Part shown: positions 1-33,655 of the stretch, one piece after another
Layout: each line of letters opens with the position of its first letter
Numbering within the stretch: position 1 is the stretch's first letter
Source of the DNA: Candidatus Kaiserbacteria bacterium
GTDB taxonomy: Bacteria; Patescibacteriota; Minisyncoccia; Phycocordibacterales; Phycocordibacteraceae
Direction of reading: 5' to 3'
DNA: 33,655 nt
Assembly (NCBI GenBank): GCA_011322135.1
Contig: DRNP01000005.1
Span: 1-33,655 of the forward strand
Made by a program: the position numbers and the translations under genes
Notes under the pieces: generated by a model
What the model was told of the DNA's origin: nothing
The model's database searches: none
The model's input: only the letters and a program-made list of their open reading frames with translations

Positions 1-2
1 AT

Positions 3-359
3 CAAACAGACTTCATTTTTGCGGCATACGCGGAAGAGTGGGGATTTTTCGGTGTCGCTCTCGCGCTTGCATTGTATGCAACATTACTTGCACGACTTTT
101 TGCAATTGCACGTAGGGCGAGCACAAATTTCGATGCGTTTTTTACGCTCGGTGTCGCGATTCTTTTTCTCGCGCACATTGTAATACATATTGGTATAAAC
201 GTAGGTCTTTTGCCCGTTACAGGCACAACAACACCGTTTATGAGTTATGGAGGTTCTCATATTGTAATGGAGTTTGCAGCGCTCGGAATTGTAACAGCAT
301 TGGCACGGTACGGACGGTCGGTGCCACGCCAGCAAGCGGTGCGGGAATATGAAGGGTGA
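3..359 (+). CDS. RodA/FtsW-family peptidoglycan polymerase, C-terminal part
   Basis: This is the last 118 codons of a SEDS-family membrane glycosyltransferase (RodA/FtsW/SpoVE); the start lies before the window. The reading frame opens directly with QTDFIFAAYAEEWGF, the conserved extracellular segment of SEDS proteins, and continues through two hydrophobic segments to GLLPVTGTTTPFMSYGGSH, the family signature near the last membrane helix. SEDS proteins polymerise lipid II glycan strands with a partner class B PBP. The family assignment is secure. RodA versus FtsW cannot be decided from this tail, although the short end without a long cytoplasmic extension fits either. The gene converges on the reverse glycosyltransferase, with a very strong hairpin between them. 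Confidence 0.9.
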   Translation, partial: QTDFIFAAYAEEWGFFGVALALALYATLLARLFAIARRASTNFDAFFTLGVAILFLAHIVIHIGINVGLLPVTGTTTPFMSYGGSHIVMEFAALGIVTALARYGRSVPRQQAVREYEG

Positions 360-362
360 ACG

Positions 363-427
363 ATTTCGATTAAGCGCGCGCAAGCGCGGAGCTATTAGCT
401 CCGCGCTTGCGCGCGCTTAATCGAAAT
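363..427. terminator. 31-bp perfect hairpin between convergent genes
   Basis: Two perfectly complementary 31-nt arms (363-393 and 397-427) are separated by only ATT. The inner part is very GC-rich (GCGCGCGCAAGCGCGGAGC), and the outer ends are TTTCG/CGAAA. It starts 3 nt after the rodA/ftsW stop and ends 17 nt before the stop of the reverse glycosyltransferase, so it can act as a bidirectional terminator. There is no long T-run, so intrinsic termination is inferred from position and stem strength. It also resembles the GC-rich palindromes found inside genes elsewhere in the window. Confidence 0.75.
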
Positions 428-443
428 ACTCTACACGTTGTTT

Positions 444-1436
444 TCAAACATAGAGTGCGTATGTTTTTTCGCGCATGTTCTCAAGAGAAAATTCGTGTAT
501 GTCCGCGGAGTTAATGATTTCATCAACACCGCCTACGTGGTTTGCAACAATAGGCAGTTTTGCAAGACGCGCCTCAATGAGAACATATGGCAGTCCTTCT
601 TTAAGAGACGGGAGTGCAAACACATCGAAGCCACGCAATACTTTTTGAAAAGGTATAAATCCGAAAAGTTTTACACGATTTTCGAGTTGATATTTTTGGA
701 TAGCTTTCTCCAGATTTTTTCTTTCCTCTCCTTCTCCAACAATTGCGACGTGCATGTTTTTATCAAGTCGTGCTTTTTCGATAAGCTCTATTTGATTTTT
801 ATTATGAGTTAGTTCGCCGATTGTTCCTGTGATACGTGCGTGTGGCGGAAATGCGTTGCGTATTTGTTCACCGGGTTCGAGTTTTGTGGAGAGATTAATT
901 CCGTTGTAAATAAGCCGTATTTTCCGCTTACACAAAGGCAAACGCCTCCCAATATGTTCGTCTCGCGCAGAAACGGTGATAATAATATCTGAAAATAAAG
1001 CAGTTACAAATGAACCGATGAAAGCAAAAGTTCGCCATGCGATTGAGCGTTTTTCTGAAAACGGCCACCCGTGCGCGGTGAATATAATTTTATGAATTTT
1101 TGTCAATCGTGATGCAACAGCTCCGAGGGCACCTGCTTTTGAAGAGTTTAGATGCACAATATCAGGTCGCTCTTTTTTGAAAAAACGTAACAACTCGATG
1201 AAGCTTTGGATATCGCGTGTTATCGACAAGTTTCGGTCGAGTGATTTTATCGTTACTGTTCGTATCCCCGCATCAGATAGTCGTCTTTTTAGTATCCCGT
1301 TTGTGCCGAATGCCACGACAACATCAAAATAATCTCTCGGAAGACCTGTCGCGAGGTCGAATACATACCGTTGAGCTCCACCCCAGTTCGATTTCGTAAT
1401 CACAAACACTATCTTTTTTTTGCGTTCAATGCTCAT
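444..1436 (-). CDS. Family-4 glycosyltransferase
   Basis: This GT-B fold glycosyltransferase has the N-terminal motif SNWGGAQRYVFDLATGL (acceptor-side Rossmann domain). The C-terminal donor-binding domain contains VGEGEERKNLE and the EX7E-type motif KEGLPYVLIEARLAKLPIV, followed by GGVDEII. Such enzymes transfer a sugar from a nucleotide-sugar to a lipid-linked or surface glycan on the cytoplasmic membrane face. I start it at ATG 1436 (MSIERKKKIVF), because the ORF track's extra 50 N-terminal residues are unlike the family and run into the divergent gene's promoter region. At 330 residues it is slightly short: the usual C-terminal helices after GGVDEII are reduced. A one-base change near the stop would extend it with the reading ENNV, which is a typical glycosyltransferase ending. 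No Shine-Dalgarno is visible. Confidence 0.88.
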   Translation of the reverse strand: MSIERKKKIVFVITKSNWGGAQRYVFDLATGLPRDYFDVVVAFGTNGILKRRLSDAGIRTVTIKSLDRNLSITRDIQSFIELLRFFKKERPDIVHLNSSKAGALGAVASRLTKIHKIIFTAHGWPFSEKRSIAWRTFAFIGSFVTALFSDIIITVSARDEHIGRRLPLCKRKIRLIYNGINLSTKLEPGEQIRNAFPPHARITGTIGELTHNKNQIELIEKARLDKNMHVAIVGEGEERKNLEKAIQKYQLENRVKLFGFIPFQKVLRGFDVFALPSLKEGLPYVLIEARLAKLPIVANHVGGVDEIINSADIHEFSLENMREKTYALYV

Positions 1437-1491
1437 AATAGTAACTGTACAGCAGGAATGGAAAGTATAAAATAGGTATACGTAATTATTT

Positions 1492-2826
1492 ATGGCATTT
1501 TCTAGACGCGAAACAGGTATATTGCTTGCAGGAGACTTCTTGTTTCTTGTCGGCGCTTTGTGGTTTTCGCTTGTAATACGAAACATTGCATTGCCACAAC
1601 CGGATTATTTTTTAAATAATGCCGTTCCGTTTATTCCGATTTTTTTCTTTTCGCTTGCTGTTTTTTATATAGCGGGTCTCTATGAAAAACCAACGCGCCC
1701 AAACCGGCATGTTATGGGCGAACGCATTATAGGTGCGCAAATTGCAAACACTATCTTAGCGGCGGTTTTCTTTTTCGTGCTACCTCTTTCAATAGCTCCG
1801 AAGACAATTCTCGCATTGTATCTTATCGTCTCGGTAGTGATTATTACTGCGTGGCGTTTTTATGCGTTATCACATTTTGCTCCTCGTGGAAAAATCGCAA
1901 CAGTGCTTGTCGGTACCGGTATCGCTGTGGAAGAAGTTGCGGAAGAGCTTTCAGAAAATGACAGATACACGGTACGCATGATATCAAAGATTGATACGGC
2001 AACTCATTCTTCGAAAGAAATCACCGAGGAGGTTTCAAAATATATTCGATTAGGGGCAGGTATCATAATAATCGATACACTCGACCGAGCTGTTACAGAT
2101 GCATTGCCGGCACTTTATGAAGAAATGCTTACGGGAACAATGTTTATTACATTCGAGGAGTTTTATGAAGAATTATTTGATCGCGTACCTCTTGCGCATG
2201 TTGATTATTCATGGTTGCTGGACTGTTTACCGCGTCAGCATCTTTTGGCGGATGCAACAAAAAGATTTATCGATATTATCGGAGCTCTCGTAGGTGGTGT
2301 TTTGGCGCTCGTGTTCGTAGCTCCGTCAGCAGTGATACTGGCAGTAACTGGTGGGCGACCTTTTATTTTTCATGAACGTATCGGGCGAAACGGAAAGACG
2401 TTTCGCATCATAAAAATGCGCACGATGCTTTTAGATGACCATGGCGATCCGAAACTTCAGGCAAAAAATCGCATAACTCGTATCGGTGGTTTTTTACGCA
2501 AGACCCGCATAGATGAACTGCCACAGCTTTGGAATGTTTTTGTCGGGGAGCTTTCCTTTATAGGACCGAGACCGGAGTTGCCACGCATCGCAACAACATA
2601 CGAAAAAGAAATACCATACTATCATGCAAGGCATCTTATTAAGCCGGGTCTCTCCGGATGGGCACAAATTCGTGACTATGATGCTCCGCGAGGTGGGGCA
2701 GATGTCGAAAAAACACGGCGCAAGCTTTCGTACGATTTGTATTATTTAAAGCATCGTTCTTTTGGACTCGACCTGGCAATTGCATTAAAGACATTGCGCG
2801 CACTAGCTTCATTTTCAGGATCATGA
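1492..2826 (+). CDS. Polyprenyl-phosphate sugar-1-phosphate transferase (WcaJ/WbaP type)
   Basis: The protein (444 aa) has the layout of exopolysaccharide polyprenyl-glycosylphosphotransferases. There are about four N-terminal membrane helices (residues 10-125), a Rossmann-like central domain (about 135-245), one more hydrophobic segment (about 260-285) and the C-terminal bacterial sugar transferase domain. Signature motifs are RIGRNGKTFRIIKMRTM, RIDELPQLWNVFVGELSFIG plus PRPELP, and IKPGLSGWAQI. It moves a sugar-phosphate from a UDP-sugar to undecaprenyl phosphate, the first committed step of lipid-linked glycan assembly. It is divergent from the preceding glycosyltransferase with 55 bp between start codons, and its TGA overlaps the folD ATG by 4 bp (ATGA). 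No Shine-Dalgarno is seen; a TATACG box lies 9 nt before the start. Confidence 0.92.
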   Translation: MAFSRRETGILLAGDFLFLVGALWFSLVIRNIALPQPDYFLNNAVPFIPIFFFSLAVFYIAGLYEKPTRPNRHVMGERIIGAQIANTILAAVFFFVLPLSIAPKTILALYLIVSVVIITAWRFYALSHFAPRGKIATVLVGTGIAVEEVAEELSENDRYTVRMISKIDTATHSSKEITEEVSKYIRLGAGIIIIDTLDRAVTDALPALYEEMLTGTMFITFEEFYEELFDRVPLAHVDYSWLLDCLPRQHLLADATKRFIDIIGALVGGVLALVFVAPSAVILAVTGGRPFIFHERIGRNGKTFRIIKMRTMLLDDHGDPKLQAKNRITRIGGFLRKTRIDELPQLWNVFVGELSFIGPRPELPRIATTYEKEIPYYHARHLIKPGLSGWAQIRDYDAPRGGADVEKTRRKLSYDLYYLKHRSFGLDLAIALKTLRALASFSGS

Positions 2827-3650
2827 ATGCCATTATCGTAGACGGTAAAACTCTTGCGAATCGTATTCTCGCAGATGTGAAAGACAATGTCTCGAAGCTT
2901 CGGCGCGCTCCAAGATTAAGAATGATTGTAGCCGGAGAAAATCCGGCAATCGAGTCTTTTGTACGCATTAAAACGCTTCGTGCGGAGTCGGTCGGGATAC
3001 AGGTTTCGCTCGATAGATTTCCTGATGACGTGTCTACAAAGACACTTATTGAATCTTGCGAGCAAGGTGACGAGGATGCGCTTATTGTGCAATTACCTCT
3101 GCCTGCACACGTGGATACTGACACGGTGTTGTCCGCTATTCCTCTTGAAAAAGATGTTGATGTGTTATCTCCGATTGCATACGCACGTTTTGAATTCGGA
3201 GAGCCGGAAGCTCTTGTACCTCCTGTTGCTCTTGCTGTGGAAGCAATTCTTTCCGAATACAAAATATCCATTACAGGGAAGAGAGTTGTCGTCGTTGGAG
3301 AGGGAAGACTTGTCGGTAAACCTGTCGCAGAGTGGTTTTCTCACAGAAATGCACTTGTAGAAGTTGTAACTCTTGAGAGTGGTTCTCTTGAAAAGTCTTT
3401 GGCAAACGCTCAAATCGTTGTTTCAGGAGCGGGTGTTCCAAATCTAATTACACGCGAGATTATTCAAAGTGGTGCTGTACTCATTGATGCGGGAACTTCC
3501 GAGTCCGGAGGCGTACTTGTGGGTGATATTGACCCGGCGTGTTCTGAAAAAGCAACATTGCTAACACCCGTGCCGGGAGGTGTCGGACCTGTAACAGTCG
3601 CGTGTCTTATTAAGAACACATTATTTCTTACTCGGCAACGGTTTGCATAG
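2823..3650 (+). CDS. folD: Methylenetetrahydrofolate dehydrogenase/cyclohydrolase
   Basis: FolD interconverts 5,10-methylene-, methenyl- and 10-formyl-tetrahydrofolate in the cytoplasm. The family layout is intact over 275 residues: the folate pocket lysine K50 in FVRIK, QLPLP at residues 90-94, the NADP-binding segment VVVVGEGRLVGKPVAEW and the signature PVPGGVGPVT near the C-terminus. Two family motifs differ. The tyrosine of YVxxK is F46, and KDVDGFHP reads KDVDVLSP. Translation is probably coupled to the upstream sugar transferase through the ATGA overlap. The neighbour is unrelated in pathway, so the pairing looks like genome compaction and not a functional operon. Confidence 0.93.
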   Translation: MNAIIVDGKTLANRILADVKDNVSKLRRAPRLRMIVAGENPAIESFVRIKTLRAESVGIQVSLDRFPDDVSTKTLIESCEQGDEDALIVQLPLPAHVDTDTVLSAIPLEKDVDVLSPIAYARFEFGEPEALVPPVALAVEAILSEYKISITGKRVVVVGEGRLVGKPVAEWFSHRNALVEVVTLESGSLEKSLANAQIVVSGAGVPNLITREIIQSGAVLIDAGTSESGGVLVGDIDPACSEKATLLTPVPGGVGPVTVACLIKNTLFLTRQRFA

Positions 3651-3670
3651 TTTGAATATATGCATATACT
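3642..3670 (+). promoter_or_regulatory. Predicted secD promoter giving a near-leaderless mRNA
   Basis: A -35-like TTTGCA (3642-3647) and a -10 TATACT (3665-3670) are separated by 17 bp. The -10 box ends 6 nt before the secD ATG, so transcription would start at or next to the start codon. The -35 box lies inside the end of folD. Confidence 0.6.
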
Positions 3671-3676
3671 GGCAAC

Positions 3677-5029
3677 ATGAATCGTTATCGAATAGTAGCG
3701 GCAGTGGTGCTGTCTGTAAGTATTGTGCTCGGTTGGTTTGTGTGGAGCACAAGGACACCTGATTCACCATACGCTTTCAAGCTTGGTCTTGATTTGGCGG
3801 GCGGAACAGAGCTTGTTTACAAAGCGGACATGAGTCATACCGCTCCAAATGAGCGCACTGATTCGCTTTCCGCTTTGCGTGGGGTTATTGATCGCAGAGT
3901 AAATCTATTTGGTGTTGCGGAGCCACTGGTTCAGACCGAGCATTCAAGTGCGGTTGCAAAAGAACAAGAATATCGACTTATTGTGGATCTTCCGGGAGTT
4001 ACCAATATTAAAGCCGCTGTAGACGCACTCGGGAAAACTCCGGTGCTTGATTTCCGTTTGGCAACAACGACACTGGTAACGGGAGCGACAGGTAGCACAA
4101 CCAGACAAGTAGGCTTTATTTCCACGGGGCTTACGGGGCGTTATTTGCAAAAAGCATCATTGCAATTTGGTTCGTCTGAGAGTAACGCCCTCGGTCAGCC
4201 GGTTGTTTTGTTGAAATTTAATAAGGCGGGAGCAAAACTTTTTGAGAAGATTACTAAAAATAATATCGGTCATACGCTTGCGATTTTTCTAGACGGTCAG
4301 CCGATATCGACTCCGACAATAAAAGAGGCGATTCCGGGCGGTACCGCCAGCATCTCCGGTAACTTTACAGTTAAGAAAGCGCGTGACCTTGTACAAAATC
4401 TAAACTTTGGAGCGCTACCTGTTCCTATCAAGCTTCAAAGTAGCAGTTCCGTTGGTCCGACACTTGGTGCCGCAGCTATACATGACGGACTTAAAGCTGG
4501 AATTATCGGGTTCGCGATTGTAGTGCTGTTTATGATTCTTTGGTATCGTTTGCCGGGACTGATAGCAAGTATTGCTCTTTCCGGGTACTTGGCACTCGTG
4601 CTTTCTGTCATGAAGATTATACCGATTACTCTCACTGTTTCCGGTATTGCGGGACTTATTCTTTCTGTTGGTATGGCTGTTGACGCAAACGTGCTGATTT
4701 TTGAAAGAATTAAAGAAGAGCTACGCAAGGGAGAAGGAGCAAGAGAAGCAACTCATATTGGTTTTGCGCGTGCGTGGCCTGCTATTCGAGACGGACATGT
4801 GACAATGCTTATTTCATCCATTGTGCTCTTTTGGATGGGTACATCTATCGTGCAAGGATTCGCACTTACGTTTGCTCTCGGTGTTTTGGCGTCACTCATT
4901 TCGGCGGTATCCGCATCGCGTGTGCTTTTGCTCGCGGTGTTGCCTGAGGGCAACAAAGGCGTGTGGAGTTTCCTAACAAACTGCGGACTTCATGGGCGCG
5001 TTTCTATTCCTGATTCTGAAAACAAATAA
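3677..5029 (+). CDS. secD: Protein translocase subunit SecD
   Basis: SecD pairs with SecF as an RND-type accessory motor of the SecYEG channel and uses the proton gradient to complete protein export. The 450-aa protein begins with one membrane helix, followed by FKLGLDLAGGTELVY (the D1 motif). A periplasmic region follows that includes GQPVVLLKFNKAGAKLF, and then a five-helix block with GMAVDANVLIFERIKEELR, the conserved motif of the fourth helix. It is shorter than E. coli SecD (615 aa) because the periplasmic part is reduced, as in many small bacteria. The start ATG 3677 is set by the -10 box just upstream. secF follows 2 bp later. Confidence 0.96.
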   Translation: MNRYRIVAAVVLSVSIVLGWFVWSTRTPDSPYAFKLGLDLAGGTELVYKADMSHTAPNERTDSLSALRGVIDRRVNLFGVAEPLVQTEHSSAVAKEQEYRLIVDLPGVTNIKAAVDALGKTPVLDFRLATTTLVTGATGSTTRQVGFISTGLTGRYLQKASLQFGSSESNALGQPVVLLKFNKAGAKLFEKITKNNIGHTLAIFLDGQPISTPTIKEAIPGGTASISGNFTVKKARDLVQNLNFGALPVPIKLQSSSSVGPTLGAAAIHDGLKAGIIGFAIVVLFMILWYRLPGLIASIALSGYLALVLSVMKIIPITLTVSGIAGLILSVGMAVDANVLIFERIKEELRKGEGAREATHIGFARAWPAIRDGHVTMLISSIVLFWMGTSIVQGFALTFALGVLASLISAVSASRVLLLAVLPEGNKGVWSFLTNCGLHGRVSIPDSENK

Positions 5030-5031
5030 AT

Positions 5032-5940
5032 ATGTATATAATCAATCACCGCAAGATATTTTTCATCATTACAGGCATTATTCTTGCCATAGCTATTGGA
5101 GCTATAACACACTACGGTTTACCGCTCGGGATTGACTTTACCGGCGGCTCACTCGTAGAAGTTTCATATTCAGGAGCGCGACCAAATCTTTCAACACTCA
5201 AAAAAAAGATATCGGCACTTCCTCTCGGAGAGACTCTTTTAAGTGATTCAGGAGCTCATAACGTGATAGTGCGTTCTCGCACTCTTACACCGACCGAACA
5301 TAATGCCGTGCTTGAGGCACTTTCAACTTCAGGATCAAAAGTAACAGAATTGCAATTTACATCAGTCGGTCCGTCGCTCGGGTCTGAGCTGGCGCGCAAG
5401 GCGCTTGTTGCACTGGCTATTGTTATTCTCACAATCGTTATTTATATTGCATGGGCGTTTCGCCGTGTATCACGACCGGTATCTTCATGGGTCTATGGAT
5501 CTATCGTTGTAGCTGTTCTTTTCCATGACATCATAGTGCCGGCAGGTTTTTATGCTATCTGGGCTCATTTTACGGGAGCTCCGGTAGATTCGTTGTTCGC
5601 GGTAGCGCTTCTTACCATTCTCGGGTATTCGGTAAACGATACAATCGTCATTTTCGATAGAGTTCGCGAGCACCTTACAATTGACAGAAAATCTGTTACA
5701 CACGAAGAGTTCAGCAAGCTTGTTGGAGAATCTATAACTCAGACAATGGGTCGTTCTATTAATACATCACTCACGGTTATCTTTGTGTTGATTGCACTTG
5801 CAATCTTTGGAAGTGCCGTTACTCTCAATTTTGCAATTATCCTTATTGCGGGAGTTATAGCCGGTACGTATTCTTCCATATTGCTTGCAGCTCCACTACT
5901 TGTCCCCGTTGCGCGATATTTCACAGAGAAGCGAAAATAA
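5032..5940 (+). CDS. secF: Protein translocase subunit SecF
   Basis: This is the partner of SecD in the SecDF complex of the inner membrane. The 302-aa protein has a first membrane helix, then GLPLGIDFTGGSLVEVSY (the conserved post-helix motif), a short periplasmic domain and five helices. These include GYSVNDTIVIFDRVREHL and the SIN(T)SLTV segment typical of SecF. The start is 2 bp after the secD stop with no Shine-Dalgarno, so it should be translated from the secD mRNA by coupling. The overall organisation secD-secF is the common bacterial one. Confidence 0.96.
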   Translation: MYIINHRKIFFIITGIILAIAIGAITHYGLPLGIDFTGGSLVEVSYSGARPNLSTLKKKISALPLGETLLSDSGAHNVIVRSRTLTPTEHNAVLEALSTSGSKVTELQFTSVGPSLGSELARKALVALAIVILTIVIYIAWAFRRVSRPVSSWVYGSIVVAVLFHDIIVPAGFYAIWAHFTGAPVDSLFAVALLTILGYSVNDTIVIFDRVREHLTIDRKSVTHEEFSKLVGESITQTMGRSINTSLTVIFVLIALAIFGSAVTLNFAIILIAGVIAGTYSSILLAAPLLVPVARYFTEKRK

Positions 5941-5952
5941 AAAGAAGAAAAT

Positions 5953-6501
5953 ATGATTATCGGTATTACAGGTACCAATGGAGCGGGAAAGGGAACCATT
6001 GTTAAATATCTATTACAAAAAGGTTTTGCGCATTATTCAGTCCGCGAGTTTATTATTGAAGAAATAAAACGACGGGGAATGCCAATTGACCGTTCGTCTA
6101 TGCGTGAAGTGGCAAACGATTTACGAAAAAAGAATACGCCAAGCTATGCTGTCGAGGAACTTTTCATACGAGCACAAAAAATCGGAGGAGATGCCGTTAT
6201 TGAATCGGTACGCGCAATAGGTGAAGCGGAGTTTTTAAAAGAGAACGGAGCCATTCTTCTTGCGATAGATGCAGACCGCTCTATACGATATAAACGAACT
6301 GTCGCTCGAGGTTCGGAGACCGACCATGTCGATTTTGATACGTGGGTTATGCAAGAAGAACGTGAGTGGAATAACACAGATGCACACGACATGAATGTCC
6401 CTGCTGTAATGAAAATGGCAGATGCCACAATTATAAATAGCGGCACTCTAGATGAGCTTGGTGAACAGATTGACTTAGCAATGAAAGATATTTCTAAATA
6501 A
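5953..6501 (+). CDS. P-loop nucleotide kinase-like protein (dephospho-CoA/adenylate kinase-like)
   Basis: This 182-aa P-loop NTPase has Walker A GTNGAGKGT at residues 7-15 (form GxxGxGKGT, as in nucleotide and dephospho-CoA kinases). A lid-like basic region (RYKRTVARGSETDHVDFDTW) and a late DATIINSGTLDEL match the ADxVIxNxGTxEEL pattern seen near the end of CoaE and archaeal UPF0200 kinases. It probably phosphorylates a small nucleotide-containing substrate; the exact substrate cannot be read from sequence. It sits 12 bp after secF with a weak AAGAAG stretch before the ATG, so it may be co-transcribed. It converges with the UMP kinase gene, across a weak AT-rich hairpin at about 6525-6543. 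Confidence 0.65.
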   Translation: MIIGITGTNGAGKGTIVKYLLQKGFAHYSVREFIIEEIKRRGMPIDRSSMREVANDLRKKNTPSYAVEELFIRAQKIGGDAVIESVRAIGEAEFLKENGAILLAIDADRSIRYKRTVARGSETDHVDFDTWVMQEEREWNNTDAHDMNVPAVMKMADATIINSGTLDELGEQIDLAMKDISK

Positions 6502-6543
6502 ACGTGGAGATAGTCTAACCCGAGAAGTTTTTATAATAAACTT

Positions 6544-7236
6544 TTATGAAATGACTGTTCCTGTAAACGGTTTGTCGGAGAGGTAATTTTCAAACTCTTC
6601 GAGATGTTCGCCATTCATAATCGCGACCTCCATTTTTAGCTCGTCTGCTTCTTTTGCGGCTATCGGGTCAAACGGAGCAGACATTCCGGGGTCCCACTTG
6701 CGTGGAATTAGTGCGCGGAACTCGCTCCAATTTATGCTGTCAATCGGTTTTGCATCTGCGTTTGTACGCGGATCCGCTGTGTACACATGGTCAATGTTCG
6801 ATAAGTTTACGAGTCGTTTAGCACCGAGTGTTTTTGCCGCAGTTACTGCACAGAAATCTGTGGATTGTCCGGGTCTCCAGCCGGCTCCAAGAAGCACTGG
6901 CTCTTTTGCTGTAACTTCTTCGCTTGGGTCTTTGATGATGCGAGGGTGTGCTTGCTCTTTAAATACTGTACGTAAAAGGTGTGCGTTTAGACGAGTTGCA
7001 TGAATACCAAGCCAATCAAGATCATCTCTCGGTAGATCACCGCGAGCATCGCGCGCAGCGTCTTGATAATGTCTTGCGGTTTTTCCACCTCCTGCAATTA
7101 TAAAAAATGATGACCCTTGTTTTACAGCGTGCAATATAAGTGCGCGAAATCTGGAGATGAAATCGCTATCAATAGCTTCCGGAACAATGAGTGAACCACC
7201 AACGGACACAATGATGCGCTCTGGTGATTGTTTCAT
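6544..7236 (-). CDS. pyrH: UMP kinase, archaeal-type (amino acid kinase fold)
   Basis: An amino acid kinase-fold protein that most resembles the archaeal-type UMP kinase, which makes UDP from UMP and ATP. It has the N-terminal nucleotide loop SVGGSLI, then IIAGGGKTAR, RPGQSTDFCAVTAAKTLGA, the signature NLSNIDHVYTADPR and the late motif SAPFDPIAAKEA (HAPFDPxAAK in the family). I start it at ATG 7236 (MKQSPERIIVSVGGSL); the ORF track begins at a TTG four codons earlier. A TTGTGG-17-TATAGT promoter can be read on the reverse strand near 7266-7294. UDP feeds UDP-sugar and peptidoglycan precursor synthesis, which fits the neighbourhood. Bacterial-type hexameric PyrH is less likely because of the gapped motif spacing. 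Confidence 0.82.
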   Translation of the reverse strand: MKQSPERIIVSVGGSLIVPEAIDSDFISRFRALILHAVKQGSSFFIIAGGGKTARHYQDAARDARGDLPRDDLDWLGIHATRLNAHLLRTVFKEQAHPRIIKDPSEEVTAKEPVLLGAGWRPGQSTDFCAVTAAKTLGAKRLVNLSNIDHVYTADPRTNADAKPIDSINWSEFRALIPRKWDPGMSAPFDPIAAKEADELKMEVAIMNGEHLEEFENYLSDKPFTGTVIS

Positions 7237-7538
7237 AATATATAGCAAGGGTGACGGCTTTACATACTATACTCGACACGCGCATTTGCCACAATATTGA
7301 CAGCTAAAATGTGCGTGCCGTTAGTTTTTGTATTCTTTTATTATATATAAAAATACAAAATCATAAATAGGTAGTGGTGTATTGGGAGTATCTTTTTAAT
7401 TAAAATTATCTTATTAAGACAACATGCTTACATTTTATGTAACGGTGAGTGACTTTTTAAATTATCGTGTCGTGTATTTTTAGTGTACTTTCAGTACGAT
7501 TTATACTCCTTGCTATCATAAAAAACGTGATAGAAGTG
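7237..7538. other. Non-coding stretch upstream of the 16S promoter
   Basis: No convincing gene lies here; the ORFs that touch it are short and unlike any family. It contains the divergent UMP kinase promoter, a TTGACA (7297-7302) without a good -10 partner, and an AT-rich block (about 7326-7420) that could act as an upstream activating (UP-like) region for the rRNA promoter. Confidence 0.5.
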
Positions 7539-7567
7539 TTGACGTATATAAGAGGTGGGGGTAGTAT
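7539..7567 (+). promoter_or_regulatory. Predicted 16S rRNA promoter
   Basis: TTGACG (7539-7544) and TAGTAT (7562-7567) are separated by 17 bp, placing the start at about 7574 and giving a leader of about 110 nt before the 16S gene. The tRNA-Ile promoter further down has the same TAGTAT -10, which supports this choice. Confidence 0.55.
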
Positions 7568-7574
7568 AGGCAGT

Positions 7575-7594
7575 ACCGCTTTTGGGCGGTTTTT
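7575..7594 (+). other. Hairpin with T-run at the extreme 5' end of the rRNA leader
   Basis: ACCGC (7575-7579) pairs with GCGGT (7586-7590), and TTTT follows. It looks like a small intrinsic terminator, but it would be the very first nucleotides of the predicted transcript. A 5' cap hairpin of the leader, or the terminator of some unseen small RNA, are alternatives. Confidence 0.4.
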
Positions 7595-7658
7595 GCTACT
7601 TGAAATCTGGGCTTGATGAGTGCGAGGAAAGTACGTCAAGACCCTATATAGCAATAGA

Positions 7659-7685
7659 ATGTGTTCTATTGCGTTCCGCCTATTC
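7659..7685 (+). other. 16S precursor processing stem, 5' strand
   Basis: This 27-nt segment, ending where the mature 16S should begin, is complementary to 10411-10437 with a single mismatch (17 + 9 paired bases). Such stems bring the two ends of pre-16S together for RNase III-type cleavage. An overlapping local hairpin (GCAATAGAA/TTCTATTGC, 7651-7672) would compete with it. Confidence 0.85.
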
Positions 7686-8144
7686 TTAATGAGAGTTTGA
7701 TCCTAGCTCAGGGTGAACGCTGGCGGCGTGGATAAGGCATGCAAGTCGAACGGCCCTTCGGGGCAGTGGCAGACGAGGTAGTAACATGTAGGTACGCACC
7801 CCATGGTCGGGCATAGCCAGCCGAAAGGTTGGGTAATTCCCGATAGTCCCGCGAGGGTAAAGGTTTTTCGCCATGGGAGCGGCCTGCACAGTATCAGCTA
7901 GTTGGTAGGGTAAAAGCCTACCAAGGCTACGACGCTTAGGGGAGCTGAGAGGCTGACCCCCACCGATGGGACTGAGACACGGCCCATACTCCTACGGGAG
8001 GCCGCAGTCGAGAATCTTCCGCAATGGACGAAAGTCTGACGGAGCGACGCCGCGTGCTGGATGAAGTTCTTCGGGACGTAAACAGCTTTTATGTGGGACG
8101 AAATTTTTGACGGTACCATATGAATAAGGGGCTCCTAACTCTGT

Positions 8145-9265
8145 AAACATAATAACGGTTAGGAATATAAAGGAACTCTGTAAGCGAAAGCTTGCTTCAG
8201 TGGCGCTCGGTCGAAATGAGTACAGACACTCATTTCGACCCTCGCTTCTTGAAGTAATTACCTGGTGCAGCACTCGTGAGCAATTGCGAGTGGGAAAACT
8301 TGGCTATATGTTCCCGAATTGTCTTACATTGAATTTTTATTTGATGTGAGCCAACCGACCATGAGGTCGGTAGGTATACAAATCGGGGAACTCGTTGGAA
8401 GCAGCTTGGTCGAAAGACCAAAACTGCGTTTGACCAATGGGGCTGGAAATCTCTTGTGATCTGCATTGAGACATAAAATATGTTTCAAGCACAAGAGACA
8501 ATCAGCAGGGAAGTCGGGTATACTTAATAAATGGTTGGTAATCTTTCTAAACTGCAACACGATATACTTATCGGTCTTATACTTGGAGATGGATATCTCG
8601 AGTTTAATGGCTATAAGGGGACACGGTTGCAGGTAAAACAATCGGAGGAAAAGAAAGAGTATGTATTTTGGTTATATGATCATTTTGCAAAACTCACACG
8701 AACTCCTCCGCAACAACGGCGCGACACAATGCAGTGGTATTTTGGTACACAATTTTTTACGGATTTTGAGGAAATACGAAAGAATTTCTACGTAAATCGT
8801 ATAAAACATGTACCGGAAAATATTACTGAATTGTTTCAATCGCCACTAACACTTGCTGTATGGTTCATGGATGATGGACGACTTGACTATAGAGTAAAGT
8901 CACATTATGCCTACCATATCAGTACTGATTCTTTCACAGAGTCAGAGGTGCGACAGTTGCAAGTATTGTTACAAGAAAGATTCGGCATAACAGCAAAAAC
9001 TTATTTGTCGTTATGTCGAGGGAAGCGATATCCGAAGCTTTATATTGGAAAAGAAGGACGTGACATGTTTACAAAAACAGTTGCGCCATATATTCTCCCT
9101 TGCTTCAGTTACAAACTTCCACCAAATATGGAAAGTATATCTTGACCCCTCAGAGACTACACGCCGAGCTCCAATTCTAGTGTGAAAATTAGAATTGGAT
9201 GATGATATAGTCCGATCCTCATAGCGATGTGAGGGCATGTCCAAGCGACATGCCACAACAAGATG
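8145..9265 (+). other. Group I intron in 16S rRNA (about E. coli position 516)
   Basis: The intron separates CTAACTCTGT from GCCAGCAG, between E. coli 16S positions 516 and 517. The 5' exon ends in T and the intron ends in G, as group I chemistry requires. Core elements can be read in order: a P-like AATTGCGAGTGGGAAA (about 8282-8297), a Q-like AATCAGCAGGGAAG (about 8500-8513), an R-like AGACTACACGCC (9153-9164) and an S-like GATATAGTCCG (about 9204-9214). P7 pairs GACTA with TAGTC. P8 is a 10-bp stem (TCCAATTCTA/TAGAATTGGA). Two P9-type hairpins end the intron (CCTCA/TGAGG and GGCATGTC/GACATGCC). The open reading frame lies between Q and R, in the P6 loop. The internal guide sequence for P1 could not be assigned by eye. 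Confidence 0.9.
8531..9145 (+). CDS. LAGLIDADG homing endonuclease in the 16S intron
   Basis: A 204-aa protein with two LAGLIDADG-type helices: LIGLILGDGYLE (catalytic acid D20) and LTLAVWFMDDGRLD (D115). This matches the single-chain, two-motif family in which each motif supplies one metal-binding aspartate. Such enzymes cut intron-less 16S alleles at the insertion site and so spread the intron. The gene is intact and lies wholly within the intron between core elements Q and R, with no Shine-Dalgarno. An intact frame suggests recent activity or maturase function, since endonuclease genes decay quickly without selection. Confidence 0.93.
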   Translation: MVGNLSKLQHDILIGLILGDGYLEFNGYKGTRLQVKQSEEKKEYVFWLYDHFAKLTRTPPQQRRDTMQWYFGTQFFTDFEEIRKNFYVNRIKHVPENITELFQSPLTLAVWFMDDGRLDYRVKSHYAYHISTDSFTESEVRQLQVLLQERFGITAKTYLSLCRGKRYPKLYIGKEGRDMFTKTVAPYILPCFSYKLPPNMESIS

Positions 9266-9293
9266 GCCAGCAGGAGCGGTAATACAGAGGCCC

Positions 9294-9326
<33 letters not shown>

Positions 9327-10327
9327 TGTCTAGGCGGTCATATTAGTCTTTTGTAAAATCCGGGGGCTCAACCTCCGACCTGCAAGAGAAACGGTATGAC
9401 TAGAGGATATGAGAGGTACAGGGAACTCATGGTGTAGGGGTGAAATCCGTTGATATCATGGGGAACACCAAAGGCGAAGGCACTGTACTGGCATATTCCT
9501 GACGCTCACACACGAAAGCCAGGGTAGCGAAGAGGATTAGATACCCTCGTAGTCCTGGCCCTAAACGCTGCTCGCTCGCTTTACGGAGTATCGACCCTCT
9601 GTGAGGCTAAGCTAACGCGGTAAGCGAGCCGCCTGGGTAGTACGAGCGCAAGCTTAAAACTCAAAGGAATAGACGGGGACTCGCACAAGCGGTGGATCAT
9701 GTGGCTTAATTCGTAGCTAAACGAAGAACCTTACCAAGGCTAGAAACCCAACTGCACGCTTCCCGAAAGGGAAGAATCCTTCGAGGGTGTTGGGCAGGTG
9801 ATGCATGGTCGTCGTCAGTTCGTGGTTTGAACTGTTCCCTTCAGTGGGATAACGAACGCAACCCCCGTTGCCTGTTATATATGTCAGGCGAGACTGCTCC
9901 CTCACGGGAGAGGAAGGTGGGGATGACGCCAGATCAGCATGTCCCTTGATGCCTTGGGCTGCACACGTGATACAATGGTTGGTACAGAAAGATGCAATAC
10001 CGTAAGGTGGAGCAAATCTCGAAAACCAGCCTCAGTACGGATTGAGGTCTGCAACCGACCTCATGAAGATGGAATCGCTAGTAATCGTGGGTCAGCTATA
10101 CCACGGTGAATACGTTCTCGAGTCTTGTACTCACCGCCCGTCAAGTCAAGGGAGCTGGGGGTACCCGAAATTCCACCTTGCGTGGAACTACGGTAAATTC
10201 AGTAACAAGGACTAAGTCGTAACAAGGCACGGCTAGCGGAAGCTGGTCGTGGATCATATCCGAATGGAATTGATGACTTTGAAAAAAGCATCTTGTCGAT
10301 TATGTATCTTCGGATACATAGAGGAAT

Positions 10328-10350
10328 GACACTCACCTCTAAATGGTGTC
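10328..10350 (+). other. Hairpin presenting an anti-Shine-Dalgarno-like loop downstream of 16S
   Basis: GACAC (10328-10332) and GTGTC (10346-10350) enclose a 13-nt loop beginning TCACCTCT. That octamer is what one expects at the normal 16S 3' end, but it sits about 80 nt beyond GGATCA. It lies inside the pre-16S trailer. Whether it is part of a mature RNA is unknown. Confidence 0.35.
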
Positions 10351-10410
10351 CGGAAGCCGGAATGCCGTTACCGGTGCTCCTCGGAGTGCTCATATGACAC
10401 TCCGAAGAGC

Positions 10411-10437
10411 GAATAGGCGGAACGCAAGAGAACACAT
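10411..10437 (+). other. 16S precursor processing stem, 3' strand
   Basis: The segment starting GAATAGGCGGAACGC is the reverse complement of 7659-7685 with one mismatch. It closes the pre-16S stem and shows that the transcript extends at least this far. Two further local hairpins precede it in the trailer (TATGTATC-TTCG-GATACATA at about 10300-10319, and TCGGAGTG/CACTCCGA at 10381-10405). Confidence 0.85.
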
Positions 10438-10444
10438 ACAAAAA

Positions 10445-10470
10445 GCGCGCGACTACGTCGCGTGTTTTTT
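10445..10470 (+). terminator. Intrinsic terminator of the 16S transcript
   Basis: A nine-pair stem (GCGCGCGAC/GTCGCGTGT, with two G-T pairs and loop TAC) is followed directly by TTTTT. It lies just after the processing stem, so the 16S transcript ends here and is not linked to 23S. Confidence 0.85.
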
Positions 10471-10616
10471 GGTGCAGTTGAAAAAAATATGACATGTTTC
10501 AATAGCTACATCTAAATGGGGGTTTTGTACCTATTCAGGGGTACAAGACCAGATAACTCAATTATTAAGAGTTTAGTATTACAACTATTTTGAACTGTGG
10601 CCTTGTGAGCGGAAAA

Positions 10617-10641
10617 GTGAGTGAGGTTAAACCTCACTCAC
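10617..10641. repeat. 11-bp perfect inverted repeat in the 16S-tRNA spacer
   Basis: GTGAGTGAGGT (10617-10627), spacer TAA and ACCTCACTCAC (10631-10641). There is no T-run on the plus strand; a TTTT follows on the minus strand. The rest of the 10471-10794 spacer holds no gene I can support, only another small hairpin TTGTACC/GGTACAA (10525-10546). Confidence 0.6.
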
Positions 10642-10794
10642 CTAATAAATAAGTAAGATTGATTTTATATAAAATATAACAAGCACAAGTGTGAAAGTTT
10701 AATATTTACTCTCTTGTGTGCTGAATAAACGATGTTATTTTCGTAGGGAAAATCATGTTGATACTCCTTAGAACTGGCATCACATCTAAATATT

Positions 10795-10803
10795 TGTTAG
10801 TAT
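10795..10803 (+). promoter_or_regulatory. Predicted tRNA-Ile promoter (extended -10)
   Basis: The extended -10 TGTTAGTAT lies 10 nt before the tRNA 5' end, so transcription would start only a few bases upstream of the tRNA. The hexamer TAGTAT is the same as in the 16S promoter. Confidence 0.5.
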
Positions 10804-10813
10804 CGGCTGATAT

Positions 10814-10887
10814 GCGAGTGTAGCTCAGGTGGTTAGAGCACTCCCCTGATAAGGGAGAGGTCCCAGGTTCGAGTCCTGGCACTCGCA
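10814..10887 (+). tRNA. tRNA-Ile (anticodon GAT)
   Basis: A complete cloverleaf. The acceptor is GCGAGTG/CACTCGC with discriminator A, and the D arm TAGCTCAGGTGGTTAGAGCA is normal. The anticodon arm is CTCCC-CTGATAA-GGGAG with anticodon GAT, and the T arm is CCAGG-TTCGAGT-CCTGG. The 3' CCA is not encoded. In canonical rRNA operons tRNA-Ile(GAT) follows 16S directly. Here it is separated by the 16S terminator and has its own promoter, so it looks like a dismantled operon. Confidence 0.97.
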
Positions 10888-10945
10888 CAAAAATAACGAG
10901 CACGATGCGGATGCATCGGGCGAATGTATTTTTGTAGCGTGTGAC

Positions 10946-11073
10946 GGACTCGAACCGAGTCGTCGCGAAGCCAGGCGAGCAAAGCGAGCCTGTGACGACG
11001 AGTGGGGGTAGAGGGAGCGAGGTTTTTATGAACGCAAAGCGTGAAATAAAAACCCGCGAGAGTGACCGAGTCC
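10946..11073. other. Structured non-coding segment after tRNA-Ile
   Basis: Several nested complementary segments are visible: an outer GGACTCG (10946-10952)/CGAGTCC (11067-11073), a GTCGTC...CAGGC/GCCTG...GACGAC arm, and a GGTTTTTAT...ACGC/GCGT...ATAAAAACC arm (about 11021-11053). Together they could fold as a three-way junction of about 130 nt. No promoter is obvious. It could be a structured RNA, a tRNA trailer, or a composite of palindromic repeats. Nothing else in 10888-11200 looks like a gene. Confidence 0.4.
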
Positions 11074-11206
11074 TAAACAATGCAGGCACCAAAAATAAAA
11101 TAAAGAAAGCATGAAGGTGCGTTTGTGTCGCGCTCGCTTCGCTCGCGCGATTTGTGCATACAAAACTTTTCCACTGTACAAAGGTATGGACAACTCAGCA
11201 TTACTG

Positions 11207-11212
11207 TATACT
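11207..11212 (+). promoter_or_regulatory. -10 box of the PrcB-like gene
   Basis: TATACT ends 6 nt before ATG 11219, the same spacing as in front of secD. No good -35 lies at 17 bp. This arrangement predicts a leaderless message and supports the ATG 11219 start. Confidence 0.5.
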
Positions 11213-11218
11213 AAAGAT

Positions 11219-11737
11219 ATGAAAAAAGATTTACTTATCCTTGCTGGAATATCAATTGGTGCTATTGCACTTGGTTCTGTTCTATTTATTTATGGGTACA
11301 ATTCAAGTGAGTCTCTTGCATCCGGTAACGCGTCATCTGAGCTTGCTGTTGTTACGAGAGGAGTAAATGCACCTGTAGTTGCCAGAAAAAACTTTGTCAT
11401 TAAAAATGAAAAGGACTTAAAAAAATTATGGGCTTTTTTGTATGGAGATACTCCCACCACCCCAAAGTTACCGTCAGTTGATTTTTCGCGTCAGGAAGTT
11501 ATTGCTGTGTTTGCCGGTGAAAAACCGACAGGAGGGTACGTCATCTCGGTATCCGGTATAAAGAATTCTTCAAGTCATCGTGTCGTTGTCGTAACGATAG
11601 ATGAACCTGATCCTGCCTGTAATGCAAAAAAAGAGCAGACAAGCCCGTACGAAATTGTAACGATACCATCTTCAACGTTACCGCTCACTCACAAGGATAC
11701 TGTCATGACAAAGACTTGTACGGGTTCGCAAAGCTAG
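11219..11737 (+). CDS. Membrane-anchored PrcB-like domain protein
   Basis: A 172-aa protein with one N-terminal membrane anchor (residues 5-27) and an extracytoplasmic domain. Its core FAGEKPTGGYVISVSGI (98-114) and late PYEIVTIP (143-150) match the C-terminal domain of PrcB-family proteins, which in spirochaetes form a complex with the PrtP protease. The start ATG 11219 (MKKDLLILAGISIG) is chosen because the 36 extra residues in the ORF track read through a GC-rich palindromic stretch and because a -10 box ends 6 nt upstream. The function here is unknown. A role in binding or stabilising an exported protease is possible but is inference. It stands alone between the tRNA region and murD. Confidence 0.6.
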   Translation: MKKDLLILAGISIGAIALGSVLFIYGYNSSESLASGNASSELAVVTRGVNAPVVARKNFVIKNEKDLKKLWAFLYGDTPTTPKLPSVDFSRQEVIAVFAGEKPTGGYVISVSGIKNSSSHRVVVVTIDEPDPACNAKKEQTSPYEIVTIPSSTLPLTHKDTVMTKTCTGSQS

Positions 11738-11807
11738 TACAAAGTTTTGTTTGGTGTAGAACCGGTCATTTTTTGTAGGTCTAATTTAAAGATATATAAT
11801 CAGTAAT

Positions 11808-11834
11808 ATCAGATATCTGATTTTCTGGTATTCT
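11808..11834 (+). promoter_or_regulatory. murD extended -10 promoter with upstream palindrome
   Basis: The extended -10 box TGGTATTCT (11826-11834) precedes murD. A perfect 14-bp palindrome ATCAGATATCTGAT (11808-11821) occupies the place of the -35 region, so it could be a regulator site. From this promoter, ATG 11843 is 8 nt downstream (leaderless), while ATG 11837 is only 2 nt away. Confidence 0.5.
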
Positions 11835-11842
11835 ATATGTAT

Positions 11843-13159
11843 ATGGATGTATCTTCTTTTTTTCATGGTAAGCGCATAACAGTGATGGGTTTGGGGCTTC
11901 TCGGGCGTGGTGTGGGAGATGTGAAATATCTTGCGGAGAGTGGAGCAGAGCTTATAGTTACCGATTTAAAATCGAAAGAACAACTTGCCGAGTCACTGGA
12001 GCAGCTAAAGTCTTTCCCGGATATTACTTTTGTTCTCGGAGAGCATAAGCTCGAAGATTTTCGAGACCGCGACTTTATACTGAAAGCGGCGGGTGTCCCC
12101 ATTGATTCTCCTTATATTGATGAAGCGAGAAAAAATAATATTTCGGTTAGGATGAGCGCGGATCTTTTCATGGAACTTTCAGGAGTTACATCTATAGGCA
12201 TTACAGGCACGCGAGGTAAATCTACCGTTACGCACATGCTTTATGAGATACTTAAAGAAAGCGGTATAAAAGTATTGCTTGGTGGAAATGTACGCGGAGT
12301 TTCAACTCTATCGCTTTTATCAGAAGCAACTCCCGAACACATAGCTGTGCTTGAGCTCGATTCATGGCAATGTCAGGGTCTTGGTGAAGCTAATATTTCA
12401 GCAGAGACCGCAGTATTTACAACTTTTTATCCGGACCATACAAATTATTATAAAAATGATAAAGGTAAATATCTTGCAGATAAATCAAATATTTTTTTGT
12501 ACCAGAGTCCGGACGATATTTTTGTAATGGGAAGCCAGTGTGCCCCGATACTTATTGAGGCGTACGGCGAGCACATTGTTGGGAATACAGTTATTGCAGA
12601 TGAAAATACCCTGCCAAAGGATTGGAAGCTTGCAATTCCGGGGAAACACAATCGCTATGATGCCGGAATCGCGCTCGCTGTCGCTCGCGCGCAAAATGTC
12701 GATGATAGTGTCAGTAAAAGAGTGCTTGAAAATTTCAATGGCGTACCTGGTCGACTTGAGAAAATTGCGGAAAAAAATGGGGTTGTATTTTACAATGACA
12801 CAACAGCAACAACGCCGGAGGCAACTCTCTCTGCGCTATCGGCACTGAATCCGAAACACACTGTATTGATTATGGGCGGTTCTGATAAAGAGCTGGACAT
12901 GAGTATTCTTTCTGCAAAACTTCCGGAAGTAAAATATGTCGCATTTCTCGCAGGAAGTGGCACAAATTTAATGCACGTAGATTTTCCGAACACCAAAATA
13001 TTTGATTCTCTAAAAGAAGCTTTTGCAGACGCACTATCACATGCTTCTAGTGGAGATTCTGTTATTCTTTCGCCGGCTTTCGCATCTTTCGGAATGTTTG
13101 AAAATGAATTTGACCGCGGTGATAAGTTTGTGGAGATTGTAAAAGAATACACTGCATGA
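11843..13159 (+). CDS. murD: UDP-MurNAc-L-alanine:D-glutamate ligase
   Basis: MurD adds D-glutamate to UDP-MurNAc-L-Ala in cytoplasmic peptidoglycan precursor synthesis. The N-terminal Rossmann motif is MGLGLLGRG. The ATP-binding P-loop is GITGTRGKSTVTHML (family consensus TxGKT/S), followed by VLELDSWQCQGL at the catalytic ELSSFQL position. The C-terminal domain has YNDTTATTPEATLSAL and IMGGSDKELDM. The length of about 438 aa is normal. The start is placed at ATG 11843 from the extended -10 box; ATG 11837 is the alternative and adds two residues. The stop overlaps murI by 4 bp (ATGA), and pairing MurD with the enzyme that makes its substrate D-Glu is functionally sensible. Confidence 0.95.
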   Translation: MDVSSFFHGKRITVMGLGLLGRGVGDVKYLAESGAELIVTDLKSKEQLAESLEQLKSFPDITFVLGEHKLEDFRDRDFILKAAGVPIDSPYIDEARKNNISVRMSADLFMELSGVTSIGITGTRGKSTVTHMLYEILKESGIKVLLGGNVRGVSTLSLLSEATPEHIAVLELDSWQCQGLGEANISAETAVFTTFYPDHTNYYKNDKGKYLADKSNIFLYQSPDDIFVMGSQCAPILIEAYGEHIVGNTVIADENTLPKDWKLAIPGKHNRYDAGIALAVARAQNVDDSVSKRVLENFNGVPGRLEKIAEKNGVVFYNDTTATTPEATLSALSALNPKHTVLIMGGSDKELDMSILSAKLPEVKYVAFLAGSGTNLMHVDFPNTKIFDSLKEAFADALSHASSGDSVILSPAFASFGMFENEFDRGDKFVEIVKEYTA

Positions 13160-13923
13160 TCGGTCTTTTTGATTCCGGATCAGGAGGATTGTCTGTATTG
13201 CGTGAAGTTCATAAGCATTTGCCGGAAGCGGACATACTTTATCTTGGTGACATAAAAAATGCTCCATATGGAGAAAAAGCACCTGAAAAATTGTTTACGC
13301 TTACAATAAACGCGATACGTTTTTTACAGAGCAGTGGTGCTTCGAGTATTATTTCAGCATGTAACAGTGTTTCGGCTTCTTTAGTTGTATCACTTTTTGA
13401 TACTTTAAATCTAGAGAATAATCATCTGATAGAGATGGTTGGTCCTACTGTAAGTTATTTTCGTAACAATGATGAAAGTGTTTTTGTATGTGCGACTCCG
13501 GCAACTGTTCGAGCAGGTCTTTATAGAAACGGTTTTAACATGATAGGAAAAACTTTTTCGGAAGTTGTTATCCCCGGGCTTGCAAGCGCCATTGAGTTTG
13601 GTGCAACAGATATGGAAATTGAAAGAATTATAAGGAACTCATTTAAGGGAGTGTCTTATAATTCTTTTGATACTCTTGTGCTCGGTTGCACACATTATCC
13701 GCTCGTAACACATATATTCGAAAGAGTGTTTGGAGATAGCATAAGAATATTCAATCCGGCGGAAGCTGTAGCGAATCGAGCAAAAGAGAGATTTTTAAAA
13801 ACCGAAAAAGGAAATGGTATTTTAAGGTTTGCAATTACAAAAGATTCGGAATTGTTTCGTACACGAGTAGCTGAATTTTTCCCGGAAAATGTAGGTACTG
13901 TGGAAGTGGTATCTATGAAATAG
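13156..13923 (+). CDS. murI: Glutamate racemase
   Basis: MurI converts L- to D-glutamate for the MurD step. The N-terminal signature is IGLFDSGSGGLSVL. The two catalytic cysteines are present: C69 in ACNSVSA (consensus ACNTASA) and C177 in LGCTHYP. The 255-aa length fits the family. Its ATG lies in the murD stop (ATGA), so it should be translationally coupled, giving a two-gene unit for D-Glu production and use. The 115 bp after it are AT-rich and contain the murC promoter region. Confidence 0.95.
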   Translation: MIGLFDSGSGGLSVLREVHKHLPEADILYLGDIKNAPYGEKAPEKLFTLTINAIRFLQSSGASSIISACNSVSASLVVSLFDTLNLENNHLIEMVGPTVSYFRNNDESVFVCATPATVRAGLYRNGFNMIGKTFSEVVIPGLASAIEFGATDMEIERIIRNSFKGVSYNSFDTLVLGCTHYPLVTHIFERVFGDSIRIFNPAEAVANRAKERFLKTEKGNGILRFAITKDSELFRTRVAEFFPENVGTVEVVSMK

Positions 13924-14038
13924 TATTGATTTCATAAAATATCTTTTAGTCGGTATTTTTATTATATTTTGTGTTTGGTGGTAGAGTAGTGTTAGTGGAT
14001 GTTGCCACGCGATGTAGTTTTTAATTGTATAAAAATAT

Positions 14039-15346
14039 ATGGATAAATTGATTTTCAATAAAATCAAAAAAGCTTATTTTATAGGTATTGGTGGCATCGG
14101 TATGAGTGCGTTGGCACAGCTGTTTAAACATAATGGCATTGTTGTTGCAGGTTCTGACCGAGAGAGTAGTCCCGTAACAAATCTACTGGAGCAAAAAGGA
14201 ATCGTTGTTACTTTTGGGCAGAGAATAGATAACGTACAAAAAGATGCGGACGTTATTGTTTACAGTGATGCGATAGAAGATGCGGAGCCGGATTTTATGA
14301 ATTCTGTTCGAGCGCTCGGTATCCCGACACGTTCTTATTTCCAGATGCTCGGTGCAGTGTCTGCGGAAAAGCGTACGTTTGCTGTCGCCGGAACGCATGG
14401 GAAAACAACCACCACTGGCATGCTGGCAAAAATACTTATTGACGCAGGCGTAGCTCCGACCGTTGTCGTCGGTAGTATTGTAAAAGATTTCGGGAGCAAC
14501 TACGTGGCGGGGAGCTCGAATAATTTTGTGGTAGAGGCGTGTGAGTACCACAATCATTTGTTGGAGTTTTCTCCGGAAGTTCTTGTAATAAATAATCTCG
14601 AGTGGGATCACACGGATTTTTTCCCGACACTTTCAGATTTACAAGAAACGTTCCGTAAAGCAATTTCAAAAGTACCTGCTAACGGTGTTATTGTAACCGA
14701 TATAAAAAATCCAAATATCGCTCCGCTTTTGGCATCTGTAGAAGCCGGTCGGGTTATAGATTACACAAAAGAGCCGGAGTACGCTCTTTTGTTACCGGGT
14801 GAGTTCAATCAGATGAATGCCAGAGCGGCTTCTGCAGCAGCACGTATCGCCATACCGAATATTACAGACGAAGCTATCGAGTCATCGCTTAAGACTTTTC
14901 ATGGTACGTGGCGCAGGTTTGAATACAAAGGGAAGACAATGCAAGGTGCAGATGTCTACGATGACTATGCGCATCACCCGACGGCAATTAAAAAGACAAT
15001 ACATGCACTTCGAGAAAAAACAACCGGAAAAGTTTTTGTTGCATTTCACCCGCATCTTTTTAGTCGCACGCGAGACCTTTTTGAAGATTTTGCAAATGCT
15101 TTTGGTGAAGCGGACAAAGTATTCATTGCTCCGATTTATTCCGCGCGCGAAAAAGATGACGGTACTGTTTCAAACGAAACACTCGCTTCTCGCATTTGTG
15201 AAAATGGAGTTGATGCGAAGGCGCTTGATTTTGACGAAATAAAAGCGGAGTTTTTAAAAGCAAAACAAGGAGATGTCGTTATGACAATGGGTGCAGGTGA
15301 TATTTATAAAGTGGCGGATAATATTGTTTCAAATAAATATGAATAA
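14039..15346 (+). CDS. murC: UDP-N-acetylmuramate:L-alanine ligase
   Basis: MurC starts the peptide stem of peptidoglycan by adding L-alanine to UDP-MurNAc. The order of motifs is typical: FIGIGGIGMSALAQL (N-terminal Rossmann), AGTHGKTTTTGML (P-loop), the substrate-site segment EYHNHLLEF then NLEWDHTDFF, and DDYAHHPTAIKKTI, with VAFHPHLFSRTRDLF in the C-terminal domain. Its length is 435 aa. A TATAAA box ends 5 nt before the ATG, so the message may be leaderless; no Shine-Dalgarno is present. rsmI starts inside its last codons. Confidence 0.96.
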   Translation: MDKLIFNKIKKAYFIGIGGIGMSALAQLFKHNGIVVAGSDRESSPVTNLLEQKGIVVTFGQRIDNVQKDADVIVYSDAIEDAEPDFMNSVRALGIPTRSYFQMLGAVSAEKRTFAVAGTHGKTTTTGMLAKILIDAGVAPTVVVGSIVKDFGSNYVAGSSNNFVVEACEYHNHLLEFSPEVLVINNLEWDHTDFFPTLSDLQETFRKAISKVPANGVIVTDIKNPNIAPLLASVEAGRVIDYTKEPEYALLLPGEFNQMNARAASAAARIAIPNITDEAIESSLKTFHGTWRRFEYKGKTMQGADVYDDYAHHPTAIKKTIHALREKTTGKVFVAFHPHLFSRTRDLFEDFANAFGEADKVFIAPIYSAREKDDGTVSNETLASRICENGVDAKALDFDEIKAEFLKAKQGDVVMTMGAGDIYKVADNIVSNKYE

Positions 15347-16016
15347 ACTTTCGATAGTTGCAACGCCGATAGGAAATCTGGGAGATATCACATTGCGCGC
15401 TCTCGATATTCTTCGAGAAACCGATGTGATTGCTTGCGAAGACACTCGTGTGACGGCAAAACTTCTCGCGCATTATAATATAAAAAAACCGTTGGTTATT
15501 TTTCATGCAAGGAATGCGCGTGTTGCTGGGGTGCGCATTTTAGAGCTTTTATCAGAAGGGAAAAATATCGCACTTGTTACAGACGCAGGAACCCCGGGGG
15601 TGTCCGACCCCGGTTCGGCGCTCGTCGGGCTAGTGCGCTCAAAGTTGCCCGATATTGTTATTGAAGCAATCCCCGGAGCTTCGGCTCTCGTTACCGCGCT
15701 TTCCGTTTCGGGAGTTCAGATTTCAGAGTTTACTTTTTTGGGATTTTTACCGCACAAAAAAGGACGGCAAACACTTTTTGCTGAAATAGCGGAAGCGTCG
15801 AGAGCATATGTATTTTACGAATCACCTCATCGAATAGAAAAGGCATTAGCTTCACTTGTCGACGTCCTTTCTGAAGAACGTCGTATTGTGGTTGCGCGAG
15901 AACTTACAAAAATATACGAGAGTGTGGTGTCTGGAAGCGCTTTGGAAGTTTCATCATATTTTAGCAGTCACCCAGACGAAGTACGTGGTGAGTTTGTAGT
16001 CATTGTTGCTCCGTAG
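15339..16016 (+). CDS. rsmI: 16S rRNA (cytidine-1402 2'-O)-methyltransferase
   Basis: RsmI methylates the ribose of C1402 in the 16S decoding centre using SAM. The 225-aa protein shows the tetrapyrrole-methylase fold with LSIVATPIGNLGDITLRAL at the N-terminus, IACEDTRVTAKLL, LVTDAGTPGVSDPG, AIPGASALVTALSVSG and FLGFLPHKKGRQ. All are diagnostic of RsmI. I start it at ATG 15339 (MNKLSIVATPIG); the 16 extra residues of the ORF track lie inside murC. It overlaps murC by 8 bp and so depends on murC transcription. Confidence 0.96.
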   Translation: MNKLSIVATPIGNLGDITLRALDILRETDVIACEDTRVTAKLLAHYNIKKPLVIFHARNARVAGVRILELLSEGKNIALVTDAGTPGVSDPGSALVGLVRSKLPDIVIEAIPGASALVTALSVSGVQISEFTFLGFLPHKKGRQTLFAEIAEASRAYVFYESPHRIEKALASLVDVLSEERRIVVARELTKIYESVVSGSALEVSSYFSSHPDEVRGEFVVIVAP

Positions 16017-16028
16017 TAAACTATTTTT

Positions 16029-16232
16029 ATGTCAGCAGAAAGCACACTTATTTTAGCGGGGGTTCTTGTGTTACTCACACGTTTCCTGGGACTTCCATCA
16101 GAATGGTACGTTTATATTTATTCGGCACTCGGTATCGTCATAATAAGTATTGGAATCATGTTGCACTTGCGTCGTTCAGAGCGTAAGGCAAAACGTTTTA
16201 CAGATGAACATACAAAAGAAAAAGACGCGTAA
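16029..16232 (+). CDS. Small two-helix membrane protein, unknown function
   Basis: A 67-aa protein. Two hydrophobic segments (about residues 6-22 and 27-47) are followed by a basic and charged tail (RRSERKAKRFTDEHTKEKDA), so the C-terminus is probably cytoplasmic. It follows rsmI by 12 bp and may share its transcript. I do not recognise a family. The codon pattern and compact spacing make it a likely real gene. The 16233-16397 stretch after it has no gene. Confidence 0.55.
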   Translation: MSAESTLILAGVLVLLTRFLGLPSEWYVYIYSALGIVIISIGIMLHLRRSERKAKRFTDEHTKEKDA

Positions 16233-16384
16233 CCCAAAGCTATAAGATGTATCTCGCATAGTGCGTCCAAATAATTGAGGAATACATACATAAGTGATGT
16301 GTGAAAATATCAAGTCTCCATATAGCGCAGTGACAATGATGTCTAAAAGTGTTATTTAAATATTTTTTGCACGCCTTTGTGCGT

Positions 16385-16390
16385 TATAAT
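16385..16390 (+). promoter_or_regulatory. -10 box of the VirD4-like gene
   Basis: A consensus TATAAT ends 7 nt before ATG 16398, predicting a transcript that begins at the start codon. There is no clear -35 at 16-18 bp. Confidence 0.6.
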
Positions 16391-16397
16391 TAACATA

Positions 16398-18152
16398 ATG
16401 GAAAATCCGGAACGAGTTACATATTTTGCCGCCACTGATTCACGTGGGAAACGAATACCTTTTGGCATAAAACAAAAAGATAGGTCGCGACACATGTATG
16501 TCATTGGTAAAACAGGTATGGGGAAATCAACCATGCTCGAAAATATGGCGATTCAAGATATGCGAAACGGAGAAGGTCTGGCACTCATTGATCCTCACGG
16601 AGGAACGGCGGAGAAACTTCTGGAATATATTCCGGAGGATCGTATCGATGATGTTGTGTATTTCGCACCGTTTGATATGGAACAACCTATTGCTTTTAAT
16701 GTAATGGAAGATGTCGGGTACGACAAACGTCATTTGGTAGTTTCCGGTCTCATGGCGACTTTTAAAAAGATTTGGCAAGACGCGTGGAGTGCGCGCATGG
16801 AATACATTCTTTCAAATACACTTCTGGCACTTCTTGAATATCCCGATGCCACATTGTTGGGTGTAAATCGTATGTATACTGACAAGACTTATAGAAAGCG
16901 TGTTGTAGATAATATAAAAGACCCTCTCGTAAAAGATTTTTGGACAAAAGAATTTGCCGGTTTTACAGACAGATATGCACAAGAGGCAACTCCTGCAATT
17001 CAAAATAAAATAGGGCAATTTACGAGCAACCCGCTTATTCGTAATATTATCGGTCAGCCAAAATCATCTTTTGACATACGGCAGATGATGGACCAAAAAA
17101 AGATTCTTATCGTGAATCTATCAAAAGGACTTGTTGGTGAGACCAATATGCAACTTTTGGGCTCGATGCTCACGACACGCATCTTTTTGGCGGCAATGAG
17201 TCGTGCGGATACACAAGCGCAGAGTTTGGCAAAACTTCCAAACTTTTATTTTTACGTTGACGAATTTCAAAACTTTGCAAACGAGACCTTTGCGGAGATT
17301 CTTTCAGAAGCTCGCAAATATAAACTAAACCTTGTTATCGCTCATCAGTATATTGAGCAAATGGATGAACAGGTGCGCGCTGCCGTTTTTGGAAACGTCG
17401 GTACAACGGTCTCTTTTCGTGTCGGACCTTTTGACGCGGAAGTTCTGGAAACTGTTTTCATGCCTGAGTTTACAAAAGAAGATTTAGTAAATTTGGGGTT
17501 TGCGCAAATATACGTAACTTTAATGATAGATGGCGTTGGCTCGCGTCCGTTTTCCGCGATAACAATTCCTCCGATTGAAGCTCCTGCGCGTACTTTTGAA
17601 CACGAGGTAATCTCCGCATCACGCGCGCGTTTTGGGCATCCACGTTTGGAAATAGAAGAAGCCGTTTCAGCAGAGCTTGCAAAAACAGAAAAAGAAAAAC
17701 CTTCGAATCAAAAAAACAATAGACAGTTCAATGGTGTGTCGGCGCGCAAAGATTATAACTACAAAAATTCAGAGCAAGCACATCAACAACGAAGAAAAGA
17801 CAATACAAAAGAAAAAGATGAACAAACAAAAAATAGGAAGTTCGAATATGTTTCGAAACAGAAAAGCTCCGGAGATTTAAAAGGCATACTCCGCACGTTG
17901 TCGCAAGATTCCAAAGACGCAAAAGCAAGAAGTAAGACCACACAAAAAGAATCTCTGAAAAATACGCTCGCAGGAGTTTTGGCAAAATCAAAAAATAACA
18001 CACAAAACGAAAGACAAGATAAAAAAACTGGACAGATACGGCAAGAAAGGGAAACTCCATCTTCTGAGAAACAAACTACAAAAGCGGAGCAACAAAAGCC
18101 GTTTGAGGTGCCTGAAAATCAATTACGAAAAATCTTAAAAGGAGAAAAATGA
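16398..18152 (+). CDS. VirD4/TraG-like DNA-translocation ATPase
   Basis: A 584-aa ATPase related to type IV coupling proteins and HerA/TraD-type DNA pumps. Walker A GKTGMGKST is at residues 37-45, followed by LALIDPHGGTAEKLL. The Walker B region is NFYFYVDEFQNFANETFAEILSEAR in two adjoining blocks, then the sensor segment LVIAHQYIEQMDEQVR. No N-terminal membrane helix is present, so it is probably a soluble or peripheral ring ATPase. From about residue 430 on, the chain is a long, low-complexity Lys/Glu/Gln-rich tail, probably disordered, ending in LRKILKGEK. It precedes a ComEA-like gene, which suggests DNA uptake or conjugation-like transfer. The start is ATG 16398, set by the -10 box. Confidence 0.82.
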   Translation: MENPERVTYFAATDSRGKRIPFGIKQKDRSRHMYVIGKTGMGKSTMLENMAIQDMRNGEGLALIDPHGGTAEKLLEYIPEDRIDDVVYFAPFDMEQPIAFNVMEDVGYDKRHLVVSGLMATFKKIWQDAWSARMEYILSNTLLALLEYPDATLLGVNRMYTDKTYRKRVVDNIKDPLVKDFWTKEFAGFTDRYAQEATPAIQNKIGQFTSNPLIRNIIGQPKSSFDIRQMMDQKKILIVNLSKGLVGETNMQLLGSMLTTRIFLAAMSRADTQAQSLAKLPNFYFYVDEFQNFANETFAEILSEARKYKLNLVIAHQYIEQMDEQVRAAVFGNVGTTVSFRVGPFDAEVLETVFMPEFTKEDLVNLGFAQIYVTLMIDGVGSRPFSAITIPPIEAPARTFEHEVISASRARFGHPRLEIEEAVSAELAKTEKEKPSNQKNNRQFNGVSARKDYNYKNSEQAHQQRRKDNTKEKDEQTKNRKFEYVSKQKSSGDLKGILRTLSQDSKDAKARSKTTQKESLKNTLAGVLAKSKNNTQNERQDKKTGQIRQERETPSSEKQTTKAEQQKPFEVPENQLRKILKGEK

Positions 18153-18171
18153 TATAGACATACATTGTTTT

Positions 18172-19431
18172 ATGCGACGACTGTTTTTGATTTTCAGTTT
18201 TACGATACTTGTATTTCCTTCATTTGTTTTTGCATCACTTGTAAATATAAATACAGCTAACGTATCCGCATTGCAGAAATTACATGGTATAGGAACTGTA
18301 AAAGCACAAAAAATTATTGATTATCGTAATACGCACGGTGCATTTATTTCGATTGATGATATTAAAAAAGTGAGCGGTATCGGTAATGATACCTACGCAC
18401 GAATTGCAGATAGCATTACCGTGAATGGTTCAAGTGCTTTAGCGAAAAATACAGATAAAAGTACAAATACAGATAAAAGCTCAGTAGCTACAGTGAATAA
18501 AAAACAATCAAACGTAGAGAATCAAAATTACTCATCACACACATCTGCGATACCCACACCATCAAAATTGTCTGTTACGATTGAATCAAAAACAACTGTA
18601 TTTTCGGATGTGCCTTTTGTGTTTATGGCAAAAGTAAAAACAGATGCCGGCATCATTGATACTTCGGCGCGCATATCGTGGAGTTTTGGAGACGGGTCTG
18701 CGAGCGAGGGTCGCATTGTATCTAAAAATTATCATTATTCGGGTAAATATCGTGTCGTTGCCATAGCGCGTGATGGGGAAGTGAGTGCTCGAGATGAAAT
18801 AACAATATCGGTTGTACCACCTGAAGTTAGTGTTGCTTCTGTTTCCGTAGACGGAGTTATTTTGGAAAATAATTCCGATATAGAAACAGATTTATCGGGC
18901 TGGAGCATAATCTCTAAAAAAGGTGTGTTTCGCATACCGGTCGGTACTACACTGTTGCCAAAATCTCGAGTGCTGTTTCCTTTTTCGATTATGAGATTAC
19001 CCGTTGCGTGGAATGTGAAGCTGGTATGTCCGGACAGCGTGATTGCTTCCGAGTACAAATCGAAAGAGAGCTCTTTAAAAATGCATTCGTTAGTATCTAA
19101 AAATGTACATATACAAAAAATGAAACCTTTGTCGGGAGCACATGGTTTTAATAAGGTGAGTGGCAAAAGTTTTACAAATACAAACAAAGTCGCCTCTCTA
19201 ATTGTACATAATACTATTGCTCATGACATTGAAGCAGTAAAAGCCCCCACGCGACTTACTAAAGTTAGTCGCGTGGGGGCACCTTTGGGAAGCTCGTCTA
19301 TTGCGAATGCGTCAGATACTAAAACAACAGCCCCGTTATCCGGTCAAAAGAAATACGATAATAAAATGACGTGGCTACTTAGCGTTGCCGGTATTTTTGC
19401 GCTCGCAGGTGGGGCGTTCGTTATTCTTTAG
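18172..19431 (+). CDS. Exported ComEA-like HhH / PKD / LTD-like protein with C-terminal anchor
   Basis: A 419-aa protein. The signal peptide is residues 1-21 (cleavage after VFA). A ComEA-type double helix-hairpin-helix DNA-binding unit is at about 22-85 (VNINTANVSALQKLHGIG and IDDIKKVSGIGNDTYARI), followed by a Ser/Thr/Lys linker. A PKD-like domain is at about 130-215 (WSFGDGS). A lamin-tail-like beta domain lies at about 220-300 (ETDLSGWSIISKKGVFRIP), then a second low-complexity linker. The chain ends in a membrane helix at 398-419. ComEA binds incoming double-stranded DNA outside the membrane, so this should be a surface or periplasmic DNA-binding protein tethered at its C-terminus. A 38-bp inverted repeat lies in the second linker. 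Its pairing with the VirD4-like ATPase supports a DNA-traffic role. Confidence 0.8.
   Translation: MRRLFLIFSFTILVFPSFVFASLVNINTANVSALQKLHGIGTVKAQKIIDYRNTHGAFISIDDIKKVSGIGNDTYARIADSITVNGSSALAKNTDKSTNTDKSSVATVNKKQSNVENQNYSSHTSAIPTPSKLSVTIESKTTVFSDVPFVFMAKVKTDAGIIDTSARISWSFGDGSASEGRIVSKNYHYSGKYRVVAIARDGEVSARDEITISVVPPEVSVASVSVDGVILENNSDIETDLSGWSIISKKGVFRIPVGTTLLPKSRVLFPFSIMRLPVAWNVKLVCPDSVIASEYKSKESSLKMHSLVSKNVHIQKMKPLSGAHGFNKVSGKSFTNTNKVASLIVHNTIAHDIEAVKAPTRLTKVSRVGAPLGSSSIANASDTKTTAPLSGQKKYDNKMTWLLSVAGIFALAGGAFVIL
19243..19280. repeat. In-frame GC-rich inverted repeat inside the ComEA-like gene
   Basis: The arms GCCCCCACGCGACT and AGTCGCGTGGGGGC are perfectly complementary over 14 bp, and the spacer adds two more pairs after one mismatch. 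It encodes residues 358-370 in an otherwise low-complexity linker. It differs sharply in base composition from the flanks. Confidence 0.8.
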
Positions 19432-19577
19432 AATGGTTTGTAAGTGCGAATTGTTCGCGCGAGCAAGTGAACGGTGTGAATGTTGACAGGTTGTATCCGC
19501 GTTTATGCCGGGCACTAAACAATGTTTATGATGTACGTGCTAGCTCAAATGTTTGTTTTGATATATGCTTGAATTAT

Positions 19578-20468
19578 ATGGATTCTAAAATTATTCTTGT
19601 TACCGGCGGGGCAGGTTTTATCGGGCACAATTTGTGCAAGCGTCTTGTACAAGACAAGAACAACCGAGTTATATCGTTGGATAATTACTTTACCGGAAGT
19701 CGTGAAAACCATGTAGATGGTGTGGAATACAGAGAAGGACATACAAAAGACATTGAAAAACATGTTCCGGAAACTCCGGATATCGTCTACCACCTCGGCG
19801 AGTACTCGCGCACGGCATCAAGCCTTGATGAGCCGGATGTCGTATTTGATTTAAATATTGTCGGTACGTTTGGCGTACTTGAGCATTGGCGCAAAAGAAA
19901 ATACAAATTAGTATATGCCGGCTCGTCAACAAAATTTGTCGGTGCACGAAAAGATGGCGTAGAAGGGCGTGATCTCGCTCCGTACAATTGGATGAAAGCT
20001 GCGAACACGGAACTACTGCATAATTATGGTCGTTGGTACAATCTCCCGTATGCGATTACGTATTTTTATAATGTTTATGGACAGGGAGAGAGAGCCGGAC
20101 AATTTGACGGGACATACGGGACAGTAGTGGAAACATTTAAACAGTGTTATTTAAATAACCAACCGTGTCTTATAAATGGTACCGGTGAACAGACACGTGC
20201 TTTTACACATGTAGACGACACGATAGATGCACTCATGCTTGTCGGAGAAAAAGGCGTTGCTGACGAATACGCTATAAGTGCAAAAGAAATATATTCGCTA
20301 CTAGAGCTTGCTGAAATGTTTGGAATTAAAACAGAGTTTAAATCGGCAACGCGCTCAACACGTTCGTCCGGAGCAGATGACACCACGAAGCTGGAAAAAC
20401 TCGGGTGGGAACAACGTCACACTCTTGAAGATTATATAGAACAAATTAAACGCGTTTCTAAAAAATAA
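19578..20468 (+). CDS. NAD-dependent nucleotide-sugar epimerase/dehydratase
   Basis: A 296-aa extended short-chain dehydrogenase. NAD-binding GGAGFIG is at residues 10-16. The catalytic Ser region is YAGSSTKFVG and the catalytic pair is YNWMK (YxxxK). FYNVYGQGERAG and the late GEQTRAFTHVDD segment are typical of UDP-glucose 4-epimerase-like and dTDP-sugar enzymes. It likely makes or modifies a nucleotide-sugar for the glycosyltransferases downstream. The start is ATG 19578 (MDSKIILVTGG), since the 37 extra residues in the ORF track are unlike the family. An extended -10-like TGATATATG lies 10 nt upstream. The substrate cannot be fixed from sequence. Confidence 0.88.
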   Translation: MDSKIILVTGGAGFIGHNLCKRLVQDKNNRVISLDNYFTGSRENHVDGVEYREGHTKDIEKHVPETPDIVYHLGEYSRTASSLDEPDVVFDLNIVGTFGVLEHWRKRKYKLVYAGSSTKFVGARKDGVEGRDLAPYNWMKAANTELLHNYGRWYNLPYAITYFYNVYGQGERAGQFDGTYGTVVETFKQCYLNNQPCLINGTGEQTRAFTHVDDTIDALMLVGEKGVADEYAISAKEIYSLLELAEMFGIKTEFKSATRSTRSSGADDTTKLEKLGWEQRHTLEDYIEQIKRVSKK

Positions 20469-20471
20469 TAC

Positions 20472-21626
20472 ATGAAGCGCATTTTAATTTTTTCACTTGC
20501 ATATTATCCGGTTTTTGTTTCCGGAGCAGAGGCGGCAATAAAAGAGATTACAGACCGCATCACCCCGGAGGATATTGAGTTTCATATGATAACCATGCTT
20601 TTTGACCGCAGTTCTCCACGCGATGAGATTATCGGTAATGTGCATGTACACCGTGTCGGGTTTGGTGGTGCGTATATTTCAAAGATTTTATTTCCGGTCG
20701 TTTCGGCGCTCAAGGCGCGCAGTTTACACAAGAAGTATCATTTTGATGCTATGTGGGCAATGATGACATACATGCTATTGCCAACAATGCTTGCAAAAAG
20801 TTTTGGTGTTCGAGTACCGCACGTTTTGACACTTCAAGACGGCGACCCGTATAAAAAAGTTTTTGGTCGTATGCGTATTGTGCCTTTTATTTCAATTATC
20901 AATAAAGGATTTCGTACTGCCGGAGTTATACAAGTTATATCGCGCTATCTCGCGTCGTGGCCGGAGAAGCGCGGTTCCGATAGTTCCGTGGTGCTGGTAC
21001 GTAACGGTGCAAATCCACGAGACCTTAAAGAGGATTCTTCCAAAGAAGATATTATTGCGGTGCAGAAAAAGATTGGTAAGAAAGACGGAGACGTATGGAT
21101 TGTCAACACTTCTCGTATGGTGCATCAAAAAGGGATTGATACTACTATAGAGGCACTGACGCATCTACCTGCATATGTGAAATTTCTTGCAGTAGGTGAC
21201 GGGGTAGATGCTACAAAATTGAAAGAGCTCGCTACTCGTTTGGGTGTTGCCGATAGAGTTGTCTTTACCGGTCAAGTCGACCGCTCAGAGGTAACTTTAT
21301 ATCGTAAGGCATGCGATATTTTTGTCGCACCGTCACGCTCGGAAGGACTCGGAAATGCTTTTGTTTCTGCTCTTGCGTCGCGTCTCCCGCTTGTTACGTC
21401 CGGAGTTGGAGGTATCGCGGATTACGCAATAGACGGAGAGACCGCATGGATTGTTCATCCTGATGACCCGCAAGCGCTTGCCCAAAAGATTAAAGAGGTT
21501 ATGGATAATCCTGAAAAAGCACACAAAATCTCAGAACATGCGCGCTCTATTGTTGAAAATGAGTATGATTGGGACAAGATAGCTACACAGATGCGTGAGC
21601 GAGTGTTTAATCCTGTATTAAAATGA
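20472..21626 (+). CDS. Family-4 glycosyltransferase
   Basis: A GT-B enzyme of 384 aa. The N-terminal domain opens with KRILIFSLAYYPVFVSGAEAAI, with the glycine-rich acceptor loop altered to SGAEAA. The C-terminal domain carries VNTSRMVHQKGIDTTIEAL, VGDGVDATKLKELA and PSRSEGLGNAFVSALASRLP. The first glutamate of EX7E is present (SEGLG), but the second position is Ser. The enzyme follows the epimerase by 3 bp and overlaps the HD gene by 4 bp (ATGA), forming a three-gene unit. Its donor and acceptor are unknown. No Shine-Dalgarno is visible. Confidence 0.92.
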   Translation: MKRILIFSLAYYPVFVSGAEAAIKEITDRITPEDIEFHMITMLFDRSSPRDEIIGNVHVHRVGFGGAYISKILFPVVSALKARSLHKKYHFDAMWAMMTYMLLPTMLAKSFGVRVPHVLTLQDGDPYKKVFGRMRIVPFISIINKGFRTAGVIQVISRYLASWPEKRGSDSSVVLVRNGANPRDLKEDSSKEDIIAVQKKIGKKDGDVWIVNTSRMVHQKGIDTTIEALTHLPAYVKFLAVGDGVDATKLKELATRLGVADRVVFTGQVDRSEVTLYRKACDIFVAPSRSEGLGNAFVSALASRLPLVTSGVGGIADYAIDGETAWIVHPDDPQALAQKIKEVMDNPEKAHKISEHARSIVENEYDWDKIATQMRERVFNPVLK

Positions 21627-22168
21627 ACGGAGCACTTGTAGAGAAAGCAATGTTGATGGCACTTCGCGCACATGAAGGGCAAACGCGAAAAGAATCTTCA
21701 GCGCCATATATTGTGCATCCTGTTCGGGTGGCAATATTGTTGGCACGGTATGGTTTATCGGATACGGTAGTTGCAGCAGGACTCGTGCATGATGTTGTGG
21801 AGGATACGAATGTATCGCTTGATGATGTGCGAAACGAACTCGGTGATGAAGTGGCAGGTATGGTAGCTTCTGTAACACACGACAATGCACTTTCGTGGAT
21901 TGAAAAAAAGAAAGCATATATTGAAACGGTACGCACAGCTAGCGAAGAAGCAAAAGCTATCTCTGTAGCTGACAAGATTGCGAATGCAGAGAGTCTGATT
22001 TCGTCACACGCTCGGGAGGGAAGTGAAGTCTGGCGACATTTCAGTACCGGACGTGAGAAGAAATTATGGTTTGAGGAAGCGGTGCTCGCAATGCTTCAAG
22101 AGTCGTGGCATCATCCGCTCGTTGAAGAATACGCACGTTTTGTGAAGCGACTACAAGGATTGAAATAA
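21623..22168 (+). CDS. HD-domain phosphohydrolase (SpoT/MESH1-like)
   Basis: A 181-aa protein matching the hydrolase half of RelA/SpoT enzymes. H17 lies in AHEGQTRK, H32 in PYIVHP, H56-D57 in GLVHDVVEDT, and a further aspartate in SVADKIANAESL completes the metal site. The (p)ppGpp synthetase, TGS and ACT domains are missing, as in small alarmone hydrolases. It may hydrolyse (p)ppGpp or another nucleotide. The gene is coupled to the glycosyltransferase by ATGA. Confidence 0.8.
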   Translation: MNGALVEKAMLMALRAHEGQTRKESSAPYIVHPVRVAILLARYGLSDTVVAAGLVHDVVEDTNVSLDDVRNELGDEVAGMVASVTHDNALSWIEKKKAYIETVRTASEEAKAISVADKIANAESLISSHAREGSEVWRHFSTGREKKLWFEEAVLAMLQESWHHPLVEEYARFVKRLQGLK

Positions 22169-22219
22169 TCTTGGTTAATTTTATCCGGATTGCAGGCATA
22201 GATACATAGGCGCGGATAT

Positions 22220-22296
22220 TTGCCAAAGTACATAATATGTATTATTATGTTTAATAGGGTAGTTTCGTACATTTTTTAAAACTTGAACAAGGGAGG
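22220..22296 (+). promoter_or_regulatory. Promoter and Shine-Dalgarno of the cupin gene
   Basis: TTGCCA (22220-22225), a 17-bp spacer and TATTAT (22243-22248) form a good sigma-70 promoter with a leader of about 50 nt. GGGAGG (22291-22296) stands 8 nt before ATG 22305. This is the only textbook Shine-Dalgarno I found in the window. Confidence 0.7.
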
Positions 22297-22304
22297 AACC
22301 TGTT

Positions 22305-22730
22305 ATGTCAGATAAGATAGTAATTCCAACGAAGGATTTCGACAAGTATGGAGTAAGCGTGCATGCCAAAATGATGAAAGGGACTTTTGAAAAACGCTTT
22401 GCACTGCGAAGTAAAGATGGAGCAAGTGTTACGATAACGCAGGCTCAATGTGCAGATTACTGGCAGACGGCTCATTCACACAAGGCAACGAGAGAGTTGT
22501 ATTTTGTGTGGAGCGGAGCACTTATTTACGCCAGTCTCTGTGAAGGTAAAATAGTCCTAAACACTTACAAAGCCGGCGAGTTTTTTTCTTGTGAGCCGGG
22601 TGTTGCTCACACGGTATTTGTTGATTTTGGTACAGTATTTGGTACCACAAAGTTTCAGCTCCCCGGGTTTGAATTTCCGGACTATAAATTGGAGCCGGAA
22701 ATGGACAAACTTCTTCACGACATTGTGTAA
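22305..22730 (+). CDS. Cupin-fold protein, possible sugar-modifying enzyme
   Basis: A 141-aa single-domain beta protein. HSHKATRELYFVWSGAL has the spacing of cupin motif 1 (HxH...E), and AGEFFSCEPGVAHTVFVDFGT fits motif 2 (G...PxxxxH). Cupins of this size include small sugar-nucleotide isomerases and metal-binding regulators. A sugar role is plausible in this glycan island but is not shown. Unlike every neighbour it has a leader with a strong Shine-Dalgarno and its own terminator, so it is a single-gene transcription unit and may be a later arrival. Confidence 0.65.
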   Translation: MSDKIVIPTKDFDKYGVSVHAKMMKGTFEKRFALRSKDGASVTITQAQCADYWQTAHSHKATRELYFVWSGALIYASLCEGKIVLNTYKAGEFFSCEPGVAHTVFVDFGTVFGTTKFQLPGFEFPDYKLEPEMDKLLHDIV

Positions 22731-22762
22731 AAACAATCAATGCCAATGTCTGTATCTAAAAC

Positions 22763-22796
22763 AAAATTGCGCGACAATAGTTGCGCAATTTTTTAT
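22763..22796. terminator. Terminator shared by convergent cupin and kinase genes
   Basis: AAAATTGCGC (22763-22772) pairs with GCGCAATTTT (22783-22792), and the T-run extends to 22794. The symmetric A and T flanks make it work in both directions, and the reverse kinase gene ends at 22796. Confidence 0.88.
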
Positions 22797-23908
22797 TAGT
22801 GGAGTGTTTGCTGGCGCTTTTTTTCATCAGTGCTTCGTAGTGTGTCGCGTGTTTTTTTATATTCTTCAATGATTTCAGTTGGAATGTCTGTATCATTTAA
22901 CACATTTTCTAAGACGTTTATCCAAAATGTAATTCTTGCAATAGCAAGCAAGTGCAAGTTACCGTTTGTTTTTTGCAACCAATTAACATAGTAGCGAACA
23001 AGCTCAGTGAATCTGTAAATACGCATTAGTTTGAGAGACATAAGTTCTTCCGGAGCTCTGTTTAATTTTACGTAAGTAATGAGTGCCTCAGCAAGTGATG
23101 GATTATAAAGCACCATGAAATTGATAAATCTCGCCCATCCTTCATATTTATTTCCAAATCGAAATGAAGCATTGTCTAATATATATAAAGTATCGTCACG
23201 GATGCGAAAGTTTTGCGGTGTGAAGTCCCAATGGGTAAGGAAGTCGCAGTACTGCTCGATAGTTTTTTGATGTGTATTTATAAAATCTAATGCGTTGTCT
23301 AATGTGTTTGTGAAATGCTCCGCATGAGAATCTTTTTGAGAAAGTGCTTGTTTTATTTCGTTAACATATTGCTCTGCAGTATTTAAATACTTTTTTGCAT
23401 TCATTTCTTCAAACGTGCCGTGTATCAATTTGTGGTGTTCGTACGTGGAGGCGTTGATATTTTCCTGCGCTTTAAAAGCATCTAGAGCAACAGAGAATTG
23501 TTTTTTTAAAGGTTGTTTAATAAATGGAATTTCTTGTTCTATGTATTCTGTAATAGCAATAACGCCGTTTTGACTTTTTGTAAACAAAAGTTCTTTTGGC
23601 ATGCGGAAAACATCGTACGCAAATGGTAGGAGAGCGAGAGCGACACGTCGCTCTCGCTCTTGTTCTATTTCATGTATACCGCCCTCGTCGGTGCCTATTT
23701 TTATAATGACTTTTGTTTCTTTTGATTTTCTTTTTCCGAGCAATACAAGCTTACTCCCGCTTTTAATAGGACGCGTTAGAGAGCGCTCGCCGATTATATG
23801 TGGTTGTTCTGTATCAAGCTCATATCCGAGTTTTGCCAATAAAGGAGTAAACTCAGAGATTGTACGAGCGGTGTATTCTTCCCATTTTTTTTGTATATCA
23901 ATTGTCAT
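22796..23908 (-). CDS. APH/choline-kinase-fold phosphotransferase
   Basis: A 370-aa protein with the kinase-like phosphotransferase core. A nucleotide-binding lysine lies in VIIKIG (about residue 70). The catalytic loop is HWDFTPQN (226-233, form HxDxxxxN), followed 12 residues later by the metal-binding aspartate in LYILDNAS. This order matches aminoglycoside phosphotransferase and choline/homoserine kinase-type enzymes. The natural substrate is unknown; a sugar or polyol of the surface glycan is a reasonable guess. The start is ATG 23908 (MTIDIQKKWEEY); the track begins at a TTG two codons earlier. It overlaps the upstream glycosyltransferase-like gene by 11 bp and contains a 30-bp palindrome encoding ERERRVALAL. 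Confidence 0.72.
   Translation of the reverse strand: MTIDIQKKWEEYTARTISEFTPLLAKLGYELDTEQPHIIGERSLTRPIKSGSKLVLLGKRKSKETKVIIKIGTDEGGIHEIEQERERRVALALLPFAYDVFRMPKELLFTKSQNGVIAITEYIEQEIPFIKQPLKKQFSVALDAFKAQENINASTYEHHKLIHGTFEEMNAKKYLNTAEQYVNEIKQALSQKDSHAEHFTNTLDNALDFINTHQKTIEQYCDFLTHWDFTPQNFRIRDDTLYILDNASFRFGNKYEGWARFINFMVLYNPSLAEALITYVKLNRAPEELMSLKLMRIYRFTELVRYYVNWLQKTNGNLHLLAIARITFWINVLENVLNDTDIPTEIIEEYKKTRDTLRSTDEKKRQQTLH
23631..23660. repeat. 30-bp palindrome inside the phosphotransferase gene
   Basis: The 14-bp arms AGAGCGAGAGCGAC and GTCGCTCTCGCTCT are perfect complements around a 2-bp centre (AC). It is in frame and encodes a basic stretch (RERRVALAL, on the reverse strand). Confidence 0.85.
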
Positions 23909-24422
23909 ATTCAAGTGTGGTTTCTATTTTCTCCAGATGCTCATTCCATGATGCATTCCACGTATTGATTGCATCGACGGGTTTTGTTTCAAGGGGCAGT
24001 ATTTCCGGCTTTTGTTCAGGTGTGCTTTTTATAACCGCATCTGTACGTATTGTTGCCAGCCAATCTATTATTCCCAAACGAGAAGATGCTTTTTTGTCCG
24101 CGATACAGAATATCGTTTTTTTGTGAAGCGGTGTAAGAATAAGAGGTAATTCCGTTGATATGCCATTTATTACGATGATTGCATCTGTATCGCGTGCAGA
24201 TTGTATCAATGCTTTTCTAAACGCATGTAAGCGTACAAGTCGTGGCTTGTGTTTATCAACCACAGTGACATTTACGTTTTGCAATTGCTCAGGCAAATGT
24301 GTGTATGCCAATACGTTTATTTTATGACCCGCCAATGACAGTCGTCGTGCCAGTTCTTTTGCATACGTAGCAACAGGAGCTATTTCAGGTGGGTAAAGTG
24401 GGGTTGCAAGCACTATGCGCAT
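23898..24422 (-). CDS. Truncated glycosyltransferase: N-terminal GT-B domain only
   Basis: A 174-aa protein matching only the first Rossmann domain of family-4 glycosyltransferases. MRIVLATPLYPPEIAPVATYAKELA is clearly related to the start of the intact enzyme at 25251 (KIVIATPLYPPELGGPATYAK), but the GGP loop is changed to APV. The donor-binding C-terminal half, with EX7E, is missing. After residue 125 the chain becomes unlike the family. The frame is intact, has an extended -10 box 6 nt upstream and overlaps the kinase gene by 11 bp, so it is expressed as designed and not simply broken. It may be a non-catalytic partner or a remnant under new selection. Confidence 0.65.
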   Translation of the reverse strand: MRIVLATPLYPPEIAPVATYAKELARRLSLAGHKINVLAYTHLPEQLQNVNVTVVDKHKPRLVRLHAFRKALIQSARDTDAIIVINGISTELPLILTPLHKKTIFCIADKKASSRLGIIDWLATIRTDAVIKSTPEQKPEILPLETKPVDAINTWNASWNEHLEKIETTLEYDN

Positions 24423-24428
24423 GATTGC

Positions 24429-24437
24429 AATATATCA
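24429..24437 (-). promoter_or_regulatory. Extended -10 box of the truncated glycosyltransferase/kinase unit
   Basis: On the reverse strand TGATATATT ends 6 nt before the ATG at 24422. It is another leaderless arrangement. Confidence 0.55.
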
Positions 24438-24499
24438 TAAACGTGTTTAATCCTCATGAATAAAAGGGAACTCGAGGGCTTCTGGTGCACAGGGTGACA

Positions 24500-24538
24500 T
24501 TGACACGGTAGATAATGCCATTATAATGGCATTATAAT
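24500..24538 (+). promoter_or_regulatory. AbrB-Doc promoter with 24-bp palindromic operator
   Basis: TTGACA (24500-24505) and TATAAT (24522-24527) are separated by 16 bp, so both hexamers match consensus. A perfect 24-bp palindrome (24512-24535, half-site ATAATGCCATTA) covers the spacer and the -10, and a second TATAAT follows at 24533. This is where an autoregulating antitoxin would bind to block RNA polymerase. Confidence 0.85.
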
Positions 24539-24556
24539 CACTAAACTAATATACGT

Positions 24557-24808
24557 ATGGCAACAATACAAAAACTCATCAAGGCTGGTAGCTCGGTGGC
24601 TGTGGTAATTCCAAAAAGTTTGCTCGGAAAGCATTCTGCCGGTGCGCCAATTAGTATTGAAAAAGATACTAGTCCAAATACTTTTCGAGTACGAGTGCTA
24701 CCTAAAAAAAAGAACACTCTTTCTGCGCGTGAGAAACACGTTCTTTCATTGACCGATTCGTTTGTTAAACGCTACCGTACCGATCTTAAACGTCTTAAAG
24801 ATGCTTAA
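24557..24808 (+). CDS. AbrB/MazE-type antitoxin
   Basis: An 83-aa protein. The N-terminal SpoVT-AbrB swapped-hairpin domain is visible as QKLIKAGSSVAVVIPKSLL, a DNA-binding beta barrel half. The C-terminal part (about 50-83) is charged and would wrap the toxin. It precedes a Doc toxin and overlaps it by 8 bp, the usual antitoxin-first order. It should repress its own promoter through the palindrome just upstream. The start is the only ATG consistent with the domain. Confidence 0.85.
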   Translation: MATIQKLIKAGSSVAVVIPKSLLGKHSAGAPISIEKDTSPNTFRVRVLPKKKNTLSAREKHVLSLTDSFVKRYRTDLKRLKDA

Positions 24809-25241
24809 ATACCTTAGTGAAGACGAGATTGTACTTATTCATCAGCGCATAGTAGATGAAACAGGCGGTTTACAGGGTATTCGCGAACCACATGCGATAC
24901 GAAGTGTTGAGGGGCAACCTCGTCAGGCAGTCTTTGGTAAAGAGCTATATTCAACGATGTATCTCAAGGCAGCTGTGTACGCACATAATATAATCGCACA
25001 CCATCCATTTTTGGATGGGAATAAGCGTACTGGCATCTCTGTGGCTATTGTGTTTCTGGAAGATAACGGACTTATCGCAAAAGCGAAAGAGGGGGATTTC
25101 TTTAATCTTGCACTGCATATAGCAGAAGACAAATGGGAATACGAAGTAATTGCCACATGGCTCAAGGAGCATACGAAGAAAGTGGCGAGTACAAAAAAGA
25201 CTGGCAAAAAGCATTCGCAAAAAAGTGATAAAAAGCGTTAG
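24801..25241 (+). CDS. doc: Doc-type toxin (Fic fold)
   Basis: A 146-aa protein with the Doc signature HHPFLDGNKRTG (H68 to R76, consensus HxFxDxNKR). Doc enzymes phosphorylate elongation factor Tu and stop translation, whereas other Fic enzymes AMPylate their targets; the short protein with this motif fits Doc. The catalytic His, Asp, Asn and Lys-Arg are all present, so it should be active. The C-terminal 25 residues are a lysine-rich tail not typical of the family. The start is ATG 24801, inside the antitoxin stop region, which implies coupled translation. Confidence 0.9.
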   Translation: MLKYLSEDEIVLIHQRIVDETGGLQGIREPHAIRSVEGQPRQAVFGKELYSTMYLKAAVYAHNIIAHHPFLDGNKRTGISVAIVFLEDNGLIAKAKEGDFFNLALHIAEDKWEYEVIATWLKEHTKKVASTKKTGKKHSQKSDKKR

Positions 25242-25250
25242 ACTATACGT

Positions 25251-26351
25251 ATGAAGATTGTCATTGCCACGCCACTGTATCCGCCGGAGCTTGGTGGTCC
25301 CGCCACGTACGCGAAGATTCTTTTTGAAGAGCTTCCGAAACGGGGAATTGAAGTAGAGCTTGTGAAGTTTAGCGATGTACGGCATTTGCCGAAAATTGTA
25401 CGACACGTGGCATATTTTTTTCGTGTGAGGCGCGCGCTTGCGCGCGCCGACTTAGTGCTCGCGCTTGATCCTGTTTCTGTTGGGCTACCGGCATGTATTG
25501 CTTCATGGATGCTTAAGAAGCCGTTAGTGGTTAAAATCGTCGGAGATTATGCATGGGAACAAGGACGTCAACGTTTCGGCATTAAAGATACTCTTGATGA
25601 TTTTGCCCACACGAAACGAGCTCCTTTTTTTGTGCGTCTTTTGCGTAGCGTGCAGACGAGAGTAGCTCGTCGTGCGCACACTATTATTGTTCCGGGGGGA
25701 TACTTAAAAAAAACAGTCTCCTCTTGGGGTGTTCCGAAAGAAAAAATTCGTGTTGTACATAATGCAATATCTCTTGAAAAGATAGGGTCTGTACCTAGTC
25801 AGGTCGAGAGACTTCATCGTCCTTTGGTTGTTTGTGCAGGACGTCTTGTCCCGTGGAAAAATATGGATAAAGTTATCGATGCGGTTGCATCCTTGCGTAA
25901 AAAAGGGATAAAAACTTCGCTTGTGGTTGTGGGTGATGGACCGGAGCGTGCGACGCTTGCGTCGCACGCTGAAAAAAAACTGGGAAGCGCATGCGTATTT
26001 ACAGGTGCACAGTCACATGCGGATATGCTTGCAATTTTAAAATACACAGATGTTTTTGTACTTAATTCTTCATATGAAGGGCTTTCGCATATGCTTATAG
26101 AGGCGCAAACGCTCGGAGTACCTACTGTTGCTACGAAAGTTGGTGGAAATACGGAAATTATAACCGATAACGAAAATGGTTTATTGGTGCCTTACGGAGA
26201 CGAAGGTGCTTTGCCATTTGCCATATCGCGCATTCTTTCCGATAAATCGTTGCAGGCGCACATAAGCACATCTGCAAAATATTCGTCATCGCGTTTTTCT
26301 ATAAATGCTATGCTTGACGGCACCATTTCTGTACTCGATGAGTTTAAATAA
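25251..26351 (+). CDS. Family-4 glycosyltransferase
   Basis: A complete GT-B enzyme (366 aa). The N-terminal motif is KIVIATPLYPPELGGPATYAK, followed by KIVGDYAWEQGRQRFG, which is typical of this subgroup. The C-terminal domain has CAGRLVPWKNMDKVIDAV, VGDGPERATL, the EX7E motif SYEGLSHMLIEAQTLGVP and ATKVGGNTEII. It lies 9 bp after doc with a possible TAGACT box 6 nt before its ATG. Two perfect palindromes lie in it, one in the first domain (RRALARAD) and one in the VGDGPERATLASHA loop. It heads a run of three same-strand glycosyltransferases. Confidence 0.93.
   Translation: MKIVIATPLYPPELGGPATYAKILFEELPKRGIEVELVKFSDVRHLPKIVRHVAYFFRVRRALARADLVLALDPVSVGLPACIASWMLKKPLVVKIVGDYAWEQGRQRFGIKDTLDDFAHTKRAPFFVRLLRSVQTRVARRAHTIIVPGGYLKKTVSSWGVPKEKIRVVHNAISLEKIGSVPSQVERLHRPLVVCAGRLVPWKNMDKVIDAVASLRKKGIKTSLVVVGDGPERATLASHAEKKLGSACVFTGAQSHADMLAILKYTDVFVLNSSYEGLSHMLIEAQTLGVPTVATKVGGNTEIITDNENGLLVPYGDEGALPFAISRILSDKSLQAHISTSAKYSSSRFSINAMLDGTISVLDEFK
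25429..25448. repeat. 20-bp GC palindrome inside a glycosyltransferase gene
   Basis: GGCGCGCGC-TT-GCGCGCGCC, all G/C apart from the centre, encoding part of RRALARAD at about residues 60-66. Confidence 0.8.
25945..25970. repeat. 26-bp palindrome inside the same glycosyltransferase gene
   Basis: The arms AGCGTGCGACGC and GCGTCGCACGCT are perfect over 12 bp around TT, encoding about residues 232-240 (ERATLASHA), right after the conserved VGDGP. Confidence 0.85.
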
Positions 26352-26357
26352 TTTCAC

Positions 26358-27479
26358 ATGAAAATACTTTTTATATCAAATGATCCGACAATATTTGAAG
26401 AAAACAGTTCTGCGCGTTCTCGTATGCGTTCGTATGCAGAGGCGATAGGAGAATTGCATATCCTCTCGCAAGGAGCAAAGACATCGGACGAACAAGAAGG
26501 AGCACTTTTCTTACACAGTATTCGACCACTGCCAACGAAGCTCGGGAGGGTTTTCTTATTGTGGACTCTTTCAAGACGAGCTCATCGTTTGGTAAAGAAA
26601 TCGGGTATTGAAATTGTGTCTGCACAAGACCCTTTTGAACATGGAGCAATAGCAAAGAGCGCGGTACATCACACGAATGCAAAATTACACGTGCAGGTGC
26701 ACACTGATTTTTGCTCTCGATATTTTTCAGAAGAATCTATAAAAAATCGTTTACGTATGATTATTGCAGATAATGTGTTGCCACACGCAGACGGCATACG
26801 CGCAGTATCAAATCGAGTGAAAAATTCGCTGGTTGCACGATATGGTACGCGTATATCTTTGCCGGTTGTTATTCCGATAGCAATGGAAACAAAAGTTGCA
26901 AACAAATCAGTGGAGCCGTTTAGCATTAGCTCGAAATTTTCTTTTATGATAATGGCCGTCGGTCGTCTTGAAAAAGAAAAACGACTAGAGGACGCAATCC
27001 GTGTCGTTGCAATACTTGCTAAGAAAAAATATCCGGTCGCGCTTGTTATTGTTGGAGATGGAAGCGAAAAAGAAAAGTTGAACTCTCTTGCAAAAAAACT
27101 CGGTATAGAAAAACGCGTTATGTTTTTGGGTTGGCGGAATGATATACACGAGCTTTTGTCACATGCGCAAGCGTTTATCCAAACAAGTGCTTACGAGGGG
27201 TATGGACGAACATACATTGAAGCTGCGCTTGCGGACGTGCCTATGGTTGTAACAAACGTAGGTATCATTGGCGATGTATTTATAAACAAAGAGTCCGCTT
27301 TGGTGTGTGATGTGAGCGATATCAGATGTTTGGAGCGTTCTATGGAAACGCTTATAGAGGAAAACGATACGCGATATAAAATTACATATAATGCGCATAA
27401 TGTGGCGGATGCTCATATTAAAGCCGTCGGTGATACCGTTGCGCGCACAGTTGAGGATTTCGAAAGGTTACTGGCGTAG
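26358..27479 (+). CDS. Family-4 glycosyltransferase
   Basis: A 373-aa GT-B enzyme. The first domain starts KILFISNDPTIFEENSSARSRM and contains SAQDPFEHGAIA and VQVHTDF. The second has MAVGRLEKEKRLEDAIRVV, VGDGSEKEKLNSLAKKLG, FLGWRNDI, and the EX7E motif SAYEGYGRTYIEAALADVP. It starts 6 bp after the previous glycosyltransferase stop and is followed by another, so the three should form one transcript. It has no recognisable Shine-Dalgarno. Its sugar specificity is unknown. Confidence 0.92.
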   Translation: MKILFISNDPTIFEENSSARSRMRSYAEAIGELHILSQGAKTSDEQEGALFLHSIRPLPTKLGRVFLLWTLSRRAHRLVKKSGIEIVSAQDPFEHGAIAKSAVHHTNAKLHVQVHTDFCSRYFSEESIKNRLRMIIADNVLPHADGIRAVSNRVKNSLVARYGTRISLPVVIPIAMETKVANKSVEPFSISSKFSFMIMAVGRLEKEKRLEDAIRVVAILAKKKYPVALVIVGDGSEKEKLNSLAKKLGIEKRVMFLGWRNDIHELLSHAQAFIQTSAYEGYGRTYIEAALADVPMVVTNVGIIGDVFINKESALVCDVSDIRCLERSMETLIEENDTRYKITYNAHNVADAHIKAVGDTVARTVEDFERLLA

Positions 27480-27504
27480 CAGAAGTTATAGATATTTTTC
27501 AAAA

Positions 27505-28647
27505 ATGACATCTTTACAAAACAAAAATAACGCGAAATTGTTGATAGTTACACAAACCATCGACGAGAATGACCCGGTTTTAGGTTTTTTTGTGCGTTGG
27601 GTTGAAGAGTTTGCAAAGCGTGCAGAGAGCGTGGAGGTCATTTGTCTCAATTTGGGAAAGTCGGACCTTCCCAAAAACGTGCATGTGCACTCGCTTGGTA
27701 AAGAGCGCGTAGCCGGTACGGATAACACAGGAAATATAAAGCAAGCGCAGAGCACAGCGCCGAGCTTCGCTCGGCGCTGTGCTCTGCGCGCCACTTACGC
27801 GATACGCTTCATACACCTGGTATGGAGTTTGCGCAAAAGATACGACGCAGTCTTTGTTCATATGAATCCCGAGTATTTCGTACTCGCCGGGAAACTATGG
27901 CGTTTGATGCGAAAACGCACAGCACTTTGGTACACGCACAAAAGTGTTGATTTAAAATTACGTATAGCGGTGCTTTTTGCAAACATTGTATTTACAGCGT
28001 CACCTGAAAGCTTTCGGCTTAAAAGCAGGAAAGTGCATGTTGTTGGACACGGTATCGACATGGAACTTTTTACAAAAAAAGCAGATGAACATACAAAAGA
28101 TAAAAATTATCCGAAAAAAACATTTCGGATTTTGACGACAGGACGCATATCGAAAACAAAACGAATAGCGGAAATGTTATCTGCGTTAGACGTGCTTTAT
28201 TCTCTGGGAGAAGATTTTATATTTATCGTCGCAGGCACACCGGCAACAAATGAAGACAAACTGTACGAACAAAAATTGCTTCGCTTTGTAAGCGCATCTC
28301 CGTATTCTGAAAGAGTACGTTTCATCGGAGCTGTATCACATAAAGATATTCCGAAAATGTTAAATGAGTGTGACGTATTTATTAATTTGAGCGAAACCGG
28401 AAGTATGGATAAAGCAATACTGGAAGCTCTCGCGGTTTGCGTTCCTGTTGTAACGACAAATGTAGCTTTTCGAGATATTCTCGCCCGCACACAAAATCTT
28501 TTTATCGAGAACGGTACGCCGGAGAAAATAGCGAACACGCTTATTTTTGCGCGCAATGCCGATATCAGTGCAATTTCAAAAGAAATACGACAGCGCTATG
28601 CGTTGCAACACACAATAAAATCAATTATGAAAATACTCACCGCATAG
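27505..28647 (+). CDS. Family-4 glycosyltransferase with in-frame palindrome insert
   Basis: A 380-aa GT-B enzyme. It opens AKLLIVTQTIDENDPVLGFFVRW and later has RTALWYTHKSVDLKLR, GHGIDMELF, TTGRISKTKRIAEMLSAL and the donor-site motif ETGSMDKAILEALAVCVP, in which the first EX7E glutamate position is Gly. I start it at ATG 27505 (MTSLQNKN), 25 bp after the preceding gene; the track's longer start lies inside that gene. Residues 81-95 (AQSTAPSFARRCALR) are encoded entirely by a 45-bp perfect palindrome and have no counterpart in the sister enzymes. The gene converges with the permease, with 3 bp between stops. Confidence 0.9.
   Translation: MTSLQNKNNAKLLIVTQTIDENDPVLGFFVRWVEEFAKRAESVEVICLNLGKSDLPKNVHVHSLGKERVAGTDNTGNIKQAQSTAPSFARRCALRATYAIRFIHLVWSLRKRYDAVFVHMNPEYFVLAGKLWRLMRKRTALWYTHKSVDLKLRIAVLFANIVFTASPESFRLKSRKVHVVGHGIDMELFTKKADEHTKDKNYPKKTFRILTTGRISKTKRIAEMLSALDVLYSLGEDFIFIVAGTPATNEDKLYEQKLLRFVSASPYSERVRFIGAVSHKDIPKMLNECDVFINLSETGSMDKAILEALAVCVPVVTTNVAFRDILARTQNLFIENGTPEKIANTLIFARNADISAISKEIRQRYALQHTIKSIMKILTA
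27745..27789. repeat. 45-bp perfect palindrome inside a glycosyltransferase gene
   Basis: The 21-bp arms (GCGCAGAGCACAGCGCCGAG plus C, and its complement) flank TTC with no mismatch. It is in frame, and because it is palindromic the opposite strand encodes nearly the same peptide. It lies in the variable linker before the LVWSLRKRYDAVFVH strand. Confidence 0.92.
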
Positions 28648-28650
28648 TCT

Positions 28651-30021
28651 TTATTCAATGTTTTTCGGGTGTTGTTTGAAAATCTTTTCAAGGTCTTTAT
28701 CTATGTATTCAGAAATGTTTGTTTGTCGGACTTTGTAGTAAATGAAAGAAAAAATGGCAATGATTCCCATAACAAGGGCACTGCTTATCAGGTTGCTCGG
28801 GTTGTGAATAATATTGTATCCTATCAACACGACTGTAGATATTGTGCAGAGCAAAAAACCAATACCCGGAATTATACGGTTTGATTTGGTTTCTTTATAT
28901 AATTTGAAATTAGATAGATTAACAAGAGCGAATATAATCAAAAACCCCGCGCTTCCCGCTATTGAAATATTTTCCAGATTAAAAGTTGTCGCAAAGATAA
29001 TACTGAGTAGAGCGATTATAATGACTCCTTCATAGCCTTGTTTAATTTTTTCGTCAAACATCTTTGGTAGTTCACCGAGTTTTGCCACGAGGTAGCCTAC
29101 CCGGCTACCACCATACAATGTAGCGTTTATTGCTGAAGCGGTAGAAAGCATCGCGGCAACAGCGATGACGGCAAAACCTGTTTTACCAAAAAATGGTTTT
29201 GCCGCTACTGCCAAAACGTAATCTTTTGCAACCATTGCTTCGTGTATGCTCACGTTTCCGACAGCGACAATAGCTACACAAATATAAAGTAAGATAACGA
29301 AAATAACAGCACTGTAAAAAGCACGCGGTATATTCTTTTTCGGATTTACTATGTCCTTTGCTGTGTTTGCTATCAGCTCGAAACCTTCATATGCCAGGAA
29401 AATCATCAGTCCACCCGTTATGATTGATGTCGTGTTTGTCCATGATGCAGGATCCAGTCTGCTCACGTGTATTGTCAGGAATCCAACACCTGCAAAAATA
29501 ATCAAAATGGTTAATTTTATAAACACCATTATATCTTCCGCTTTTCCTATCATAAATGAACCCATAAGATTTAATGAAGCGAATAACACGATAACCCCGA
29601 CAGATAATATTTTTTGAAGCCACACGATATTGCTTCCTGTAAATAATGCCGAACCGTAGCTACCAAACGCATATGCATAAAGCGCAAGCATGATGACATA
29701 ACTTATAAGTAGCAGGTTATTTGCAATGGCTGAAAAAACACCATTTCCAATACCCTGAACAATAAACTCGATTGTACCGCCCTCGCTCGGGTATGTAAGC
29801 GAAAGTTTTACATACGAATAAACGGTTACGAGTGCTATCAATCCGGCTATTGCAAATGATATAGGTGCTGCGCCGTGTGAAAGCGAGATGGTTAGACCAA
29901 GCACTGCAAAAATACCACCGCCGACCATTCCGCCTACGCCGATACTAAACGCTTCTATAAAACCTATTTTTCTGTTTTTAAAATTTGTCTTCAAAATAAT
30001 ATCTTTAATTTTCCCGTGCAT
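28651..30021 (-). CDS. APC-superfamily amino acid permease
   Basis: A 456-aa transporter with about 12-13 hydrophobic segments. The first helix carries IGVGGMVGGGIFAVLG, the substrate-binding glycine motif of APC transporters. TYPSEGGTIEFIVQG, FLAYEGFELIANTAKDI and NPKKNIPRAFYSAV are family signatures. It probably imports an amino acid or polyamine by proton exchange. I start it at ATG 30021; a TTG 11 codons upstream is the track's start. It is divergent from the tandem glycosyltransferase across 165 bp and convergent with the previous one. A permease fits a host-dependent organism with poor amino acid synthesis, but that is inference. Confidence 0.92.
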   Translation of the reverse strand: MHGKIKDIILKTNFKNRKIGFIEAFSIGVGGMVGGGIFAVLGLTISLSHGAAPISFAIAGLIALVTVYSYVKLSLTYPSEGGTIEFIVQGIGNGVFSAIANNLLLISYVIMLALYAYAFGSYGSALFTGSNIVWLQKILSVGVIVLFASLNLMGSFMIGKAEDIMVFIKLTILIIFAGVGFLTIHVSRLDPASWTNTTSIITGGLMIFLAYEGFELIANTAKDIVNPKKNIPRAFYSAVIFVILLYICVAIVAVGNVSIHEAMVAKDYVLAVAAKPFFGKTGFAVIAVAAMLSTASAINATLYGGSRVGYLVAKLGELPKMFDEKIKQGYEGVIIIALLSIIFATTFNLENISIAGSAGFLIIFALVNLSNFKLYKETKSNRIIPGIGFLLCTISTVVLIGYNIIHNPSNLISSALVMGIIAIFSFIYYKVRQTNISEYIDKDLEKIFKQHPKNIE

Positions 30022-30186
30022 TCGTATGCAGTACTCTTTAGGTATCCCGAACAACGCCCGTCACTTTAAAATTGCCTTACAATATAAAGTATACTCTTTT
30101 TATCGCAAACTGATTATCGTGCTATAAACTAAAGAAGCGCGTTATCGCGATAGTGTCATGCGCAACTGCATTTAAATTGAGACGAT

Positions 30187-32265
30187 ATGCAAAACTCTAA
30201 AAAACCAAAAATAAAGAGAGTACTTTTCTTTGGTATCTTTGATCCTAAGTATTCACGCTCACGTGTTTTACGTGAGGGTTTTGAGGCGCTTGGATATGAA
30301 GTCGTAACTTGTCAAACAAATCCAAAAGAGAACCCTGGGCTACGTAAATATAATGTACTGTGGAAAAAAGGAAGAGCACTTCGTGCCGAACAATTTGACC
30401 ATGTCTTCGTGCTTTTCCCCGGACACACGGTTGTGTGGCTCGCCCGGATTCTTTTTGGTAACAGAATTATTTTTGATGCGTTTGTGTCGCTTTATGATTC
30501 AAACGTGTGCGACCGTGCGCTTTATACGTCGTTTTCTCCCCGTGCGATAAAAGATCGTTTTTTAGACAGCATATCTTGTACTCTTTCGCATTATGTACTT
30601 GTTGATACAAAAGAGAATAAATCTTATTTTGTAGAAAAAATAGGTGTCAGTGAAAATAAAATAATTGTTGTTCCGGTCGGTGCCGGAACAAAATGGTTTA
30701 CAGCTGGAGAAAATATAGAGTCACTTCATGGAGACCAGCTGATTGTAGGATTTTATGGGTCGTACATTCCGCTACACGGCATATCAACTATTGTCCGTGC
30801 AGCGCACTTGCTTGCAGAGGAGCGAATATTTTTTCGCATTATTGGCGGTGGGCAAGAATACGATAAAGTGAAAGCGCTCGTCAAAAAACTTGGTGGTGTA
30901 CCAAATATAGAGTTTATAAAATCTATGCCACGTGATGAACTAATTAAAAATATACGCGAGATGGATATATGTCTCGGCATTTTTGGGGAAACAGAAAAAG
31001 CATCACGTGTTATTCCAAACAAAGTATACGAGTGTGCAGCATTCGGTAAGCCAATCATCACGGCAGACACGCCGGCAATTCGTGAAGTATTTACGAATAA
31101 AGAAAATATTCTACTTACGGAAGCAGGTTCTGCGAATGAGCTCGCAAAAACAATCCGTGACTGTATCGCGGATTACGGGCGCGCGACGCGTACCGCGTCG
31201 CGCGCCCGTAATCTCATGCTTAAAAGCTATACTCCGGAAAAAATAGTACGCAATTTAGATGAAAAAATTTCTGCAAAAAAAGTGGCGTTTTTGTTTTCAA
31301 AGGCGCGAGGAGACAAGTCGGAGCCGGATACTTCGTTTCGAGGCGCAAACCATATACCGAATGCAGAGATTATTGTTGTTGAGCGCGGTGTGATTAAAAC
31401 GTTAAAGATTATATTTAAGTTAATCAGATATGACGTCGTCGTGGCTTCGGATTATTTTACTATAGGTTACATTGTCACTTTTTTATCGCGTCTCTTGCGC
31501 AAAAAGACATATTGGATTTTCATAGCGATGCATTCATCAACATTAATGCGCAAGCATTCAAAACATACGATACGTATCTATCTTTTAAAGATGTTTTGGA
31601 AAAGTTTCGCACGCATAATTTGTCTTTCGCGCGCGCAATATAAAGATTTTGAAGATTTTGGCGTATCGCCTGAAAAACTGGAATTCATACATTTTGGTAT
31701 TGATAAGGATTTTTACACAAACACAACAGATAAACATAAAAGAGAAAATATCGTAAGCGTGGGGCGTGATAGCGCCCGCGACTATAAAACGTTGTTTAAG
31801 GTTGCCGATAAAATTAAACACAAATTTGTTATTGTTTCCGCTCATAAAAATATTCCGGACAACATACAAATTCCGGAGAATGTATCGTTGAAATATAATT
31901 TGCCGGCGAGCGGTGTTCGTAAAATATACGAAACAGCAAGGATTGCTGTTGTTGCGGTAGAAGATGATAATTTTTTCTATGGTTCCGATTGTTCCGGACA
32001 GACAGTAATTCTGGACGCAATGTCAGCAGGAGTGCCGGTTATTGTAACGAAAAGAGCGTGGATTAGAGATTATTTTATTCCGAATAAAGATATCGTCGTT
32101 GTTTCTTGTGGCGATGCAGAAGTACTCGCAACGGAAATTAAAAAACTTTGGAATTCATCCGACGAGCGTGCTCATATTGCGTCCAGTGCCAAACATAAAG
32201 TTTTAGATATGTATACTACGGAGAAATTTGCGAATAAATTAAATAGCGTAATTACAACATTATGA
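30187..32265 (+). CDS. Tandem (two-domain) family-4 glycosyltransferase
   Basis: A 692-aa protein made of two GT-B glycosyltransferase units. Unit 1 (about 1-350) has FFGIFDPKYSRSRVLREGF, GSYIPLHGISTIVRAAHLL, IIGGGQEYDKVKALV and NKVYECAAFGKPII. Unit 2 (about 360-692) has KVAFLFSKARGD, VSVGRDSARDYKTLFKVA, a reduced donor loop, and CSGQTVILDAMSAGVPVI. Fused units usually add two sugars in turn to one acceptor. A 43-bp perfect palindrome encodes residues 329-343, close to the junction between units. Unit 2 has Asp where the second EX7E glutamate is expected, so one unit may be less active. No Shine-Dalgarno is seen. Confidence 0.88.
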   Translation: MQNSKKPKIKRVLFFGIFDPKYSRSRVLREGFEALGYEVVTCQTNPKENPGLRKYNVLWKKGRALRAEQFDHVFVLFPGHTVVWLARILFGNRIIFDAFVSLYDSNVCDRALYTSFSPRAIKDRFLDSISCTLSHYVLVDTKENKSYFVEKIGVSENKIIVVPVGAGTKWFTAGENIESLHGDQLIVGFYGSYIPLHGISTIVRAAHLLAEERIFFRIIGGGQEYDKVKALVKKLGGVPNIEFIKSMPRDELIKNIREMDICLGIFGETEKASRVIPNKVYECAAFGKPIITADTPAIREVFTNKENILLTEAGSANELAKTIRDCIADYGRATRTASRARNLMLKSYTPEKIVRNLDEKISAKKVAFLFSKARGDKSEPDTSFRGANHIPNAEIIVVERGVIKTLKIIFKLIRYDVVVASDYFTIGYIVTFLSRLLRKKTYWIFIAMHSSTLMRKHSKHTIRIYLLKMFWKSFARIICLSRAQYKDFEDFGVSPEKLEFIHFGIDKDFYTNTTDKHKRENIVSVGRDSARDYKTLFKVADKIKHKFVIVSAHKNIPDNIQIPENVSLKYNLPASGVRKIYETARIAVVAVEDDNFFYGSDCSGQTVILDAMSAGVPVIVTKRAWIRDYFIPNKDIVVVSCGDAEVLATEIKKLWNSSDERAHIASSAKHKVLDMYTTEKFANKLNSVITTL
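31171..31213. repeat. 43-bp perfect palindrome near the domain joint of the tandem glycosyltransferase
   Basis: The 20-bp arms GATTACGGGCGCGCGACGCG and its complement flank TAC with no mismatch. It is in frame and encodes DYGRATRTASRARNL, ending just before the last helix of unit 1. Confidence 0.92.
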
Positions 32266-32403
32266 AAAATCCTCTACATATGCAAGCATACACTTAACTA
32301 CTAATTTGTTAGAATCATCAGTATGTGACCATATTTCAACGTGGAATAACAAACGAAGTCTTCAAATTATTGGATAAAAAGGGTATTCTTTGGTAAAACT
32401 CTG

Positions 32404-32454
32404 TTGACACCTACTTCCAATAATATACAATATATGTATATTATTGGAAGTAGG
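32404..32454 (+). promoter_or_regulatory. AbiE promoter with 45-bp inverted-repeat operator
   Basis: TTGACA (32404-32409), 16 bp and TACAAT (32426-32431) form the promoter. Directly after the -35, two 20-nt perfect arms (CCTACTTCCAATAATATACA and its complement, 32410-32454) flank a 5-nt centre and cover the spacer, the -10 and the start site. AbiEi-type antitoxins are known to bind inverted repeats in their own promoter. The 32266-32403 stretch before it holds nothing I can support. Confidence 0.85.
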
Positions 32455-32469
32455 TAATATCCATATATT

Positions 32470-33114
32470 ATGCCTGAAGAAAATAAAACAAAATCTATAC
32501 TAAACATTGTTCGCAAATTACCGCTATTTACGATAAATGACATTCCAGATGTTGGCGTAACAAGTGCTTCTGTCAGAGTAAAATTATATCGTCTGGCTAA
32601 GGCGGGGAAAATTATCAGAATTAAAAGAGGTTCGTATGTAAGTAGCGCGTACCTGGAGCATATACGTAGTACCGGAATGATAGATACTTATCTAGAATTT
32701 TTAGCTACGAGCATATATGAGCCGGCGTATCTCAGTGTGGAGTATGTGTTACAAAAACACGGAATATTATCTGAATCTGTGCAGGCGATAACGGTAATCA
32801 CAACAAACAAAAAGAACCGATTTATAAATACTCTCGGCATATTTACATATAGGCAGGTAGGTGAGAATTTATTTACCGGTTTTAATGTGGAAGAAAAAGA
32901 TGGTTTTGTCGTAAGTATGGCGACTGTTGCAAAGGCGTTGTTTGACTTCTTGTATTTAAGAAAAAATCTCATTAAAGACAAAAACGCTTTTGAAAATTTA
33001 CGACTTAACTTGGATCTATTGTCAGCAAATGATTTGAAAGAATTTACAAAGTATGTGAATAAAGAAAATTCAAAAAAAATGCGTTTATTGGAATCATTTA
33101 TTAGACAGAATTAA
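32470..33114 (+). CDS. abiEi: AbiEi-like antitoxin (type IV toxin-antitoxin / abortive infection)
   Basis: A 214-aa protein with an N-terminal winged-helix region. FTINDIPDVGVTSASVRVKLYRLAKAGKIIRIKRGSYV, in two adjoining blocks, has the helix-turn-helix and wing ending in the typical RGxY. A C-terminal domain follows (YLSVEYVLQKHGILSE, VVSMATVAKALFDFLYLR), as in the AbiEi/COG5340 family. AbiEi represses its operon and counteracts the AbiEii nucleotidyltransferase, and the pair can abort phage infection. The palindromic operator just upstream and the toxin gene 7 bp downstream support the call. Confidence 0.85.
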   Translation: MPEENKTKSILNIVRKLPLFTINDIPDVGVTSASVRVKLYRLAKAGKIIRIKRGSYVSSAYLEHIRSTGMIDTYLEFLATSIYEPAYLSVEYVLQKHGILSESVQAITVITTNKKNRFINTLGIFTYRQVGENLFTGFNVEEKDGFVVSMATVAKALFDFLYLRKNLIKDKNAFENLRLNLDLLSANDLKEFTKYVNKENSKKMRLLESFIRQN

Positions 33115-33121
33115 AAAAGAT

Positions 33122-33655
33122 ATGGCAAAAGACAAAGAGATAATGAAAAACATATTGCGAGAGCATTCCGGAGAGTCGGAATTGTATCGTAGAACTTTAT
33201 TAAAAGAATATATGCAGATACTAACGCTTGATTTTATTTATTCCAATAATAGGTATAAGTCATTGGTATTTTATGGAGGCGCTTGTCTTGCACATTGTTT
33301 TGGACTTCCTCGTTTGTCGGAGGATTTGGATTTTGTGGATACGGATGGCAGTGTAGACCTTGACTCGCTTGCGAATGATTTGAAAATCTTTTTCAAAAAG
33401 AAAACGAATTTGCCGGTTATTATTCGTCGGCAAAAATTTCGTATTGAGTTGAAATTTCCAATACTGCGCGAACTAGGACAGAGTGGCACGTCAGAAACAG
33501 ATATACTTATTTTAAAAATAGAAGTGTTTAGTGATTTTGACTTTTGCAAAAAGTATAAGACAGAGATAAATCCACTATTTAAATTTAATAAATCAATTCT
33601 TATGAAGACTTTTGATCTTCCAACACTCATGAGTACAAAGATTCGTGCGGTGTTG
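33122..33655 (+). CDS. abiEii: AbiEii-like nucleotidyltransferase toxin, 5' part
   Basis: The first 178 codons of the toxin; the end lies beyond the window and the ORF is missing from the supplied track. LVFYGGACLAHCFGLPRLSEDLDFV (residues 48-72, given here as the joined motif GG...RLSEDLDF) is the nucleotidyltransferase core of AbiEii/MenT-type enzymes, with D68 and D70 as metal ligands. A further acid is expected in ILILKIEVFSDF. Members transfer nucleotides to tRNA ends or otherwise use GTP to stop growth. It starts 7 bp after abiEi without a Shine-Dalgarno. Confidence 0.85.
   Translation, partial: MAKDKEIMKNILREHSGESELYRRTLLKEYMQILTLDFIYSNNRYKSLVFYGGACLAHCFGLPRLSEDLDFVDTDGSVDLDSLANDLKIFFKKKTNLPVIIRRQKFRIELKFPILRELGQSGTSETDILILKIEVFSDFDFCKKYKTEINPLFKFNKSILMKTFDLPTLMSTKIRAVL

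What the first reader, a model, noticed from the sequence alone, without database searches (positions are those of the whole stretch)
10231..10350. 16S rRNA 3' end lacks the contiguous anti-Shine-Dalgarno; a CACCTC-like tail appears about 80 nt later in a hairpin loop
After a recognisable helix 45 (AGC-GGAA-GCT) the gene reads GTGGATCATATCC where nearly all bacteria have GGATCACCTCC. TCACCTCT (10333-10340) occurs downstream, in a 13-nt loop closed by GACAC/GTGTC. Two readings fit: loss of the anti-SD, matching the near absence of Shine-Dalgarno sites in the window, or a roughly 79-nt insertion (10255-10333) that separates helix 45 from the tail and might be removed or tolerated. Either would be unusual for ribosome biology.
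Basis: partly seen in the sequence, partly recalled or inferred. Interest (0 to 1): 0.85.

Follow-up and report, generated by a model that had tools for sequence, protein, structure and literature searches.

The report
Clade-wide loss of ribosomal anti-Shine-Dalgarno
A large group of tiny uncultured bacteria (Parcubacteria and kin) has lost the stretch of ribosomal RNA that almost all bacteria use to find where genes start; most of their genes appear to manage without it, yet a few genes still carry the matching signal, which is a puzzle.

Summary
Helix 45 of this 16S gene is followed by GGATCATATCC (10251-10261), not GGATCACCTCC. It is neither an assembly error nor an insertion. More than 100 Paceibacteria contigs (Kaiserbacteria, Nomurabacteria, Zambryskibacteria and others) share the aSD-less end. 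In the class sample I counted about 72 aSD-less and 53 canonical genomes, with intermediates such as GGATCACTT and GGATCATCT; the window's own order has no credible canonical 16S. The downstream CACCTCT (10334-10340) is not a displaced tail: CCTCT is one arm of a covarying pseudoknot in a ~160-nt structured RNA, and relatives there read TTGTCCCT, TCGTCTCT and so on. aSD-containing relatives carry the same pseudoknot after an intact CACCTCC, so it is an old pre-16S trailer, bounded by the 16S processing stem. The best mechanism is true, ancient loss of the aSD, with mostly leaderless initiation: a -10 box sits at -12 before ATG. Unexpectedly, SD motifs are not gone. About 4% of genes in this genome keep perfect, correctly spaced SDs, and in one accessory family 11 of 11 same-genus homologues have an SD or SD-like leader. 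YbeY, implicated in 16S 3'-end maturation, is unusually diverged. I found no report of this in the papers available. The mature 3' end is unmapped.

The parts
7659..7685 (+). 5' arm of the 16S precursor processing stem (reverse complement of 10411-10437)
   Evidence: inverted match; the same stem in most aSD-less loci
7685..8230 (+). 16S rRNA 5' exon (the 3' boundary is approximate)
   Evidence: RF00177
9240..10255 (+). 16S rRNA 3' exon up to GGATCA (the 5' boundary is approximate)
   Evidence: RF00177
10230..10250 (+). Helix 45 (CGGCTAGCGGAAGCTGGTCGT)
   Evidence: sequence
10251..10261 (+). GGATCATATCC in place of GGATCACCTCC: anti-SD absent
10259..10268 (+). Small hairpin TCC-GAAT-GGA at the aSD position (TTC...GAA in other families of the order)
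   Evidence: RNAalifold offers GGA/TCC 10251-10261 as an alternative
10272..10292 (+). Covarying hairpin of the trailer
10295..10300 (+). Conserved GTCGAT motif, also present in aSD+ relatives
10301..10319 (+). Variable hairpin (extended by about 60 nt in L004, L031, L125, L142)
10320..10350 (+). H-type pseudoknot: AGAGG 10320-10324 with CCTCT 10336-10340; GACAC 10328-10332 with GTGTC 10346-10350.
   Evidence: 4 of 5 and 7 of 7 pairs with changes on both sides
10357..10374 (+). Covarying helix CCGG/CCGG
10381..10405 (+). Covarying long hairpin TCGGAGTG...CACTCCGA
10411..10437 (+). 3' arm of the processing stem, with the conserved motif GGCGGAACnnAAGAG
10445..10471 (+). Terminator-like inverted repeat followed by T run, ending the 16S unit
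   Evidence: sequence, (not scored)

Best explanation
The 16S rRNA of this Paceibacteria (Parcubacteria) lineage has truly lost the anti-Shine-Dalgarno sequence, anciently and across the window's whole order and many other families of the class. What follows helix 45 is not an intron or insertion. It is an ancestral structured trailer of pre-16S RNA of about 150-190 nt (small hairpin, hairpin, GTCGAT, hairpin, pseudoknot, two helices), closed by the processing stem that pairs with the 5' leader, and probably trimmed off. The aSD decayed inside the first part of this trailer. Most genes are probably started on leaderless or short-leader mRNAs. Shown: absence of the aSD, its distribution, the trailer's structure and homology, the promoter position and the residual SD class. 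Inferred: trimming of the trailer, and that leaderless initiation compensates.
For: (1) 120 GTDB contigs and every same-order relative whose h45 end was recovered lack CCTCC. (2) In the phylum sample 130 of 287 genomes carry the canonical tail; the class sample has about 53 canonical and 72 non-canonical genomes, mostly consistent by family, with intermediates (hand count). (3) The same pseudoknot module after GTCGR plus a hairpin is found behind intact CACCTCC in aSD+ relatives, 11/16 against 2/48 shuffled at the same score. (4) The trailer covaries: 24 of 34 pairs with two-sided changes, 97% of cells paired, 0/500 shuffles, sliding controls 33-46%. (5) The leader/trailer processing stem encloses the trailer. 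(6) TATAAT/TATACT peaks at exactly -12 before ATG, 11.6% of aSD- genes against 6.0% of aSD+. (7) No other conserved aSD-like site was found in 45 aSD-less 16S genes and tails. (8) YbeY profile scores fall to 56-93 bits in the aSD-less order; aSD+ relatives score 81-140 apart from one split match, while uS7 scores are similar. bS21 passes its cut-off in 2/31 against 12/31. Era is over its cut-off in no genome of either group, in line with PMC12641178 and PMC10582724.
Against: A residual SD class persists: G000 16 of 390 genes against 1.0 expected, p=8e-8, and 9 of 552 against 2.0 expected on contigs that themselves hold the aSD-less 16S (p=0.003 for the 472 genes outside the genus, no excess in the genus's 80). 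Leaderless promoters are also common in aSD+ relatives. The mature 16S 3' end has never been mapped here.
Confidence: 0.85

Rival explanations
1. The ~160-nt pseudoknotted trailer is retained in the mature 30S as a 3' extension of 16S rRNA that replaces the aSD region functionally (mRNA docking or shielding of the platform).
For: The aSD-less order keeps a strongly covarying fold and near-invariant single-stranded motifs. The 16S 5' end abuts the processing stem while about 160 nt lie between h45 and the 3' arm. YbeY, implicated in 3'-end maturation, is unusually diverged.
Against: The same module follows an intact CACCTCC in aSD+ relatives, where a normal mature end is expected. Its conservation is explained equally well by a role in precursor folding and processing.
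Confidence: 0.12
2. An insertion (intron or IVS) of about 79 nt separates helix 45 from a functional CACCTCT tail.
For: CACCTCT occurs at 10334-10340 in a loop; CPR rRNA genes often carry insertions (PMC11270868).
Against: Relatives do not have CACCTCT there. CCTCT is one arm of a covarying helix. Intron-less and canonical relatives share the same trailer. No intron family was found in it.
Confidence: 0.02
3. Residual SD motifs are functional in these aSD-less cells through an unidentified element (a protein, another RNA, or a minor 16S).
For: SDs peak sharply at about -12 to -9. 11 of 11 M19-like homologues at about 26-32% identity in same-genus genomes keep an SD or SD-like leader. pyrF of G000 and G025, a pyrE-like and a pyrD-like gene also have SDs.
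Against: SD-bearing genes are patchy accessory genes (pyrF in 5 of 39 genomes), so they may be imported with their leaders. Two other pyrF homologues (L333, L334) show no SD. G170 has no excess and most G024 SDs lie in one island. No alternative aSD was found.
Confidence: 0.25
4. Assembly error, or contamination of the bin.
For: Metagenome assemblies; a foreign-looking canonical 16S fragment sits in relative G013.
Against: The same tail was assembled independently in more than 100 genomes, including the single-contig G024 and the two-contig G170.
Confidence: 0.01

Closest known systems
Bacteria lacking an aSD: 128 taxids in Amin et al. 2018 (Chryseobacterium, Mycoplasma, Carsonella, Blattabacterium, Hodgkinia; PMC6107228)
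   Same: Helix 45 is intact and the tail has no CCUCC; most genes have no SD.
   Different: There the loss is concentrated in a few genera plus sporadic taxa, and no CPR lineage is named in the text. Here it covers a whole order and many families of one class, with intermediates, a conserved trailer fold and a persisting minority of SD genes.
SD-scarce organisms lacking CCUCC (category iv of PMC10783764)
   Same: No CCUCC and few SDs.
   Different: Patescibacteria and CPR are not mentioned in that text, and no trailer analysis is given.
Flavobacteria with an aSD that SD-poor mRNAs do not use (PMC6847099)
   Same: SD-poor genes; bS21 region implicated.
   Different: Those ribosomes keep the aSD; here it is gone from the rRNA.
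Mammalian mitochondrial SSU rRNA (PMC10582724, PMC7797035)
   Same: No aSD; leaderless mRNAs.
   Different: An organelle with about a dozen mRNAs; here free-standing genomes of about 600-900 genes (estimated from genome size).
CPR rRNA insertions and group I introns (PMC11270868)
   Same: This gene also carries one, upstream.
   Different: The 3' feature is not an insertion.

Membership tests
aSD-less 16S rRNA (sense of Amin et al. 2018) | Recognisable helix 45 | tested here: met
aSD-less 16S rRNA (sense of Amin et al. 2018) | No CCUCC or close variant in the tail, shared by relatives | tested here: met
aSD-less 16S rRNA (sense of Amin et al. 2018) | No SD motif enriched before ORFs | tested here: not met
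   A weak but significant SD class remains in G000 (16/390 against 1.0) and in the pooled order; none detectable in G170. The sense of 'cannot use CCUCC' holds, 'no SD motifs' does not
aSD-less 16S rRNA (sense of Amin et al. 2018) | Mature RNA 3' end lacks the aSD | not testable with these tools
   Needs RNA 3'-end mapping
Insertion or intron at the 16S 3' end | Flanking sequence resumes as CACCTCC in the gene and uninterrupted homologues exist | tested here: not met
Group I intron | Rfam RF00028 match in 10255-10440 | tested here: not met
   matches only at 9052-9234 and a weak one at 8441-8545
Bacterial pre-16S trailer closed by a processing stem | 5' leader complementary to 3' trailer around 16S | tested here: met

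The most novel reading that the evidence does not exclude
In these Paceibacteria, SD-type mRNAs are still read in an SD-dependent way although 16S rRNA has no aSD, because another part of the ribosome or a retained structured 3' extension of 16S has taken over start-site recognition for a special set of accessory genes.
Probability: 0.12. Interest if true: 0.95.

Novelty: new variant of a known kind. Interest (0 to 1): 0.74.

Why it matters
The anti-SD is among the most conserved stretches of bacterial rRNA. A class of bacteria with canonical, intermediate and fully eroded tails, a conserved precursor trailer, no Era, a diverged YbeY, heavy leaderless promoter use and a leftover set of SD genes is a natural series for asking what allows the aSD to be lost and what replaces it. 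It also affects gene-start prediction and 16S annotation for thousands of Patescibacteria genomes: tools that seek an SD or end the gene at CCUCC will err.

Tried and rejected
Insertion and intron readings: rejected. A relocated aSD elsewhere in 16S or in the tail: scanned 45 aSD-less 16S genes; only the common CTCCT/ACCTC sites of the body recur and no tail site is conserved. The idea that the structured tail was newly gained together with aSD loss: rejected because aSD+ relatives have the same module. My first SD tests were underpowered and used a flawed reversed-motif control (GGAGG is its own reverse); larger sets showed a residual SD class. Binning contamination as the source of SD genes: unlikely, because SD genes occur on contigs carrying the aSD-less 16S and recur in several genomes. 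Phage origin of SD genes: 9 of 10 tested gave no phage-specific match. Era as the discriminating factor: absent in both groups. Ribosomal protein S1: recognisable in all genomes, below the curated cut-off in all.

Full report
What is there. The window is contig C5 of a 657-kb, 46-contig genome. Its 16S gene runs from about 7685 to 8230, is interrupted by an intron with a homing-endonuclease-sized ORF and a group I signature (9052-9234, 36 bits, below the Rfam cut-off), and resumes at about 9240. Helix 45 is intact. Then the gene reads GGATCATATCC (10251-10261) instead of GGATCACCTCC. TCACCTCT lies at 10333-10340, as reported.

It is a lineage property. In 39 relatives, every recovered helix-45 end lacked CCTCC. 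They are labelled Kaiserbacteria, Nomurabacteria, Zambryskibacteria, Taylorbacteria, Lloydbacteria, Yonathbacteria, Niyogibacteria, Adlerbacteria, Harrisonbacteria, Staskawiczbacteria and others, and the tails printed show no CACCTCC (part of the printout was cut). Because the scan stopped early, 120 is a lower bound. In the phylum sample 130 of 287 genomes carry the canonical tail. In the class sample I count about 53 canonical and 72 non-canonical genomes, with states such as GGATCACTT, GGATCATCT and GGAACATCT between the extremes (counted by hand). Most families are uniform, which points to old losses; one mixed family (f27: eight canonical, one not) suggests more than one loss. A family of another class (f93) also has eroded tails, GGAACACTT and GGAACATCT. 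The single canonical hit in a same-order genome (G013:C6) sits at a contig end with a different helix 45, beside that genome's own aSD-less 16S, and looks foreign.

The downstream CACCTCT is not a displaced aSD. In 25 genus-level tails (19 aligned) the position reads TTGTCCCT, TCGTCTCT, TCGTCTTT and so on. Column by column it pairs with the purine run just before the hairpin (window AGAGG 10320-10324 with CCTCT 10336-10340): AU/GC exchange at the middle pair in 8 of 19 sequences, and four of five pairs with changes on both sides. Together with the GACAC/GTGTC hairpin this is an H-type pseudoknot. Over the whole tail, 24 of 34 pairs show two-sided changes, 97% of cells pair, no shuffle of 500 reaches this, and sliding the partner by 1-3 columns drops pairing to 33-46%. 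RNAalifold finds most of the same helices independently. The structure was drawn by eye on this alignment, so the sliding control is the fairer one.

The tail is an old trailer. In nearly all aSD-less loci with both ends, the leader just upstream of 16S is complementary to a conserved GGCGGAACAAAAGAG-like element about 100-230 nt after helix 45 (window 7659-7685 with 10411-10437), which is the usual architecture of a pre-16S processing stem. Canonical relatives in the class also have a long trailer before a stem (3' arm at about 168-178 nt). Nine of their 16 tails carry GTCGR plus a hairpin plus a pseudoknot of the same or very similar design, for example GCGG...TCCCA-CCGC-TAAA-TGGGA, behind an intact CACCTCC. 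So the trailer predates the loss, and the simplest view is that it is trimmed and the aSD decayed in place. That the mature RNA lacks the trailer is inferred, not shown.

How translation starts without it. Upstream of ATG, TATAAT/TATACT peaks at exactly -12, the spacing expected if transcription starts at the A of ATG: 122 hits in 1049 genes in the aSD-less order against 41 in 679 in aSD+ class relatives, with backgrounds of 14 and 12. Leaderless initiation is therefore common in both groups and roughly doubled in the aSD-less one by this crude count. Genes were called as longest ATG-initiated ORFs, so absolute percentages are underestimates.

The surprise. SD motifs are not gone. In the window's genome 16 of 390 genes have AAGGAG/AGGAGG/GGAGGT/GAGGTG at -18 to -4 against 1.0 expected (p=8e-8), peaking at about -12 to -9; typical leaders read ACAAACAAAAGGAGGTnnnn-ATG. 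They lie one or two per contig, in patchy accessory genes: a pyrF gene, a dihydroorotate-dehydrogenase-like gene, an M19-peptidase-like gene, an M23 peptidase and several proteins with no family match. Eleven of eleven M19-like sequences (ten homologues besides the query genome's copy are in eight other same-genus genomes; two of the eleven are near-identical) keep an SD or SD-like run before the start at about 26-32% protein identity; the G006 copy has the weakest, GCGGAGG. On contigs that themselves carry the aSD-less 16S, 9 of 552 genes have such SDs against about 2 expected, all but one outside the window's genus. The complete G170 shows no excess, and four of five SD genes of G024 lie in one island. 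Either these genes arrive with their leaders from SD-using relatives, or the SD still does something. I could find no replacement aSD in 45 aSD-less 16S genes and tails.

Proteins at the 16S 3' end. Era, which binds GAUCACCUCC, passes its cut-off in no genome of either group, in line with published surveys (PMC10582724, PMC12641178); its absence may permit aSD loss but does not explain it. YbeY, implicated in 16S 3'-end maturation, scores 56-93 bits in the aSD-less order and 81-140 in aSD+ relatives, apart from one split match, whereas the control uS7 scores 174-201 against 187-211, fragmentary matches aside. bS21 passes its cut-off in 2 of 31 aSD-less and 12 of 31 aSD+ genomes. In the window's genome S1, bS21 and YbeY genes lie within 5 kb on contig C29, and YbeY keeps its HxxxHxxxxxH motif. 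These groups are also phylogenetically separate, so the divergence is suggestive of co-evolution, not proof.

Literature. Amin et al. 2018 (PMC6107228) list 128 aSD-less taxa in Bacteroidetes, Tenericutes, Proteobacteria and others and report no SD before their genes; CPR is not named in the text. PMC10783764 has 71 representative organisms without CCUCC and does not mention Patescibacteria. PMC12641178 notes only that CPR 16S 3' ends are often incompletely annotated. Searches for anti-Shine-Dalgarno with Patescibacteria or Parcubacteria found nothing. Subscription papers, notably Tsurumaki et al. 2022, and supplementary tables could not be read, so novelty is provisional.

Noticed in passing
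window 8531-9145 and 9052-9234: Group I intron signature with an ORF the size of a homing endonuclease, interrupting the 16S gene; typical of CPR.
   Followed up: partly
L262:2557-3495, L268:9922-10767, L140 near 3186, L246:14691-15530: Accessory genes with perfect SD leaders in aSD-less genomes; orotate/pyrimidine genes (pyrF, dihydroorotate-dehydrogenase-like, pyrE-like) recur among them.
   Followed up: partly
L277 (G000:C29) 4089-9042: S1, bS21 and YbeY genes lie within 5 kb; YbeY and bS21 are unusually diverged in aSD-less genomes.
   Followed up: partly
L348-L352 (family f93, another class): Eroded tails GGAACACTT and GGAACATCT outside the class: a possible independent aSD loss. Family f44 reads GGATTACCT.
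   Followed up: no
G013:C6:1-305: Partial canonical 16S at a contig end in an otherwise aSD-less genome, probably contamination.
   Followed up: no
L004, L031, L125, L142 tails: The variable hairpin of the trailer is extended by about 60 nt into a long stem in one sub-clade.
   Followed up: no
window 10617-10642 and L268 about 9430-9465: A palindrome GTGAGTGAGGTTAAACCTCACTCAC-like repeat occurs in at least two intergenic places of the genome.
   Followed up: no
window 10440-11100: 16S is not followed by 23S: a terminator, tRNA-Ile and then protein genes; the rRNA operon appears split here.
   Followed up: no
L249:1316-3829: A major-vault-protein-like gene with an SD leader in an aSD-less Paceibacteria genome.
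   Followed up: no
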